Assembly (NCBI RefSeq): GCF_003575965.1
Contig: NZ_QWJJ01000014.1
Span: 1-64,000, forward strand
DNA length: 64,000 bases
DNA from: Pseudooceanicola sediminis
GTDB taxonomy: Bacteria; Pseudomonadota; Alphaproteobacteria; Rhodobacterales; Rhodobacteraceae
Direction of reading: 5' to 3'
Part shown: piece after piece, positions 1-64,000 of the stretch
Position numbering within the stretch: the stretch's first letter is position 1
Layout: each line of letters begins with the position of its first letter
Notes under the pieces: generated by a model
Told to the model about the DNA's origin: nothing
Databases searched by the model: none
Seen by the model: the letters and a program-made list of their open reading frames with translations, nothing else
Translations under genes and position numbers: made by a program

Positions 1-18
1 CGCCGCGCGCGGCCGTCG

Positions 19-741
19 GTGCGCCCGTGGCTGGCGGCGCTGGCTGTGGGCGTGTGGCCCATGGCCCTGCCGGCGCAAGACGCCCCGGCGCGAACCGCGG
101 TCATCGTCGCCGCGGATTTTGACGCGCCGACCGCGCGGTATCCGCATGGCGTGCTGGGCGACAAGATCGAACATGGCGCGCTGATGCTACGTTTGTCCGA
201 TGGGCGCAGCCTTCGCTATACCCTGCCGCAATCGCTGGTGTTCGAGGATACCGAGCCGCGCCTGGTGGATCTGGACGCCGACGGCGCGCCAGAGGTCATC
301 GTCGTCGAAAGCAGCCTGACCCGAGGCGCCCGCCTTGCGGTCTGGGGGGCCGCCGGGCGCATCACCGCGACGCCCCATATCGGGCAGGCGTTCCGCTGGT
401 TGGCGCCCGTTGGCGCGGCGGACCTCGATGGTGACGGTGCCGTCGAGATCGCCTATGTCGATCGTCCGCACCTGGCCCGCATATTGCGCATCTGGCGGTA
501 TCGGGATGCCACCTTGCAGGAGGTGGCGCAGGCGCCGGACGTCAGCAATCACCAGATCGGCTGGCGGACCATTGCGGGGGGCATTGCGCTGTGTCCCGGT
601 GTTGCGCCGCGCATGATCCTGGCTGATGGGGGCTGGAGCGATGTACTGGCACTGACGCTGCTTGGCACAGGCGCGATCACGCGCGAGCGTCTTGGACCCT
701 ATCGCGGACCGGACAGCCTGGAGGCCGCCCGGCACTGTTGA
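19..741 (+). CDS. Secreted VCBS/FG-GAP repeat protein (possibly 5' truncated)
   Basis: The 240-residue protein begins with a GTG codon and a signal-peptide-like stretch (RPWLAALAVGVWPMALPAQD), so it is probably exported to the periplasm. Two calcium-binding-type FG-GAP/VCBS motifs are visible, VDLDADGAPEVIVVE near residue 82 and ADLDGDGAVEIAYVD near residue 135. Such repeats usually build a beta-propeller blade; the enzymatic or binding role is not known. The reading frame stays open to the first base of the window, so the true start may lie upstream. Nothing in the neighbourhood indicates its partner. Confidence 0.7.
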   Translation: MRPWLAALAVGVWPMALPAQDAPARTAVIVAADFDAPTARYPHGVLGDKIEHGALMLRLSDGRSLRYTLPQSLVFEDTEPRLVDLDADGAPEVIVVESSLTRGARLAVWGAAGRITATPHIGQAFRWLAPVGAADLDGDGAVEIAYVDRPHLARILRIWRYRDATLQEVAQAPDVSNHQIGWRTIAGGIALCPGVAPRMILADGGWSDVLALTLLGTGAITRERLGPYRGPDSLEAARHC

Positions 742-834
742 TGACACGGCTGGTGACAAGGCGCGCCCGCTGCATGCGATCCGCCTGCGATCCGCCCGCG
801 CGGCGAAGCGACGGCCCTTTGCCCTGGATGTATG

Positions 835-1488
835 TCAGGGGGATTCCGTCGGGGTAGAGGGCGCGTGCGGGATTCCGTCGGGGCGCGGCCCGCCCATGGT
901 CCACAGGATGTAGGGCAGGGTCGCGATGGCAAATGCTTCGACACGGCGGGTCGGCCAGTAGCGATACATCAGCACCCCGCCGAGCAGCTTGACCCCGACA
1001 AGAAACGGCAGCGATGCCAGCAGACTGCCCCAGTGGTCGACGTAGGCCAGGAACGCGACACCTGTCAGGCAGATGCCAACCAACAGGACCACCAGACCCA
1101 GCAGAAAGCGCAGCCAGCGTGCACGACGCCCAATGTCCATCCGGTAGGTCAGGTCGGGCTGGGCGATGGACAGGCGCGTGCCGATCTCTGAAATCAGCGC
1201 GAGGTAGGCCTGCTGTTCGCTATCGCCCGTGCTGCCTGCGACGGAGGGGGCACGCGAGGTGGTGAAGCGGATGTGCGCGGTGGCCTGACCGTCCGAGAGC
1301 ATGAGGCAGATCGACCTGATCCCGCCAAAGTGCATCTGGATCAGCGCGACATCGCACACCGACGCGAGGTCGAACACCACCTGATCACCCGTCAGCCGGG
1401 ACCCGCGCAGGCACCAGTGCTGCCCGCGACGCCAGAGCGCCGGGCGGACGGAATAGGTCATTTCTTCGGGTGGCAGGGCATAAGTCAT
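835..1488 (-). CDS. Unknown membrane protein with two C-terminal hydrophobic segments
   Basis: A 217-residue protein that I do not recognise. The N-terminal 110 residues look soluble and beta-rich (GDQVVFDLASVCDVALIQMH, then LSDGQATAHIRF). Residues about 125-180 hold two long hydrophobic segments (RFLLGLVVLLVGICLTGVAF; LLASLPFLVGVKLLGGVLMY), and the tail is short and proline-rich. The open frame continues far upstream but loses protein-like character there, so ATG at 1488 (MTYALPPEE) or 1461 (MTYSVRPAL) is preferred. It lies downstream of purD on the same strand, separated by a 23-bp tandem repeat array that sits where its promoter should be. Confidence 0.65.
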   Translation of the reverse strand: MTYALPPEEMTYSVRPALWRRGQHWCLRGSRLTGDQVVFDLASVCDVALIQMHFGGIRSICLMLSDGQATAHIRFTTSRAPSVAGSTGDSEQQAYLALISEIGTRLSIAQPDLTYRMDIGRRARWLRFLLGLVVLLVGICLTGVAFLAYVDHWGSLLASLPFLVGVKLLGGVLMYRYWPTRRVEAFAIATLPYILWTMGGPRPDGIPHAPSTPTESP

Positions 1489-1862
1489 ACCGCAGAGCGT
1501 TACGCGAAAGCCATTTCCGTGCAAGGAATCTTGTATTACGCGACTTCCCGGAGGGGATTTCCCGCAAAGAGTGTGTCGTGGGGTCCTGCTTGTGCAGAGA
1601 TTCTTCCCTCCCCCTGGGTGCGCCGCACCATATTGACCGCGTGCGCCGCAGGATATTGACCGCGTGCGCCGCAGGATACTGACCGCGTGCGCCGCACGAT
1701 ATTGACGGCGTGCGCCGCACCAGGTTGCCGGGGGTGGGTCGCCGCACAGGCGCGCAAATGCCAGCGATGCCATGGGGAACCGGCCGGGAACGGGCGCAAC
1801 CGTTCCAGGGGGCCATTTCCGCAAGGCTGCGACGTGCTCCGGGCGTCGGGGCGTGCGGTGTG
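1489..1862. other. Intergenic region carrying a tandem repeat array
   Basis: There is no convincing gene between purD and the membrane-protein gene. The main feature is the 23-bp array described separately. The remaining sequence is GC-rich; no intrinsic terminator with a clear U-tract was found after purD. Confidence 0.6.
1618..1732. repeat. Five tandem 23-bp repeats with a palindromic core
   Basis: Five head-to-tail units begin at 1618, 1641, 1664, 1687 and 1710. The consensus is GTGCGCCGCA followed by (C/G)(C/G)ATATTGACCGC. The first four units differ at one to three positions and the fifth is degenerate in its second half. Units 1, 4 and 5 contain the perfect 11-bp palindrome GTGCGCCGCAC. 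The 23-bp period is about two helical turns, which fits an array of protein-binding sites in front of the membrane-protein gene that starts at 1488. There are no spacers of CRISPR type. Confidence 0.9.
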
Positions 1863-3128
1863 TCAGGGCAGGATGCGCCAGCCGATATCGTTGCGCAGGA
1901 ATCCTTCGGGCCAGTCGATGTCGGTGGCCATGGCATAGGCGCGGTCGCGCGCCTCCTGCAGGTTGGCACCGCGTGCCGTCAGGTTCAGCACCCGCCCGCC
2001 ATTGGCCAGGATACGGCCCTGATCGGCGATTGTTCCGGCATGAAAGCACATCTGGCTGCTGGTTTCGGGCAGGGCCGACAGGCCGCGGATCTCCGTGCCC
2101 TTGTCATAGCTGCCGGGATAGCCCCGCGCGGCCATGACCACGGTCATCGCGTGATCGTCGGCCCAGTTGACGCGGGCCCCGGCCAGCCGTCCCTCGGCCG
2201 CAGCGTGCAGCAGGTCGAGGGCCTGGCCGCCCAGGCGCATCATCAGCACCTGGGTTTCGGGATCACCGAAGCGGCAGTTGTATTCGACGAGGCGGGCCTG
2301 ACCATCCTTGATCATGAAGCCCGCGTAGAGCACGCCCTGATACGGCGTGCCGCGCCGGACCATTTCGGCCAGCGTCGGGTGGATGATCTCGCGCATGGCG
2401 CGCTCGGCGATGGCATCGGTCAGCACTGGCGCGGGGGAATAGGCGCCCATGCCGCCGGTATTGGGGCCTTGGTCGCCATCGAAGGCGCGCTTGTGATCCT
2501 GTGCGGTTCCGATGGGAAGGGCATCGAGACCATCACAGAGAATGAAATAGGACGCTTCCTCGCCCTCCATGAATTCCTCGATCACCACCTCGGCGCCGGC
2601 CGCGCCGAATTCGCCGCCGAACATGTCGTCGATCGCGGCGAGGGCGGTGTCGATGTCCATCGCCACGATGACGCCCTTGCCCGCCGCAAGGCCATCGGCC
2701 TTGATGACGATGGGGGCGCCCTGTTCGCGGATGTAGGCGCGGGCCGGTTCGGCGGCGTCGAAGCGGGCGTAGGCGGCGGTAGGCGCGCCGGCGGCATCGC
2801 AGATCGCCTTGGTAAAGCCCTTTGATGCCTCGAGCTGAGCGGCGGCCAGGCTGGGACCGAACGTCAGGATGCCCGCGCCGCGCAGCGCGTCCGCGACGCC
2901 TGCCGCCAGCGGTGCCTCGGGGCCGATGATGACGAAGTCGATGGTCTGAGCCTCGGCAAAGGCGACGACGGCGGCCCCGTCGAGCACGTCGAGATCGGCG
3001 CATTCCGCGATGGCGGCAATGCCTGCGTTGCCCGGCGCCACGATCAGGCGATCGCATTTGGGGTTCTGCATGACCGCCCAGGCCAGGGCATGTTCGCGGC
3101 CACCGCCGCCCAGAATGAGGATGTTCAT
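1863..3128 (-). CDS. purD: Phosphoribosylamine-glycine ligase
   Basis: PurD performs the second step of de novo purine synthesis, joining glycine to 5-phosphoribosylamine with ATP in the cytoplasm. The 421-residue protein has the family N-terminus (MNILILGGGGREHALAW), an ATP-grasp core with PIVIKADGLAAGKGV and EEFMEGEEAS, and the metal and product-site segment NCRFGDPETQ near residue 290. Length matches the family. The ATG at 3128 is chosen because the conserved protein starts there; an earlier in-frame ATG adds 18 unrelated residues. It is divergent from xseA, as is common in Rhodobacterales. Confidence 0.97.
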   Translation of the reverse strand: MNILILGGGGREHALAWAVMQNPKCDRLIVAPGNAGIAAIAECADLDVLDGAAVVAFAEAQTIDFVIIGPEAPLAAGVADALRGAGILTFGPSLAAAQLEASKGFTKAICDAAGAPTAAYARFDAAEPARAYIREQGAPIVIKADGLAAGKGVIVAMDIDTALAAIDDMFGGEFGAAGAEVVIEEFMEGEEASYFILCDGLDALPIGTAQDHKRAFDGDQGPNTGGMGAYSPAPVLTDAIAERAMREIIHPTLAEMVRRGTPYQGVLYAGFMIKDGQARLVEYNCRFGDPETQVLMMRLGGQALDLLHAAAEGRLAGARVNWADDHAMTVVMAARGYPGSYDKGTEIRGLSALPETSSQMCFHAGTIADQGRILANGGRVLNLTARGANLQEARDRAYAMATDIDWPEGFLRNDIGWRILP

Positions 3129-3319
3129 CGCTACTCCGTGACGCTTTTGCGCGGGTTTAGCGGGGTGGCGGGGTGTGGGCAAGCGGGGAGACCGGGAAAG
3201 GGGGGCGCTGCCCCCGACGCCTCTGGCGTTCCCCCGGGGTATTTTTGGCCAGATGAGCGAGCCGGGGGTGCAGGCCGGGGACGGAATGGGTATGCTGGGG
3301 AAAACGGATGAGGTGGGCC

Positions 3320-4951
3320 ATGGATCTGTTCGAGGATGAGGGACCGGGAGATGCGCCGGGCAATGCGCCGGAATTTTCGGTGTCCGAACTGTCCGGTGCT
3401 ATCAAGCGGGTGATCGAGGGCGAGTTCGGCCACGTGCGGATCCGCGGCGAGATCGGGCGCGTGAGCTTTCCACGGTCGGGGCACGTGTACATGGATCTGA
3501 AGGATGACCGTTCGGTGATATCCGGGGTGATCTGGAAAGGCGTCGCCAGTCGGCTGGAAACCCGGCCCGAAGAGGGGCTGGAGGTGATCGCGACGGGACG
3601 GGTGACGACGTTTCCTGGGCAGTCGAAATACCAGCTGGTGATCGAGGATCTGAAGCCGGCGGGCATGGGCGCGCTGATGGCGATGCTGGAAAAGCGCAAG
3701 GCGATGCTGGCCGCCGAGGGTCTGTTCGCCTCCGAACGCAAGCGGGCCCTGCCGTTTCTGCCCGAGGTAATCGGCGTCGTCACGTCGCCCTCCGGGGCGG
3801 TGATCCGGGATATTCTGCATCGCTTGCGGGACAGGTTTCCGCGCAAGGTGCTGATCTGGCCCGTCGCGGTGCAGGGCAAGGCCTGCGCGCCCGAGGTGAC
3901 GCGAGCCATCGAGGGGTTCAACCGCCTGCAACCTGGTGGTACGCTGCCGCGGCCCGATCTGCTGATCGTGGCGCGGGGGGGCGGGTCGATCGAGGATCTC
4001 TGGGGGTTCAACGAGGAGAGCGTGGCGCGGGCGGCGGCGGCGAGTGCCATTCCCCTTATCTCGGCCGTGGGGCACGAGACGGATACCACGCTGATCGATT
4101 TCGTCAGCGACAGGCGGGCGCCGACGCCGAGCGCAGCGGCAGAGCTGGCAGTGCCGGTGCGGGCGGAGTTGCTGGTCTGGACCAGCGAGCAGGGCGGGCG
4201 CCTCTTGCGCGCCGAGACGCAGGCGGTGCAATTGCGCGGCCAGCGTCTGCGCGACCTCGGGCGGGCCCTGCCACGCCCGCAGACCCTGACCGAACGCGCC
4301 CGTCAGAGCATGGACCTGTGGGGCGAACGTCTGCCGCGCGCCCTGACCGGCCTGGCGCAGCGCAGCCGGGTCAGGCTGAGTGAGCAGGTAGGATCGCTGA
4401 GGCCCGGTGTCCTGACGCGGCGTGTGCAGGAGGATCGGCGGCGGTTCGAGGCGCTGTCGGGGCGGTTGGCCCCGGCATTGCAGCGTGTGGTCGCCAGCAA
4501 GGGCGAAGCCCTGGGCCGGCGCACCGACCGGTTGAGCGCGGGGCCGATTGCCCGCGAACTGGCGCGCCAGCGCGGCGATTTTCGGCGGGAACTGCGCAAG
4601 TTCGGTCAAGTGGCCGAAAGCGGGCTGCGCCAGCGTCGCGACAGACTGGGGGCACTGGACCGTCTGCGCCTGTCCGTCGGATACGAGGCGACGCTGGAGC
4701 GCGGCTATGCCGTGGTGCGCGATGCCGCGGGCCATGTCGTGCCGCGGGTCTCGGCAGCAGCTGAGGCCGCCCGGTTGGAGATCCAGTTTGCCGATGGCCG
4801 GCTGGAGGTCATGACCGATGGCGCAGGGCATCCGGACGTGGGGCCGGAACCAGGGCCCACCGAGCAAAAAGCTGGTACACAAAAAACTGCCGCACAAACG
4901 ACCCAGTCGCGGAAAAAGACACCTCCGCCTGAGCAGGGGTCCCTGTTCTGA
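3320..4951 (+). CDS. xseA: Exodeoxyribonuclease VII large subunit
   Basis: XseA is the catalytic large subunit of exonuclease VII, which with XseB trims single-stranded DNA. The 543-residue protein has the N-terminal OB-fold (FSVSELSGAIKRVIEGEF, then IRGEIGRVSF) and the conserved ARGGGSIEDLWGFNEE segment near residue 217, followed by SAVGHETDTTLIDFVSD. The C-terminal half is arginine-rich and helical, consistent with the coiled-coil arm, and the last 45 residues are low complexity with a KKTPPPEQGSLF tail. An alternative ATG lies four codons upstream at 3308. No xseB is present in the window. Confidence 0.96.
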   Translation: MDLFEDEGPGDAPGNAPEFSVSELSGAIKRVIEGEFGHVRIRGEIGRVSFPRSGHVYMDLKDDRSVISGVIWKGVASRLETRPEEGLEVIATGRVTTFPGQSKYQLVIEDLKPAGMGALMAMLEKRKAMLAAEGLFASERKRALPFLPEVIGVVTSPSGAVIRDILHRLRDRFPRKVLIWPVAVQGKACAPEVTRAIEGFNRLQPGGTLPRPDLLIVARGGGSIEDLWGFNEESVARAAAASAIPLISAVGHETDTTLIDFVSDRRAPTPSAAAELAVPVRAELLVWTSEQGGRLLRAETQAVQLRGQRLRDLGRALPRPQTLTERARQSMDLWGERLPRALTGLAQRSRVRLSEQVGSLRPGVLTRRVQEDRRRFEALSGRLAPALQRVVASKGEALGRRTDRLSAGPIARELARQRGDFRRELRKFGQVAESGLRQRRDRLGALDRLRLSVGYEATLERGYAVVRDAAGHVVPRVSAAAEAARLEIQFADGRLEVMTDGAGHPDVGPEPGPTEQKAGTQKTAAQTTQSRKKTPPPEQGSLF

Positions 4952-4987
4952 TCCGGCAATGAGACGGAAGATGCAGCCGCGGCGGTG

Positions 4988-5398
4988 TCAGACGCCGACT
5001 TCGGGGCCGGGGCACTGCATGGCCTCGGGCGCGTCCTTCATCTGGTAAAGCTCTGTCGTTGTTCCGTTTTCACCCTTGAACTGGGCTGTCATGCCGTCAG
5101 GGCTGCGGAAAAAGCGCCAGCATTGCGGATCAGGCGAGTTTTCGTAGACGAAACAGATATTTCCCTGGTCTTCGTACCAATGGCCATCCTGGCACTGACC
5201 GTCCAGGAAGGACCAGCGCACACGGCGGTTGCCAAAGTATTCCTCGACCCCGTAGGGCTGGCCGCTTGACCCGTAATAGAAGGTCTTGCCCTTCGAATAG
5301 GTGTCGAAATCCTGCGCGCTCATCAATTGCTGCGCCAGTGCGGGCGCGGCGATCAGGGCGGACAGGGCAAGCGGGACAAGCGATGTGAGGATGCGCAT
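4988..5398 (-). CDS. Small secreted protein of unknown function
   Basis: A 136-residue protein with a clear signal peptide (MRILTSLVPLALSALIAAPALAQ, cleavage expected after ALA). The mature part is rich in aromatic residues and has four cysteines in CQDGHWYEDQGNICF, DPQCWRFF and AMQCPGP, suggesting two disulfides in the periplasm. The repeated Trp/Tyr/Gly pattern (TFYYGSSGQPYGVEEYF) resembles small alphaproteobacterial proteins of no known function. It lies between xseA and alkB with no evident operon partner. Confidence 0.75.
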   Translation of the reverse strand: MRILTSLVPLALSALIAAPALAQQLMSAQDFDTYSKGKTFYYGSSGQPYGVEEYFGNRRVRWSFLDGQCQDGHWYEDQGNICFVYENSPDPQCWRFFRSPDGMTAQFKGENGTTTELYQMKDAPEAMQCPGPEVGV

Positions 5399-5485
5399 GG
5401 CTGCATCCTGTCAGAAGCCGTGTCGCCATGGAATATGAAAAGCGGGCAGACCTACCCGACTGGCGGGGCCTTGCCTGAAATACGC

Positions 5486-6505
5486 TCAGTCGCGCCACCG
5501 GGTTGCGCGGTGGTCCATCATCCGGCGCCAGCGGCGCGGAAACAGCGCGAGCGTCGCCATCACGGGAAGGCCATGGGGCAGGATCGGCATCTGGCGTGGG
5601 GTGATCCGCAGGGCGGGATAGTTGCGACCGGGGTGCATGTGATGATCTGAATGGCGCGGTGCGTTCAGCATCATGGCCGAACTGGCGGCATGGGGGGTGT
5701 TCCAGGCGTGGTGCGGGCCGACCGGTTCGCATTTGCCGTTGCCGCGGGGTTCGCGCAACAGGCCATAGTGCTGAACGTAATCGGCCTGCAGGATCTGCAC
5801 CTGCACGAGGGCACAAATGCCGAGGTAGACCAACAGGCCTTGCAACCCGCCCGATCCCCAGGCCAGCGCGCACAGGGCAATCGCGACGACCAGGTCGCCC
5901 ACATAGGGGTGCCGCCACGGGGATCGGGGCGGCTGGGCGCGCCGCAGATCGCGGGTTTCGGCGCGCGCCCCCGCACGCCACGACCCGGCCCAGGCGCGCG
6001 GCAGGAAATGCCACAGGCTTTCCCCCAGTCTGGCTGTGTTCGGATCGTTTGGCGACGCGACCCAGCGGTGATGCACCTTTGGATGGGCGCTGGCGTGATG
6101 GCCGAACAACAGCGTCGCATAGATCAGACGGCCAAGGCGGCGCGACCGTCGCCCGGGGCGGTGGATCAGCTCATGTGCATCGGGGTGGGCGACCTGGCCA
6201 AACCACAATGCCAGCGCGACGGCGGCCGGGACCACGGCCCAGCCCTGTGTACCACCGGGGCCGCACAGCCAAAGCAGCGCCAGCGCCATCAACCCCAGGT
6301 GAACCGCGCCCAGGCACAGGCTCAGCCCGGTACCCAATCCGTCTTTCGCGGCCGTGTCGCCCTCGGCTTCGGGCAGCAGACGGTCCAGCACTGGCACCAG
6401 CACCGCCATTGCGGTCAGCGCCAGCCAGCCCCAGGGCGCACCAAATCCCATGCCCAGCAGCAGCAGGGGCACTGGGCCGAGCGTGGCAATTGCGAAACCA
6501 GTCAT
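5486..6505 (-). CDS. alkB: Alkane 1-monooxygenase (AlkB type)
   Basis: This membrane di-iron hydroxylase oxidises medium-chain n-alkanes to 1-alkanols, using electrons from rubredoxin. The 339-residue protein has several hydrophobic segments and all the histidine boxes: HELIH at 111-115, GHHASAHPKVHH at 135-146, NAPRHSDHH at 281-289, and the AlkB signature QADYVQHYGL at 240-249. These separate it from the related xylene monooxygenases and desaturases. No rubredoxin, rubredoxin reductase or AlkS-type regulator is adjacent, so electron partners must be encoded elsewhere. Confidence 0.93.
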   Translation of the reverse strand: MTGFAIATLGPVPLLLLGMGFGAPWGWLALTAMAVLVPVLDRLLPEAEGDTAAKDGLGTGLSLCLGAVHLGLMALALLWLCGPGGTQGWAVVPAAVALALWFGQVAHPDAHELIHRPGRRSRRLGRLIYATLLFGHHASAHPKVHHRWVASPNDPNTARLGESLWHFLPRAWAGSWRAGARAETRDLRRAQPPRSPWRHPYVGDLVVAIALCALAWGSGGLQGLLVYLGICALVQVQILQADYVQHYGLLREPRGNGKCEPVGPHHAWNTPHAASSAMMLNAPRHSDHHMHPGRNYPALRITPRQMPILPHGLPVMATLALFPRRWRRMMDHRATRWRD

Positions 6506-6813
6506 ATCGCGGTGTCCCGGTCAGCGCCGGGGCGTTTGACCCGGCTGGGCGCAGGCTAGCACGGCAGGGTTTTACAGGCTATTACGGCTTGGCAGGGGGG
6601 CTCTTGCCTTTGTGCGCTGGTCCCGGGGCATTCGCCGCGCTTTTCCGCCCTTTGAGAGGGGTCTCACGGCAATAGGCCGCGCAGAACCTCCGGCGCATCG
6701 CGTTCATTGTCCGCGCGGACACTGCTTATCGCGTGTCCGGCTCTTCCATCGCCGGGGCTTTGGCACTACCTCTGCCACAGGCATTGAAATGGGCATGAAC
6801 GGGGCAAAGAAAG
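6506..6813. other. Divergent intergenic region between alkB and ftsY
   Basis: The stretch holds no supported gene. It must contain the promoters of alkB and ftsY. A perfect 12-bp palindrome GTCCGCGCGGAC lies at 6709-6720, about 95 bp before the ftsY start, and could be an operator. No clear promoter hexamers were found. Confidence 0.5.
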
Positions 6814-8265
6814 ATGGCGCTTTTCTCGAAACTCAAGGACAGGCTGTTCAAATCCTCCTCCAGACTGGAGGAAGGGCTGGATGCCATCGTGGAAGAAGGC
6901 GGCACCGCAGACAGCGACGCGCCTGACGCCCCTCACCGCGAAACGCCGCAGCCCGAAACGCCACAGCCCGAAACCCCGCGGCCTGAAACTCCGCGACCTG
7001 AGCGCCCCGCGCCCGACGTTCCGCAGGAAACGCCGCCAACGCCCGCGCCGGATCTGCCGGGGCCGGCACCCGACGAAACCCCCGAACCGGAGCCGGAGCC
7101 GATCCCGACGCCGACACCCGAACCTGAACCCGACCTGCCCAGGCCCGAGGTTCCGCCCGGGCGTCCCGCGCCCGATCTGCCTGGTCCGACCCTGCCCACG
7201 CCTGGCCCTGACGAAATTCCCGCGCCGGCGCCGGACATGATCCCGACCCCTGCGCCCGAGGTGCCACAGCCTGCGCCGACCGAAATGCCCACCGGCACGC
7301 CGCCCGAATTGCCCCCGAACACCGTGTCGCAGGCAGCAGGCACCGCAGCGGCTGCCACGACCGCGCCGCGCAGCGGGGGCCTGATGTCGCGCTTTTTCGG
7401 CGGGCGCGGGCAGGCGGCCAAACCCGTGGTGCGTCGGGCGCTGGACGATGACATGCTCGAACAGCTCGAAGAGCTGCTGATCGCATCCGACATGGGCGTC
7501 GACACGGCGCTGCGCGTCACGGCGAACATGGCCGAAGGCCGCCTTGGTCAACGTCTCTCGACCCATGAAATAAAGTCGCTGCTGGCGACCGAGGTAACCC
7601 GCATCATGGAGCCGGTGGCCCGCCCGATGCCGATCTACCCCAGGAAACCGCAGGTGGTCCTGGTCGTCGGCGTCAACGGATCGGGCAAGACCACGACCAT
7701 TGGCAAGCTCGCCTCGCAGTTCCGCGCAGCGGGCAAATCGGTGATCATTGCGGCCGGCGATACCTTTCGCGCCGCCGCCGTCGAACAGCTCGAGGTCTGG
7801 GGCCAGCGCGCCGGTGTGCCCGTGCTCAAGGCCGGGGCGGGCACCGATCCTGCCAGCCTTGTCTTCGACGCCATGACCCGCGCCGAGGCCGAAGGCGCCG
7901 ATCTGCTGATGATCGACACGGCGGGGCGTCTGCAAAATCGCGCCGACCTGATGGAGGAGCTGGCCAAGATCGTGCGCGTGATCCGCAAGAAGGATCCCTC
8001 GGCGCCGCACAATACCCTGCTGGTGCTGGATGCGACCACGGGCCAGAACGCGCTCAGCCAGGTCGAAACCTTTCGCAAGCTGGCCGATGTGTCGGGCCTT
8101 GTGATGACCAAGCTCGACGGCACCGCCAAGGGCGGCGTCCTCGTCGCGCTGGCCGACAAGTTCGGCTTGCCGATCCATGCCATCGGCGTGGGCGAACAGA
8201 TCGACGACCTGTCGCCCTTCGATCCGTCGGATTTCGCGCGCGCCCTGACCGGTGCCGACGCCTGA
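6814..8265 (+). CDS. ftsY: Signal recognition particle receptor FtsY, long proline-rich N-terminus
   Basis: FtsY is the SRP receptor GTPase that docks ribosome-nascent chain complexes at the inner membrane. The NG domain occupies roughly residues 190-483, with G1 GVNGSGKTTTIGKLA near 286, the DTFRAAA segment, G3 DTAGR and G4 TKLDGTAKGG. The first 30 residues (MALFSKLKDRLFKSSSRLEE) look amphipathic and could bind the membrane. Residues about 41-165 are a long acidic, proline-rich tract built from PETP/PEPE repeats, which serves as the variable A domain. The GTPase assignment is secure; the tract's role is not known. Confidence 0.96.
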   Translation: MALFSKLKDRLFKSSSRLEEGLDAIVEEGGTADSDAPDAPHRETPQPETPQPETPRPETPRPERPAPDVPQETPPTPAPDLPGPAPDETPEPEPEPIPTPTPEPEPDLPRPEVPPGRPAPDLPGPTLPTPGPDEIPAPAPDMIPTPAPEVPQPAPTEMPTGTPPELPPNTVSQAAGTAAAATTAPRSGGLMSRFFGGRGQAAKPVVRRALDDDMLEQLEELLIASDMGVDTALRVTANMAEGRLGQRLSTHEIKSLLATEVTRIMEPVARPMPIYPRKPQVVLVVGVNGSGKTTTIGKLASQFRAAGKSVIIAAGDTFRAAAVEQLEVWGQRAGVPVLKAGAGTDPASLVFDAMTRAEAEGADLLMIDTAGRLQNRADLMEELAKIVRVIRKKDPSAPHNTLLVLDATTGQNALSQVETFRKLADVSGLVMTKLDGTAKGGVLVALADKFGLPIHAIGVGEQIDDLSPFDPSDFARALTGADA

Positions 8266-8399
8266 AACGGCAAGTTTGCCCCCCTTTCCCCCCAAGTCTG
8301 CCCCGCGCCGCGCCGGAATGCCGACGCGAGGATGGCAATTCGGCCCATGCCCCGGCTGACCTCGCCTGCCGGGCCGCACCGCCCCGACCCACTGGATAA

Positions 8400-8459
8400 A
8401 TGACCATGACCCCTGCTTCGGACATCGCGACGTTTCCCCCGGCCCGGCGCACCGCATGA
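8400..8459 (+). CDS. Possible 19-residue upstream ORF coupled to the EamA transporter
   Basis: ATG at 8400 opens a 19-codon frame (MTMTPASDIATFPPARRTA) whose TGA overlaps the ATG of the following transporter in an ATGA arrangement. That layout is typical of translational coupling. No good Shine-Dalgarno sequence precedes it and no homology is known to me, so it may be chance. Confidence 0.25.
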   Translation: MTMTPASDIATFPPARRTA

Positions 8460-9358
8460 GCGCCTGGATCACCTCGATCGAGGGCACCGCTGCCGGCCAC
8501 CAGGCAGCCATGTTCCTGGCCCTCTCCGCCGCCGTGTTGCATGCGCTGTTCGGCTCTTTGCAGAAGGGGCGGCTCGATCCCTGGACCAGCCGGGGCATCA
8601 TGGACGTGTTCATGGTGGCGATGGCGATCCCCGTCGTGATCTTCCTCGTGCCTGCGCCACAGGGCAGCGAATGGCTGTTGCTGCTGGGGGCGATACCGAT
8701 CCATTTCGCCTACAAGGTCGGCATGGCCATGGCCTATACGCGTGGCGCCTATACGGTGGTCTATCCGGTGGTGCGGGGCACCGGCCCGGCGTTCACCGTC
8801 CTCGGCGCATGGCTGATCTTCGGCGAAGCCTTCACGCCGGTTCAATTGGCCGGGGTGGCAACGCTGCTGGCAGGCATCTTTGGCCTGGCCCTGTACAATC
8901 TGCGCCACATCGTCGTGGCCCGCGAAACCCTGGTGTCCGCGCTGGCCTTTGCCGTCGGGACCGGGGCGCTGGTGGCACTCTATACCACGTACGACGCTCT
9001 CGCGATCCGCACCCTGCCCAATCCGTTCACCTTCCTGGCCTGGTTCTTTCTGATCACCAATCTGGATTTCCCCGCGCTGATGGTCTGGCGCTGGCACAGG
9101 TTGCCGCTGCGCCCGAATGGCCGCGACCTGTTTCGCAACGGCTTCCTCGGCGCGCTGGTTGCCTATGGCTCCTTCGGGTCGGTCATGCTGGCCACGCGCC
9201 TCGACAAGGTGGGCGAGGCGGCGGTGCTGCGCGAAACCTCGACCGTCTTTGCCGCGCTGATCGGCTGGCTTGTGCTGAAAGAAACGGTGGGACCGCGCCG
9301 AATTGCCCTGATGACATTGATCGCGCTGGGCGCCGTGATAGTAGAGATGGGCGGATGA
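8456..9358 (+). CDS. EamA/DMT-family transporter
   Basis: A 300-residue polytopic inner-membrane protein with about ten hydrophobic segments in two EamA-like halves, the organisation of the drug/metabolite transporter superfamily. The motif GAYTVVYPVVRGTGPAFTVL near residue 97 and the C-terminal half-repeat with LRETSTVFAALIGWLVLKE fit the family. Substrate cannot be predicted. Its stop codon overlaps the start of yciB by an ATGA, so the two are co-transcribed. Confidence 0.88.
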   Translation: MSAWITSIEGTAAGHQAAMFLALSAAVLHALFGSLQKGRLDPWTSRGIMDVFMVAMAIPVVIFLVPAPQGSEWLLLLGAIPIHFAYKVGMAMAYTRGAYTVVYPVVRGTGPAFTVLGAWLIFGEAFTPVQLAGVATLLAGIFGLALYNLRHIVVARETLVSALAFAVGTGALVALYTTYDALAIRTLPNPFTFLAWFFLITNLDFPALMVWRWHRLPLRPNGRDLFRNGFLGALVAYGSFGSVMLATRLDKVGEAAVLRETSTVFAALIGWLVLKETVGPRRIALMTLIALGAVIVEMGG

Positions 9359-10029
9359 CACAGGAGAGCCACGTGCCCCAGCAGACCAAGGCCGACACCA
9401 CAAAGACCCCGAAAGAGCCCCGCAAGATCCATCCGATGCTCAAGCTCGGGCTGGAAATCGGGCCGGTGATCCTGTTCTTCATCGCCTATATCAAGCTGAA
9501 GGATCAGACCTTTGCCTTGAACGGGCGCGACTATGACGGCTTCATCCTGGCCACGGCCGGGTTCATCCCGCTGATCCTGATCTGCACCGCAATCCTGTGG
9601 AAACTGACAGGCAAGCTGTCGAAGATGCAGATCGTCACCGCGGTGCTGATCACCGTGTTCGGGGGCCTGTCGGTCTGGCTGAACGATGACCGCTTCTTCA
9701 AGATGAAACCGACGCTGATCTACCTGATCTTCGGCGGCGCGTTGGGGCTGGGCCTGCTGCGCGGTGAAAGCTGGCTGCAATCGGTAATGGGCGACGTGAT
9801 GCCCCTGAAACATGAGGGCTGGATGATCATCACGCGCCGCCTTTGTGCCTTCTTCTTCGGTCTTGCCGTTCTGAACGAGGTGATCTGGCGCACTCAGAGC
9901 ACGGATATCTGGGTCTATTTCAAGACCTTCGGCCTGACGGCGGCGATCTTTGTCTTCTTCATGACGCAGAGCAAGGTTCTGAACGCCTATGCCATCGAGG
10001 ATGGCGATACGGATGGCCCGGCGAACTGA
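9355..10029 (+). CDS. yciB: Inner-membrane septation protein YciB (IspA-type)
   Basis: The 224-residue protein matches the YciB/IspZ family of inner-membrane proteins linked to cell-envelope maintenance and septation. After a short hydrophilic N-terminus rich in Lys and Thr come about six hydrophobic segments. Family-typical motifs include LGLEIGPVILFFIAYIK, WLNDDRFFKMKPTLIYLIF, and LNEVIWR near the C-terminus. ATG at 9355 overlaps the stop of the EamA gene; a GTG at 9373 is possible. A strong terminator follows at 10058. Confidence 0.92.
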   Translation: MTQESHVPQQTKADTTKTPKEPRKIHPMLKLGLEIGPVILFFIAYIKLKDQTFALNGRDYDGFILATAGFIPLILICTAILWKLTGKLSKMQIVTAVLITVFGGLSVWLNDDRFFKMKPTLIYLIFGGALGLGLLRGESWLQSVMGDVMPLKHEGWMIITRRLCAFFFGLAVLNEVIWRTQSTDIWVYFKTFGLTAAIFVFFMTQSKVLNAYAIEDGDTDGPAN

Positions 10030-10057
10030 CGCAGCCGAGTCCGAGACATGCAAAATA

Positions 10058-10086
10058 GGGGGGTGGTTACCGACCGCCCCCTTTTT
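10058..10086 (+). terminator. Intrinsic terminator after yciB
   Basis: A nine-base-pair stem (GGGGGTGGT paired with ACCGCCCCC, with one G-U) is followed by TTTTT. It ends the EamA-yciB transcript. Confidence 0.85.
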
Positions 10087-10294
10087 ACGTCCGGGGCCGG
10101 TCGGTGCTCTGTTCCTGCGCGATTGCCCTGATCCGGGCAGTTGTCTGCGCCGTTGTAGCGCCCGTGACACAGGCTGCTGCGCACCTGTCGCTGATTGGCG
10201 TCTTTTCCCTGCTTGTCCCTTGATCTGACGGACAGAACCGTCGACGGGTATGGCCCGAAAACAGGCGCGCATCGTGCCGCAATACGGTGATGAA

Positions 10295-10888
10295 ATGACA
10301 GTTCAGCCCGAATCCAGCCTGCCCGAATCCGCCCTCACCGAATCCGGCCTCACCGACTCCGCCCAACCCGAGGCTGGAAAGTCCGAGGCCGCAGAGGCCG
10401 ACAAGACCGGCACCGACGATCCGCAGGTGGGCGAGGCCCGTTCCGCCATCCACATCCAGACGCACATGAAGCGCAACTGGCCATTCTACTGGATTTCGCG
10501 CGTCAACGCCCGTTATGTGCAGGTTCTGGAACGCAAGCTGAAACCGCTCGGGCTGGACGTGGCGCGCTGGCGCGTGCTGATCTCGCTCTATGAGGAGGAA
10601 TATCTCTCGGTTTCCGAGATTTCGGCATTCTCCACCCTGCGGCTGAATACCACCACAAAGGTCGTCCAGCGCATGATCGCCGATGATCTGGTGCGCACAC
10701 GCGTCCGCCCGACCGATGGCCGCGTCACCGAGGTATGCCTGACCGCCCGGGGGGACGCGTTGCGCGACCGTGCCCTGGCCGAGGCGAACAAGATCCTCGC
10801 CGCCAGTTTCGTCAATGTCTCGGCGGAGGAGCTTGCCGCGCTCAACGCAACGATGGAAAAGGTCTTTGCCGAGATTTCGCGCATCTGA
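10295..10888 (+). CDS. MarR-family transcriptional regulator
   Basis: A winged-helix repressor or activator of the MarR type, 197 residues from ATG 10295; an ATG at 10250 would add 15 residues. The DNA-binding core is LGLDVARWRVLISLYEEEYL, then SVSEISAFSTLRLNTTTKVV as recognition helix, and the wing VRTRVRPTDGRVTEVCLT with the conserved D-R of MarR wings. The first 60 residues are an acidic tail with near repeats of a Pro-Glu-Ser-x-Leu unit encoded by 15-bp repeats at 10310-10372. Ligand and targets are unknown; the SnoaL-like gene downstream is a candidate target. Confidence 0.85.
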   Translation: MTVQPESSLPESALTESGLTDSAQPEAGKSEAAEADKTGTDDPQVGEARSAIHIQTHMKRNWPFYWISRVNARYVQVLERKLKPLGLDVARWRVLISLYEEEYLSVSEISAFSTLRLNTTTKVVQRMIADDLVRTRVRPTDGRVTEVCLTARGDALRDRALAEANKILAASFVNVSAEELAALNATMEKVFAEISRI

Positions 10889-10943
10889 CCCGTCGGAGCA
10901 TGACAGATTTCCGGCCTTCTTCGATTTACGTGAATATTACCGC

Positions 10944-10973
10944 TTGACCCTTGCGCGGGGCCGTCCCTAAGCT
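10944..10973 (+). promoter_or_regulatory. Candidate sigma-70 promoter for the SnoaL-like gene
   Basis: TTGACC and TAAGCT are spaced by 18 bp and end 26 bp before the ATG at 11000. The hexamers match the housekeeping sigma consensus well at -35 and moderately at -10. Confidence 0.5.
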
Positions 10974-10999
10974 GGCGCAGGATCAGGAAAGGACCATTC

Positions 11000-11575
11000 A
11001 TGCCCGACCAACAGCTTGTCTCCCGACAAGAAATCGCCGCTCTGACGACCCGGATCGAGGTGCTGGAGGCCGAGGCCGAAATTCGCCGCATTCAGGCGCG
11101 CTACATGTTCCTCTGCGACACGCCGATGCCCGAATACGGGGTGGCGGATGACGCCGAACGCATCGACCTCATCATGGCGCTCTATGCCGAGGATGCGACC
11201 TGGGAAGGTGTCGGAGAGTATTACACCAACCAGTTCGGCAAGCTGGAAGGTGCCGCCGCGATCCGCGCGCATTTCCAGAAATTCTGGGGGGACAAGCAAG
11301 ATCCGGCGCTGGTGCTGAACTGTCACTACCTGACGTCCGAGCAGATCCACGTCACCGGAGACACCGCCGAGGGGCAGTGGGTGCACATGCAGCCCTGGCT
11401 CTATTCCGACGGCACCGGGCTGCTGCGCTCGTCGCGCCTCAACAATGCCTTTGCGCGGCAGGCCGACGGGGCGTGGAAAATCACCCGTACCCGCACCGAA
11501 AATGTCTTTGTCGCCCCGCTGCCCAACGGCTTTGCCTCGGATTATCCCAAGGCGTCGGTGCTGATGAAACCCTGA
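11000..11575 (+). CDS. SnoaL-like / NTF2-fold protein
   Basis: A 191-residue protein of the SnoaL-like polyketide cyclase/NTF2 superfamily. A helical start (SRQEIAALTTRIEVLEAEAEIRRIQARYMFLCD) leads into ALYAEDATWEGVGEYYTNQFGKLEGAAAIRAHF, the usual cone-shaped fold signature, and ends with WKITRTRTENVFV. Members include dehydratases, cyclases and dioxygenase beta subunits; catalytic assignment is not possible here. A good ribosome binding site (AGGA) precedes ATG 11000. It is a single-gene unit with its own promoter. Confidence 0.75.
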   Translation: MPDQQLVSRQEIAALTTRIEVLEAEAEIRRIQARYMFLCDTPMPEYGVADDAERIDLIMALYAEDATWEGVGEYYTNQFGKLEGAAAIRAHFQKFWGDKQDPALVLNCHYLTSEQIHVTGDTAEGQWVHMQPWLYSDGTGLLRSSRLNNAFARQADGAWKITRTRTENVFVAPLPNGFASDYPKASVLMKP

Positions 11576-11587
11576 GGGTCGCACACG

Positions 11588-11612
11588 AAAAAGGGGCGGC
11601 CCGTGCCGCCCC
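11588..11612 (-). terminator. Intrinsic terminator after the GST gene (minus strand)
   Basis: The stem GGGGCGGC/GCCGCCCC with a CCGT loop is perfect. On the minus strand it is followed by a run of T, so it terminates the GST transcript; it also lies just after the converging SnoaL-like gene. Confidence 0.8.
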
Positions 11613-11638
11613 TGATCACTCCCGATGTGCCGCGAACG

Positions 11639-12349
11639 TCAGCCTTTCTGGCCGAACAGCACTTTCTGGGATTCCTTGGTCTGGCCGGCGCGAAGCTCGG
11701 ATTTCAGGTCCTTGCCCTTTTGCACGGCGGGACGCGCGGCCACCAGATCCAGCCACCGCTTCAGGTTGGGCTTGTCGGAGATGTCCTGTTGCTGACCTTC
11801 CCACAGGCAGGCCCAGGGCCAGATCGCCATGTCCGCGATGGAAAAGAAATCGCCCGCCACGTATTCGTTGCGGCTCAGCTGTGTGTCCAGCACGCGGTGC
11901 AGGCGCCCGACCTCGTTGCGGTAACGGTCCTTGGCATAGGGCAGATCCTGCGGCGGATCCATCTCGGGGGCGTATTTCAGGAAGTGGTGTGCCTGACCCG
12001 CCATCGGACCCAGCCCGCCCATCTGCCACATCAGCCATTCGTCCACCGCGATCCGGTCGCGCTGCGTCGGGCCGCAGAACGTGCCGGTCTTGCGCGCGAG
12101 GTATTGCAGGATCGCCCCGGACTCAAAGACCGAGATCGGCGCGCCATCCGGCCCCTCGGGGTCGACGATCGCAGGCATCCGGTTGTTGGGGGAAATCTTC
12201 AGGAACTCCGGCTCGAACTGTTCGCCCTTGCCGATGTTGACGGTGTGAACCGTGTAGGGCAGGCCCATCTCCTCCAGCGCGATGGAGATTTTCCAGCCGT
12301 TCGGCGTGGGCCAGTAATAAAGGTCGATCGGTTTCGTCTGTGTCGCCAT
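11639..12349 (-). CDS. Glutathione S-transferase (YghU/YfcG-like)
   Basis: The 236-residue cytoplasmic protein has an N-terminal thioredoxin-fold domain (IDLYYWPTPNGWKISIALEE, then cis-Pro region NNRMPAIVDPEG and the glutathione-binding FESGAILQYLA) and a helical C-terminal domain containing FSIADMAIWPW, the conserved capping box. The TPNGWK segment resembles the Nu-class YghU/YfcG enzymes, which use Asn and Thr near the N-terminus and act as disulfide-bond reductases. The exact substrate is not known. Confidence 0.9.
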   Translation of the reverse strand: MATQTKPIDLYYWPTPNGWKISIALEEMGLPYTVHTVNIGKGEQFEPEFLKISPNNRMPAIVDPEGPDGAPISVFESGAILQYLARKTGTFCGPTQRDRIAVDEWLMWQMGGLGPMAGQAHHFLKYAPEMDPPQDLPYAKDRYRNEVGRLHRVLDTQLSRNEYVAGDFFSIADMAIWPWACLWEGQQQDISDKPNLKRWLDLVAARPAVQKGKDLKSELRAGQTKESQKVLFGQKG

Positions 12350-12376
12350 GACGCATACTCCTCTAACTGAGGCGCA

Positions 12377-13297
12377 TCATGACGCATTGGCCCCCCAAGG
12401 CAAGGGGAGGGACCACGCCGCAGCGCGGGCAGGGGCGGCTTTCGGCTGGGTCAGGCGGCTCACTTCGGCGTGAAGCGTCGCGCCGCGCGGTCCCAGCAGC
12501 GCGGCATAGAGCGCGAAGGCACCCGGGCGCAGATAGGTTGACCAGTGGCAGATTCGCCGCTCGGGTGCGGCCACGGGATGGCCGATCGCGGCCAGCCCGC
12601 TCAGATGCGCCGGATCGTCCAGCCGCAGGGTGGCAAGCCCCGGCAGATCGACACGGCCCAGAATGGCATCCCCGGCATGGCGTCGCGGAATGAGGTTGTG
12701 CAGCGCCAGGTCATAGGCCCCGTTTTCTCCGCTGGTGACATGCAGCAGCCGAGCCTGCCGCCCGGCGCGACTGTCCAGTGCGGTGCGCGCGGTGCTGGCA
12801 TGGTCGGCGGCAGCCAGCAGGATCACGCGCGACAGCGCCCCGACCGGCAGATGGCGCATCGCGGTCAGGATCACCCGCGCGCCCAGCGAATGGCCGATCG
12901 CATGGACCTCGCGCCCGGGATCGCGTCGCTGGATGGCGCGCAACACCCGCGCCAGGGCGACGCCTGCGACCTCGGCCCCCGCGTGGGCCTGCCAGATCGA
13001 CCCGCGCGCCTGCCAGCCGAACGCCAGCCCCGATGCACCCCCCTGACCGCCATGGATGCCAAGCGCCGCGGGCCAGCTTGGCGTTGCCTGCGCGGTGTCA
13101 TCCGGGGCGCGAAAGATGTGGGCGTGCGGGCAATGGGCGGGCCGTCCCGGGGCATAGCGGAATCCGTGCACCATGACGATGATGGGCGCGTCCCGTTTCA
13201 ATACGGGCGCAAGGGCCTCGGCCGGCGATGCGCCCGTGTCGTGATCGCGCGCCGCCGCGCCCCAAGCGTTCATCCTGATCAAGGCCATTTCTGTCAT
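12377..13297 (-). CDS. Alpha/beta hydrolase
   Basis: From ATG 13297 the protein is 306 residues. It shows the alpha/beta-hydrolase order: strand and oxyanion region PIIVMVHGFRYAPGRP near residue 38, nucleophile elbow AIGHSLGARV with Ser, and a likely catalytic His near the C-terminus (HLSGLAAIGHPVA or ICHWSTYLRP). There is no signal peptide, so it is cytoplasmic. Upstream in-frame starts exist (13321, 13531) but the added residues look noncoding. It is divergent from metZ; no operon partner is visible. Substrate unknown, lipase/esterase-like. Confidence 0.8.
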   Translation of the reverse strand: MTEMALIRMNAWGAAARDHDTGASPAEALAPVLKRDAPIIVMVHGFRYAPGRPAHCPHAHIFRAPDDTAQATPSWPAALGIHGGQGGASGLAFGWQARGSIWQAHAGAEVAGVALARVLRAIQRRDPGREVHAIGHSLGARVILTAMRHLPVGALSRVILLAAADHASTARTALDSRAGRQARLLHVTSGENGAYDLALHNLIPRRHAGDAILGRVDLPGLATLRLDDPAHLSGLAAIGHPVAAPERRICHWSTYLRPGAFALYAALLGPRGATLHAEVSRLTQPKAAPARAAAWSLPLPWGANAS

Positions 13298-13499
13298 GCC
13301 CGCTACCCGATGCCTCTGCATAATGGCAAAGCCTTGCAAAACAGCGGTGAAGGGCGCGTGACACCACCGTGACGACGCGCCATCACGTGCGCCATCCGAT
13401 GCGGTATCTGTTTGCAAACCCGCGCCACCGCGCCCCCTGCGCCCCGCCGCGCGGGTGCGCCCCGGGCCGGGCGCCGTTTGGGGCGCGGGGGAAAACAGG

Positions 13500-13528
13500 T
13501 TGACCCGAATTATCGCGCGGAGTAATTC
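13500..13528 (+). promoter_or_regulatory. Candidate promoter of metZ
   Basis: TTGACC and TAATTC are spaced by exactly 17 bp. The predicted transcription start is about 13534, just at the beginning of the SAM-II riboswitch, which supports the assignment. Confidence 0.7.
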
Positions 13529-13529
13529 C

Positions 13530-13590
13530 ATCCCCGTGGCGCTTTGTTACCGGATTGCGGGCCACGTTAAACATCCCGCTAAAGAGGTCG
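13530..13590 (+). promoter_or_regulatory. SAM-II riboswitch (metA motif)
   Basis: The RNA has the SAM-II architecture. P1 pairs CGTGGC at 13535-13540 with GCCACG at 13561-13566, the loop contains TTTGTTACCGGATTGC, and the 3' part has the signature GCCACGTTAAAC followed by GCTAAAG at 13578-13584, which forms the pseudoknot with the P1 loop. This motif is known from alphaproteobacterial metA/metZ leaders and senses S-adenosylmethionine. It precedes metZ, as expected for repression of methionine synthesis when SAM is abundant. Confidence 0.93.
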
Positions 13591-13598
13591 AGGATAGG

Positions 13599-13634
13599 AA
13601 GCCCCTTTCGCTTGACCGCGTCTGGGGTTTTTTT
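13599..13634 (+). terminator. Riboswitch-linked intrinsic terminator
   Basis: AAGCCCC at 13599-13605 pairs with GGGGTTT at 13624-13630 (one G-U), followed by a run of seven T. It lies between the SAM-II aptamer and the metZ start, so it is the likely expression platform and suggests control by transcription termination. Confidence 0.75.
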
Positions 13635-13675
13635 ATGGGCCGGTCCCGGCACGACGGGCGGCCGGAGGGATTGAG

Positions 13676-14860
13676 ATGAGCAACGACTGGAAACCGCGCA
13701 CGAAACTGGTTCATGGGGGCATTCGCCGCAGCCAGTACAACGAAGTATCCGAGGCGATCTTTCTGACGCAGGGCTTTGTCTACGACACAGCCGAACAGGC
13801 GCAGGCCCGTTTCAAGGAAACCGGCCCGGACGAGTTCATCTATGCCCGTTACGGCAATCCAACAGTCGCCATGTTCGAAGAGCGTATGGCGATGTTAGAG
13901 GGCACCGAAGACGCCTTTGCCACCGCTTCCGGCATGGCGGCGGTCAACGCTGCGCTGATGTCCGTCTGCAAGGCCGGCGATCATGTCGTGGCCGCCAAGG
14001 CGCTGTTCGGCTCCTGTCTCTATATCCTGGAAAAGGTGCTGGGGCGCTACGGCGTCGAAATCACGCTGGTCGATGGCACCGATCTGGACGCGTGGCGCGC
14101 CGCCGTGCGCGATGACACCGTGGCCGTGTTCTTTGAATCCACGTCGAATCCGACGCTTGAGGTGATCGACATCAAGGGCGTCGCGGACATCGCCCACGCC
14201 CACGGCGCGCTGGTCATCGTCGACAACGTCTTTGCCACGCCGGTCTATTCCAAGGCGGTCGAACTCGGTGCCGATGTCATCGTCTATTCCGCCACGAAAC
14301 ACATCGACGGCCAGGGCCGTGCGCTTGGCGGGATCATCCTGGGAACGCGCGACTACATCCGCGAAACCCTGATGCCCTATCTCAAGCATTCCGGCGGCGC
14401 GCTGTCGCCGTTCAACGCCTGGCTGATGCTCAAGGGGATGGAGACGATCGAACTGCGCGTCAACGCCCAGAGCGCGAATGCCAGGGCGCTGACCGAGGCG
14501 TTGCAGGGCCATGACAAGCTGGCGCGCGTGATCTACCCCGGCCATCCCAACCACGCGCAATACGATCTGGTGCAGCGTCAGACAGACGGGCAGGGCGGTA
14601 CGGTCGTGGCCATCGACCTGGCAGGCGGCAAGGACGCGGCGTTCCGCTTCCTCAACGCGATTACCGTTGGCGTGCTGTCCAACAACCTGGGCGATTCCAA
14701 GTCCATCTACACCCATCCCGAAACCACGACCCATTCCAGCCTGACCGACGAACAGCGGGCCGAACTGGGCATCACGCCGGGCCTGGTGCGGATTTCCATG
14801 GGGATCGAGGATACCGACGATATCGTGGCCGACGTGCTGGCGGCTCTGGAAAAGGCCTGA
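13676..14860 (+). CDS. metZ: O-succinylhomoserine sulfhydrylase
   Basis: A PLP enzyme of the Cys/Met metabolism family that makes homocysteine directly from O-succinylhomoserine and sulfide in methionine synthesis. The 394 residues contain the substrate/PLP segments YARYGNPTVAMFEERMAMLE, ASGMAAVNAALMSV, the cofactor lysine in VYSATKHIDGQG near residue 208, and the C-terminal NLGDSKSIYTHPETTTHSSL. The family split between MetZ, MetY and MetB rests on similarity to MetZ and on the SAM-II leader. It stands alone as a single-gene unit. Confidence 0.92.
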   Translation: MSNDWKPRTKLVHGGIRRSQYNEVSEAIFLTQGFVYDTAEQAQARFKETGPDEFIYARYGNPTVAMFEERMAMLEGTEDAFATASGMAAVNAALMSVCKAGDHVVAAKALFGSCLYILEKVLGRYGVEITLVDGTDLDAWRAAVRDDTVAVFFESTSNPTLEVIDIKGVADIAHAHGALVIVDNVFATPVYSKAVELGADVIVYSATKHIDGQGRALGGIILGTRDYIRETLMPYLKHSGGALSPFNAWLMLKGMETIELRVNAQSANARALTEALQGHDKLARVIYPGHPNHAQYDLVQRQTDGQGGTVVAIDLAGGKDAAFRFLNAITVGVLSNNLGDSKSIYTHPETTTHSSLTDEQRAELGITPGLVRISMGIEDTDDIVADVLAALEKA

Positions 14861-14942
14861 TCCGCCGAGATGCAACAGTGTGCCGAAATTGTTTCGGTAT
14901 TTAATGATCCGTCAACCAGAGTACCGCGTAGTCACCTTACGA

Positions 14943-14972
14943 TTGAAATGTTGTGTTAGGGGCGCCTATATT
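14943..14972 (+). promoter_or_regulatory. Candidate promoter of folE2
   Basis: TTGAAA and TATATT are spaced by 18 bp, about 75 bp before the folE2 ATG. A small palindrome CCGAAATTGTTTCGG at 14883-14897 just upstream may be the metZ terminator or an operator. Confidence 0.5.
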
Positions 14973-15045
14973 GACGGGCGTCGACTGCAAGGGCGTGTGC
15001 GTTTAACCGCGCTCTTTTGGGCATGAAACGAAGAAGGGGGGCGGC

Positions 15046-16137
15046 ATGAATATCCACCCGAGCGATCTGAAACCGGAAACTCAAGAGGCCCGTGACGCGC
15101 TGGATACCCTGCGCGACTGGGCCGCCAAGGCCAGCGACGAAGAGATCAACGCGCTTGATCCCGCTGTCGCGCGGCTGCTTCCAGGGCAGGCGGATTATCC
15201 CGTCATGTCGCATGTCTACCCGACCGGTTTCGTCTCGGACGAGGCCTATCGTGCGACGCTGCCCGACCTGCAGAACGGTCCCGCCAGCCTGATCCGCGGG
15301 GCCCGTGCGCAGATCCAGCACGTCGGCATCTCCAACTTCCGGCTGCCGATCCGCTTTCACACCCGTGATGGCGGCGAACTGACGCTGGAAACCTCCGTTA
15401 CCGGCTCCGTCAGCCTCGAGGCCGACAAGAAGGGCATCAACATGTCGCGCATCATGCGCAGCTTTTATGCCCATTCGGAAAAATGCTTCTCGTTCAGCGT
15501 CATCGAAGCGGCGCTGGAAGATTACATGTCCGACCTCGAAAGCCTCGATGCACGGATCATGATGCGCTTTTCCTACCCGGTTAAGATCCTGTCGCTGCGC
15601 TCGGGGCTGCAAGGCTACCAGTATTACGACATCGCATTGGAACTGGTCGACGAAGGTGGCGTGCGCAATCGCTACATTCACCTCGACTATGTCTATTCGT
15701 CGACCTGCCCCTGTTCGCTGGAACTGTCCGAACACGCGCGCCGCACCCGCAACCAGCTGGCGACGCCGCATTCGCAACGCTCCGTTGCACGCATCGCGGT
15801 GCAGTCGGTGCCGAACGAGGACTGCCTGTGGTTCGAAGACCTGATCGACAAGGCCCGCGCCGCCGTTCCGACCGAAACGCAGGTGATGGTCAAACGCGAG
15901 GATGAACAGGCCTTTGCCGAGCTGAACGCCGCCAACCCGATCTTTGTCGAAGACGCGGCGCGGCTGTTTTGCGAACAATTGCAGGATGATCCGCGTATCG
16001 GGGATTTCCGCGTCGCGGCCAGCCACCAGGAAAGCCTGCACAGCCATGATGCCGTTTCGGTGCTGACGCAGGGCGATACCTTCCGCGCGTCCAGCCTCGA
16101 TCCGCACTTCTTTGCGACGCTGCATCACGCTGGCTGA
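15046..16137 (+). CDS. folE2: GTP cyclohydrolase FolE2 (type IB)
   Basis: FolE2 converts GTP to 7,8-dihydroneopterin triphosphate, the first step of folate and queuosine synthesis, using a metal that need not be zinc. The 363-residue protein has the family features: GISNFRLPIRFHTRDGGELTLETSVTGSVSLEADKKGINMSR, metal-ligand cysteine in SSTCPCSLELSEH near residue 223, and the C-terminal ASHQESLHSHDAVS. A strong ribosome binding site (AAGGGGGG) precedes the ATG. folB and folP lie 25 kb away in the same window, and no folE1 is seen here. Confidence 0.95.
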   Translation: MNIHPSDLKPETQEARDALDTLRDWAAKASDEEINALDPAVARLLPGQADYPVMSHVYPTGFVSDEAYRATLPDLQNGPASLIRGARAQIQHVGISNFRLPIRFHTRDGGELTLETSVTGSVSLEADKKGINMSRIMRSFYAHSEKCFSFSVIEAALEDYMSDLESLDARIMMRFSYPVKILSLRSGLQGYQYYDIALELVDEGGVRNRYIHLDYVYSSTCPCSLELSEHARRTRNQLATPHSQRSVARIAVQSVPNEDCLWFEDLIDKARAAVPTETQVMVKREDEQAFAELNAANPIFVEDAARLFCEQLQDDPRIGDFRVAASHQESLHSHDAVSVLTQGDTFRASSLDPHFFATLHHAG

Positions 16138-16166
16138 CACGGCCCGCTCAACGATCTGGACGACCA

Positions 16167-16198
16167 TGGGCGCCCTCTTGTCGGGGCGCCCATTTTTC
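16167..16198 (+). terminator. Intrinsic terminator after folE2
   Basis: GGGCGCCC pairs with GGGCGCCC across the loop TCTTGTCG, followed by ATTTTT. It separates folE2 from the urease operon. Confidence 0.85.
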
Positions 16199-16338
16199 GT
16201 GCAGCGCGGCGCATTTCACAGCGGGTTCTGGCGCCGCTTTTGAATTGCGCTTACACTCCGGCGCAGGCTTGATACCTTAGCCGCTGACGGAGGAACGCCA
16301 CCATCAATGCCGACGCGAAAGACCTGCGCCCGCTCGCG

Positions 16339-17130
16339 ATGCGCCAGCCGCGTGCCCGAGGCGAACTTCGCCTGTCGGCCCGTCCCGGTGCGCGCATCGG
16401 TGACCTGCACCAATCCGGCTCGCTCAAGGCGCTGTTTCCCGCCTCGCGCCATGGCGCGCTGAACGCGGTCTTCCTCAACACATCCGGTGGCGTGACCGGC
16501 GGCGACCAGTACCGCATCGCGGCCGAGGCCCTGCCGGACGCCGCGCTTGTGCTGACCTCGCAGGCGGCCGAACGCCTCTACCGCGCCCAACCCGCCGAAA
16601 CGGGCCGCCTCGATATCCACCTCAAGGTCGGCAGCGGCGCGCGTCTTGATTGGCTGCCCCAGGAAACCATCCTGTTCGATGCCGCCCGCGTCGTGCGCCG
16701 CTTTGATGTCGACCTCGCCCCCGGCGCCCGCTTTCTGGCCGTCGAGCCGCTGATTTCGGGCCGCCTGGCCATGGGCGAATATGTCCGCTCCGGCACGCTG
16801 ACCGACCACTGGCGTATCCGCCGTGACGGTCGCCTGGTCTTTGCCGACAACATCCGCTTTTCGGGTGACGTCGATGCACAGCTCGCCCGCCCCGCCGTGG
16901 CGGCGGGAAACCGGGCCGTCGCCGCGCTGATCTTTGCCGCGCCCGAGGCCGAGGCGCAACTGCCCGTCATCCGTGATCTGCTCGGCCCGCTTGGCGGGGC
17001 CAGCCTGATCCATCCCGATCTTCTGTTCGCCCGGATTGCCGCCCCCGACGGGTTCGAGCTGCGCAAGCGTCTCATTCCCGCCATCACGCGGCTTTCCGGC
17101 CAAGATATCCCAAGGACCTGGACGCTCTGA
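16339..17130 (+). CDS. ureD: Urease accessory protein UreD
   Basis: UreD is the scaffold of the UreD-UreF-UreG complex that delivers nickel to apo-urease. From ATG 16339 the protein is 263 residues, with [50 protein letters not shown] and [17 protein letters not shown], all typical of the family. There is no Shine-Dalgarno sequence before 16339, whereas a strong GGAGG lies at 16289-16293 and points to an in-frame ATC codon at 16303 that would add 12 residues (NADAKDLRPLA). The start is therefore uncertain. First gene of the urease operon, followed directly by ureA. Confidence 0.93.
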
Positions 17131-17131
17131 C

Positions 17132-17434
17132 ATGCAACTGACCCCCAGAGAAAAAGACAAGCTGCTGATCTCCATGGCCGCCGAGGTCGCGCGCAAGCGG
17201 CTGTCGCGCGGCGTCAAGCTGAACTACCCCGAGGCGATCGCCCTGATCACCGACGCCGTGGTCGAGGGTGCGCGCGATGGCCGCACCGTGGCCGAAATGA
17301 TGGAGGCGGGTGCCCGCGTCATCACCGTCGAACAATGCATGTCCGGCGTGCCCGAGATGATTCACGAAGTGCAGGTCGAGGCGACCTTTCCCGACGGCAC
17401 GAAACTCGTCACCGTTCACAACCCGATCCGTTAA
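17132..17434 (+). CDS. ureA: Urease subunit gamma
   Basis: The 100-residue gamma subunit is the standard length for separate bacterial UreA. It begins [20 protein letters not shown] and contains [40 protein letters not shown] and [14 protein letters not shown], all hallmarks of the family. It lies one base after the ureD stop. It forms the trimer of trimers with UreB and UreC that hydrolyses urea to ammonia and carbamate. Confidence 0.97.
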
Positions 17435-17461
17435 GTCCCCCTGTTAGCGAGGCGCACTCTG

Positions 17462-17572
17462 ATGAGATTTATCGAAACACTGCTGGCCCTTCTCGGCCTG
17501 CACCCGCAAGCGGCGCTGCTACCTGTGCGCGCCCAACAGCGCCCCCGCCAGCCGTGGGAGCGCCGCCCATGA
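17462..17572 (+). CDS. Small ORF of 36 codons between ureA and ureB
   Basis: ATG 17462 opens a 36-residue frame ([20 protein letters not shown], then an Arg/Pro/Gln-rich tail ending WERRP). Its TGA overlaps the ureB ATG as ATGA, which implies translational coupling. The first half is a hydrophobic helix and the second half is basic, like a membrane-attached peptide. A weak GAGG lies ten bases before the ATG. Urease operons of some Rhodobacterales are known to carry an extra ORF at this place; its function is unknown. A chance frame cannot be excluded. Confidence 0.5.
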
Positions 17573-17874
17573 TCCCGGGAGAGCTGTTTCCCGCGCCCGG
17601 CACCCTGACCCTGAACGAGGGGGCCGAGCAGATCACCGTGATGGTCGCCAATACCGGCGACCGTCCGGTGCAGGTCGGCAGCCACTACCATTTTGCCGAG
17701 GCCAACTTTGCCCTGGATTTCGACCGCGAGGCGGCGCGCGGGATGCGCCTGGACATCGCCGCCGGCACCGCCGTGCGGTTTGAGCCGGGCCAGCGCCGCG
17801 AAGTGAACCTGATCCCGATTGCCGGGGATCGCCATATCTACGGTTTCAACCAGCAGGTGATGGGCGCGCTCTGA
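17569..17874 (+). CDS. ureB: Urease subunit beta
   Basis: The 101-residue beta subunit starts [18 protein letters not shown] and contains [46 protein letters not shown] and the terminal [16 protein letters not shown], all conserved in UreB. It is translated from the ATGA overlap with the preceding small ORF. It packs against UreC in the urease holoenzyme. Confidence 0.97.
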
Positions 17875-17911
17875 CGCCCCTCCCGGCCTATGTCTTTGCA
17901 AGAGGACGACG

Positions 17912-18439
17912 ATGATGGACCCGACACAGATCATGATCCGCCAGGCCAGCCTGTTGCAGGGCATGATGCTTGGCACCGCGCGTCTGGCTGAATGGCAGTT
18001 CCGCTTCCTGCGGGCCTTTCTCGGGGGGCCCTTCGTGGTGGCCACGCCAGAGCAGGACAGCACTGCGCACGCGAATTCGCCCACCCAACCGACCAAAGCC
18101 GAACCGACCAAAACCGAGCCGACCAAATCCAGCGCGGCGAAACCTGCCGCCCGTGCCGCCGTACCTCTGAAGACCGCAACCCGCAAACCGGCCACGCGCA
18201 AACCCGGGGCGCGAAAGGCGGCGGTGCGCGGCCGCGCCACACCCACCGCCCGTGCCGCCACTCCGTCGGCTACGGCTGGCAAGCCTGCGGCGACAGCCAA
18301 ACCCGGGCGCGCACCCGCCACCAAGCCGGTCGCCAAGACGCCTCGGTCCGCCAAGCCGCCCGTCGATCAAGATACACCTGCCGCCAGCGCCTCGTCGCCC
18401 GCGGCCCAGCCGCCAAAAGACACCGACCCAAAGGAATGA
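17912..18439 (+). CDS. Basic Lys/Ala/Pro-rich protein resembling histone H1 tails, inside the urease operon
   Basis: The 175-residue protein has a short helical N-terminus (MDPTQIMIRQASLLQGMMLG, then TARLAEWQFRFLRAFLGGPF) and, from about residue 55, a low-complexity tail of Lys, Ala, Pro, Thr and Arg. The tail contains repeats of Lys-Ala/Thr-Glu-Pro-Thr and Arg-Lys-Pro-Ala/Gly, like the C-terminus of histone H1, phasin-linked or AlgP-type proteins. The N-terminus could resemble a phasin-like amphipathic helix. It sits between ureB and ureC on the same strand. Homology is not claimed; the role in urease is unknown. Confidence 0.7.
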   Translation: MMDPTQIMIRQASLLQGMMLGTARLAEWQFRFLRAFLGGPFVVATPEQDSTAHANSPTQPTKAEPTKTEPTKSSAAKPAARAAVPLKTATRKPATRKPGARKAAVRGRATPTARAATPSATAGKPAATAKPGRAPATKPVAKTPRSAKPPVDQDTPAASASSPAAQPPKDTDPKE

Positions 18440-18558
18440 TGGGCGCACGCGCCGCCGATTTCCCGTGCCGCTATCGCACCGACGTCATACCGACACGACA
18501 CCGAACTCGATACCGACGTGACAATTCACGCCACCCGACGACTTCTCAGGAGCCTTGA

Positions 18559-20307
18559 ATGCCCACCCAGATCTCCCGCGCCGATTACGCCGCGATGTTC
18601 GGCCCCACCACCGGCGACCGCCTGCGCCTTGCCGATACCGACCTCATCATCGAGGTCGAGCGTGACCTGACCGCCGAACGCGCCGCCCTGGGCGGCGGCG
18701 GCAATGGGCCCCGGTACGGCGAAGAGGTCAAGTTCGGCGGCGGCAAGGTGATCCGCGATGGCATGGGGCAGTCGCAGAAAACCCGCGACGAGGGCGCCGT
18801 CGATACCGTGATCACCAATGCCCTGATCGTCGACCATTCCGGCATCTACAAGGCCGACGTCGGCCTGCGCGACGGTCGCATCCACAAGATCGGCAAGGGC
18901 GGCAATCCAGACACCCAGCCGGGTGTCGACATCATCGTCGGTCCCGGCACCGAAGTCATTGCAGGCGAGGGGAAAATCTTGACCGCAGGTGGGTTTGACA
19001 GCCATATCCACTTCATCTGCCCGCAGCAGATCGAAGATGCCCTGCACTCCGGTCTGACCACCATGCTGGGCGGCGGCACAGGCCCCGCGCACGGCACCCT
19101 TGCCACCACGGTCACGCCCGGCCCCTGGCACATGGAACGCATGTTGCAGGCCGCCGATGCCTTTCCGATGAACCTCGCTTTTGCGGGCAAGGGCAACGCC
19201 AGCCTGCCCGCCGCGCTTGAGGAACAGATCCGCGCCGGGGCCTGCTCGCTCAAGCTGCACGAAGACTGGGGCACCACCCCCGGTGCCATCGACTGCTGCC
19301 TGTCGGTGGCCGATGACTACGACGTGCAGGTGATGATCCACACCGATACGCTGAACGAGAGCGGTTTCGTTGAAAATACCGTCAAGGCCATGAAAGGACG
19401 GACAATTCACGCCTTTCATACCGAGGGTGCAGGCGGTGGCCACGCCCCCGACATCATCAAGATCTGCGGCGAGGAACATGTCCTGCCGTCCTCGACCAAC
19501 CCGACGCGTCCCTTCACCCGCAACACCATCGACGAGCATCTGGATATGCTCATGGTCTGTCACCACCTCGACAAATCCATCCCCGAAGATGTCGCCTTTG
19601 CCGAAAGCCGCATCCGCCGCGAAACCATCGCGGCCGAGGATATCCTGCACGACATGGGTGCCTTTTCCATCATCGCCTCCGACAGCCAGGCCATGGGCCG
19701 CGTGGGCGAGGTGCTGATCCGCACCTGGCAAACCGCTGACAAGATGAAGAAACAGCGTGGTCGCCTGCCCGAGGAAACTGGCGATAACGACAACTTCCGC
19801 GTCCGCCGCTATATCGCGAAATACACCATCAACCCGGCGATTGCCCATGGCCTCAGCCATCAGATCGGCTCCATCGCCGAAGGCAAGCGCGCTGACCTCG
19901 TGCTGTGGAACCCCGCCTTCTTCGGCGTGAAACCCGAGATGATCCTGATCGGCGGCTCGATCGTTGCCGCGCAGATGGGCGACCCGAACGCCTCGATCCC
20001 GACGCCGCAGCCGGTCTATACCCGCCCGATGTTCGGCGCCTACGGCCGCGCTGTCGAGAATTCCGCCGTGGTGTTCGTCTCCGCCGCCGCGCAGGCCGAA
20101 GGGGTGGGCGAACGCTACGGTCTGGCCAAGCAGACGGTCGCAGTCCTCAACACCCGCAACATTTCCAAGCGTGACCTGATCCTGAACGACGCGCTGCCCC
20201 AGATCGAAGTGAACCCGGAAACCTACGAAGTGCGCGCCGACGGAGAGCTGCTGACCTGCGAACCTGCGACCGAGCTGCCGATGGCACAGCGCTACTTCTT
20301 GTTCTGA
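18559..20307 (+). CDS. ureC: Urease subunit alpha
   Basis: UreC is the catalytic subunit with the di-nickel site. Visible motifs are [14 protein letters not shown] (nickel His pair), [17 protein letters not shown], the carbamylated lysine in [12 protein letters not shown] near residue 230, [10 protein letters not shown] and [13 protein letters not shown] (nickel His), the flap MVCHHLD, and [10 protein letters not shown] with the nickel Asp. At 582 residues it is about 13 longer than the usual 569; the extra residues are a Gly-rich insertion ([14 protein letters not shown]) near residues 36-50 just before [10 protein letters not shown]. The start has a GGAG ribosome site seven bases upstream. 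Confidence 0.98.
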
Positions 20308-20313
20308 AGCAAC

Positions 20314-20937
20314 ATGATACAGGTTTTCCTGACCAGTTCGGTACTCGCCTTGTCCGCCGGTGCCGCGCAGGCGTCATGCCCTGTCGCCGGCGATCTGTCG
20401 CGGGGAATTGCGTTGCATACCTCGGGTGCCGCGCCGGGATACGTCGACATCTACTATGGCGCGGCCCCGGGCATTGTCAGCTTCTTCGCGGTTGAGGACG
20501 GCCGTGTCACATATCAGGAAACCGATGCGCATGGTCTTTATATCCTGACCTCGCTCGACCTTTACGACGGGCCGCTGAATACCGATTCCTACACCTATCC
20601 GGGCGGGTTGGCAGAGCTGCCAAAACCGGCACCTGGCGTGGATTGGTCCGCCACCGTCAGGCGCAGCGCCAATGGTGAAACCAGCACGGCACGCCATAGC
20701 TATGCGTTTGCCGATCCGACTGCGCTGGCTATAGGGGCCTGCACATATGCCGCGATTCCCGCCGATGTGCGGGTCGACGGGGATGATGGCCCGATCAGCC
20801 ATGCGATCATGTACTACCTGCCCGAGCTGGAAATTTCCGTGCTCTATGCCACTGATATCGAAGGGGAAATGAATGTCATCTTTCAATCGGACCGGATCGG
20901 ATACGCGGATGAACTGGCGGCGCGACCTGGCCGCTAG
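20314..20937 (+). CDS. Secreted protein of unknown function within the urease cluster
   Basis: The 207-residue protein starts six bases after the ureC stop. It has a signal peptide (MIQVFLTSSVLALSAGAAQA, cleavage near ASC). The mature part is acidic and beta-rich (IALHTSGAAPGYVDIYYG; YILTSLDLYDGPLNTDSYTY) with few cysteines. No catalytic motif or known family was recognised. Its position between ureC and ureE on the same strand suggests co-transcription. Confidence 0.7.
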   Translation: MIQVFLTSSVLALSAGAAQASCPVAGDLSRGIALHTSGAAPGYVDIYYGAAPGIVSFFAVEDGRVTYQETDAHGLYILTSLDLYDGPLNTDSYTYPGGLAELPKPAPGVDWSATVRRSANGETSTARHSYAFADPTALAIGACTYAAIPADVRVDGDDGPISHAIMYYLPELEISVLYATDIEGEMNVIFQSDRIGYADELAARPGR

Positions 20938-21004
20938 GGGGCTGGGGATGGCACAGGGGCAGGGCCCGCACGACCTCCGTGCGGACCATGATATTGTTGC
21001 AAAA

Positions 21005-21041
21005 GCGTTTATTCCGGCGTCTGCTGCGTTGCAGCAAACGC
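21005..21041 (+). other. Nested stem-loop upstream of the DUF1127 gene
   Basis: GCGTT/AACGC encloses TGCTGC/GCAGCA with a three-base loop. A second hairpin CCGCACG-ACCTC-CGTGCGG lies at 20966-20984. Neither is followed by a T-run, so they may be part of a leader or a small RNA rather than a terminator. Confidence 0.35.
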
Positions 21042-21140
21042 ATGGCGGTATTGAGGGATTGAGCGTGGTAATGGCGCAAGGGCTGACCTATTTCGTTGAG
21101 CAAGGAACGACACCAACACCAACGCTCAATGAGGTACATC

Positions 21141-21368
21141 ATGGCTTCCGTCACCAGCAACATCTCCACCACGTCCACCGGCTTTTCCGGCAAACTTTCC
21201 AACTTCTTCAGCGCAGTTTCCGTCGGCCTCGTCGCCTACATGGAACGTCGCAGCCGGTCCGAAGTGATCGCGCGCCTGCAAGCCAAATCCGACGCCGAGC
21301 TTGCCAAGCTGGGCATCAAGCGCGACGAAATCCCGGCCTACGTCTTCCGCGATCTGTTCTACGTCTAA
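21141..21368 (+). CDS. DUF1127 small protein
   Basis: The 75-residue protein ends with a typical DUF1127 pattern: VAYMERRSRSEVIARLQAKS, then DAELAKLGIKRDEIPAYVFR. These small Arg-rich proteins are widespread in alphaproteobacteria and in some species bind RNA or affect phosphate and carbon metabolism and small-RNA maturation. A GAGG ribosome site lies seven bases before the ATG. It has a 200-bp upstream region with hairpins and probably its own promoter, although it lies within the urease cluster. Confidence 0.85.
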   Translation: MASVTSNISTTSTGFSGKLSNFFSAVSVGLVAYMERRSRSEVIARLQAKSDAELAKLGIKRDEIPAYVFRDLFYV

Positions 21369-21435
21369 GCTCAGGCTTGATGGCGGGGGCGACCCTGCAC
21401 ACGACCCGCGTTGGTGATGGGCTGAGGGCTGCGGC

Positions 21436-22014
21436 ATGATCCGCGCCCTCACCGCCCTGCGCGCCAGCGAACTGCCTGAATCCGCTGCGATTGCGGATCA
21501 TGTGACACTTGACTACGAACAGCGCTTTATCCGGCGCAAGGGCCTGACCACGGATGGCGGTGACCGCCTTCTGGCCGATCTGGCCCAGACGATTTCTCTC
21601 AACGATGGCGACGCACTTCAGCTCGAAGATGGCCGCCTTGTCGGGGTTCGCGCCGCGGCAGAGCCACTGTTGCGCGTCACTGGCGCCGACCTTGCCCGCC
21701 TTGCCTGGCACGTCGGCAATCGTCATACCCCCTGCCAGATCATGCCGGACCACCTGTTGATCCGCCAGGACAAGGTGATCGCGGCGATGTTGGCGCATCT
21801 CGGTGCCCGGCTTGACCCCCTGATTGCCCCGTTCATTCCCGAAGGCGGGGCGTATGGGCATGGCCGCACGCAGGCGCATGACCATGGTCATACCCTGCAC
21901 GACGGGGCGCCACACAGTCATGCCCCCGGATCGGGCCACCATCACGACCACGATCATTCCCACGACCACACCCATGCCCACCCGCATGATCACGATCATT
22001 CCCATGATCACTGA
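21436..22014 (+). CDS. ureE: Urease accessory protein UreE (nickel metallochaperone)
   Basis: UreE carries nickel to the UreDFG complex. The 192-residue protein has the peptide-binding N-terminal domain (VTLDYEQRFIRRKGLTTDGG, LLADLAQTISLNDGDALQLE) and the metal-binding domain (LARLAWHVGNRHTPCQIMPD). From about residue 143 the tail is very rich in histidine (HDHGHTLHDGAPHSH, then repeats of His-Asp-His), consistent with nickel storage. Its 3' end overlaps ureF. Confidence 0.96.
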   Translation: MIRALTALRASELPESAAIADHVTLDYEQRFIRRKGLTTDGGDRLLADLAQTISLNDGDALQLEDGRLVGVRAAAEPLLRVTGADLARLAWHVGNRHTPCQIMPDHLLIRQDKVIAAMLAHLGARLDPLIAPFIPEGGAYGHGRTQAHDHGHTLHDGAPHSHAPGSGHHHDHDHSHDHTHAHPHDHDHSHDH

Positions 22015-22645
22015 CCCGGCGTTGACGCTGCATCGCTGGTTGTCGCCAGCCTATCCCGTTGGCGCCTATGCCTATTCTCACGGGATCGAAGGCGCTGTGG
22101 CCGATGGCTGGATCACGGGCGCCACCAGCGCCCGCGACTGGATCAGCGATGTCCTTGGTCACGGGGCAGGGCGCAACGATGCTATCCTGCTTGCCGCCGC
22201 ATTCCACGCAACACCCGGCGCGCTGCCCGGCATCGCCGATCTTGCCGCCGCGCTTGCGCCCTCCGCGTCACGCCGCCTTGAAACAGTGCAACAGGGCGCC
22301 GCCTTTGCGGCGACCACGGCCGATGTGCATGATATCGATCTGCCCGCCATGCCGTATCCGGTTGCCCTGGGGCGCGCGGCGCACCTGATGGATCTGCCCC
22401 TGGAACTGACGCTGCGGCTGTTCCTTCAGGCCTTCGTCGCCAACCTCGCCTCTGCGGCCATCCGCCTGGTGCCGCTCGGGCAGACCGATGGCCAGCGCAT
22501 CCAGCTCGCCCTTCAGCCCTTGTGCGAAGCACTGGCGCACGAAGCCTTGCCGGGTGACCTCGACTCCCTTGGCAGCTCTGCGCTACTGTCCGACATTGCA
22601 GCGATGCGCCAGGAAGCTCTCACCACCCGGCTTTTCCGTTCATGA
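22004..22645 (+). CDS. ureF: Urease accessory protein UreF
   Basis: UreF bridges UreD and UreG and helps control GTP hydrolysis during nickel insertion. The 213-residue protein contains [20 protein letters not shown] near the N-terminus, the defining motif, and the helical remainder with [15 protein letters not shown] and the terminal [20 protein letters not shown] 22004 overlaps the His-rich 3' end of ureE; the same DNA is read in two frames for ten bases. Confidence 0.95.
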
Positions 22646-22662
22646 TACCGGAGGACACGAAA

Positions 22663-23286
22663 ATGAATTCCCCCCATGGCCCTCTGCGCATCGGCCTCGG
22701 CGGTCCTGTCGGCGCCGGCAAGACCACGCTGACTGCCGCCCTGTGCCGCGCGCTGCGCGACCATCTTTCGGTCGGCGTCGTCACCAATGATATCTACACC
22801 CAGGAAGATGCCGAGGCGCTCGTGCGGATGCAGGCGTTGACTTCGGACCGCATCCGGGGCGTCGAAACCGGCGGCTGTCCGCATACCGCCATCCGCGAGG
22901 ATGCCTCGATCAACCTTGCCGCCATTGCCGAGCTGAACCGCGATTTTCCCGACCTCGATCTGATTCTGGTGGAATCGGGCGGCGACAACCTCTCCGCGAC
23001 CTTCTCGCCCGAACTGGTGGATATGGCGATCTACGTGATCGACGTCGCGGCCGGTGAAGAAATCCCGCGCAAGGGCGGTCCGGCGATTACGAAGTCCGAC
23101 ATCCTGGTGATCAACAAGACCGACCTCGCGCCCTACGTGGGGGCCGATCTTTCGGTGATGGCGCGCGATGCTGCCGCGCAACGCGGCAGCCGTCCATTTG
23201 TCTTTACCAATCTCAAGACCGGCGAGGGCCTCGATCAGGTCCTGGCACTGATCGAACAGATCGGCGGGCTGGCGGTCCCCGCCTGA
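22663..23286 (+). CDS. ureG: Urease accessory GTPase UreG
   Basis: UreG is the SIMIBI-class GTPase that powers nickel transfer. The 207 residues show P-loop [19 protein letters not shown], the switch and metal motif [18 protein letters not shown] (CPH), [15 protein letters not shown] and the base-recognition [13 protein letters not shown] 22663 is chosen because GGAGG lies eight bases upstream; the ATG at 22642, which overlaps the ureF stop, is an alternative. Last urease gene; trkH follows within 100 bp. Confidence 0.97.
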
Positions 23287-23377
23287 CGTGCACAAGCCAA
23301 AGCTCCAGATCAGGCAAGTGCCGCAGGCCTTCGAGACGTCGACCGATGCGCTGTCCGACCCCGCGCAACGCCGCGCG

Positions 23378-24829
23378 ATGATGATCGATATCCGCCCGAT
23401 CGGCTATGTCATCGGGTTGCTGGTGGCGGTGCTGGGATTGACCATGCTCGTACCGCTGGCGGTCGATATCCTGGACAACCGCGGCCACTGGAACGTCTTT
23501 GCCGAAAGCGCGGTCATCACCCTTGGCGCAGGGGGCCTGACGGCCCTTGCCTGTCACAACGGCAATCGCGAAGGCCTCACGCTGCAACAGACCTTCCTGC
23601 TGACCACCGGCGTCTGGACGACCTTGCCGATCTTCGGCGCGCTGCCGTTCCTGCTGGGGGAAACCGACGCCAGCTTTGTCGATGCGTTTTTCGAGGCGAT
23701 GTCGGGCGTCACCACCACCGGCTCGACCGTGTTTACGGGACTGGACGACATGCCGCGCGGGCTGCTGCTGTGGCGGGGCATCCTGCAATGGCTCGGCGGG
23801 ATCGGGATCATTGTCGTGGCCATGGTGTTCCTGCCCGAATTGCGCGTGGGGGGGATGCAGGTGTTCCGCTCCGAGGCGTTCGAGACGATGGGTAAGATCC
23901 TGCCGCGGGCCCGCGCCATTGCCGCCCAGATCGCCGTGATCTATGTCGGCCTGACCATCGCCTGCCTGCTGACATACCTGATGCTGGGAATGGCGCCTTT
24001 CGACGCCGCCGTGCATGCGCTGACCACCACCTCCACGGGCGGTTTTTCGACCCGCGATGCCAGCTTCGGGGCGTTCTCGGGGGGGATGGAATATGCCGCC
24101 TCGGTCTTCATGATCCTCGCCGCGCTGCCCTTCGTGCGTTACGTGCAGCTGCTGAACGGCAACACCGTCGCGGTATGGCGCGATGTGCAGGTGCGTGGGT
24201 TCTTGATGACCATCGGCACGCTGGTGGCGATCAGTACCATCGCGCTGTTGCATATTTTTCCCCACCACTGGGAACAGGCGCTGCGCGAAAGCCTGTTCAA
24301 CATCGTCTCGATTATTTCGGGCACCGGGTTTGCCTCTGTCGATTACATGACCTGGGGGCCGTTCCTGATCACGCTGTTCTTCTTCATCGGCCTGATCGGC
24401 GGTTGCGCCGGATCCACTGCCTGCTCGGTCAAGATATTCCGCTACCAGATCCTGTTTGCCTCGATCCGGGTGCAGATCAAGCGCATCCACTCTCCGCACG
24501 GGGTGTTTTCGCCCCGCTACGAAGGCCGCCCGCTGAGCGAAGAGGTGCTTGGTTCGGTCATGTCGTTCTTTGTCTTCTTCACCGTGACGCTGGGTGTCTT
24601 TTCCGTGGCGCTGGCGATGACAGGCCTGGATTTCGTCACCGCCCTGAGCGGCGCGGCGACCGCGCTGGCCAACATCGGGCCGGGGCTGGGTGACACCATC
24701 GGCCCGGCGGGCAATTTCGCGCCGCTGAACGATACCGCGAAGTGGCTGTTGTGTGCCGCGATGCTGATCGGGCGGCTGGAACTGATGGTCGTCTATGCCA
24801 TGCTGACGGTGCAATTCTGGCGCGGATAA
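23378..24829 (+). CDS. trkH: Trk-type potassium uptake protein TrkH
   Basis: TrkH is the channel-like membrane subunit of the Trk K+ uptake system that works with TrkA. From ATG 23378 it has 483 residues, the size of E. coli TrkH. It carries the four selectivity-filter segments (AMSGVTTTGSTVF, LTTTSTGGFSTRD, ISGTGFASVDY, ALANIGPGLG) and the gate-loop GGCAGSTACSVKIFR. A GTG at 23288 would give a longer form with an unlikely hydrophilic N-terminus. It follows ureG; a functional tie to urease is not clear. Confidence 0.94.
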   Translation: MMIDIRPIGYVIGLLVAVLGLTMLVPLAVDILDNRGHWNVFAESAVITLGAGGLTALACHNGNREGLTLQQTFLLTTGVWTTLPIFGALPFLLGETDASFVDAFFEAMSGVTTTGSTVFTGLDDMPRGLLLWRGILQWLGGIGIIVVAMVFLPELRVGGMQVFRSEAFETMGKILPRARAIAAQIAVIYVGLTIACLLTYLMLGMAPFDAAVHALTTTSTGGFSTRDASFGAFSGGMEYAASVFMILAALPFVRYVQLLNGNTVAVWRDVQVRGFLMTIGTLVAISTIALLHIFPHHWEQALRESLFNIVSIISGTGFASVDYMTWGPFLITLFFFIGLIGGCAGSTACSVKIFRYQILFASIRVQIKRIHSPHGVFSPRYEGRPLSEEVLGSVMSFFVFFTVTLGVFSVALAMTGLDFVTALSGAATALANIGPGLGDTIGPAGNFAPLNDTAKWLLCAAMLIGRLELMVVYAMLTVQFWRG

Positions 24830-24851
24830 GGCGCTAGAGCTGCTGGAGAAC

Positions 24852-24886
24852 GCGCCGCAAGACGGGAATTTGGTCTTTTGCGGCGC
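24852..24886. other. Strong hairpin after trkH
   Basis: GCGCCGCAA pairs with TTGCGGCGC, and AAGAC/GTCTT can extend the stem around an AT-rich loop. It is not followed by a T-run but probably marks the end of the urease-trkH transcript or a structured region before cysG. Confidence 0.4.
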
Positions 24887-25078
24887 TCTCTGATAAACTT
24901 TAGCTTGCCTGAATCAGCGACTTGGCTCTTAACGAAAGCAGATGCGCAGACAACGACGCCTGCCTATCCTCTCCCGATGATTGGGAATTCGTGAGCAAGG
25001 CCGCTCGACCCTCCGTAGAAAATGCGGGGTGTGTCAGTGGCTTTTTCTGTTTCCGACTTTCCGAATACGGAGCACGCA

Positions 25079-26473
25079 ATGAAAAACTTTCCGATGTTTC
25101 TGCGCATGAGCGGACGGCGCGTCGTGATCTGTGGCGGCGGTACCGAAGCGGCGCGCAAGACCCGCCTTGTGCTCAAGACCGAGGCCAGCATCGTCATCGT
25201 CGCGGATCAGCTCGACCCTGAGCTTGCCGGTCTCGTTGCCTCTGGTCGCGCCACTCACCTGACCCAGGCTGCGCCTGACACCTTCGACAATTGCGCGTTG
25301 TGCTTCATCGCGACAGGGGACGAGACGGCGGATCTTGCCTTTGCCGCGCTTGCCCGCGCTGCCGGCGCCGTCGTCAACGTGGTCGATCGGCCCGAACATT
25401 GCGATGCCTTCACCCCCTCTATCGTCGACCGTGATCCGGTGGTCGTGGCCATCGGCACCGAAGGGATGGCACCGGTGCTTGGCCGCTCGATCAAGACCGA
25501 CATCGAGGTGATGCTGGACCCGCGCCTGGGCACCTTCGCGGCCCTTGCCGGGCGTCTGCGCGACGCCGTGGCGGAACGCATCGCACCCGCCTCGCGGCGC
25601 GCCTTCTGGGAATGGGCCTTTACCGGTGATGCCTTCGACAAGCATCGAAAGGGCGACGAACACGCCGCTGCGGATATGTTGAAGGCGGCGATTGCGACGG
25701 GCGCGGCCCCTGAAAACAAGGGTCGTATTTCCCTCGTGGGCGCTGGCCCCGGTGCCCGCGACCTGTTGACGTTGCGTGCCGTGCGTCGCCTGCAAGAGGC
25801 CGATGTTATCTTCTACGACCGCCTTGTCGACCCAGAGGTGCTGGAACTGGCGCGCCGCGACGCCGACCGCATCTATGTCGGAAAGGAGGTCGGCGCCCAC
25901 GCCTGGCCACAGGATCGGATCGACCGCCTGATCGTGGCCGAGGCCGGCAAGGGTCTGCGCGTCGTGCGCCTGAAATCCGGCGACCCCTCGATCTTTGGCC
26001 GCGCCGGCGAGGAGATCGCCGCCGCCCGTGCCGCCGGAATCGAGATCGAGATCGTGCCCGGCATCACAGCCGCCTCTGCCGCCGCCGCCGCGATGACGCG
26101 CCCGCTGACCGAGCGTGGCGAAACAGACACCTTTGTGATCACCACCGGCACCTGCCGCCCCGGCGATGCTGAGCCAGACTGGACGCCGCTGGCGCGACCG
26201 GGCACTGCCATGGCCTTTTACATGGCGGTGGATCGCGCCGCCCATGTCGAGGCGAACCTGCTGAATGCAGGTGTGCCCGGCGACTGCACGGTCGAAGTCG
26301 TCTGCTCGGCCTCCACCAGGCGCGAACGTCGCCTGAGCACGCACTTGTCCGGACTGGCGCAGGCGCTGGAACGTCACCAGATGGCCAGCCCCGCGATCTT
26401 GCTGGTGCGGTATTCCAAGGTGCAGGGTGCCCTGTCCAGACACCGGGCCGCCGTCAGCCAGGGGGAACTCTGA
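25079..26473 (+). CDS. cysG: Siroheme synthase (CysG type)
   Basis: The 464-residue trifunctional enzyme makes siroheme from uroporphyrinogen III, as needed by assimilatory nitrite and sulfite reductases. The N-terminal dehydrogenase/ferrochelatase domain has RRVVICGGGTEAARKTRL near residue 12 and FIATGDETADLAFAA. The C-terminal methyltransferase starts near residue 216 with GRISLVGAGPGARDLLTLRA and includes DRLVDPEVLELAR, RLKSGDPSIFGRAGEE and VPGITAASAAAA. ATG 25079 is chosen by domain start; the preceding 19 in-frame residues are doubtful. The nearby channel and cyanase suggest a role in inorganic nitrogen use. Confidence 0.95.
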   Translation: MKNFPMFLRMSGRRVVICGGGTEAARKTRLVLKTEASIVIVADQLDPELAGLVASGRATHLTQAAPDTFDNCALCFIATGDETADLAFAALARAAGAVVNVVDRPEHCDAFTPSIVDRDPVVVAIGTEGMAPVLGRSIKTDIEVMLDPRLGTFAALAGRLRDAVAERIAPASRRAFWEWAFTGDAFDKHRKGDEHAAADMLKAAIATGAAPENKGRISLVGAGPGARDLLTLRAVRRLQEADVIFYDRLVDPEVLELARRDADRIYVGKEVGAHAWPQDRIDRLIVAEAGKGLRVVRLKSGDPSIFGRAGEEIAAARAAGIEIEIVPGITAASAAAAAMTRPLTERGETDTFVITTGTCRPGDAEPDWTPLARPGTAMAFYMAVDRAAHVEANLLNAGVPGDCTVEVVCSASTRRERRLSTHLSGLAQALERHQMASPAILLVRYSKVQGALSRHRAAVSQGEL

Positions 26474-26956
26474 AAGGCGGACCGTCAGAGTTTGCTGCAA
26501 ATATCGGCAATTTTCCCTTATTTCGCAGCGGCTGACGGATTCGTGATACATCTTTGTTGTCGCCGGGGGCGGTCCCGGCAACATACGTGAATGACGACAC
26601 CGAAAGGTGCCGTACAGGAACCGCCGCAATGGCGCGGCAATTTCCATCAGGTGCCCCGATGAGGGCCTGCAGCAACGGCGCTGCGACTTCGATCCACCCT
26701 TGGTGGCTTCGTGGGTGCATGGCCGTCTTTCACCATGTTCCCGGATAGAAACCTGCGTGACGCCGGACCGGACCCGGTGCGCGCCGCGCTCTTGGAACAG
26801 GTCCCGGATGCAGGCGCACAGATCATCTCACGCGCCTCTCGGGCCGCCGACAGTTCGGCCCTCCTCACTCCGCCCCCGCACCCACGTTTCCGCCCCATTC
26901 CTCACCCACTGAATCCAGAACAGACCTCAACCCCTGACCCACAGAAAGGAACTGAA
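26474..26956. other. Long leader region before the formate/nitrite channel gene
   Basis: No gene is supported in these 483 bases, although the channel frame is open upstream to 26711. Several GC-rich segments could pair, for example CACCC/GGGTG around 26696-26716. This would fit a regulated leader, as known for nitrate/nitrite genes under NasT-type antitermination, but no defined motif or terminator was identified. Confidence 0.4.
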
Positions 26957-27796
26957 ATGGCATATGTCACCCCGGCCGAGTTTGCGGCCAAGATGGTCGA
27001 AGCCGGCGAAGCCAAGATCTTCATGTCCACAAAGGACACCCTGATCCGCGCCTATATGGCGGGCGCGATCCTGGCCCTTGCTGCCGCCTTCGCGATCACT
27101 GTCACCGTGAACACCGGCAACCCGCTGATCGGCGCGTTGCTGTTTCCCGTCGGCTTCTGCATGCTCTACCTGATGGGGTTTGACCTGCTGACCGGGGTCT
27201 TTACCCTGGTCCCGCTGGCGCTGATCGCCAAACGCCCCGGCTGCGACATGAAGGGGATGCTGCGCAACTGGGGGCTGGTCTTTGTCGGCAACTTCGCGGG
27301 CGCGATGACCACCGCTGTCTTCATGACGATCATCGTGACGATGGGCTTTACCGAAGAACCCAATGCGATCGGCGTCAAGATCGGTCATATCGGTGAGGGG
27401 CGCACCCTGGGCTATGCCGCCGCCGGGGCAGGGGGCATGCTGACCCTGTTCGTGCGCGCCGTCATGTGCAACTGGATGGTGTCGACAGGCGTTGTCGCGG
27501 CGATGATGTCGACCTCGGTCTCGGGCAAGATCATGGCGATGTGGATGCCGATCCTGGTGTTCTTCTACCTCGGGTTCGAACACTCCATCGTCAACATGTT
27601 CCTGTTTCCCAGCGGCATCATGATGGGCGGCCAGTTCACCTGGGCCGACTATTTCCTGTATAACGAAATCCCGACAGTGATCGGCAACCTTGTCGGTGGG
27701 CTGACCTTTGTCGGCGGCATGATCTACTCCACCCACTACAAGACTTCGCCGTCGCGGCCGCAGCCCTCGGCTGTCGTCAAGATGCCTGCGGAATAG
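26957..27796 (+). CDS. Formate/nitrite-family (FNT) channel
   Basis: The 279-residue membrane protein belongs to the FocA/NirC family of pentameric anion channels. It has about six hydrophobic segments and family signatures: FPVGFCMLYLMGFDLLTGVF (first half), MCNWMVSTGVVAAMMS, and GFEHSIVNMFLFPSGIMMGG, which contains the central conserved His. In FNT proteins the His controls permeation of formate, nitrite or related anions. Here the neighbours are siroheme synthase and cyanase, so nitrite or cyanate are plausible cargo; this is inference. A good ribosome site (AAAGGA) precedes the ATG, and a terminator follows. Confidence 0.92.
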   Translation: MAYVTPAEFAAKMVEAGEAKIFMSTKDTLIRAYMAGAILALAAAFAITVTVNTGNPLIGALLFPVGFCMLYLMGFDLLTGVFTLVPLALIAKRPGCDMKGMLRNWGLVFVGNFAGAMTTAVFMTIIVTMGFTEEPNAIGVKIGHIGEGRTLGYAAAGAGGMLTLFVRAVMCNWMVSTGVVAAMMSTSVSGKIMAMWMPILVFFYLGFEHSIVNMFLFPSGIMMGGQFTWADYFLYNEIPTVIGNLVGGLTFVGGMIYSTHYKTSPSRPQPSAVVKMPAE

Positions 27797-27803
27797 TGCT
27801 GAG

Positions 27804-27838
27804 GAGAGGCCCGGCATCCAGTCGGGCCTCTCGCTTTT
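27804..27838 (+). terminator. Intrinsic terminator between the FNT channel and the phosphatase-kinase
   Basis: A perfect ten-base-pair stem (GAGAGGCCCG/CGGGCCTCTC) with a nine-base loop is followed by GCTTTT. Because the next gene starts within 40 bases, read-through or a downstream promoter must supply its transcript, so this may lower expression of the distal genes. Confidence 0.8.
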
Positions 27839-27881
27839 GCCCGTGACCAATGTGCCCGTGACCCATTTGCCCGTGACCATG
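27837..27881 (+). repeat. Three tandem 15-bp repeats at the start of the phosphatase-kinase gene
   Basis: Three copies of (T/G)TGCCCGTGACC(A/C)(A/T)(T/G) run from 27837 to the ATG at 27879. They read in frame as PVTN-VPVTH-LPVTM and supply TTG, GTG, TTG and ATG as possible starts. The first copy overlaps the terminator T-run. Confidence 0.75.
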
Positions 27882-29606
27882 CCAAAGGACGCACCAGTGC
27901 CGGAACAGCTTTCGGTCTCCATCGGCCAGTATTCTGCCGCTGGCCTGAAACCGTCCAACCAGGATTTCCACGGCGCAATGGTGCCTGACGGCCAGGCCCT
28001 CGCGCTCAAGGGCGTGACGCTGGCGCTGGCCGATGGCATCTCTTCGTCTGAGGTCAGCCACCTTGCGGCCCGGACCAGCGTGCGCAGCCTGCTCGACGAT
28101 TACTACTGCACCTCCGACGCCTGGAGCGTGCGCACCGCCGCAACCCGCGTCATCGCAGCGACCAACGCCTGGCTATATGCCGAAAACGCCCGCATTCCCG
28201 GCCTCGACCATGATCGCGGTCAGGTCTGCACCCTCGCCGTGCTGATCCTCAAAGGCGCCGAAGCACATGTCCTGCATGTCGGGGACAGCCGCGTCTGGCG
28301 CCTGTCGGGCGAAAGTCTGGAACCGCTGACAGCCGACCACCGCCTGACCCATTCCTCGACCGAGAGTTACCTCGATCGCGCCATCGGCCTGCGCGCCGAG
28401 GTCGAGGTCGACTATACCCGCCTGCCATTGGCACGGGGCGACATCTACCTGCTGACCACCGATGGCGTGCATGACCACATGGAGGCGCGCTTTGTCGCCC
28501 GCACCCTGCGCGAGGTGCCCGACCTGACCCTAGCCGCCCGCCTGATCGCAAAGGAGGCGCTGGCGCGTGGCAGTACCGACAACCTGACGATCCAGATTGC
28601 GCGTATCGACGCCCTGCCGACGGGCACCCTGTTTGAGACGAGCCTGCCAGTGCCGCAGGGGCTGCGTGCCGGCAACACGCTCGACGGGTACACGCTGTTG
28701 CGCCAGATCCACGCCAATCACCGCTCGACCATCTTTCTGGCGACCGATCCTGCCGGCGCCCGGGTCGCGCTGAAGATTCCGGCGGCCGAGATCCGCGAGG
28801 AGTCGACCTACATGCGCCAGTTCCTGATGGAGGAATGGATTGCCCGGCGCATCACTTCGGCACATGTGCTGCGGGCGGCCACGCCCCCGGCCCGGCGCAG
28901 TGCCCTCTATGTCGTGACCGAGTTTGTCGAGGGTGTGACCCTGCGCCAGTGGATGACGGACCACCCCCACCCCAGCCTTGATCAGGTGCGCGACATCGTC
29001 GGGCAGGCCATACGTGGCCTGCGCACCTTTCACCGCAGCGACATGCTGCACCAGGATCTGCGCCCTGAAAACATCATGATTGACCGCGCTGGAACGGTAA
29101 AGATCATCGACCTTGGCGCGGCCCGTGTCGCGGGCGTGCAAGAGGCCGCGCCGGTCCCCGGCGACGCCCCGATCCTCGGCACCTTGCAATATGCCGCGCC
29201 GGAGTATTTCAGCGGCGATCCCGTGGGCTGGCGCGCCGATCTCTTCTCTCTGGGCGTTATTGCTTATGAGATGCTGACCCACCGTCTGCCGTACGGCACG
29301 CAGGTGTCCAAGGTTCGGACGCGGCGCGATGTCGCCCGCCTCGGCTATCGCTCGGCACGTGACGACGACAATGGCGTGCCCGACTGGCTGGATGAGGCGC
29401 TGAGGCGCGCCTGTCACCCCGATGCGTCTCGCCGGTTCGATGCGCTGTCCGAATTCGACGCGGCGCTGCGCAGTCCCGGTGCCGCCTATGGCCGCCGCCA
29501 TCCGGTGCCGTTGGCGCAACGACACCCCCTGCGGTTCTGGCAGGGGTTGTCGGCACTTCTGGCGCTTTTGTGCCTGATCTTGCTGACAACAGTCACCACC
29601 CCCTGA
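27879..29606 (+). CDS. PP2C phosphatase fused to a Ser/Thr kinase with a C-terminal membrane anchor
   Basis: From ATG 27879 the protein is 575 residues. Residues about 10-235 form a PP2C-type phosphatase with ADGISSSE, HVGDSRVWRL, TTDGVHDH and GSTDNLT. Residues about 255-530 form a Hanks-type kinase: VALKIPA (ATP lysine near 299), HQDLRPENIMID (catalytic loop, HRD changed to HQD), DLGAAR in place of DFG, and APEYF. A single hydrophobic segment at 552-574 would anchor it with the domains in the cytoplasm. Fusions of this order are known beside nitrate/nitrite transporter genes in other proteobacteria. It lies between the FNT channel and cyanase. Upstream GTG/TTG starts are possible. Confidence 0.9.
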   Translation: MPKDAPVPEQLSVSIGQYSAAGLKPSNQDFHGAMVPDGQALALKGVTLALADGISSSEVSHLAARTSVRSLLDDYYCTSDAWSVRTAATRVIAATNAWLYAENARIPGLDHDRGQVCTLAVLILKGAEAHVLHVGDSRVWRLSGESLEPLTADHRLTHSSTESYLDRAIGLRAEVEVDYTRLPLARGDIYLLTTDGVHDHMEARFVARTLREVPDLTLAARLIAKEALARGSTDNLTIQIARIDALPTGTLFETSLPVPQGLRAGNTLDGYTLLRQIHANHRSTIFLATDPAGARVALKIPAAEIREESTYMRQFLMEEWIARRITSAHVLRAATPPARRSALYVVTEFVEGVTLRQWMTDHPHPSLDQVRDIVGQAIRGLRTFHRSDMLHQDLRPENIMIDRAGTVKIIDLGAARVAGVQEAAPVPGDAPILGTLQYAAPEYFSGDPVGWRADLFSLGVIAYEMLTHRLPYGTQVSKVRTRRDVARLGYRSARDDDNGVPDWLDEALRRACHPDASRRFDALSEFDAALRSPGAAYGRRHPVPLAQRHPLRFWQGLSALLALLCLILLTTVTTP

Positions 29607-29645
29607 CCCCGATGAACCCCAACCCCGATGAAAAGGAAAAATCTC

Positions 29646-30095
29646 ATGGACATGATGACCAGGGAAGACGTCACCGCGATGATCCTGTCTGCCAAGCGTC
29701 AGGCAGGCCTGACGTGGGAAGGCATTGCCGAAACCATCGGCATGTCACCCGTCTGGACGCATTCCTGCGCGATGGGCATGAACGCCATGCCCGCCGACAA
29801 GGCCGGCGCGATGGTCAAGGCCCTCGGGCTACCGCAAGAGGCGGCGTCGGTGCTTCAGGAAAGCCCGACGAAGGTCTGGGCGCAGGCGGTGCCCACGGAC
29901 CCCTGCATCTATCGCCTGTATGAAATCGTCGGCGTCTACGGCCCCACCATCAAGGCGCTGATCCATGAAAAGTTCGGTGATGGCATCATGTCGGCCATCG
30001 ACTTCGATCTGCACGTGATCCGCGTGCCGCATGAAAAGGGCGATCGGGTCAAGATCGAGATGTCTGGAAAATACCTCGGGTACAACGCCTGGTAA
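29646..30095 (+). CDS. cynS: Cyanate hydratase (cyanase)
   Basis: Cyanase converts cyanate and bicarbonate to carbamate and CO2, giving ammonia. The 149-residue protein (155 if ATG 29628 is used) has an N-terminal helix-turn-helix-like domain (AKRQAGLTWEGIAETIGMSP) and the C-terminal catalytic domain with the active-site Arg and Glu in IYRLYEIVGVYGP and Ser in DGIMSAIDFD. It ends KYLGYNAW, as in the family. ATG 29646 is favoured by an AAGGAAA ribosome site. No cynT carbonic anhydrase or CynR regulator is adjacent, unlike the E. coli operon. Confidence 0.96.
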   Translation: MDMMTREDVTAMILSAKRQAGLTWEGIAETIGMSPVWTHSCAMGMNAMPADKAGAMVKALGLPQEAASVLQESPTKVWAQAVPTDPCIYRLYEIVGVYGPTIKALIHEKFGDGIMSAIDFDLHVIRVPHEKGDRVKIEMSGKYLGYNAW

Positions 30096-30135
30096 CAGCC
30101 CCCGACACGCCGCAGGTCAGACTGCAAGACGAAGG

Positions 30136-30171
30136 AAAAAGGCCATTCTGCTCGCGCGGAATGGCCTTTTT
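30136..30171. terminator. Bidirectional intrinsic terminator after cyanase
   Basis: AAAAAGGCCATTC pairs perfectly with GAATGGCCTTTTT around a ten-base loop. It serves cynS on the plus strand and the converging protein gene at 30236 on the minus strand. Confidence 0.93.
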
Positions 30172-30235
30172 ACATGCTTATGACGCCTGGCCGTGCGACC
30201 GGGGCAAGGTGCCGGCGCAAGGTGCCGGGGCAACT

Positions 30236-32026
30236 TCAATCCCAGCAGTTTACCAGCACCGTCATGCCGTTGGCCTTTCGGGCCAGGGTTTCTGGTGCCA
30301 TCTGGCCGGTCTCTGTGCTGGTCAGGGCCTTCAGGCCCGCGGTGCGCAACAGGTCCATCACACTGGCCGCATCGACGGAAAAGCCGACGCCTTCGGGCAG
30401 CTGACGACCCTGCTCGGTGGCCGGGCGCAGGATGCCGATCACAGCGCCGGTCTCGTCGAATACCGCGCCGCCCGCATCGCCGGGCAGGGTGTTGATGTCC
30501 AGCCGGTCAATGTGTTCGGCGCCGTTCAGCCCGCGAACGTCGGCCAGCGTGCCATAGGTCAGGCTGGGGGCACCCAGCACGCCTTCGTAGGAAAACCCCG
30601 CGACGGCCACCTCGGCGCTGATCTGCGGCACACGCGTCGAAAACGCGGCGACCCCGATCGGTGTCAGCGGTGTTTTCGGCCTGAGCACGGCCAGCCCGGT
30701 GGTGTCGTTCACGCCGACGACCTCGGCGTCATACCCATTGGCCAGCGTGACGCGGCCACAGCTTTGCACGGCCTCGGCCACGGTCAGCACCACACCATCG
30801 TCGGTGACAAAGACACCGCTGCGCGACAGGCGGGGCTTGCGGATCTTCAACCCCGACAGCAGATCGACGGCCTGGCTGTCGTCGACACCGGCGTCACGTG
30901 GCAAGACGCCCGCCAACCGGGTAAAGCTGGCGCGCATCTCGGCCAGCATCCGTTCGCGGCGCGCCTCGTCGCCCAGGGGCCAGACCAGCGTAAAGCCCTT
31001 GATCTGCCCGCCTTCGAGGCTCGCCTCGGTATAGGAGGTGAATTGGCTGTTGCTGCCCTGGATCGTAAAGCTGTTGCCCCGGCGGCTACGTGGCCCGTCC
31101 TGCGGCACCACGGCCAGGGTCTGCATGATCTGGTACAGGCCGCCCAGCGTGTCCTGGGTGCCGGGTTCGGAAATCAGGATGACGCGCGCCTGGGTGCTGC
31201 CGGTGGGTTCGTAAAAGGCGAATGGCGCCTCGTACCTGTCAAAGGCCACCAGGTCGGTGGGCATCTGCATGGCGATCCCGGCCTTTTCATCCCGCACGTC
31301 GCGCAGGCCAAGATCGCTGAGGACGGCATTGTACTGTTCCAGAAGATCGGCGCGCTGCGCCGTCGTCAGGATGCCGCTGATGTCATAACCGTTGTCGCGC
31401 TGCCAGGCGCCCATCGAATTGCGCGTGCCGGGCCCGAAGGCGCCGTCGATTGCACCGTTGTAATACCCGGCCCATTCCAGCGCGATCTGCAACTGGTCGC
31501 GCTGCTCACGGCTCAGCTGGGCTTCGCTGCGGCGGGCCTCGGCGGGGCTTTCGTCGGGCAGGCCGCCCATGTCGGGTGCGGTTTCGGGTGCAGCCTCGGG
31601 TGCTGCATCAGGGGCTATTTCGGGGGCCGCCGCGACGTCGGACTGACCGTCCTGTGGGGCTGCACTGTCGGGTGCCTGGGTGGGCCGGGTGCCGCCGACA
31701 GGCCAGAACTGCCCCGCAAACCACTCGGGCCGCGCGATATAGCTGTCCTGCGGGATGCGCCCCTCGCTGCGGAGCACGTTCAGCACCTGATTGGCCTGAT
31801 CCGGCGCATAGGGTCCAAGCGCGATGGCGTAATAGCCGTTGCCAAGGCTGAACCCGTTCACGTCCTGCAACGATCCGGTGTAGATGCGGATGCTCTGCTG
31901 GGCTTCCTCCAGGGACGGCTGCGCCTCGATTTGCACGTAGACCGGGTTGGTCGGGGCGCCCTGGGCGAATGCACCCTGCACGCCAAAGCTCAATGCGCAT
32001 ACCAGCGCAACTAGGATACGGATCAT
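30236..32026 (-). CDS. Secreted SPOR/peptidoglycan-binding trypsin-like protein with degenerate catalytic triad
   Basis: The 596-residue protein has a signal peptide (MIRILVALVCALSFGVQGAF), a SPOR-like region (residues 25-100, GYYAIALGPYAPDQANQVLN), an acidic Ala/Pro linker, a peptidoglycan-binding domain (QLQIALEWAGYYNGAIDGAF near 200) and a trypsin-like domain at about 370-575. In the last, the usual Ala-His of the His motif reads AEAV (VLTVAEAV, near 410), Asp is kept in DTTGLAVL (437), and the Ser motif reads GDAGGA (512), where one base change would turn the usual TCG into GCG. A catalytically dead, peptidoglycan-anchored pseudoprotease in the periplasm is inferred. ATG 32026 is set by the signal peptide. 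Confidence 0.85.
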   Translation of the reverse strand: MIRILVALVCALSFGVQGAFAQGAPTNPVYVQIEAQPSLEEAQQSIRIYTGSLQDVNGFSLGNGYYAIALGPYAPDQANQVLNVLRSEGRIPQDSYIARPEWFAGQFWPVGGTRPTQAPDSAAPQDGQSDVAAAPEIAPDAAPEAAPETAPDMGGLPDESPAEARRSEAQLSREQRDQLQIALEWAGYYNGAIDGAFGPGTRNSMGAWQRDNGYDISGILTTAQRADLLEQYNAVLSDLGLRDVRDEKAGIAMQMPTDLVAFDRYEAPFAFYEPTGSTQARVILISEPGTQDTLGGLYQIMQTLAVVPQDGPRSRRGNSFTIQGSNSQFTSYTEASLEGGQIKGFTLVWPLGDEARRERMLAEMRASFTRLAGVLPRDAGVDDSQAVDLLSGLKIRKPRLSRSGVFVTDDGVVLTVAEAVQSCGRVTLANGYDAEVVGVNDTTGLAVLRPKTPLTPIGVAAFSTRVPQISAEVAVAGFSYEGVLGAPSLTYGTLADVRGLNGAEHIDRLDINTLPGDAGGAVFDETGAVIGILRPATEQGRQLPEGVGFSVDAASVMDLLRTAGLKALTSTETGQMAPETLARKANGMTVLVNCWD

Positions 32027-32156
32027 GTGGAAATGCCTCTTGCCCAACCGTCTCAACGTCTCTTGTACCGGCGCCGCGCGCCGGAGTTCTTGCCGGTTTA
32101 GCAAATTACCGCGCGTGTGCACCCTATAAATGCGCCTCAAATGCCGCAACGCCACA

Positions 32157-32185
32157 TTGACCCCGTGCCGGGGCGCCCGTACTTA
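32157..32185 (+). promoter_or_regulatory. Candidate promoter of glyQ
   Basis: TTGACC and TACTTA are spaced by 17 bp and end 40 bp before the glyQ ATG. The -35 box is good and the -10 box is moderate. Confidence 0.5.
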
Positions 32186-32224
32186 GGCGCCTGACGTCCG
32201 ACTTCAGTCGCGAAAGGGGCCACC

Positions 32225-33184
32225 ATGTCCGAACCACAAAAAGCCGACGCCGGTATCGCGAAACCGAAAAGCTTTCAGGAGATTATCCTGAGGTTGCAGG
32301 CCTATTGGGCCGACAAGGGCTGCGCCGTGATGCAGCCCTACGACATGGAGGTCGGCGCGGGCACCTTTCACCCCGCGACGACGCTGCGCTCGCTCGGCAC
32401 CCGCCACTGGGCTGCGGCCTATGTGCAACCCTCGCGCCGCCCAACAGATGGGCGTTACGGCGAAAACCCCAACCGCCTTCAGCATTACTACCAGTACCAG
32501 GTGCTGATCAAACCCTCGCCGCCCGACCTTCAGGCGCTTTATCTCGGCTCGCTCGCCGCCATCGGCATCGACATGGAAATGCACGACATCCGCTTTGTCG
32601 AGGATGACTGGGAGAGCCCCACCCTCGGCGCATGGGGGCTGGGATGGGAGGTCTGGTGCGACGGCATGGAGGTGTCGCAGTTCACCTATTTCCAACAGGT
32701 CGGCGGCCACGATTGCCACCCCGTCTCGGGCGAACTGACCTATGGGCTGGAACGCCTGGCCATGTACGTCCTCGGCATCGATCACGTCATGGACATGCCC
32801 TATAACGATCCGCAGTCCCCAATCGCGCTGTCCTATGGCGACGTGTTCCTGCAAAACGAACAGGAATACTCCCGCTGGAATTTCGACATCGCCAACACTG
32901 ATGTGCTGCTGAAGCATTTCGAGGATGCCGAGGCGGAATGCGCCGCGATCCTGTCGCAGCCTGTCGACGACCCCAAGACCGGCAAGCGCATCGTGATGGC
33001 GCAACCGGCCTATGATCAGTGCATCAAGGCCAGCCACCTGTTCAACCTGCTGGATGCGCGCGGCGTGATCTCGGTCACGGAACGTCAGGCCTATATCGGC
33101 CGGGTGCGGACACTGGCGAAAGCCTGCGCCGATGCCTTCGTGCAGACCCAAGCGGGCGGCTGGACCCCCGAAACCGCCGCCTGA
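32225..33184 (+). CDS. glyQ: Glycyl-tRNA synthetase alpha subunit
   Basis: The 319-residue alpha subunit carries the class II catalytic core of the tetrameric bacterial enzyme that charges tRNA-Gly. Motifs include [67 protein letters not shown], and [18 protein letters not shown] with the ribosomal-protein-like motif 3 [15 protein letters not shown]. Two unrelated genes separate it from glyS. Confidence 0.98.
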
Positions 33185-33220
33185 TCGCCCGGCCTGCCGG
33201 GGCCACGGCAAGCGGTTCCA

Positions 33221-33238
33221 ATGCCGGGGCCCCGGCAT
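33221..33238. repeat. Perfect 18-bp palindrome upstream of the DUF6446-type gene
   Basis: ATGCCGGGGCCCCGGCAT is a perfect inverted repeat with no loop, 60 bp before the start of the next gene. As DNA it could be an operator; as RNA it cannot hairpin tightly without losing the centre. Confidence 0.6.
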
Positions 33239-33298
33239 CGGTCGCATGGCCAAATGGGCGCCCAGGCGGGCGACGCAGACAACGAAGGGCCTGATCCA

Positions 33299-33832
33299 AT
33301 GGGCAAAATCCTCGTCATCTTTACCCTGCTCAGCGCGCTGCTGGTCGGCGGCGCGATCTACTACCTCCAGGTCTATGCCTATTACGAAGAGGTCGCGGCC
33401 ACCGGCAGCGACGATGTCGTGTTGACCCGGATCGATACCGGCGCGCCAGAGGCGATCCCCTACGCCGAGTTTCAGGCCATCGACGCGACCTCCTCGCCCA
33501 TCCGCTATCGCGGCTGTTTCACCACACAGGCCTCGTCGGTCAGCCTGTCGCAGGCCTATCAACCCTACCCGAGCGCCCGCCCGATCGAAGGGCCCGGCTG
33601 GTTCGCCTGCTACGATGCGGACGAAATCGGCGATGCGCTGGAAAGCGGCGCGGCACAGGCCTTCCTGTCGATCGAAAACGTCCACTATGGCGTCGACCGG
33701 GTCGTGGCGCTGTTCGGCGATGGCCGTGGCTATGTCTGGCACCAGATCAACCACTGCGGAGAAGTGGTGTTCGATGGCCGGCCCGCGCCCGAGGGCTGCC
33801 CGACCCCGCCTGACGGCATAGCGCGCCAGTAA
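33299..33832 (+). CDS. Membrane-anchored protein of the DUF6446 type, between glyQ and glyS
   Basis: The 177-residue protein starts with a single hydrophobic segment (ILVIFTLLSALLVGGAIYYL) followed by QVYAYYEEV, then a soluble, probably periplasmic domain with three cysteines (YRGCFTT, WFACYDAD, HQINHCGEV). A similar protein accompanies glyQ in many Rhodobacterales; I assign the family from memory of such proteins. Function is unknown. The conserved position suggests either a shared promoter or some link to glycine or envelope biology. Confidence 0.75.
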   Translation: MGKILVIFTLLSALLVGGAIYYLQVYAYYEEVAATGSDDVVLTRIDTGAPEAIPYAEFQAIDATSSPIRYRGCFTTQASSVSLSQAYQPYPSARPIEGPGWFACYDADEIGDALESGAAQAFLSIENVHYGVDRVVALFGDGRGYVWHQINHCGEVVFDGRPAPEGCPTPPDGIARQ

Positions 33833-34068
33833 TCCCAGACCGCCAGGCCCCCCAAGGCCCCCAAAGCGCCCGTCCGTCACGCACCAGACATAGCCCCGGC
33901 CGCCGACCTGCCGATCCGCGCGCATTCCGCGCCCGGTCATGTCGTGCGCCACCCTGGCGGCGCCGTGCCGCCCACCGGAAAACCGGCGCGGCGGCAACCC
34001 GACCCAAGGCAAAGCGGAACTTTTCGCGTTCCCCTGCGCTGTGTCTGCAAGCAGAGAGGTCGCAATTC

Positions 34069-34989
34069 ATGTCATCCAGCACATCCCACTCCACCACGGA
34101 CCAGGCCCCCGCATGGGTTGTCCCGGCCATGCGCGCAGGCTACGCCGCGCGTGGCGTCACCTACCTGATCCTGGGGACGCTGGCCTGCCTCGCCGCGCGT
34201 TCCGGCGCGCAGGCCAAGGGCACCAGCGATGCCTTTGCCGCCCTGCGCGGCGAACCCTGGGGTCTCGCGATGCTCTGGGCGCTTGCGGTCGGCCTGATGG
34301 CCTTTGCCGTCTGGCGCGTCATCGACGGCTACATGGATCTTGAGGAAGAGGGCAGTGGCGCCAAGGGGCTGATCGCACGCGCGGGCCAGATCGTCACCGG
34401 CCTGCTGCACGCCGGCCTTGGCCTGACGGCGGCCCGCGTCGCCCTGGGCCTCGGCGGCAGCTCGGGCGGGCAAGGTGGCGACAAGGCGCAAAGCCTTACC
34501 TCCTGGCTGATCACCAAACCCTACGGGCCGCAGATCGTCATCGCCATTGGTGCCATCACCTGCGCCGCAGGCATCTATTATTTCTACAAGGCCTGGTCCG
34601 AGAAATACCGCAGCGACCTGCGCGCCAGCCCCGTCGTCGAAAAGCTTGAGCCGATGATAAAGGCAGGGCTTGTCGCACATGGCATCGTTATCCTGATGAT
34701 CGGCGGCTTCCTGATCTTTGCCGGGCTGACCGCCAACCCCGAACAGGCCGGCGCCATCGGCAAGGCCTTTGAAACCGTGCGCAGCCAACCCTACGGTCAG
34801 ATCCTTCTGGCGCTGCTCGGTCTCGGCCTCGTCGCCTTCGGGCTGTTCTGCTGGATCGAGGCGATCTACCGCTTCGTGCCGCGCCGGGTGAAACCGGGCA
34901 CACAAAGTCTGGCAACACGCATCAACGCCAAGACCGCCCGCAAGGCCGCCGAGCGTGCCGCCGCCTCGGCCGACCCACGCACCACCTGA
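34069..34989 (+). CDS. DUF1206 membrane protein
   Basis: The 306-residue protein has three internal repeats, each with two hydrophobic helices and a start like MRAGYAARGVTYLILG, ARAGQIVTGLLHAGLG and IKAGLVAHGIVILMIG. This threefold pattern defines DUF1206. The C-terminus is basic (ARINAKTARKAAERAAASAD type). Function is unknown. It lies between DUF6446 and glyS on the same strand, though two strong hairpins separate it from glyS. Confidence 0.88.
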   Translation: MSSSTSHSTTDQAPAWVVPAMRAGYAARGVTYLILGTLACLAARSGAQAKGTSDAFAALRGEPWGLAMLWALAVGLMAFAVWRVIDGYMDLEEEGSGAKGLIARAGQIVTGLLHAGLGLTAARVALGLGGSSGGQGGDKAQSLTSWLITKPYGPQIVIAIGAITCAAGIYYFYKAWSEKYRSDLRASPVVEKLEPMIKAGLVAHGIVILMIGGFLIFAGLTANPEQAGAIGKAFETVRSQPYGQILLALLGLGLVAFGLFCWIEAIYRFVPRRVKPGTQSLATRINAKTARKAAERAAASADPRTT

Positions 34990-35001
34990 GGGCCGCCTGG
35001 C

Positions 35002-35085
35002 GCGCCGTTCCGCACGCTGCGAAACGGCGCTGCCTCAAATATCCCGGAAAATTCGCCCCGCCCCGTCTGGACCACGGGGCGGGGC
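35002..35085. other. Two strong hairpins between the DUF1206 gene and glyS
   Basis: GCGCCGTTCCGCA at 35002 pairs with TGCGAAACGGCGC (12 of 13). GCCCCGCCCCGT at 35055 pairs perfectly with ACGGGGCGGGGC around CTGGACC. Neither has a T-run, but together they should slow polymerase and isolate glyS from upstream transcription. Confidence 0.6.
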
Positions 35086-35166
35086 TTCGCTATCCAGCGT
35101 GCCACGTGACAGGCGTTTGCCAGTCGTATGGCCCAGGCCATTTGGCCACAGCCGGGAAGGAACACC

Positions 35167-37452
35167 ATGCCGGATCTTCTGATCGAACTTTTCTCCGAGG
35201 AAATTCCCGCGCGCATGCAGGCGCGCGCAGCCGAGGATCTGAAGAAGCGTATCACCGATGGCCTGGTCGAGGCTGGCCTGACCTACGCCGGTGCCGCCGC
35301 CTTTCACACGCCCCGCCGCCTGACGCTGGCGCTGTCGGGCCTGCTGGCCGAAAGCCCGACCCTGCGCGAAGAACGCAAGGGCCCGCGCACCGACGCGCCG
35401 GAAAAGGCGATCGAGGGCTTTTTGCGCGGCGCAGGCGTGACCCGCGACCAGCTTCAGGAAGGCGACGACAAGAAAGGCGCCGTCTTCTTCGCCGTGATCG
35501 AGAAACCGGGCCGCCCGGCGGCTGAGATCGTGGCCGAGGTCCTCGACACCACCATCCGCAATTTTCCCTGGCCCAAGTCGATGCGGTGGGGCACCGGCTC
35601 CCTGCGTTGGGTGCGCCCGTTGCACTCGATCCTCTGCATCCTGACGGATGAGGCGGGGGCCGAGGTCGTGCCCCTCGATATCGACGGCATCAAGACCACC
35701 AATACGACCGAGGGCCACCGCTTCATGGCGCCGGGCCGCTTTGCCGTGTCGTCCTTCGATGCCTATGTGTCTGAGCTGAAACGCCGTTTCGTCATCCTTG
35801 ATGCCACGGAACGCGCCGACCACATCTGGCAGGACGCCACCAACCAGGCCTTCGCCAATGGCTTGGAGGTGGTCGAGGATCGCGGCCTGCTGGCAGAGGT
35901 CGCAGGCTTGGTCGAATGGCCCGTGGTCCTGATGGGCGAGATCGGGGCAGACTTCCTCGGCCTGCCGCCCGAGGTGCTGCAAACCTCGATGAAGGAACAC
36001 CAGAAGTTCTTTTCCGTCAGGAACCCAAAGACCGGCCGCATCGAACGCTTCATCACCGTCGCCAACCGCGAAACCCGCGACCAGGGCGTGACGATCCTCG
36101 CCGGCAACCAAAAGGTGCTGGCCGCCCGCCTGTCGGACGCGAAATTCTTCTGGGAAAACGACCTGCGCGTCGCCAAGCATGACGGGATGGAGGCATGGAC
36201 CGCCGCCCTCTCCAACGTCACCTTCCACAACAAGCTGGGCAGCCAGGCCGAGCGGATCGAGCGGATCGCAGCACTTGCCCGCGAAATCGCCCCGGCGCTT
36301 GGGGCCGACCCGGATCTGGCCGAAAAAGCCGCCCGCGTCGCCAAGGCCGACCTCTCTTCCGAGATGGTCTATGAGTTCCCCGAATTGCAGGGCCTGATGG
36401 GCCGCTACTACGCCGAAGCCGCAGGCCTGCCCGCCGAGGTCGCCGCCGCCTGTCAGGAACATTACTCGCCCCTCGGTCCGACCGACGACGTGCCCACTGC
36501 GCCAGTCTCTGCGACAGTAGCGCTGGCCGACAAGCTGGATACGCTGACCGGCTTCTGGGCGATCGACGAGAAGCCGACAGGCAGCAAGGACCCCTTCGCG
36601 CTGCGCCGTGCGGCTTTGGGGGTTATCCGGTTGCTGCTGGCGAATGATGTGCGTGGTGGGCTGGTCCATTTGATTGGACGCGCATTGCGCAGCATCCTTG
36701 CGGCACAACATCTCATCGCTCAGGCAAAATTCGAGCAAGAGCTAGCTGCCGCTGATCAGACTTATGCGAAGATCATGCAAACGGATATTGCAACTATTGA
36801 AGAGCTAATGATCGAGCTCGACAACATGGTTTTGGAAGCCCAGACAAACACACCAGACGTCGGGAACAGCTCAACTCAACTCTCTACGGACGGCGACAAG
36901 GAATTAAAGCACTTGCCGAACGTCGCCACCGACCTCCTCGCCTTCTTCCACGACCGGCTCAAGGTCCACCTGAAGGACGAGGGCATCCGCCACGATGTCA
37001 TCGACGCCTGCCTCGCCATGCCCGGCAACGACGACATCACCCTGCTGGTCAAACGTGCCCGCGCCCTCTCGGACGCGCTGAAAACCGATGATGGCGTCAA
37101 CCTCGTGCAGGGCTTCAAGCGCGCCAACAACATCCTCACCCAGGCTGAGGAGAAGGACGGGGTCGCCTACGAATTCGGGGCCGACATCAAGTTTGCGGAA
37201 GCCGAGGAGGAAAAGACCCTCTTCACCGCCCTGCAAGCCGCCGAACCTAAGATCGCCGCCGCGCTGGAGGCCGAGGATTTCGCCGCCGCCATGGCCGCGA
37301 TGGCCGCCCTGCGTGGCCCCATCGACGCCTTCTTCACGGCGGTGCAGGTCAACTCCGACAACGATGTGGTCCGCCGCAACCGCCTGAACCTGCTGTCGAC
37401 CATCCGCACAACGGTCCTCAAGGTCGCTGACCTGACCCGGATCGAAGGCTGA
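35167..37452 (+). CDS. glyS: Glycyl-tRNA synthetase beta subunit with an unusual internal insertion
   Basis: The beta subunit (761 residues) supplies tRNA binding to GlyQ. Family motifs: MPDLLIELFSEEIPARMQ, MRWGTGSLRWVRPLHSILCI, GHRFMAPGRF, LQTSMKEHQKFFSVRNPKTG, and NVTFHNKLGSQAERIERIA. Between ALRRAALGVIRLLLAND and LLAFFHDRLKVHLKDEGIRHD there is a stretch of about 85 residues (491-579) with a different character, rich in Gln, Glu, Thr and Ile, whose DNA is markedly AT-richer. In typical alphaproteobacterial GlyS the two motifs are closer. ATG 35167 is favoured by GGAAGGAA upstream. Confidence 0.95.
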   Translation: MPDLLIELFSEEIPARMQARAAEDLKKRITDGLVEAGLTYAGAAAFHTPRRLTLALSGLLAESPTLREERKGPRTDAPEKAIEGFLRGAGVTRDQLQEGDDKKGAVFFAVIEKPGRPAAEIVAEVLDTTIRNFPWPKSMRWGTGSLRWVRPLHSILCILTDEAGAEVVPLDIDGIKTTNTTEGHRFMAPGRFAVSSFDAYVSELKRRFVILDATERADHIWQDATNQAFANGLEVVEDRGLLAEVAGLVEWPVVLMGEIGADFLGLPPEVLQTSMKEHQKFFSVRNPKTGRIERFITVANRETRDQGVTILAGNQKVLAARLSDAKFFWENDLRVAKHDGMEAWTAALSNVTFHNKLGSQAERIERIAALAREIAPALGADPDLAEKAARVAKADLSSEMVYEFPELQGLMGRYYAEAAGLPAEVAAACQEHYSPLGPTDDVPTAPVSATVALADKLDTLTGFWAIDEKPTGSKDPFALRRAALGVIRLLLANDVRGGLVHLIGRALRSILAAQHLIAQAKFEQELAAADQTYAKIMQTDIATIEELMIELDNMVLEAQTNTPDVGNSSTQLSTDGDKELKHLPNVATDLLAFFHDRLKVHLKDEGIRHDVIDACLAMPGNDDITLLVKRARALSDALKTDDGVNLVQGFKRANNILTQAEEKDGVAYEFGADIKFAEAEEEKTLFTALQAAEPKIAAALEAEDFAAAMAAMAALRGPIDAFFTAVQVNSDNDVVRRNRLNLLSTIRTTVLKVADLTRIEG

Positions 37453-37577
37453 TCTCAGGCGCGCCTCGCAAGGGGCGCGCCATTGGTCGGGTTTGCCGCG
37501 CTGCCGGTCGCGCCTGCGGGGCCGGTCGCCCGACTTTCCCTTGCCCTGTTCCTGCACCTCGCTATGCTGCGGCAATA

Positions 37578-40157
37578 ATGACAGGTGCCGCAGTGCAGCA
37601 AGACGACCCCGATATCACGCTCATCACGGAAACCGCGCCGATTGCGACGAACACGCACGGTGGGCGGGCGAAATGTCTGCAACGTCTGGTCCGGCTGAAC
37701 CTGCCGGTGCCGCGCACCGTCGCCCTGTCGTTCAGATCGGTGCACGACATCGCCGAGGGGCGTATGCCCAACCTGGCGCAACTGCTCGAACCGTTCGGCG
37801 CGCACCCGCTGCTCTGCGTGCGTCCCTCGTCCGAAGATCCCGATTGGGGCGGGCCGAGCGCGGTGCTGAACCTCGGCATCAACGACACCGTGCATGCGGC
37901 GCTGTCCGCAAAGCTGGGCGAGGAGGCCGCGACGCGCCTCTACAACCGTTTCGTGCGCACCTATGCCGTGCATGTCGAACGCCTCGACCCCGACATGTTC
38001 TCGGATCTTCCCGATCACGGCCCGGATGCCCTGGCGCAATCCCTGCGCGCCTACCGCGAGGAGACGGAGGAGGATTTCCCCCAGGACCCCCGTGTCCAGA
38101 TCACCGCCGTGCTGAAGTCCATGGCCCGCGCCTGGCGCGGCACCACAGCCCGCCTGCTGCGGCAGGCCAAGGGCGCACCGGCCGATGCCGGCCTCGGCCT
38201 CGTCGTGCAGGAAATGGCGCTCGGGCTGGGGCGGCAGGGCGAATGCGGCTCGGGCGTGATCCAGCGCGTGTCCTCGGGCACCGGAAAACCGCGTCTGACG
38301 GGCCGCTACCTCAGCCAGAGTCAGGGCCGCGAGGCGCTGCAACGGGGCAAGCAATCGCTCTACCTTGCGCGTGACGCACGCGGCGAATCGCTTCAGGATC
38401 TTGCCCCTGAAGCCTTTGATAAACTTGTCGAATATACCGAACTCATGCGGTTTCGCCTGCGCGAGGAGATGCAGGCGGAATTCACCATCGAGGACGGCCA
38501 GCTGCATATCCTCGACGCCCTGCGCGTCAGCCGCACCTCACGCGCCGCGGTCCGCATTGCCGTCGCGCTGGCCGACGATGGCGTGATCCCGCGGGAAGAG
38601 GCGATCTGCCGCGTCGACCCGCGCGCACTCAGCGAAATGTTGCACCGCCAGATCGACCCAGAGGCAAAGCGCGACGTGATCGGCAAGGGCATCGCCGCCA
38701 GCCCTGGTGCTGCGACGGGCAAGATCGTGTTTTCCGCCGCCGCCGCCCAGGCCAGCGCCGCGCGGGGCGAAGCCTGCATCCTGGTGCGCCGCGAAACCGG
38801 TCCCGAAGACATCCGTGGCATGCACGCCTCGGTCGGCGTGGTCACCGAACGCGGCGGCATCACCAGCCATGCGGCGGTGATCGGGCGTGGCCTCGGCCTG
38901 CCCTGTGTGGTGGGCGTCACCGGGCTGCAATTCGACACGAAGAACCAGGTGATCAAGGCGCGCGACGGGCGCACCTTCCGCAGCGGCGACCTGATCACCA
39001 TCGATGGTAGCGATGGCGATATCCTTGCGGGCGAGGCACCGCTACACGAGGCGGCGCAGGACGATGCCTTTCAATCCATGCTCTCCTGGGCCGAGGAATT
39101 CTGCGACATCGGCATCCGGGCCAACGCCGATACCCCGGCGGATGCGCTGGTGGCGCGAAAATTCAATGCGCAGGGCATTGGCCTCTGCCGGACCGAGCAC
39201 ATGTTCTTCGACCCCGGCCGCCTGACCGTGATGCGCGAAATGATCTTTGCCGATGCGCCCGCCGACCGGCGCACCGCCATCGACCGCCTGCTGCCGATGC
39301 AACGCACCGACTTTATCGAGCTGTTCCGCATCATGCAGGGTCAGCCGGTCTGCATACGCCTGTTCGACCCGCCGCTGCACGAATTCCTGCCCTCTGACCG
39401 CGCCGGTCTGCGCGAACTGGCCGAGGCCCTGTCGCTGCCCCTGTCAGATGTCACGCGTCGCGTCGAATCTCTCAGTGAATACAACCCCATGCTGGGGATG
39501 CGCGGTGTTCGTCTTGGGATCACCATCCCCGAGATTTACGACATGCAGGCCCGCGCCATCTTCGAGGCGACGATTGCCGCCAGCCAGGATGGCGATCCCG
39601 TCGTGCCCGAAATCATGATCCCGCTGGTTTCCGCGAAACGAGAGGTCGAGCTGGTGAAAACCCGTGTCGATGCCGTCGCGGCCGCCGTGCGCACCGAAAC
39701 CGGACGCGACTTTACCTATCGGCTCGGCGTCATGGTGGAAACGCCGCGCGCTGCGCTGCGGGCAGGCGAAATCGCCCCCTTCGCCGCCTTCCTGTCCTTC
39801 GGCACGAACGACCTGACGCAGATGACCTATGGCCTGTCGCGCGATGACGCGGGCAAGTTCATGTCGGAATATGTCAAGCAGGGTGTCTATCCAGAGGATC
39901 CTTTTCATACGCTCGACACCGAAGGCGTGGGGGAACTGCTCATGATTGGGGCACAACGGGGCCGCGAGGCACGCCCAGACCTCACGCTGTCGATCTGTGG
40001 CGAACACGGCGGCAATGCCGAATCAATCGCGTTCTGCCGCGCTGCCGGGTTCGACTATGTGTCCTGTTCGCCCTTCCGCGTGCCGGTGGCCAGACTGGCC
40101 GCAGCCCAGTTGAACATCCGCCCGACCTTGCCGCCAAGGGCCTTCAAAACGTCTTGA
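37578..40157 (+). CDS. Pyruvate phosphate dikinase-like enzyme (divergent N-terminus)
   Basis: The 859-residue protein has the PPDK order. It has an ATP-grasp N-terminus ([40 protein letters not shown] then NLGIND), a swivelling phospho-His domain ([18 protein letters not shown] near residue 427), and a C-terminal PEP/pyruvate barrel ([52 protein letters not shown] with catalytic Cys near 807). PPDK interconverts pyruvate and PEP. In the N-terminus the usual SVRSGA and MPGMMDT segments are changed, so classic PPDK activity is probable but not certain. It is common after glyS in this group. Confidence 0.85.
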
Positions 40158-40314
40158 GTTACAGTCGGTTAATTCCATTTCCCGCATGCTTTGGCCGCGC
40201 TCTGGCGGCAACCCGCTGCCGCCGGAGTCGCCGCAGGGTGGACGGTTCCATCACTTTTCGTTAGGAACCCGGACCGACGGCGATCGACCAGACGCTGCGT
40301 CAGGGGACCGGAAC

Positions 40315-40947
40315 ATGAAATTCAGTGCTGCCTTTTTCATTTTACTTCTCGCGATCGCCCCACCTGCGATCGCCGAAAATACGATGACCGACGCTATGAA
40401 GGTCGAGCAGCAGGCGATGAAATCCGTTCCCAAAAGCCGCCTTGCCGCCTTCCTGACGACCCCCAAGGTCAAGACCCCCAAGACCGGTGCCGTGGTCTAC
40501 AATCGCGAGTGGCTGTCGAAACAGCCCGCCGGCAAGGGTGACGAATCCTTCCAATGCCTCGCCGAGGCGCTCTACTTCGAGGCCCGCGGCGAAAGCGTCA
40601 AAGGTCAGTTCGCGGTGGCCGAGGTCATCCTGAACCGTGTCGACAGCCCGGATTTCCCCAACAGCGTTTGCGGCGTCATCCATCAGGGCACAGGACGCAA
40701 ATACGCCTGCCAGTTCACCTACACCTGCGACGGTCGCAAGGAAGTCATCGGTGAACCGCTCGCCTATGCCCGCGTCGCCAAGGTTGCCGCGATCACGCTC
40801 AAGGGCACGTCGCGCCCGCTGACCGATGGCGCCACATTCTATCACACGCTGCACGTCAAACCCCGCTGGGCGAAGAAATTCGAACAGACTGCGGCCATCG
40901 GCGTGCACCAGTTCTACAAGATGCCGACGCGCACGGCGCAGAACTGA
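40315..40947 (+). CDS. Cell wall hydrolase (SleB/CwlJ family)
   Basis: A 210-residue exported protein with signal peptide [20 protein letters not shown]. The Hydrolase_2 domain runs from about residue 75, with [14 protein letters not shown]-type motif ([20 protein letters not shown]) holding the presumed catalytic Glu, [20 protein letters not shown], and [10 protein letters not shown]. Such proteins cleave peptidoglycan glycan strands; outside spore formers they act in wall remodelling. The ATG is set by the signal peptide. Confidence 0.9.
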
Positions 40948-41480
40948 TTTCGTGACGCGCCCGTCCCGCGCCCCGGGGCCGCATCCGACGGCTGACCGGA
41001 TCCGCGCCGGCACCTCGCCAGATCCCGCACAGGCCGCTCTTCGTCCCTTTTCGTGCTTCGACCTCTGCGCGCCATAGCGCAGTCTGCGACGCGGCGTCCT
41101 GCATCGCCTCGCCACAGGGTAAGGGTCCCGCGACCCGGTCCCCGGCAGACAGGGCCGAAGGCAACAGGATCGGGGCGCCTCACTATCCGCGCTTCACACC
41201 GACGGCCCGCAACCTCGTCGCAACCTCATCGCACTCTCGTCGCTGACGGGGCTGCCGCACGATGCACCGGGGGGGCATGCGGGCAGGGGCGCAACCTGGA
41301 CCGCGCGCAAGCCTCCGGGCGCTGCTTCGCCTCTGCGCGGTCATGCGCCGCTTTTTGCCCCGACAGGACTTTGCCTTTCTGCCAGTCTTCTGACATTAAG
41401 GCGCGCGGCCTGCGCCCAGCCTCCGCCACAACGGCCGGCCGGGGCGAACTGCAGCAGGCTCACCTTGGGGGGGAAACCAG
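40948..41480. other. Gene-free stretch between the wall hydrolase and folB
   Basis: Open frames here lack protein-like composition. No terminator, repeat or RNA gene was identified in the 533 bases. A weak promoter for folB could lie near 41385-41400 (TTCTGACATTAAGG) but the match is poor. Confidence 0.4.
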
Positions 41481-42461
41481 ATGAGCGACCATATCACACA
41501 GGCTTTCGATCACCCGCTGGCGCGCTCAAAGGCGCTGTCCGGCGATGCCCCGGCTGATCGCATTTCCCTACGTGACCACCTGGCCGAGGTCGAGATCGGG
41601 GCGTTTCAGGCCGAGCGCGGGATCATGCAGCGCCTGCGTTTCAACATCGTGGTCGAGGTCCGCCATGCCCATGCCACCCTGGCCGACGATGTCGACCGCA
41701 TCCTGTCCTACGACACCCTGACCGAAGCGATCGAAGCGGCACTGGCGGCCGAGCGTCTCAACCTGCTCGAAACGCTTGCCGATCACATCGCGGCGCTGAT
41801 CCTCACCGAACCAAAGGCCCTGCGTGTCTTCGTGCGCATCGAAAAGCTCGACCGCGGCCCCGGTGCGCTCGGCGTCGAAATCGTGCGCTCTCATGACGAC
41901 GCCCAGCTGGTCCCGGAAGAGGCGGTCACCCACAAGGGCCCCGATCCGCTGATCGTCTTCCTGTCCGATGCTGCCACCCGGTCCGACCTTCTGCGCGGCT
42001 GGCTGGACCAGCTTCAGGCGGCCGCTTTGCCGGTGATCCTGTGCTGCGGACCAGGCAGCACGCCACGCCCCACCTCGACCTCGGCACTGGTGCAGCGCCG
42101 CATCGACCTGCTGGCCATCGAACAGGCCGCCTGGGTGCTGGCGGGCAAGGATCGGCGCTGCGTCGTGGTCAACACGCGCACCGAACTCGACTGGTCGATG
42201 AAGCAGGGCCAGATCAGCCTCTGGGCGCCGTCCAAGATCGTGCTGGACGCCGTGGGCGACCGCCCCGACAGCATCGGTGACGGCGCGGCACTGGCACTCT
42301 GGTTCGCGGGGGTGATGAAATCCACCCATGTGCTGATGATCGGCGAAACCGCCCTCGACACGCCACCGCAGCCGACCGAGGCGCGCAGCACCCCCGCCGC
42401 CGCGCTCAATCCCGTCGTCACCCGCGTCAGCCACGAGGATCCGCAGTTGATCCTGCCCTGA
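41481..42461 (+). CDS. folB: Dihydroneopterin aldolase with an extra C-terminal domain
   Basis: Residues about 25-145 form the FolB domain (RISLRDHLAEVEIGAFQAER, SYDTLTEAIEAALAAERLNL, LLETLADHIAALILTEPKAL with the catalytic region, and VRIEKLDRGPGALGVEIV), which splits dihydroneopterin to 6-hydroxymethyl-dihydropterin in folate synthesis. FolB alone is about 120 residues, but here the protein has 326. The added 175 residues (PLIVFLSDAATRSDLLRGWL, ALVQRRIDLLAIEQAAWVLA) form an unrecognised second domain. folP follows downstream, so both act in the same pathway. Confidence 0.88.
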   Translation: MSDHITQAFDHPLARSKALSGDAPADRISLRDHLAEVEIGAFQAERGIMQRLRFNIVVEVRHAHATLADDVDRILSYDTLTEAIEAALAAERLNLLETLADHIAALILTEPKALRVFVRIEKLDRGPGALGVEIVRSHDDAQLVPEEAVTHKGPDPLIVFLSDAATRSDLLRGWLDQLQAAALPVILCCGPGSTPRPTSTSALVQRRIDLLAIEQAAWVLAGKDRRCVVVNTRTELDWSMKQGQISLWAPSKIVLDAVGDRPDSIGDGAALALWFAGVMKSTHVLMIGETALDTPPQPTEARSTPAAALNPVVTRVSHEDPQLILP

Positions 42462-42611
42462 GGTCACAGCCCCGGCGCCCTCAGACCCGGCGCCCTTCAA
42501 CGGGCCCGAGGTGCCTTTTAATGGGGTCCCGCGCACGTCATGGCGGCCCGTTCAATCTTTTGGTAAGTTTACTGGCCGTAAACACCTCAGAAACCGCTCC
42601 GAAAGTCGCCC

Positions 42612-43634
42612 ATGACACAGATCTACTATCGCCCGCTGGTACAGGGCGGCCTTGCCCGGCCCGAAGGCGCTTTGCCCCTGTGTGGTGGCCCGCTCTGGTT
42701 CAACCAGATCGAGATGATCACCCGTAGCGGGATCAAGGTCACCGGGGTCGAGGATCTGCCCGAAGACTGGTCGCGTCGCCTGTGCCGACCGCGCCCCGCC
42801 CTTGCCGGCCTGTCGATGGAGCGCCCCACCATCATGGGCATCCTCAACACCACGCCCGACAGCTTCTCCGACGGCGGCAGGCACGATGACCTTGATGCGG
42901 CGATCGCCCATGCCCGCGCCATGCTGGCAGCAGGCGCCGACATGATCGACGTCGGCGGCGAAAGCACCCGCCCGGGCGCCGCCTACATCGACCCGGAAGA
43001 GGAAATCCGTCGCACGGCCCCCGTCATCCAGGCACTGCACGACATCGGCGCCCGCATCTCGATCGACACGCGCAAGGCCGATGTCGGGCGGGCGGCCTAC
43101 CGTGCGGGCGCGACCCTCATCAATGACGTCTCGGGCTTTACCCATGATCCCGCCCTGGCCGAGGTCGCCGCCGCCACCGCCCTGCCGGTCTGCGTGATGC
43201 ACATGCGCGGCACGCCCGGCGACATGCACCTGGCGCCCTCCTACGACAATGCGCTGCTCGACACCTACGACGAACTCGAAACGCGGATCGCCGCGGTCGA
43301 GGCCCTGGGCATCCCGCGGGCCCGCATCCTGGCCGACCCGGGCATCGGCTTTGCCAAGACCGTTGATCACAACCTTGAAATCCTGAACCGGCTGTCGCTG
43401 TTCCATGGGCTTGGCTGCCCGCTGCTGTTGGGGGTGTCGCGCAAGCGCTTCATCGGCACCGTAGGGCAGACAGAAACGCCCACCGATCGCGCTGCCGGCT
43501 CCATCGCCGTGGCGCTGGCCGGTATTGCCCAGGGGGTCCAGATGCTGCGGGTCCACGACGTGGCCGAAACCGCCCAGGCCCTGCGCCTGTGGCAGGCGGT
43601 ACAGGCCGGCGCATGGGTCCAACCGGCACCCTAG
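42612..43634 (+). CDS. folP: Dihydropteroate synthase
   Basis: FolP joins 6-hydroxymethyl-dihydropterin pyrophosphate to p-aminobenzoate. The TIM-barrel starts near residue 70 with MGILNTTPDSFSDGGRHDDL and includes MIDVGGESTRPGA, ISIDTRKADVGRAAYRAGA, LINDVSGF, VCVMHMRGTPGDMH, DPGIGFAKT and GVSRKRFIG. The first 65 residues (IYYRPLVQGGLARPEGALPL) precede the usual start of the family and may form an extra N-terminal segment. It follows folB by 150 bp. Confidence 0.95.
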   Translation: MTQIYYRPLVQGGLARPEGALPLCGGPLWFNQIEMITRSGIKVTGVEDLPEDWSRRLCRPRPALAGLSMERPTIMGILNTTPDSFSDGGRHDDLDAAIAHARAMLAAGADMIDVGGESTRPGAAYIDPEEEIRRTAPVIQALHDIGARISIDTRKADVGRAAYRAGATLINDVSGFTHDPALAEVAAATALPVCVMHMRGTPGDMHLAPSYDNALLDTYDELETRIAAVEALGIPRARILADPGIGFAKTVDHNLEILNRLSLFHGLGCPLLLGVSRKRFIGTVGQTETPTDRAAGSIAVALAGIAQGVQMLRVHDVAETAQALRLWQAVQAGAWVQPAP

Positions 43635-43758
43635 CGCCTGCTCCCAGTCGCCAGGCCCCCAGCTCGCCGCCGCTACCCACCGCTACCCACCACCCGACTT
43701 CCAAAACCGCGGCCTCCAAAACCCCGGCCAGCCGCCCCGGCGCCGTGGGCCGGTCGGC

Positions 43759-45015
43759 TCAGCGTCGCGCCGCGTCGCCAGTGGCCAGGGCCAGCCCATC
43801 CACCACGGCGGTAAAGGCGTCGGACATCTCGATCCGCGCATCCGGGCACAGATCGCGCGCAACCTCGCCCACCATGGTCATCAGGCTCGACCCGCCCACC
43901 AGGATCACCGCGGTGATCTGCTCCGCCTGCACCCCGGCCATGTCCAGCGTTTCGCGCGCCGCCTGCGCCAGCATCTCGCGCGGCTTGGACAGCGCCAGCG
44001 CCAGCGACGCCGGACTGATCTCGGCGCTCAACGCGCGCTCGATCATCGTCATGTTGATCGCCGCGATACCGGCGCCGCGCCCGTTGGCCGCAATCTTGCC
44101 ACGCTCCACGGCAAAGGCCAGCTCATGCCCCAGCTCATCCTCCAGCACGCTGGCCAGCCGCGCCAGCGGGCGTGGCTCCACCGCGCTGCGCTGCATCTGC
44201 GCCACCGACCGGCGCACGTCCGGCGCATACAGGAACGGGATCTTCGCCCATGTCGCCAGATCGACAAAGATCGACACCGGCATTGGCAGCACCCCCGCGC
44301 CCATCTCCCGCTTCAGCTGCCCGCCATGCCCCAGCAAGGGCATCGCGTGCAGCAGGGACACCTCGCGGTCGAAATCCGTCCCCCCTAGGCGTATGCCATG
44401 GCTCGCCAACACCTCCAGCCGATCCGCCTCGGCGCGAAACACCGTAAAATCCGACGTCCCGCCACCAATATCGACAATCAGCCCCAGCTCTCCGCGCCGC
44501 TCCCGTCCCAACGAAGCCCGCGCCGCCGCCTCCGGTTCGAACATGAACCCCACCTCGGTGAACCCGGCGGCCTCGTAACAGCCCCGCAGATCCGCCTCGG
44601 CCTGGGCATCCCGCTCCGGATCGGAGGAATGAAAATGCACTGGCCGCCCCGACAGGACACGGCACACCTCGCCACCCAGCTGTGCCTCGGCACGTTGCTT
44701 CACCGCCACGATAAAGGCGGTGACAATCTCGGCCAGGGTGCGCCGCTTGCCGCCGATCAGACGCTTTTCATGAAACAGCGCGGTGCCCAGCACCGATTTC
44801 AGCGCCCGCATATAGCGCCCGTCCTCGCCCTCGATCAGCGCCGCCGCCGCCGCCTCCCCGATCCGCATCGCCCCGGTGTCGGCGTCAAAGAAGACGGCCG
44901 TCGGCAGGGTTTCAGACCCCACTTCGATCGGCAGCCGCCGCAGCGCGCCCTCCATCAGAACGGCCGCCGCCGAGTTCGATGTGCCAAAGTCGATGGCCAG
45001 AATCCGGTCCGACAT
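43759..45015 (-). CDS. Hsp70-family protein of the YegD type
   Basis: A 418-residue actin-fold ATPase with Hsp70 phosphate motifs: ILAIDFGTSNSAAAVLMEGA at the N-terminus, GLIVDIGGGTSDFTVFRAEA near 190, and AVILVGGSSLMTMVGEVARD near 370. It lacks the substrate-binding beta domain and lid of DnaK, as in YegD-type proteins. Possible role is chaperone-like or regulatory; function is unknown. It is on the minus strand, convergent with folP. Confidence 0.85.
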   Translation of the reverse strand: MSDRILAIDFGTSNSAAAVLMEGALRRLPIEVGSETLPTAVFFDADTGAMRIGEAAAAALIEGEDGRYMRALKSVLGTALFHEKRLIGGKRRTLAEIVTAFIVAVKQRAEAQLGGEVCRVLSGRPVHFHSSDPERDAQAEADLRGCYEAAGFTEVGFMFEPEAAARASLGRERRGELGLIVDIGGGTSDFTVFRAEADRLEVLASHGIRLGGTDFDREVSLLHAMPLLGHGGQLKREMGAGVLPMPVSIFVDLATWAKIPFLYAPDVRRSVAQMQRSAVEPRPLARLASVLEDELGHELAFAVERGKIAANGRGAGIAAINMTMIERALSAEISPASLALALSKPREMLAQAARETLDMAGVQAEQITAVILVGGSSLMTMVGEVARDLCPDARIEMSDAFTAVVDGLALATGDAARR

Positions 45016-45180
45016 GCGTGTCTCCTGCGCTCCAAGAAGCCCGCGGGATTACCCAAAGCCGCCCGGCTGCGCAAGCCCGTTCCGCCGCCGTTTCCCGCCT
45101 CGCCGCCCGAACCCGCCCCGGCTCGCTCATCTGGCCGGAAATACCCAGCCCGCTCGGCCACAGGCGCCGGGCATCCGCAG

Positions 45181-45332
45181 AGACAGGGACAGTGGCGGGG
45201 ACAGAGACAGTGGCGGGGACAGAGACAGCGGCGGGGACAGAGACAGGGGCAGGGGCAGGGACGGTGGCAGCGGCAGAGACAGTGGCAGCGGCAGAGACAG
45301 TGGCAGAGACAGTGGCAGGGACAGAGACAGCG
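45181..45332. repeat. Minisatellite of GGGACAGAGACAGTGGC-type units
   Basis: About 150 bases are built from six-base words (GGGACA, GAGACA, GTGGCG, GTGGCA), with 18-bp higher-order units such as GGGACAGAGACAGTGGCG repeated with variation. In all frames it gives low-complexity peptides only. Strand asymmetry is strong (purine-rich plus strand). Confidence 0.9.
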
Positions 45333-45497
45333 ATTGGAGCAGAGGCACGGCGCCCGTCTGCCCCGGTTCGGTCAGCCTCGCCCAACCGCTTTCAGAAACC
45401 GTTCAGTTACCGCTCGGATACCGTTCAGATACCGACGTGCGAAATCAGCAATATCAATCACTTGCCCCGCATGACCCTCGGAAATACCGACGCATGC

Positions 45498-45526
45498 AAA
45501 AAAGGCCCCGCCAACCGGCAGGGCCT
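45498..45526 (-). terminator. Intrinsic terminator of ilvC
   Basis: On the minus strand AAGGCCCTGCC pairs with GGCGGGGCCTT and is followed by a run of T. It lies 28 bases after the ilvC stop. Confidence 0.88.
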
Positions 45527-45554
45527 TCGCAAACGTAATCGCTCTCGAACGCGA

Positions 45555-47154
<1,600 letters not shown>

Positions 47155-47158
<4 letters not shown>

Positions 47159-47613
47159 TCGACCTCGATGATATCGACCGTCAGATCCTGCGGGCCCTGT
47201 CCGAAGACGCGACGCAAAGCTCCGGCGCGATGGGGCGCAAGCTGGGCCTGTCGCAACCGGCCACCTGGCGCCGCATTCGACGGCTGGAGGACGCCGGCGC
47301 CCTCCGGGGCAGACGGGTCGACCTCGATCTCGCACGCCTCGGCTTCGGCGTCACCGTCTTTCTCGGCGTCAAGCTCGCCGCCAAGGGCCGCCTCAGTCTC
47401 GAGGATTTCGAACGCGCCGTCTCGGCAATCCCCGAGGTCCAGACCGTCGAACACATCCTCGGCGCCTATGATTACCGTTTGCGCGTCACCGCCCGCGACA
47501 TTCCCGATTTCGAACGCGTCCTGCGGCGTCGCATCATGACCCTGCCGGGGATCGGCAATGTCGATGCCAACGTGCTGCTCTCGGAGGAACGCCTCTCGGG
47601 TCCGCTCGGCTGA
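47155..47613 (+). CDS. Lrp/AsnC-family regulator (second of a pair)
   Basis: The 152-residue protein is a paralogue of its neighbour with the same layout: LDDIDRQILRALSEDATQSS, GRKLGLSQPATWRRIRRLED and a RAM domain (GVTVFLGVKLAAKGRLSLED; HILGAYDYRLRVTARDIPDF). Its start overlaps the previous stop by four bases (ATGA), so both are made together and might form mixed oligomers. Ligand unknown. Confidence 0.92.
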
Positions 47614-47710
47614 TCGCTGCACCGCCAATTCCGTTTCCCTGTTGGAAATATCCCGGGGGAGGTGCGCAGCACCGGGGGCAGCGCCCCTCTTCAGACGCCC
47701 CCAAACAGTA

Positions 47711-48907
47711 CTACCTCACGCCCAAACCCATCTGCATCAATACCTTGCGCACCGGTGCGGCCGAATACAGCGCATTCAGTCCTGCCGCCCGCAGATCCCG
47801 CAGGGGCTGCGCCGATATCTGTGACGCCCTGTTCAGCGCGTCGATACCGGCGGCGCGGATCTGCACGTCGCGGTGACGACCGTCGTGATAGGCGTCCATC
47901 ATCTGCGCGTCGCCCAGCTGCTCGGGGGCGGCGATGGCCAGATCGCGCAGACACCGCAAATCCCCCAGCGACATGTTCAGACCCTGCGCACCGATCGGCG
48001 GCAGGACATGCGCAGCCTCGGCCATGAGGGCCAGGCGTTGCCCGCTCATCCGCTCCGCCACCTGGGTGATGATCGGCCAGACCGACCTGCGCGTCTCCAG
48101 CCTCAGCGGCCCGAGGATGCCGCAACTGCGCCGCAGCATCTCGGCCTCGAACGCGGCCACGTCCAAGGCCGCCAGCTCCTGAACGCGCGGCCCGTCCTCC
48201 ATCCAGACCACGGCCGATGACGGCCGCCCGTCCAGATCAGGCAGCGGTACCAGCGTGAAGGGACCGCCACTGCGATGGATCTCGGTCGACACGTTCTCAT
48301 GCGGCACCGGATGGGTCACCGCAAAGGCGAGGGCTTTCTGGCCGTAACGGCGGGTGGTGACGCCGATGCCTGCCGCCTCGCGCATCGGGGACAGGCGGCC
48401 ATCGGCGGCGATCACCAGGCGGGCACGCACGCGCGTTCCGTCGGACAATCCGACAAAGGCCTCGGTCTCGCGGGTGAACAGGCTCTTGCTGGCTGTGCCC
48501 GGTCGAAATTCAACCGTGTCCAGCGCTTCGATGCGCGCGACCATCTCGCGGCGCAGCAGCCAGTTCGGCAGGTTCCATCCGAACGGATGATCGGAAATCT
48601 CGGCCGAATTGAAATCGCGGATCACGCGCGCCTCGGGGGCCGGTCCGCCCGCATCCACGATCCGCATGATGTTCAATGGCGCTGCGTGCGGCCCCAGGGC
48701 ATCCCAAAGCCCGATATCCTCCAGCAGGTTCCGCGCCGGTTGCAGAAAAGCTGTCGTGCGCAAATCCGCGCCCTCGGCCTCCCGCGCCACCACGGGCGCG
48801 GCGGGGTCGAGGCACAGCACCGAAAACCCTGCCACGCCAAAGGCGCAAGCCGCGGTCAGCCCTGCAACTCCACCGCCCGAGATCACAATATCGAAACGCT
48901 TGTCCAT
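47711..48907 (-). CDS. UbiH/UbiF-family FAD-dependent hydroxylase
   Basis: The 398-residue flavoprotein monooxygenase has the N-terminal FAD-binding FDIVISGGGVAGLTAACAFG, the DG motif RLVIAADGRLSPMREAAGI near residue 165 and the second FAD motif ALMAEAAHVLPPIGAQGLNM-S-LGD near 293, where the usual GDAAH is EAAH. The family hydroxylates the ubiquinone ring precursor; which position cannot be stated. A strong AGGAGG ribosome site precedes the ATG. Confidence 0.88.
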   Translation of the reverse strand: MDKRFDIVISGGGVAGLTAACAFGVAGFSVLCLDPAAPVVAREAEGADLRTTAFLQPARNLLEDIGLWDALGPHAAPLNIMRIVDAGGPAPEARVIRDFNSAEISDHPFGWNLPNWLLRREMVARIEALDTVEFRPGTASKSLFTRETEAFVGLSDGTRVRARLVIAADGRLSPMREAAGIGVTTRRYGQKALAFAVTHPVPHENVSTEIHRSGGPFTLVPLPDLDGRPSSAVVWMEDGPRVQELAALDVAAFEAEMLRRSCGILGPLRLETRRSVWPIITQVAERMSGQRLALMAEAAHVLPPIGAQGLNMSLGDLRCLRDLAIAAPEQLGDAQMMDAYHDGRHRDVQIRAAGIDALNRASQISAQPLRDLRAAGLNALYSAAPVRKVLMQMGLGVR

Positions 48908-48975
48908 GGCGAACCTCCTGCTCAGCTATCTAGAGCGCAGCCGACCGAGGGAAAAGCGCCAAAGCGCCGCGCCCG

Positions 48976-49620
48976 TCACAGCAGTTTGCCCAGAAACCCC
49001 GACAGGTCATCTGTATGGAAATGGATATGCTCGGCGGCGAAGGGCGCCTCGGCGACATGAACGCAGCGCAGCCCCATTGCAAATGGCTCGGCCAGATTGC
49101 GCGGATCGTCCTCGAACATCGCGGCACGGGTCGGGTCGAACCCGTCAGCGGCAAAAACGGCATCAAAGGCCGCACGCTCAGGCTTTGGCAGAAAGCCCGC
49201 ATGTTCAACGCCATAGATGGCATCGAACAGACCTTCCAGACCACGCGCCGCACTGACGCGTTCGGCATAGGGGGCCGATCCGTTGGTGAAGATGATCTTG
49301 CGCCCGGGCAGGGCGCGAATGTGGCTGGCCAAAAGGGGATCGGCCTGCAGATGCGTCAGGTCGATGTCATGGACATGTTGCTGAAACGGCAGGGGGTCGA
49401 TCCCATGTTCGCGCATCAACCCCGACAATGTCGTGCCATGGGTGCGCCAATAATGCCCGCGCAGCCGGTCGGCCTCTTCCGCATCGACCTTCAGCAAATC
49501 CATGACCCAGTCGCGCATTCGAACCTTGATCTGATCGAACAGGCGCGCCGAGGGGTGATAAAGCGTATTGTCGAGGTCGAAGACCCAAGTGGTCACATGG
49601 CTGAATGAGGCGTTTGGCAT
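48976..49620 (-). CDS. Pyrimidine 5'-nucleotidase (HAD superfamily)
   Basis: A 214-residue HAD phosphatase with motif I WVFDLDNTLY near residue 12, motif II IIFTNGSA near 110, the lysine in FLPKPERAAFD and motif IV AAMFEDDPRNL. The FDLDNTLYHP start and size match the pyrimidine 5'-nucleotidase group (SDT1/YjjG-like), which removes phosphate from UMP and CMP. The substrate call rests on family similarity. Confidence 0.85.
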   Translation of the reverse strand: MPNASFSHVTTWVFDLDNTLYHPSARLFDQIKVRMRDWVMDLLKVDAEEADRLRGHYWRTHGTTLSGLMREHGIDPLPFQQHVHDIDLTHLQADPLLASHIRALPGRKIIFTNGSAPYAERVSAARGLEGLFDAIYGVEHAGFLPKPERAAFDAVFAADGFDPTRAAMFEDDPRNLAEPFAMGLRCVHVAEAPFAAEHIHFHTDDLSGFLGKLL

Positions 49621-49734
49621 GGCCGGACGCTAGCGCCGCGCGGGGCGCTGCGCAAGCCATCGCGCTGACCGATTGCTTGCCATGCGCCGCCCGGCAGGAC
49701 TACTGTGAGCCGAATTTCAAAGGAGCCGCTCGGC

Positions 49735-50385
49735 ATGGCGATCAAACCTGCGCAAGGGGATGCATATTCGCTCATTCTCGAAGCGATCGACGTGGGCGTC
49801 TACCGCCCTGGCGACCGTCTGGTCGAAAGCGAACTGGCAGAACGGTTTGGCGTTTCGCGCACCCCAATTCGCGAGGCATTGCAACGGCTTGAAACCCAGG
49901 CGCTGCTGACCCGTGATGGCCGCTCCCTGATCGTGGCATCGCTGGATCACAATCAGCTCGCAGAACTCTACATCGTGCGGGCCGAGCTTGAAGCCCTGGC
50001 TGCGCGCCTTGCCGCGCGTCACGCCAATCCCGAAGAGGTGCGCGTGCTTCAGGACATGATCGCAGATGATCGCAAGCATCTGGGGGATCCGCAGGCGCTG
50101 AGCCGCGCAAACCGGCGTTTTCACCACCAGATTCACCTGGCGTCGCACAACCGCTTTCTTGTTCAGCAACTCGACCTCGTACACCGTTCCATGGCCTTGC
50201 TGGCAACAACCTCCCTGGCCGCCGAAGGGCGTGACGAAGATGCCCTCGCCGAACATGATGCCATCGTCCGGGCCATCGCCACGCGGGACGAGGCAAAGGC
50301 AGGCGACGCCCTGCGCACCCATATTTCCAAGGCGTTCATCACCCGGCTCAAGCTCGACGCAGCCCGCGACGAAGATCACATCTAG
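49735..50385 (+). CDS. GntR-family regulator (FCD subfamily)
   Basis: The 216-residue protein has the GntR winged helix (YRPGDRLVESELAERFGVSR, TPIREALQRLETQALLTRDG) and an all-helical FCD effector domain with metal/ligand residues (DRKHLGDPQALSRANRRFHH; HDAIVRAIATRDEAKAGDAL-RTHI). FCD regulators sense carboxylic acids. ATG 49735 has AGGAG nine bases upstream; a GTG at 49705 is weaker. The 3' end overlaps the convergent glycosyltransferase gene by four bases. Confidence 0.9.
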   Translation: MAIKPAQGDAYSLILEAIDVGVYRPGDRLVESELAERFGVSRTPIREALQRLETQALLTRDGRSLIVASLDHNQLAELYIVRAELEALAARLAARHANPEEVRVLQDMIADDRKHLGDPQALSRANRRFHHQIHLASHNRFLVQQLDLVHRSMALLATTSLAAEGRDEDALAEHDAIVRAIATRDEAKAGDALRTHISKAFITRLKLDAARDEDHI

Positions 50386-52301
50386 GCTTCTGGTCCCTGA
50401 GTATCGGCGGTTTCGCCGGCGGACGAGATCGAATGGCCATGTTGTGTCTTGTGCCAGTGGAATGGGCAAAAGATCAGCTCGTACAGCGCCATATAAGCGG
50501 CAAGACATCCCAGGGGATAATACAGGTGCAGCGTCGGCACCCATTTCCACAGGTGCCGGTGCCCCGCCTTGCGCGTGGCGACAAGGCCCAGCGTGATGTT
50601 CTGGATTTCGGCGGTAAAGAACAGGATGGCACAGGTGGTCAACAGCGGCGGCGGGATGATTTCGCGCAGCGGATGCGGCAGACCCAGCAGGATCAGCCAG
50701 AACGACCACAGCAGCGGCGCCAACATGAATTGCGATACTGCCGTGATGAAATGCGCATGAAACCCGATGAAACGCCATGGTCCCAGCTGGCGCAGCACAA
50801 GGCGTGGATTTCGCAGATGAACAAGGTACGTCACCACGTAACCCTTTAGCCAGCGCGACCGCTGCGTGACCCAGGGGCGCGCGTGGCAATTCGCCTCTTC
50901 CGATGTGGTCGAGGACAGGATTTGCGTATCGTAGCCATGGCGCGCCAGGCGAAACCCCAGATCGGCATCCTCGGTGACATTGTGGGCGTCCCAGCCACCC
51001 AGCTCCTCCAGCACGTCGCGGCGCACGAAAACGGTGGTGCCGCCCAGCGGGACCGCCAGCCCCATCTGCGACATCCCGGGCAGGACCAGCCGGAACCAGC
51101 TGTTGTATTCAACCGTAAAGCAACGCGCGATCCAGTTCTGATCGGCATTGTAGTAATCCAGCGCGCCCTGAAGGCAGGCGACGCGGCGGGGCGAGGCAGC
51201 GAAACGCTCGGCCACCTTCAGCAACTGATCAGGCTCGGGGGCGTCTTCGGCATCATAGATCCCGATGATCTCGCCCCGGCAAAAATCCAAGGCATAGTTC
51301 ATGGCGCGTGGTTTTGTGCGCGGCACGCCATCTGGCACCGTGACCACGCGCATCCAGCGCGGCAGGTCCAACGTTGAAATCGCGCCACGGGTCACGTGGT
51401 CATGTTCCTCCAGCGCCAGGATGACATCCAGTCGATCACGGGGATAGTTCAACTTCTCCAACCGCTTGATCAGCAGCTCGGCGATGCGTCTCTCCTTGTA
51501 CAATGGCACCAGGACAGAGATTTCGGGCAGGCGCTTCCTGCTATCTTTCGGCACCTGCTCCGGCGCCGTCGCTTTCAGCAGATGGGTCAGCGTCGCGCCG
51601 CCTTTCATCAGCATGGCAAGCGCCAGCGTCAGGGTGGCCCAGGTTACCCCGGCCAGAAATATCACCTTGGGATAGAATGCCAGCGCCGCCAGAACGCAGA
51701 TGATGATTGCAAAGGATATCTGCACGCGGTGCGAAGCGCGCGACCAGGTGCGGCAACTTTCGCCAGTTGGAACGCGGTTCGACATCTTTGCAACAAGGGC
51801 GTCGTGATGCGCCTCTGCCAGGTAGGTCTGGATTTCACCGTGGGTGGCGACGACGGGGCGCGCATCGATCAGCAGCGGTTCTGCCAGGTTGCGTTCCAGC
51901 GTGTCGAGCAGGGCCGAAAAGTGTTCCGGCCGCGCGCAGGCAACGATCAGGCAACCTTGGCTTAACTTCCATGGGACAAGTTGATGCTTCAGGCAAAAGC
52001 TGGGGTCGAATAGATCGAGAAGGTGCTTGTCGGGCGCGTCTGTCGTGAAATCCACCCGGCTGAACCCCAGGCTCAGGCTCAGCAGGTCGAGAAGATGTCG
52101 TTCACTGACCTCTCCCTCGGCCCAGGCACGGCGAAGGCGATCGGCGTTGTCGGGACGGTCCAACATGCGATCGGTCGCAAGCAGGAATTCCGTGGCGCGT
52201 TCTTGAAACATGCCGGCCTGCACCGGATCCAGCCCCCCCGAACGGAGCGGGCCGGCATGTGTCGATGGCTGCGTGTCCAGCTTGCGCAGGTTCGACACCA
52301 T
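50382..52301 (-). CDS. Processive family-2 glycosyltransferase with GspE-N-like N-terminal domain
   Basis: The 639-residue membrane enzyme has an N-terminal cytoplasmic domain (residues about 70-180) like the N-terminal domain of GspE/MshE (HLLDLLSLSLGFSRVDF; LVPWKLSQGCLIVACARPEH). The GT2 catalytic domain has ISVLVPLYKER, IIGIYDAEDAPEPDQ, VTEDADLGFRLA and TQRSRWLKGY, the D, DxD, TED and QxxRW motifs of processive beta-glycosyltransferases. Several hydrophobic segments flank it. This order resembles XagB-type exopolysaccharide synthases. The product is unknown. ATG 52301 or 52343 could be the start. Confidence 0.88.
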   Translation of the reverse strand: MVSNLRKLDTQPSTHAGPLRSGGLDPVQAGMFQERATEFLLATDRMLDRPDNADRLRRAWAEGEVSERHLLDLLSLSLGFSRVDFTTDAPDKHLLDLFDPSFCLKHQLVPWKLSQGCLIVACARPEHFSALLDTLERNLAEPLLIDARPVVATHGEIQTYLAEAHHDALVAKMSNRVPTGESCRTWSRASHRVQISFAIIICVLAALAFYPKVIFLAGVTWATLTLALAMLMKGGATLTHLLKATAPEQVPKDSRKRLPEISVLVPLYKERRIAELLIKRLEKLNYPRDRLDVILALEEHDHVTRGAISTLDLPRWMRVVTVPDGVPRTKPRAMNYALDFCRGEIIGIYDAEDAPEPDQLLKVAERFAASPRRVACLQGALDYYNADQNWIARCFTVEYNSWFRLVLPGMSQMGLAVPLGGTTVFVRRDVLEELGGWDAHNVTEDADLGFRLARHGYDTQILSSTTSEEANCHARPWVTQRSRWLKGYVVTYLVHLRNPRLVLRQLGPWRFIGFHAHFITAVSQFMLAPLLWSFWLILLGLPHPLREIIPPPLLTTCAILFFTAEIQNITLGLVATRKAGHRHLWKWVPTLHLYYPLGCLAAYMALYELIFCPFHWHKTQHGHSISSAGETADTQGPEA

Positions 52302-52622
52302 GAATGTAAGCCCCTTTCCTCCTGCTGCAGAACTGTTTCGCAAGCGAAGGTTAATCGGGCGTTAGCAAATCCTTTCCACAGGGTTAATGGGTGCATTTTG
52401 GAAGGCGGATTCAGCGCATAGGTGTATTTTGTGGTGATTGCCCTGGCTCACTGACGATCCAAGGGCGCCCTTGCGCCGCTGCACCGCGGGCGATGCACGA
52501 TGGTGCGGCGCACGATCATCCATTTTGACTGGTTCGCCAGACACCGACAGGGGGGTGAATTGCGGTTGCGCATGAAAAAGGGGGCCGGAATGGGCCCCCT
52601 GAATTCACGATCCGACATCCCT
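52302..52622. other. Intergenic region with a large hairpin and the carA terminator
   Basis: The 321 bases hold no gene. At 52461-52472 is the palindrome AAGGGCGCCCTT, followed at 52472-52512 by a long hairpin in which TGCGCCG-CTG-CACC pairs with GGTGCGGCGCA. The right arm contains GTGCGGCGCAC, a near match to the core of the 23-bp repeats at 1618. The carA terminator closes the region. Confidence 0.5.
52575..52600 (-). terminator. Intrinsic terminator of carA
   Basis: On the minus strand GGGGGCC pairs with GGCCCCC around a short loop and TTTTT follows. It lies 23 bases after the carA stop. Confidence 0.9.
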
Positions 52623-53789
52623 TCAGGCGTCGCTTGCAACCTTGTCCATCGAGGCGGCAAAGCGTTCAAACAGATAAAAGCTGTCTTGCGGGCCGGGGCT
52701 GGCCTCGGGGTGGTACTGGACCGAAAAGACCGGCCGGTCCGCCATGCGTATGCCACAGTTGGAACCATCGAAAAGCGAAACATGCGTTTCCTTGACACCG
52801 CTGGGCAGCGACTGGCTATCGACCGCAAAGCCGTGGTTCATCGACGTGATCTCGACCTTGCCCGTTTCCAGGTCCTTGACCGGATGGTTTGCCCCATGGT
52901 GCCCGTGGTTCATCTTGACGGTCTGCGCCCCAAGCGCCAGCGCCAGGATCTGGTGCCCCAGGCAGATACCGAAAACCGGCATGTCAGAGGCTTTCATGAC
53001 CTGCTGAATCATCGGCACGGCATACTTTCCGGTTGCCGCAGGGTCGCCAGGGCCATTCGACAGGAACAATCCGTCGGGATTGTGGGCCAGCACCTCTTCG
53101 GCCGTCGCGCTTGCAGGCAAAACCGTAACGTCGCACCCGGCCGAGGCCAGACAACGCAGGATGTTGCGCTTTGCGCCATAGTCGATGGCGACCACCTTGT
53201 GGCGGGCCTCGGTCTGGCGGGTAAATCCGTCGGGCCAGGCCCACCGCATTTCATCCCAGCGATAGCTTTGGGCGCAGGTGACATCACGGGCAAGGTCCAT
53301 GCCTTCGAGCCCGGCAAAGCCGCGGGCACGGGCGACCAGGGCCTCGACATCAAAGTTGCCATCGGGATCATGTGCCAGTGCGGCATGCGGCGCCCCCCGG
53401 GCGCGGATCGCGCGTGTCAGCCTGCGGGTATCGATACCGCCAATCGCAATGCGCCCACGCGCGGCCAGCCAATCACCCAGCTCCCCGGCAGCACGATAGT
53501 TCGACGCTTCGGTCGGGTCCCATTTGACCACCATCCCCGCCGCGACAGGATTGGCGGTTTCATCGTCTTCGGTATTCACGCCGACGTTGCCGATATGGGG
53601 GAAGGTAAAGGTGATAATCTGTCCGGCATAGGATGGATCAGTCATGATCTCCTGGTAGCCGGTCATCGCCGTGTTGAAGCAGAGTTCAGCCTCGGTCACG
53701 CCGGTGGCGCCAAACCCCTTGCCGTAGAAGATCGTCCCATCGGCAAGCGCGAGGCAGGCAGTCGGTTTCTGTCCTTGGATAAGGGGCAT
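52623..53789 (-). CDS. carA: Carbamoyl-phosphate synthase small subunit
   Basis: CarA is the glutaminase subunit that feeds ammonia to CarB for arginine and pyrimidine synthesis. The 388-residue protein has the N-terminal domain (ACLALADGTIFYGKGFGATG, TAMTGYQEIMTDPSYAGQII) and the class I amidotransferase domain with LSNGPGDPAA, nucleophile FGICLGHQILALA and the catalytic His/Glu in QYHPEASPGPQDS. ATG 53789 is the family start; the longer frame adds 12 unrelated residues. carB is not in the window. Confidence 0.97.
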   Translation of the reverse strand: MPLIQGQKPTACLALADGTIFYGKGFGATGVTEAELCFNTAMTGYQEIMTDPSYAGQIITFTFPHIGNVGVNTEDDETANPVAAGMVVKWDPTEASNYRAAGELGDWLAARGRIAIGGIDTRRLTRAIRARGAPHAALAHDPDGNFDVEALVARARGFAGLEGMDLARDVTCAQSYRWDEMRWAWPDGFTRQTEARHKVVAIDYGAKRNILRCLASAGCDVTVLPASATAEEVLAHNPDGLFLSNGPGDPAATGKYAVPMIQQVMKASDMPVFGICLGHQILALALGAQTVKMNHGHHGANHPVKDLETGKVEITSMNHGFAVDSQSLPSGVKETHVSLFDGSNCGIRMADRPVFSVQYHPEASPGPQDSFYLFERFAASMDKVASDA

Positions 53790-54121
53790 GGCAACAACTC
53801 TTCTGGGAATGGCAAATCGGAGCATACCTAGAAGGGCAGGGCAGGCGGGTCAAGGGGCGGAGAGGCGTGTGCCGGGCTTTGGCTTCGTTGTGCGGGACAC
53901 TCGCAAGCGAGCGACGAGGAGAGAGTCGCCCAACGAGGTGCGAATGCGGTTGCTGCATCGCGGCAGGTTTCAGGCCCCACAGGGGCGTTGACGCGGCGAA
54001 ACCTTAACAGGTGGGCTCAAAACCGTTCCGCGCCGCGGCGAATGCGCGGTGGAACGCTTGTCGATGGCTGTGCGTTTCGCTATATGTCGGCACTTGCAAC
54101 CAACTCCGGGGTAGACGTGAG

Positions 54122-54583
54122 ATGCAACTGAGAGACCAGGTCAACACAGCCATGAAGGCCGCGATGAAAGATCGCGCCAAGGAACGGCTCTGCACCCTGC
54201 GGCTGATCAATGCAGCCATCAAGGACCGCGATATTGCCGTCCGCGGCGACGGCAAGGACGAAGGCGTCTGCGAGGCCGAAGTGCTTGCTATCTTGGGGAA
54301 AATGACCAAGCAAAGACAGGAAAGCGCCCGCGCCTACGAAGAAGGTGGGCGCATCGACCTGGCGGAGCAGGAACTGGAAGAAATCAAGGTGATCGAAGAG
54401 TTCCTGCCGCGGCAGCTGCGCGACAAGGAAGTGGATGCGGCGATCGAGGAAGCCATTGCCACCACCGAGGCGAATTCGATCCGGGACATGGGCAAGGTCA
54501 TTGGCCATCTGAAGGCGAAATACACCGGCCAGATGGACTTTGGCGCCGTTGGGCCGATGGTGAAAAAACGCCTGACTACATAA
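54122..54583 (+). CDS. GatB/YqeY domain protein
   Basis: The 153-residue protein is a stand-alone YqeY, related to the C-terminal tRNA-binding domain of GatB. It is helical with MQLRDQVNTAMKAAMKDRAK, EEFLPRQLRDKEVDAAIEEA and the terminal GKVIGHLKAKYTGQMDFGAV. Function is unknown but the family may interact with tRNA or aminoacylation. It is divergent from carA, a common order in this group. Confidence 0.9.
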   Translation: MQLRDQVNTAMKAAMKDRAKERLCTLRLINAAIKDRDIAVRGDGKDEGVCEAEVLAILGKMTKQRQESARAYEEGGRIDLAEQELEEIKVIEEFLPRQLRDKEVDAAIEEAIATTEANSIRDMGKVIGHLKAKYTGQMDFGAVGPMVKKRLTT

Positions 54584-54610
54584 GCTTAGGCGTAGCGACA
54601 GTTTCAAAGG

Positions 54611-54643
54611 GCCCCTGCCGGGAGATCGGCGGGGGCTTTTTTT
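54611..54643 (+). terminator. Intrinsic terminator after the YqeY gene
   Basis: GCCCCTGCCG pairs with CGGCGGGGGC (one mismatch) around GGAGAT, followed by seven T. Confidence 0.92.
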
Positions 54644-55070
54644 CGTCCTGCGGCCTGCCGGGAGCGGCGCAGGGCGAGGGGGGCCAAACTGCCCGAAACG
54701 GAACGTCGGTGCCTGCGTCGGTATCTGGGCGGTATCCGGGCGGTGGAAACTCGGTCGGTTCTGTCTGCGTCTTCGTCTGACGCGGCGCGGCGTCGCGGTT
54801 GGGGCTGGCGCAGGGAGGAGCGGCGCGCGGGTGCGTCGCGGAAAGGCAAGGATGCCGAGGCGGGGGGCGTGGGCCGAAGGTGGGGGGAGGATGCCGGGTG
54901 ATTCGGTGTCGACGGGGGCCGTGCGCCGCCACCGGCGGGGGCGAAGCGGCCGGGATGCAAAAGGCTTTGCGGCTCTCGGCGGAGAGGTTCGGAATTGGAC
55001 CCTGTGAATGGGAACCCGTGCCCGGGCTGACAAGTTTTCACCTTGCTACATTCCCGCAGCGGAACATTCG

Positions 55071-55152
55071 GCCAGACCAGACCAGACGGGCCAGACCACA
55101 TCTGCCAGAGCAGACGGTTCAGACCAGACGGGCCAGAGCAGACGGGCCAGGG
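55071..55152. repeat. Short direct repeats of a CAGACGGGCCAGA-type unit
   Basis: The run contains GACCAGACGGGCCAGA, then GAGCAGACGGTTCAGA, GACCAGACGGGCCAGA and GAGCAGACGGGCCAGG, all about 16 bp long, directly 80 bases before the DUF3008 gene. The units alternate in one or two bases, so they probably arose by slippage. Confidence 0.8.
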
Positions 55153-55233
55153 GTGTGAGACTTGACTATGTGGCTGTCGGACGTGGCTTGGCCCCCACGG
55201 CGGGACTGATGGACAGAGACAGGAGACATGCAG

Positions 55234-55416
55234 ATGAAAGCGCGATCCAAGGCACAGCAGCGGGCCGCCGGGGCGGCTCTTTCCGCCAAACGGGGCGAGA
55301 CCAAAGTCGGTGATTTGCAGGGTGCATCAAAGGACATGTACGACAGCATGAGCGAGGCTGAGTTGGAAGAGATGGCATCGACCTCGCTCAAGAATCTGCC
55401 GGACGAGGCGGATTGA
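55234..55416 (+). CDS. DUF3008 small protein
   Basis: A 60-residue protein beginning MKARSKAQQRAAGAALSAKR, followed by GETKVGDLQGASKDMYDSMS and an acidic end, as in the DUF3008 family. Starts with a basic, Ala-rich helix and ends in an acidic segment with SEAELEEMAS. Function unknown. ATG 55234 has AGGAG eight bases upstream; ATG 55228 is too close to that site. Confidence 0.85.
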   Translation: MKARSKAQQRAAGAALSAKRGETKVGDLQGASKDMYDSMSEAELEEMASTSLKNLPDEAD

Positions 55417-56056
55417 CACGGAACGGGCAGGGTGATCCGAAACCGGCCTCGATCATCAGTCTTGCGGCGGGCTGACAGGCGCAGCGCGAGGGTTGCAAAT
55501 GTTTGCGCCTTGCCATGCTGCGGGGTGAGCCGGTCGCGAGCGATATGCCCGTGAGACATGCCTGTGAGCGGGAACGGTACGGCGCGCCGTTTCGGTGGCC
55601 GCGTCGGGGTTCCTGGCGGGGCTGGTGATGGTGGTCGGGAATGGCCGCTTGCAGGTGGCCTTGCGCCCTTTGGTGACTGCATCTGGAACGCGACGATTTG
55701 CGAACGCCGCGCGCTTGCACTTGATCCTTCGGGGCCTTGTTTCAGCGGCCAATGAGGCGGGCGTGGGCGATGCCCAAGTCGCGCGGCCATGGGGGTTGCC
55801 TTGGGTTGCCTTGGGGTGTGACGGACGGGGGGCGGGCACGCAGGCGCGGAGCGTGCGAACGGAGGACGCGGCGGGGGGATACGGTTTGCGACACCGGGCT
55901 TCGCGGTGTCGCGGTTTGCAATGGGGCAGACGGGGATAGGGCAGACGGGGATAGGGCAGGCGGATGTACGGCGCTTGTCTGCGTCGCCGATATCGCCCCG
56001 CCCGCAGTCGCGTCCCACGACAAGATTTAGATCGACACGATTTAGATCGAGATGGC
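55417..56056. other. Noncoding region with short repeats between the DUF3008 and DUF2244 genes
   Basis: No gene is supported in 640 bases. Near the DUF2244 end are two small repeat tracts: GGGCAGACGGGGATA repeated nearly three times at 55923-55962, and GATTTAGATCGACAC / GATTTAGATCGAGAT / GGCTCAGATCGGG at 56024-56069, which runs into the 3' end of the DUF2244 gene. Confidence 0.55.
55923..55962. repeat. Tandem 15-bp GGGCAGACGGGGATA repeats
   Basis: Two full copies and one partial copy occur head to tail. On the minus strand they encode a Cys-Pro-Ile-Pro-Val repeat in an unlikely frame. Confidence 0.8.
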
Positions 56057-56533
56057 TCAGATCGGGCGGGACAGGACGGCGCGCAGTTCGGGATAGAGCG
56101 CCTTGCGTTCGTCTTCGGAGAGAAAGGCACCGATCTCGACCTCTCGTCCATTGCCGGACAGGGTGATGTAGTGCGGCACACGGCCACCTGTTTCATGCAC
56201 TTGGAGCCGTACCCAGTAGCGGTTGCATCGCCATTCATGATGCTGGTTGCGCGGACCGTCACGCAGCAGCGTGCAATCGTCGCCGGTGATGCTGAGGCGT
56301 TCGAGGATCATGCCATCGCGATAGGACCGGCGCAGCGCCCACCACAGCGCGGCGAGGGCGATCAGCGCAAAGGGCAGCAGGCCCCAGAGCACCGGCGAGC
56401 CGAGCATGGTGAACAAAGGCACCATCGCCAGGATGAAGAACAGGCCGATCACCACGGCGAACCCGCCGGGCGGCAGCGACCTGTGCGGCGTCAGGTCGAG
56501 TTGGTGGTGATCATCCTGCCAGTGATAGGGCAA
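56057..56533 (-). CDS. DUF2244 membrane protein
   Basis: A 158-residue protein with an N-terminal hydrophilic segment (DDHHQLDLTPHRSLPPGGFA), two adjacent hydrophobic helices (VVIGLFFILAMVPLFTMLGS; VLWGLLPFALIALAALWWAL) and a C-terminal domain with RNQHHEWRCNRYWVRLQVHE and VEIGAFLSEDERKALYPELR. This matches DUF2244, often encoded next to cytochrome oxidase genes in alphaproteobacteria. It lies downstream of ctaD on the same strand. Confidence 0.85.
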   Translation of the reverse strand: MPYHWQDDHHQLDLTPHRSLPPGGFAVVIGLFFILAMVPLFTMLGSPVLWGLLPFALIALAALWWALRRSYRDGMILERLSITGDDCTLLRDGPRNQHHEWRCNRYWVRLQVHETGGRVPHYITLSGNGREVEIGAFLSEDERKALYPELRAVLSRPI

Positions 56534-56651
56534 GGGCGGCTCCGTTATCGTACCGTTTGCAGGCCGAGATGGCCGGGGCAGGCGGGCGGTCCGGGTGGTT
56601 GCGCCAGCCCGCGGGACCGTATCGCGCGCCGGGGGAATGAGGGGCGTTGAA

Positions 56652-56681
56652 ACGCGAAGGGGGCGCCTTGCGGCGCCCCCT
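56652..56681 (-). terminator. Hairpin terminator after ctaD
   Basis: GGGGGCGCC pairs perfectly with GGCGCCCCC around TTGC, 20 bases after the ctaD stop. The T-run on the minus strand is weak (TTCGCGTTTC), so termination may be partial. Confidence 0.65.
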
Positions 56682-56700
56682 GGTCATGTTGTGGCACCGA

Positions 56701-58371
56701 TCAGTGCGCGTGGCTCTTGTCCCAGTCTTCGCGCTTGGGCAGCTGCTCGAACGTATGTTCGGGCGGCGGGCACGGCAGGGTCCATTCCAGCGTGTCGGCG
56801 TATTCGTTCCAGTAGTTGTTTTCGGTGATCCTGGCACCGCGGAACAGCGAATAGAACATCACGCCGAAGAAGAACACGAAGGACGCGAAGGACAGGAAGG
56901 CGCCCATCGACGACCAGAAGTTCCAGACGGCGAAGCCTTCGGGATAGTCGATGTAACGGCGCGGCATGCCCTGACGCCCGAGGAAGTGCTGCGGGAAGAA
57001 GGTCAGGTTGGCGCCGATGAACATGGCCCAGAAGTGCAGCTTGCCTGCCCATTCGGGGTATTGCCGTCCGGTCATCTTGCCGAAGTAGAAGTAGATACCG
57101 GCGAAGATGGCGAACACCGCCCCCAGCGACATCACGTAGTGGAAGTGTGCCACGACGTAGTAGGTGTCGTGATAGGCGCGGTCGACGGGGGCCTGGCTGA
57201 GCACGAGGCCGGTGACGCCGCCCACGGTGAACAGGAACAGGAAGCCGAAGGCCCAGAGCATCGGTGTCTTGAACTCGATCGAGCCCTGCCACATCGTCGC
57301 GATCCAGCTGAACACCTTGACGCCCGTCGGGACGGCGATGACCATGGTGGCCATCATGAAGTAGCTCTGCTGTGTCAGGCTGAGGCCCACGGTGTACATG
57401 TGGTGCGCCCAGACGACGAAGCCCAGCACGCCGATCGCGATGATCGCCAGCACCATCGGCAGGTAGCCGAAGATGGGCTTGCGCGCGAAGGTCGAGATGA
57501 CGTGGCTGATGATGCCGAAGCCGGGCAGGATGATGATGTAGACCTCGGGGTGACCGAAGAACCACAGGATGTGCTGATAGAGGATCGGGTCGCCGCCACC
57601 TGCGGGGTTGAAGAAGGTGGTCCCGAAGTTGCGGTCGGTCAGCAGCATGGTGATGGCGCCGGCCAGCACGGGCAGGGCCAGAAGGATCAGCCAGGCGGTG
57701 ACGAAGACGGACCAGGCGAACAGCGGCACCTTGAACAGCGTCATGCCGGGCGTGCGCATGTTCAGGAAGGTGGTGATGATGTTGATCGCGCCGAGGATCG
57801 AGGAGGCACCGGAGACGTGTACCGCGAAGATCGCGAGGTCGGTGGAATAGCCGCCCTCGGACGTCGACAGGGGCGGATAGAGCACCCAACCGATGCCGGA
57901 ACCGGCCTGGTCATTGCCGCCGGGGGCAAACAGCGAGGCAATGCCGAGGCAGAGGCCGGCGACGTAGAGCCAGAACGACATGTTGTTCAGGCGCGGGAAG
58001 GCCATGTCCGGGGCGCCGATCTGGAGCGGCATGAAGTAGTTGCCGAAACCGCCGAACAGGGCCGGGATGACGACGAAGAACATCATCAGCACGCCGTGAT
58101 AGGTGATCATGACGTTCCAGAGGTGCCCGTTTGGCGTGCACTCTGCCGAGGACGGCCAGAAACGCGCGCCCTCAAGGCACATGAACTGCACGCCGGGATG
58201 CATGAGCTCCATCCGCATGTAGACGGTGAAGAGAACCGAGATCAGGCCGGCGCATGCTGCGACGACCAGATACAGGATCCCGATATCCTTATGGTTGGTG
58301 GACATGAACCAGCGGGTGAAAAACCCACGGTTGTCTTCATGCCCGTGGCCATGAACGGCTGCGTCGGCCAT
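56701..58371 (-). CDS. ctaD: Cytochrome c oxidase subunit I (aa3 type)
   Basis: The catalytic subunit of the aa3 oxidase carries heme a, heme a3 and CuB. The 556-residue protein has about twelve membrane helices and [34 protein letters not shown] (heme a His), [18 protein letters not shown] (His-Tyr crosslink pair and K-channel), AHHMYTVGL (CuB His pair), [10 protein letters not shown] and [18 protein letters not shown] (heme His pair). The D-channel Asn-Asp motif is NPAGGGDP-adjacent. As in other Rhodobacterales it is separate from ctaC/ctaE. Its promoter holds an FnrL-like box. Confidence 0.98.
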
Positions 58372-58476
58372 GTCTGCCTCCTGCTAGAAGTTGTAGCGCC
58401 TGAGTGGGGACTCCTCCCGCGCGCCGGAAATTACAGGCTTTTTAAAAGAGCCACCCCTTCGGGGCAATGGCCGGTA

Positions 58477-58503
58477 TTGACGCAGATCAAATATTTTTGT
58501 CAA
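58477..58503 (-). promoter_or_regulatory. FnrL-like box within the ctaD promoter
   Basis: TTGACGCAGATCAA at 58477-58490 matches the FNR/FnrL dyad TTGAT-N4-ATCAA with one mismatch. On the minus strand a perfect -35 hexamer TTGACA lies at 58498-58503, so the box falls in the spacer between -35 and -10. A site there should repress ctaD when FnrL is active at low oxygen, in line with aa3 oxidase being used at high oxygen. The -10 element is not clear. Confidence 0.65.
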
Positions 58504-58744
58504 CGCGCGAGGTCGCGTGAGGCCCGGATGACGCTTTCGGCATGGTTGCATGGTGGTTTCGCCATCGTAACCCCGGCGGGGACCGGGCGTCGACAGGGGG
58601 CGAGAGGGTCGGGCGCGCGCCGCGCTGGCGGGGAGAGGCGCGGTGTTGCCGCGGCGCGCGACGTATACGGGGAGAGCGGGATCGGGAGGGCGTGCAACCG
58701 CGCCGCGAATCGGGGCGCGGTTGGTCGGGTGCATGACTTGCAGG

Positions 58745-58920
58745 CCGGGCGGTGTGGCTTGCAGACGACCGGGCGGTGAGGCAGTGAGGCGGTGAGGCGG
58801 CGTGGCTTGCAGACGCGCAGGCTGGTCAGGTGATATGCCTTGCAGCCGGGCCGGGCGGTGTGGCTTGCAGACGACCGGGCGGTGAGGCGACGTGGCTTGC
58901 AGACGCGCAGGCTGGTCAGG
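58745..58920. repeat. Imperfect tandem duplication of about 86 bp
   Basis: Copy 1 (58745-58830) and copy 2 (58851-58920) share an identical 38-base block (58745-58782 and 58851-58888) and an identical 30-base block (58801-58830 and 58891-58920). Copy 1 has about 16 extra bases in the middle, itself an expansion of a GTGAGGCG word. Confidence 0.92.
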
Positions 58921-59107
58921 CGCGAGGTCAGGCTTGAGGTCTGGCCTGCGGTCTGCCTTGCGGTCTGGCGTGGCTGTCTGGCGTGGCTGTCGGGCGCGGG
59001 GGCCTGTCGGCGCGGTCTGATGGCGTGATCCGCCTGGCGATCCGGCGTGGTAGGCTGGTCAGGCGAGCCGGCGCAGCGATCCGCCCCGGGTGGCCTGTTG
59101 GAGCGGA

Positions 59108-59530
59108 TCAGGAGCCGGAGTCCTGCCCGAACTGAGCGAGGTAGGCGGCCACGTCGGCCTGATGATCGCGCAGGCGGAACGTCATCTTGACCTGCGCCTT
59201 GTCGTCCCCGAGCGTTTCACGCAGAAATCCGCGCGGGTCGGTGATATAGGCCTGAAGGGTGTCGGCGTTCCAGACAAGACCCTGTTCACCTGCCGTCACG
59301 AGGTCGGCGCCATAGCGGAAATCCTCAATCCCCGCCTGACGCCCGATGATGCCATAAAGATTGGGGCCGGTACGCCCGCCCTTGACGATCACCTCGTCCG
59401 CCGAGGCGATCTGGTGGCAGGATTTGCACTTGCGGAACTCTTTTTCGCCCACTGCGGCATCGCCCATGTCGGCAAGGGCGGGGGTGGCGAGGCAAAGCAG
59501 GGCTGTTGCCGTCATCATCAGTCGGGTCAC
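59108..59530 (-). CDS. Exported class I c-type cytochrome
   Basis: From GTG 59530 the protein is 140 residues with a signal peptide (TRLMMTATALLCLATPALA). The heme motif KCKSCHQI lies near residue 35 and the Met ligand is probably in QVKMTFRLRD near 117. The conserved GPNLYGIIGRQAG segment fits the c2/c550 family. It carries electrons in the periplasm, perhaps to the aa3 oxidase encoded nearby. GTG 59530 is chosen because GGAGGACC lies six bases upstream; ATG 59518 is an alternative. Confidence 0.88.
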   Translation of the reverse strand: MTRLMMTATALLCLATPALADMGDAAVGEKEFRKCKSCHQIASADEVIVKGGRTGPNLYGIIGRQAGIEDFRYGADLVTAGEQGLVWNADTLQAYITDPRGFLRETLGDDKAQVKMTFRLRDHQADVAAYLAQFGQDSGS

Positions 59531-59844
59531 GTCGGTCCTCCGGGGTGGCGTCTGGCTACGTCGCTTGTTGTAGGGCATTGCGGTGTCGGGCCAAAGGGGG
59601 CGCGGGGCCGGTCTTTTGTCGCAGGCACCAGCGCCGGGGCGGCACCAACCGTCTTGCACCACCTCATGAAAATGCGGCGTGCGGTGCGCGGCGTGTTGGG
59701 CGCAGGCCGATGACGGTGCGGTGCCGGGCAGACAGGGCCGGTGCGCCAGCCCCCCGGCCTCGGGTTTGGTGCAGGCTGTCGGGCGGGCGGGGGGCGACGG
59801 AAGCGCGCCCGGGCCAGTCTGGACGGCTCCCTCTCGGTCTTTGC

Positions 59845-60573
59845 TTATGCCTCGGCGGCCGGTTCGGGAAAGGCCTTGGCAAAGGTGGCCATCAGCGCGA
59901 CGTCCAGATCATCCATCCCGACCGGCAGGCCGAGGTCGACAAGGCTGGTGACGCCATGGCCTGTGATGCCACAGGGAACGATGCCCGAGAAATGCTCAAG
60001 ATCCGGTTCGACGTTGATCGAGATGCCATGAAAGCTGACCCATTTGCGCAGGCGGATGCCGATGGCCGCAATCTTGTCTTCGCGCGGGGTGCCGTCGGGC
60101 AGGGGGGCCTTGTCGGGGCGCGGAACCCAGACGCCGACGCGGCCTTCGCGGATCTCTCCGGTGATGCTGAACTCGGCCAGGGTGGCAATGACCCAGTTTT
60201 CCAGGGCCAGCACGAAGGCCCGCACATCGCGACCGCGCCGGGTCAGATCCAGCATCACATAGGCCACGCGCTGACCCGGCCCATGGTAGGTGTATTGCCC
60301 GCCACGCCTGGCATCGAAGACCGGAAACCGATCCGGGTCGACCAGATCCTGCACCTTGGCCGAGGTCCCCGCAGTATAGAGCGGGGGGTGTTCGAGCAGC
60401 CAGATCGCTTCGCGGGCTTCGCCACGGGCAATCGCTTCGACGCGGGCCTCCATGAAGGCAAGCGCCTCTTCATAGCCCGTCAGCCCATCCGTGATGATCC
60501 ATTCCGGGCCGGATCCATCCGCAAATGGCGTGGCGTCGTGGGTGGGGTTGGCGGCGGAACTGGGGGCAGACAA
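59845..60573 (-). CDS. lipB: Octanoyltransferase LipB
   Basis: LipB moves octanoate from acyl carrier protein to lipoyl domains, the first step of lipoate synthesis. The protein has [40 protein letters not shown] (active-site His region), the lysine-containing [17 protein letters not shown] and the catalytic Cys in [18 protein letters not shown]. No ATG is well placed. TTG 60573 with GGAG seven bases upstream gives 242 residues, slightly above the usual 210-230; upstream in-frame ATGs would add a Pro-rich segment of no known family. Confidence 0.95.
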
Positions 60574-61030
60574 GGCAGGACTCCGGCATTTTGGGGCGAA
60601 GATTGGCAGGGAGAAAGGGGGGGGCGAAGGCGGGGTGGCGATTGTTGAGGCAGGTGGCGGAGGGCAGAGGCCGGGAAGCCAGCCGAAGCGGGCTGTCGGA
60701 GGCACAGTTTTCCGCCATTGCCGTGGGGAATGCAACGCCGTCGACATGTGCAGTGCTGCCCCTGCCAACGGGTCCCTGTCCATGGCGGCTTAGGACGGCG
60801 CATCTTTCGCGGGAAAGTTTCGCAGGGGGCCGTGTGCATGGCGGGTCGCGACCCGAAACCACGGGTCCGGAATGGAACACGCGCGGGAAGAGGGCGATGC
60901 CGGGGCCCGGCTGAAAAATGCGGCGGACCCGGTAAGAATGCCCTGACGGGAAAATCGCGCGAACAGCGCAATTTGGGTCTTCACATTGGCAGGGGCGCTG
61001 GGTATACGCCCGCTACCTACCTGATCACGT
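60574..61030. other. Gene-free region before the tRNA
   Basis: No coding sequence is supported in 457 bases. The only element seen is the likely tRNA promoter at its right end. Confidence 0.45.
60980..61008 (+). promoter_or_regulatory. Candidate promoter of tRNA-Leu
   Basis: TTCACA and TATACG are spaced by 17 bp and end 22 bp before the tRNA. The predicted start near 61015 gives a short 5' leader, as normal for a tRNA precursor. Confidence 0.6.
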
Positions 61031-61117
61031 GCGGTCGTGGCGGAATTGGTAGACGCGCAGCGTTGAGGTCGCTGTGGGGTAACACCCGTGGAGGTTCGAG
61101 TCCTCTCGACCGCACCA
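61031..61117 (+). tRNA. tRNA-Leu (anticodon GAG)
   Basis: The 87-base gene folds into a class II tRNA. The acceptor stem pairs GCGGTCG with CGACCGC, the D-arm has GCGGAATTGGTAGACGC, and the anticodon stem CAGCG/CGCTG encloses TTGAGGT with GAG at 61065-61067. A long variable arm (TGGGGTAACACCCGTG) is typical of leucine tRNA, and the T-arm is GAGGTTCGAGTCCTC. CCA is encoded. It reads CUC and CUU codons. Confidence 0.97.
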
Positions 61118-61532
61118 TTTCAGGCCCTGGTGCCTGATCCGGCGACAGTGATCATGTCGCATCCGACGCCCCCCTTCATTCTTGCCATTGATCGAACGCG
61201 CCGGCCCCGGGGACGGTCCGCGATGCAGTCGCGCGTGGTCTTGCCGTTGGGCGGGCCGTGTCCGCCGGGCGATGGTGCCTGCCCGTGGGGCGGCTTTGTG
61301 GGGGGCTTTGTGCGGGGCTTTGGCAACGCCGCGCGGGAATACGCATCGATCGGCGGTTCGCAGATTGACATCGGTTGCAAGCTGTAATTGGAAATGTCGC
61401 ATGCGATCACGCGCCCCGAGTGCGGCACGCGATCGCCATCACTTCGCAAGCCAAAAGCCAGCAATATCCGACCGTCCCGGCCCTTGTCAGCCGATTGGGC
61501 GGCCTTTTTCTTATAGCTGGGGAGCTTGCAAA
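61118..61532. other. Noncoding region between tRNA-Leu and the siderophore receptor
   Basis: No gene is supported. A triplicated GGGG(C)-GGCTTTG word occurs at 61287-61323. No phage-type attachment repeat or integrase accompanies the tRNA. The receptor promoter must lie here but no iron-box was recognised. Confidence 0.45.
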
Positions 61533-63776
61533 ATGACATTCGACACTCCGAAACCCGGCGCGGGGCCTTCGCCTGCGCGCCATACCGCTGTGCGCCCGTC
61601 ACCGACGCTTGGCTTGTTGCCGATCATCGCGATCACTGCCGCCGTGTCCGGCCCGGCCTTTGCCCAGACTGTCGACCTGGACCCGATCACCGTGCAAAGC
61701 GATGTCGAGGGTGAAGCCGCCAACAATTACACCGTGACCAACAGTGCCTCGGGCAAGGCGACCGCGCCGCTGATCGACACGCCGCAATCCGTCACCGTCA
61801 TCACCCGCAAGGAGATGGAAGAGCGCGGCGCGACATCGCTGTACGATGTGCTGCGCACGACGCCGGGCATCACGATGCGCGCGGGCGAGGGCGGCACCCC
61901 CGCCGGCGATATCCCGCAGATCCGTGGCTTTGACGCCAGTGACGATATCCTGGTCGACGGGCTGCGCAATTCGTCGCGCACCAGCTACGAATCCTTCAAC
62001 CTGGAAACGGTCGAGATCACCCGGGGCTCGGATGGCAGCGCGGCTGGTGCGGGCGCTGCGGGCGGCACGATCAACCTGAATTCCAAGGTGCCGCAGCCGG
62101 GGACGTTCGACGACGTGTCGCTGACCTATGGCACCGGCAACTACAAGCGCGCGACGCTGGATTCGAACCGTCAGATCGGCGATCTGGGCGTGCGGCTGAA
62201 CCTGATGTACCAGGATGCCGACGACCTGGGCGGCAAGGAGGGCAAGACCTCCAAACGCTATGGCATCGCGCCCAGCCTGAGCTATCAGATCGACGAGGAT
62301 ACCAAGGTCACCGCGGGTCTGTATTACTACAAGAACGAGGACATGCCCGATTACGGTGTGCGGATGTCCAACGACAACGTGCCGGACGCCTATCGCGTCG
62401 GGTCGGGCACCGCGGAAGATCCGTGGCAGCCGATCGATGTGCCGACGGATACATTCTATGGCACGCCGGGGCGCGATTTTTCCGACAACGAAACCCAGAG
62501 CGCCTACGTGCGGCTGGATCACGACTTTGCCAGCGGGCTGAGCTTTGCCGCGACGCTGCGGGCGACCCATGACGAAACCCGCTATCTGGTGACGCAGCCG
62601 GGCATTTCCAGCACGGACGAGATCAGCCGGGGCGCAAAATCCGGCAACCGCGAGAACGACACGCTGGCCTTCAACGCGCAGATCAAGGGCGAGAGCGATA
62701 TCCTGGGTCTGAACCACAGCTTTGCGTTCGGCCTCGACGTGTCGAAATCCGACGCGACACGGTTTGGCGGCTACAGCTATTCGCCGACGCCGGGCAACGT
62801 GGCCTATGTGAACCCCGATCTGGGCAACTGGACCGGCACGATCACGGCGGGCGACGCGAACCAGTGGCATACGACGCGGTCGACCACGCTCTATGCCTTT
62901 GATACCGTCGATCTGTCGCCGCAGTTCGAGGCGTCCTTCGGGCTGAGCCTGAACCGCTATGACGTGACCAGCGACACCGAGACCACCAGCGACACGACGA
63001 AATCCGACCTGGTGAACGGTTCGCTCGGGCTGGTGTACAAACCAACCGAGCAGGGGCGCATCTATGCCTCGATCAACAGCGCCTCGACCCCCGGCGGGCA
63101 GGGCGCGGGCACGGGCGGTGAATCGGCGGATGACAGCCTGAACGACCTCGATCCCGAACAGACGATCACCTACGAGGTCGGGACCAAGTGGCTGATGTTC
63201 AACGATCAGCTGATGCTGTCGGCCAGCCTGTTCCGCACGGAAAAGGACAATGCGCGCGTCACGACGGAGCTGGGCGAAGAGGAGAACATCGGCAAGACCC
63301 GTGCACAGGGTGTCGAGCTGGGCTTTGCCGGGCAGATCACCGACCAATGGGGGATTTCCGGCGGTTATGTCTACCAGGACGTCAAGCTGGTGGATGGCGG
63401 TTACAGCACGCCACGCGGGGGCGGCACGCCCTATCCGAACCCCGGCAACGGCAAGCAGCTGACAAAGATCCCCAAGAACACCTTCTCGCTCTGGACGACC
63501 TACGAGGTCAACGACGCCCTGACCTTTGGCGCCGGGGCGAGCTATGTGGACGAGCGTGTGGCGAGCTATTCCACCGACGGATCGGTCGCGGGGCTGATCC
63601 CGTCGAGCTGGCAGGCGGATCTGATGGTGTCCTACAAGTTCAACCAGGACACGTCGCTGCAACTGAACGTCAACAACGTGTTCGACGAACATGTGTATGG
63701 CGATTCCCACGTCACCCAGCACGTCTATACCGAGCCGGGCCGCAACTTTGCGATCACGCTGAAACATTCGTTCTGA
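61533..63776 (+). CDS. TonB-dependent siderophore receptor
   Basis: The 747-residue outer-membrane receptor imports ferric siderophores with energy from TonB. After a signal region (TLGLLPIIAITAAVSGPAFAQ) comes the TonB box area (LDPITVQSD), the plug domain (DTPQSVTVITRKEMEERGAT; DVLRTTPGITMR; QIRGFDASDDILVDGLRN; TVEITRGSDGSAAGAGAAGG) and a 22-strand barrel ending with the conserved TYEPGRNFAITLKHSF-type C-terminus with final Phe. Plug motifs place it with the FhuE/PiuA-type siderophore receptors; the ligand is unknown. The PiuC gene downstream supports an iron role. Confidence 0.94.
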   Translation: MTFDTPKPGAGPSPARHTAVRPSPTLGLLPIIAITAAVSGPAFAQTVDLDPITVQSDVEGEAANNYTVTNSASGKATAPLIDTPQSVTVITRKEMEERGATSLYDVLRTTPGITMRAGEGGTPAGDIPQIRGFDASDDILVDGLRNSSRTSYESFNLETVEITRGSDGSAAGAGAAGGTINLNSKVPQPGTFDDVSLTYGTGNYKRATLDSNRQIGDLGVRLNLMYQDADDLGGKEGKTSKRYGIAPSLSYQIDEDTKVTAGLYYYKNEDMPDYGVRMSNDNVPDAYRVGSGTAEDPWQPIDVPTDTFYGTPGRDFSDNETQSAYVRLDHDFASGLSFAATLRATHDETRYLVTQPGISSTDEISRGAKSGNRENDTLAFNAQIKGESDILGLNHSFAFGLDVSKSDATRFGGYSYSPTPGNVAYVNPDLGNWTGTITAGDANQWHTTRSTTLYAFDTVDLSPQFEASFGLSLNRYDVTSDTETTSDTTKSDLVNGSLGLVYKPTEQGRIYASINSASTPGGQGAGTGGESADDSLNDLDPEQTITYEVGTKWLMFNDQLMLSASLFRTEKDNARVTTELGEEENIGKTRAQGVELGFAGQITDQWGISGGYVYQDVKLVDGGYSTPRGGGTPYPNPGNGKQLTKIPKNTFSLWTTYEVNDALTFGAGASYVDERVASYSTDGSVAGLIPSSWQADLMVSYKFNQDTSLQLNVNNVFDEHVYGDSHVTQHVYTEPGRNFAITLKHSF

Positions 63777-63794
63777 GCGCGCCTCGGAGCAGGG

Positions 63795-63821
63795 AAAGGG
63801 CGGCTTTGGCCGCCCTTTTTT
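63795..63821 (+). terminator. Intrinsic terminator after the receptor gene
   Basis: AAGGGCGGC pairs with GCCGCCCTT around TTTG, followed by TTTT. It ends the receptor transcript, so the PiuC gene probably has its own promoter. Confidence 0.92.
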
Positions 63822-63925
63822 CGTCGGGGGGTGGTTGAATAATTCCTGACAGAAACACTTAACTTTTCGCGGCGCAGCGGGTAGCGTCGCGCCAGATACA
63901 CGCGCCAGAGACAATGGAGCCTGCC

Positions 63926-64000
63926 ATGCTTGTCACGATTCCCGATCTGCTGACCCCGGAGGAAGTCGCCTTTATCCGCCAGGTGCTGGAGGGGACCGAC
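63926..64000 (+). CDS. PKHD-type hydroxylase (PiuC/YbiX), 5' part only
   Basis: The first 25 residues (MLVTIPDLLTPEEVAFIRQV, then LEGTD) match the N-terminus of PiuC/YbiX, an Fe(II)/2-oxoglutarate-dependent dioxygenase often encoded beside TonB-dependent siderophore receptors. The window ends within the gene. The catalytic HxD...H triad lies beyond the end, so the call rests on the start and the neighbour. Confidence 0.75.
   Translation, partial: MLVTIPDLLTPEEVAFIRQVLEGTD

What the first reader, a model, noticed from the sequence alone, without database searches (positions are those of the whole stretch)
26957..30171. FNT anion channel, PP2C-kinase fusion and cyanase in one short unit
A FocA/NirC-type channel, a membrane-anchored protein with both phosphatase and kinase domains, and cyanase lie on one strand within 3.2 kb, behind siroheme synthase. 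The kinase has HQD for HRD and DLG for DFG. Phosphatase-kinase fusions beside nitrate/nitrite transporters are known, but their substrate is not settled to my knowledge. Here one protein carrying opposing activities may gate a channel that brings cyanate or nitrite to cyanase. This is inference from gene order and domains.
Basis: partly seen in the sequence, partly recalled or inferred. Interest (0 to 1): 0.75.

Follow-up and report, generated by a model that had tools for sequence, protein, structure and literature searches.

The report
Kinase-phosphatase paired with nitrite channel
A marine bacterium carries a nitrite-type channel next to one membrane-anchored protein that should both add and remove phosphate groups, and the pairing recurs so often in related bacteria that the protein probably acts as a reversible valve on nitrite (and perhaps cyanate) uptake.

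Summary
In detail: an FNT channel, a PP2C-kinase fusion and cyanase lie head to tail at 26957-30095, then a terminator. In 81 loci the channel lies directly before the fusion in 75; in a phylum sample 30 of 30 fetched channels of this FNT subfamily have the fusion beside them. Of 11 sampled fusions without FNT, nine have a NarK-type nitrate/nitrite permease next to them, eight on the same strand; in a tree the FNT-linked fusions form one clade. The constant partner is thus a nitrate/nitrite permease of either fold. New here: before the channel lie two hairpins with ANTAR/NasT-type hexaloops, with covariation and an overlapping terminator-like stem; relatives have them before nirB or FNT, one before a lone cynS. 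So the unit probably belongs to the NasT nitrate/nitrite regulon. Cyanase is optional (24 of 81, plus 4 nearby), so cyanate as a side substrate is plausible. That the fusion phosphorylates the channel is inferred; no phosphosite is shown. Ten searches of an open-access library listed no test of this protein.

The parts
26623..26638 (+). Leader hairpin P1, GCCGC-AAUGGC-GCGGC, hexaloop with A1 and G4 (ANTAR/NasT type)
   Evidence: criterion A1/G4 from PMC3369931 passages
26668..26685 (+). Leader hairpin P2, UGCAGC-AACGGC-GCUGCG, hexaloop with A1 and G4
26675..26726 (+). Terminator-like stem that uses the loop and 3' arm of P2, so the two exclude each other; weak U tract behind it
   Evidence: -26.5 kcal/mol, taken in preference to P2 when both are offered; z -1.77 and weak U tract, so inferred
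26957..27796 (+). FNT-family channel, the only one found in the genome
   Evidence: PF01226 208.6 bits; one match in own genome
27879..29606 (+). PP2C phosphatase - Hanks-type kinase fusion with C-terminal membrane anchor (a TTG start at 27837 is also possible)
   Evidence: Pfam; catalytic residues and anchor in relatives
29652..30095 (+). cynS, cyanase (ATG at 29628 also possible), the only cynS match in the genome at E up to 1e-10
   Evidence: NCBIfam; own genome
30137..30170 (+). Intrinsic terminator of the unit
   Evidence: z -6.2, 0 of 200 shuffles as stable
25079..26473 (+). Siroheme synthase CysG, neighbour upstream; siroheme serves NirB (general knowledge)
   Evidence: PRK10637 519.8 bits over 400

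Best explanation
This is a nitrite-uptake unit of the NasS-NasT nitrate/nitrite regulon. Without nitrate/nitrite the leader folds into a terminator; with it, NasT is freed, binds the two hexaloop hairpins and lets transcription run into FNT, fusion and cynS (shown: hairpins, covariation, a nasT gene in the genome; inferred: binding and response). The FNT channel brings nitrite in for NirBD, which is encoded elsewhere in this genome. The tail-anchored fusion sits at the membrane and phosphorylates or dephosphorylates the permease to close or open it when cytoplasmic nitrite or nitrogen supply changes (inferred). Cyanase uses or removes cyanate that comes through the same channel (inferred).
For: FNT directly before the fusion in 75 of 81 loci; fusion beside 30 of 30 fetched FNT of this subfamily in the phylum sample, 4 of them shared with the class sample; 9 of 9 in the class sample; 12 of 12 fusion genomes of the family have the FNT, 11 adjacent. 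Of 11 sampled fusions without FNT, eight have a NarK-family permease directly upstream on the same strand and one divergently. The tree needs 3 partner changes against 12.6 in shuffles; FNT-linked fusions form one clade, 100/98. nirBD lies within 9 kb in 40 of 81, so the permease is the more constant partner. Leader: tandem hexaloops in 22 of 70 upstream regions against 0.24 in shuffles and 6 of 1272 random stretches; covariation; in the own genome the model gives 73.2 bits here, next 19.4. Active sites intact in 106 proteins. Precedent: overproduced FNT NitM kills cells on nitrite, and reversible control was postulated there (PMC4390861 Discussion).
Against: No phosphosite could be nominated: the N-terminal Ser/Thr conserved in this FNT subfamily are also kept in the four fusion-less members, and C-end Thr263 is Glu in 14 of 95. 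Those four family genomes show that the channel can do without the fusion. Three Hyphomicrobium fusions have no FNT in the fetched stretch. L146 has neither permease. 48 of 70 loci show no tandem hexaloops in the 400 bases tested. The U tract of the attenuator is weak. The model did not find the leader I see before nrtA of the same genome.
Confidence: 0.55

Rival explanations
1. The unit is about cyanate: the FNT is a cyanate (or cyanate/nitrite) channel for CynS and the fusion controls cyanate entry.
For: Of 30 cynS loci read in the class sample (best 30 of 44 genomes with a match), 23 follow a Nrt/Cyn-like ABC transporter, 4 follow the fusion and 3 neither, so FNT-fusion takes the transporter's place. 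cynS joins FNT without the fusion in G048 (L118). A lone cynS in G039 has the same kind of leader. In print: nitrate/nitrite transporters may take up cyanate (PMC6627978 passages); nirC beside cynS was proposed as cyanate importer (PMC12342949, PMC10753782 passages).
Against: cynS is directly behind the fusion in only 24 of 81 loci, plus 4 within 9 kb; none was found within about 1.5 kb of the fusions without FNT. Nitrite uptake by the FNT NitM was not inhibited by cyanate (PMC4390861). NasS-NasT answers to nitrate/nitrite (PMC3795266 abstract and passages).
Confidence: 0.15
2. The fusion acts on another nitrate-assimilation protein (NirB, NasA, NasS/NasT or a PII protein) and sits beside the permease only because all are co-transcribed.
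For: These genes are found in the same clusters in many loci; there is no direct evidence of channel phosphorylation.
Against: The permease is the more constant neighbour (75 against 40 of 81 for nirBD); FNT-fusion pairs stand alone on two plasmids opened; the C-terminal anchor places the fusion at the membrane.
Confidence: 0.25
3. Gene order without functional meaning beyond shared induction.
For: A shared leader would explain co-occurrence inside one operon (inference; leader).
Against: Linkage spans alpha-, beta- and gammaproteobacteria, different upstream regions and neighbours, and a change of permease fold.
Confidence: 0.05

Closest known systems
Records annotated 'bifunctional protein-serine/threonine kinase/phosphatase' beside 'formate/nitrite transporter family protein'
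   Same: Same protein and neighbour in 4 of 4 plasmid regions opened (Acinetobacter, Azospirillum, Ideonella, Methylobacterium)
   Different: The records give no function or substrate
NasH, nitrite transporter of Paracoccus denitrificans nasTSABGHC
   Same: Nitrite transporter gene in a NasT-controlled nitrate operon with leader hairpins HI and HII (PMC5424462 passages)
   Different: No kinase beside it in the passages seen; here FNT stands in its own unit away from nirB. That NasH is of the FNT family is recalled
NitM, FNT nitrite transporter of marine cyanobacteria
   Same: FNT for nitrite; toxic when overproduced; reversible regulation postulated (PMC4390861 passages and Discussion)
   Different: Postulated control is through a C-terminal domain of the channel, not a kinase
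LCIA, FNT-family protein (PDB 9v2a)
   Same: Nearest solved structure by sequence, 110 bits, against 51 for FocA and 29 for NirC
   Different: A protein of a green alga (recalled); what it carries was not looked up here
ANTAR (NasR/NasT/EutV) dual-hairpin leaders
   Same: Two hexaloop hairpins with A1 and G4 and a competing terminator (PMC3369931 passages)
   Different: Linker of 29 nt and weak U tract here; no such family among the Rfam matches of the window at gathering score
nirC-cynS neighbourhood of nitrifiers
   Same: FNT beside cyanase, proposed as cyanate importer (PMC12342949, PMC10753782 passages)
   Different: No kinase-phosphatase in the passages seen

Membership tests
FNT channels (PF01226) | Full-length FNT domain over cut-off | tested here: met
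   208.6 bits, profile 1-239 of 240
FNT channels (PF01226) | Pore histidine and threonine | tested here: met
   His of FEHS and Thr79 align with solved FNT proteins (LCIA and a formate transporter); Thr79 in 95 of 95 of the subfamily and 10 of 10 others; pore roles from the abstract of PMC9380403 in a listing
FNT channels (PF01226) | Transports nitrite | not testable with these tools
   Below the NCBIfam cut-offs of FocA and NirC; inferred from context
PP2C phosphatases | Metal-site and motif residues (NQD, ADG, GDS, TDG, DN; motifs recalled) | tested here: met
   10 positions checked: nine kept in 106 of 106, one in 105
Hanks-type Ser/Thr kinases | Lys of VAIK, Glu of helix C, catalytic Asp and Asn, Asp of DFG (motifs recalled) | tested here: met
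   K299, E318, D393, N398, D411 in 106 of 106
Hanks-type Ser/Thr kinases | Glycine-rich loop | tested here: not met
   HAS-x-RS type stretch instead in most, SDGRYS-like in the most distant
Hanks-type Ser/Thr kinases | RD arginine | tested here: not met
   Q in 98, R in 8 of 106; the window has Q
Cyanase (CynS) | TIGR00673 over curated cut-off | tested here: met
   148.7 over 113.3 bits
ANTAR/NasT leader | Two hairpins with hexaloops A1, G4 | tested here: met
ANTAR/NasT leader | Terminator that excludes P2 | tested here: inconclusive
   Overlapping stem found, U tract weak
ANTAR/NasT leader | NasT protein in the genome | tested here: met
   One ANTAR protein, before an NMT1_2 protein (taken as NasS from its place) and an NrtA-like one
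ANTAR/NasT leader | Binding by NasT and nitrate response | not testable with these tools
   Needs mobility shift or reporter

The most novel reading that the evidence does not exclude
A dedicated family of one-protein phosphorylation switches for nitrate/nitrite permeases: the same kinase-phosphatase passed from NarK-type transporters to FNT channels and sets their opening by reversible phosphorylation, giving proteobacteria a fast shut-off of nitrite (and cyanate) entry.
Probability: 0.4. Interest if true: 0.8.

Novelty: new variant of a known kind. Interest (0 to 1): 0.6.

Why it matters
How bacteria stop toxic nitrite from flooding in through FNT channels is open; reversible control was postulated for cyanobacterial NitM without a mechanism (PMC4390861 Discussion). 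A protein with both opposing activities, tied to nitrate/nitrite permeases of two folds, is a concrete candidate that one deletion and one uptake assay can test. The leader says when the unit is probably made and ties cyanase to the nitrate/nitrite regulon.

Tried and rejected
FNT-fusion gene fusion: long reading frames suggested it for L035, L047, L061, L066, L069 and L074; one search showed a stop codon between the genes in each, an artefact of alignments running past the stop. Rejected.

Channel phosphosites: Ser24, Thr25, Thr28, Thr259 and Thr263 were looked at; none separates linked from unlinked FNT, and only four unlinked FNT of the subfamily were at hand. No site is claimed.

Longest-frame choice of neighbours picked antisense frames in this GC-rich DNA; replaced by tblastn with reference proteins. 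I named those references by eye; a later scan bears out NirB, NirD, CysG, the nitrate ABC ATPase and NirA over cut-off, the LysR regulator and the NMT1_2 binding protein as families, and the nitrate ABC permease as best match below cut-off; the 'NasA' reference scores highest with formate dehydrogenase alpha (475.6 bits) and then assimilatory nitrate reductase NasC (459.4), both under cut-off, so nasA-like is meant. The 'NasT' reference (L036) had no NCBIfam match; the own-genome NasT has ANTAR.

Weak model hits in G040, G018 and G189:C7 (E 4e-4 to 0.009): no reference gene beside them except a 35% ATPase piece at G018; taken as chance. The nrtA leader of the same genome shows two short hexaloop hairpins and a strong terminator by eye and fold, but the model did not find it.

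Alignment A1 misplaced stem arms of L010 and L075; they were left out of A2 and L025 was added (13 rows). L004 was chosen by eye. The other rows were found by pairing, so percent paired is biased upward.

Tree: 61 of the 107 proteins, chosen by me; the FNT-linked rows with low identity from the phylum sample are not in it; long branches meet at the base; midpoint root. One of the 107 (L172) proved a partial copy of L143, hence 106.

L147: its NarK-like neighbour was first labelled by eye; one search failed on wrong coordinates, one search scanned a wrong frame (no family), searches found the NarK-family protein on the opposite strand.
Full report
What is there. The three genes stand as described: FNT 26957-27796, fusion 27879-29606, cynS 29652-30095, + strand, closed by a strong terminator at 30137-30170. 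The window is contig C8 of a 4.44 Mb genome; the nearest named relative in the scan is Pseudooceanicola spongiae (88% fusion identity, L002). The genome has one FNT, one such fusion and one cynS match. Its nirB lies on another contig, C17, in a cluster with an ANTAR protein (NasT), binding proteins of the NMT1_2 family, an ABC permease and a molybdopterin oxidoreductase, read as nasT-nasS-nrtABC-nirB-nasA. So the unit is a satellite of that system.

The fusion. Pfam gives PP2C_2 and Pkinase. In 106 distinct full-length relatives the checked PP2C residues and the kinase Lys, Glu, Asp, Asn and Asp are kept (one G-to-D change). The glycine-rich loop is replaced by an HAS-x-RS stretch in most. HQD instead of HRD is found in 98 of 106, including the four nearest NarK-linked proteins read; HRD in 8, one of them FNT-linked (L143). 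A C-terminal hydrophobic segment is present in 103 of 106. Pfam shows no further distinct domain, so the enzyme is probably a cytoplasmic, tail-anchored switch (inference).

The channel. The nearest solved structure by sequence is LCIA (110 bits), ahead of formate channels (65 and 51 bits) and NirC (29 bits). It scores below the NCBIfam cut-offs for FocA and NirC, so the substrate cannot be read from the name.

Linkage. A scan of genome contigs with the fusion confirmed 328 places; the best 80 were kept, and these plus the window are the 81 loci counted. FNT lies within 400 bases upstream on the same strand in 75; of the other six, two are cut at the contig start (L012, L053), three (L029, L031, L057) show no FNT and one has cynS in between (L040). 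cynS follows within 400 bases in 24 and lies within 9 kb in 4 more; nirB/nirD within 9 kb in 40; a nasA-like gene in 14; some nitrate/nitrite assimilation reference within 10 kb in 45 of 81 (contig ends limit these counts).

Wider samples. Family, 198 genomes: 13 have a fusion match, 12 at 50% identity or more and one (G161) at 36%; all 12 have FNT of this subfamily (73% or more), adjacent in 11 and about 9 kb away in one (G039). That FNT occurs in 16 genomes; the four without the fusion have it between nirBD and a nasA-like gene, one with cynS (G048). Eleven further genomes have only distant FNT matches (one a 58-residue piece) and no fusion match. Class, 385 genomes: fusion in 18; FNT at 68% or more in 9, all 9 with the fusion beside it (G304 split between two contigs); the two at 48-53% have none in the 1.5 kb read. 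Phylum, 244 genomes: 33 FNT places at 63% or more, 30 fetched, 30 of 30 with the fusion next to them or one cynS away; four of the 30 were already in the class sample.

Partner swap. The family and class samples hold 11 fusions without FNT beside them (34-47% identical). Eight have, 14-126 bases upstream on the same strand, a protein whose best NCBIfam match is the NarK family of nitrate/nitrite MFS transporters (E 3e-71 to 1e-97; three of eight over the curated cut-off). A ninth, L147, has a NarK-family protein upstream on the opposite strand (E 4e-82, below cut-off). L146 has neither and L145 is cut off. FNT-linked fusions can be as distant as these (L143 44%; L222 33% and L224 40% over the piece read), so distance alone does not set the partner. 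A tree of 61 proteins puts the 48 FNT-linked rows used in one clade (100/98, with the three Hyphomicrobium rows inside) and the NarK-linked ones outside; three changes of partner are needed against 12.6 in shuffles. Long branches meet at the base and the root is a midpoint. The simplest reading is that the protein follows the nitrate/nitrite permease function, not one fold.

Leader. Between cysG and FNT lie two hairpins with hexaloops AAUGGC and AACGGC (26623-26638, 26668-26685). A at position 1 and G at position 4 of both loops are published marks of ANTAR targets (PMC3369931 passages). A scan for such pairs in 400 bases upstream of the first gene (nirB if near, else FNT, else the fusion) found 22 of 70 loci, against a mean of 0.24 (maximum 2) in 50 rounds of shuffles and 6 of 1272 random stretches of the same loci; some of the 22 look like chance pairs. 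The pair precedes FNT where FNT comes first and nirB where nirB comes first. On 13 aligned leaders 99.2% of cells pair, 4 of 10 pairs change on both sides, and the covariation score exceeds all 500 shuffles; rows were mostly picked for pairing. A competing stem uses the P2 loop and 3' arm.

Specificity of the leader. A model of it finds in the own genome this place at 73.2 bits and nothing else above 19.4. Over 64 sources (60 of the 81 loci, L092 and three plasmid loci; 1.34 Mb) it gives 15 matches at E up to 0.05: 13 training rows and two more (L011, L032), these also upstream of the unit. Among the 186 other genomes two have weak hits, and one fusion genome has a second weak hit. One further hit, G039:C34 (L207), lies directly before a lone cynS, 76% identical to CynS of the window, and its own fold shows two A1/G4 hexaloops. 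This ties cynS to the regulon apart from FNT and fusion, on one example.

Cyanase. Of the 30 cynS loci read in the class sample (best 30 of 44), 23 follow a Nrt/Cyn-like ABC transporter, 4 follow the fusion and 3 neither. FNT-fusion thus stands where a cyanate transporter usually stands. Nitrate/nitrite transporters were suggested to carry cyanate (PMC6627978 passages) and nirC beside cynS was proposed as cyanate importer (PMC12342949, PMC10753782 passages); against it, nitrite uptake by the FNT NitM was not inhibited by cyanate (PMC4390861).

Mechanism. Shown by sequence: conserved channel-fusion pair, intact opposing active sites, membrane anchor, NasT-type leader, NasT in the genome. Inferred: NasT binding, nitrite as main substrate, phosphorylation of the channel. 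The need for a reversible brake has precedent: overproduced NitM kills cells on nitrite and post-translational control was postulated (PMC4390861 Discussion).

Literature. Ten searches of an open-access library listed no paper whose title, abstract start or opened passages describe the function of this fusion; subscription papers are mostly not covered. NasT control of P. aeruginosa nirBD is cited in PMC8092218 (passages), NasT leader hairpins of Paracoccus and Bradyrhizobium in PMC5424462, PMC3795266 and PMC6759348 (passages). Passages of PMC2907700 did not bear on the fusion.

Verdict. Observation confirmed; interpretation partly supported, and widened: the fusion is a companion of nitrate/nitrite permeases of two folds, and the unit probably belongs to the nitrate/nitrite regulon.

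Noticed in passing
window 18751-19038, - strand: Rfam 5'ureB sRNA match (120 bits) lies antisense inside the urease alpha gene (18559-20307 +); it may only reflect conserved urease coding sequence.
   Followed up: no
window 13526-13603, + strand: SAM_alpha riboswitch (67 bits).
   Followed up: no
L092 3910-4045 (own genome C17, before the nrtA-like gene): Another likely NasT leader: GGC-AAUGGC-GCC and GAGC-AAAGCC-GCUC hairpins and a strong terminator with a T run; not found by model R1.
   Followed up: partly
L207 1501-1660: A lone cynS with its own NasT-type leader in a genome whose FNT and fusion lie on another contig.
   Followed up: partly
L015-L018, L044, L058, L080: In these loci a divergent LysR gene stands before nirB; in the six with enough upstream sequence (all but L080) no hexaloop pair was found: perhaps another regulator for the same nirB-nirD-FNT-fusion unit.
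   Followed up: no
L029, L031, L057 (Hyphomicrobium): Fusions of the FNT clade without FNT in the fetched stretch; partner unknown.
   Followed up: no
L146 (G543): Divergent fusion with neither FNT nor NarK directly upstream.
   Followed up: no
window 26957-27796: By sequence the channel is nearer to the FNT protein LCIA than to FocA or NirC among solved structures.
   Followed up: no
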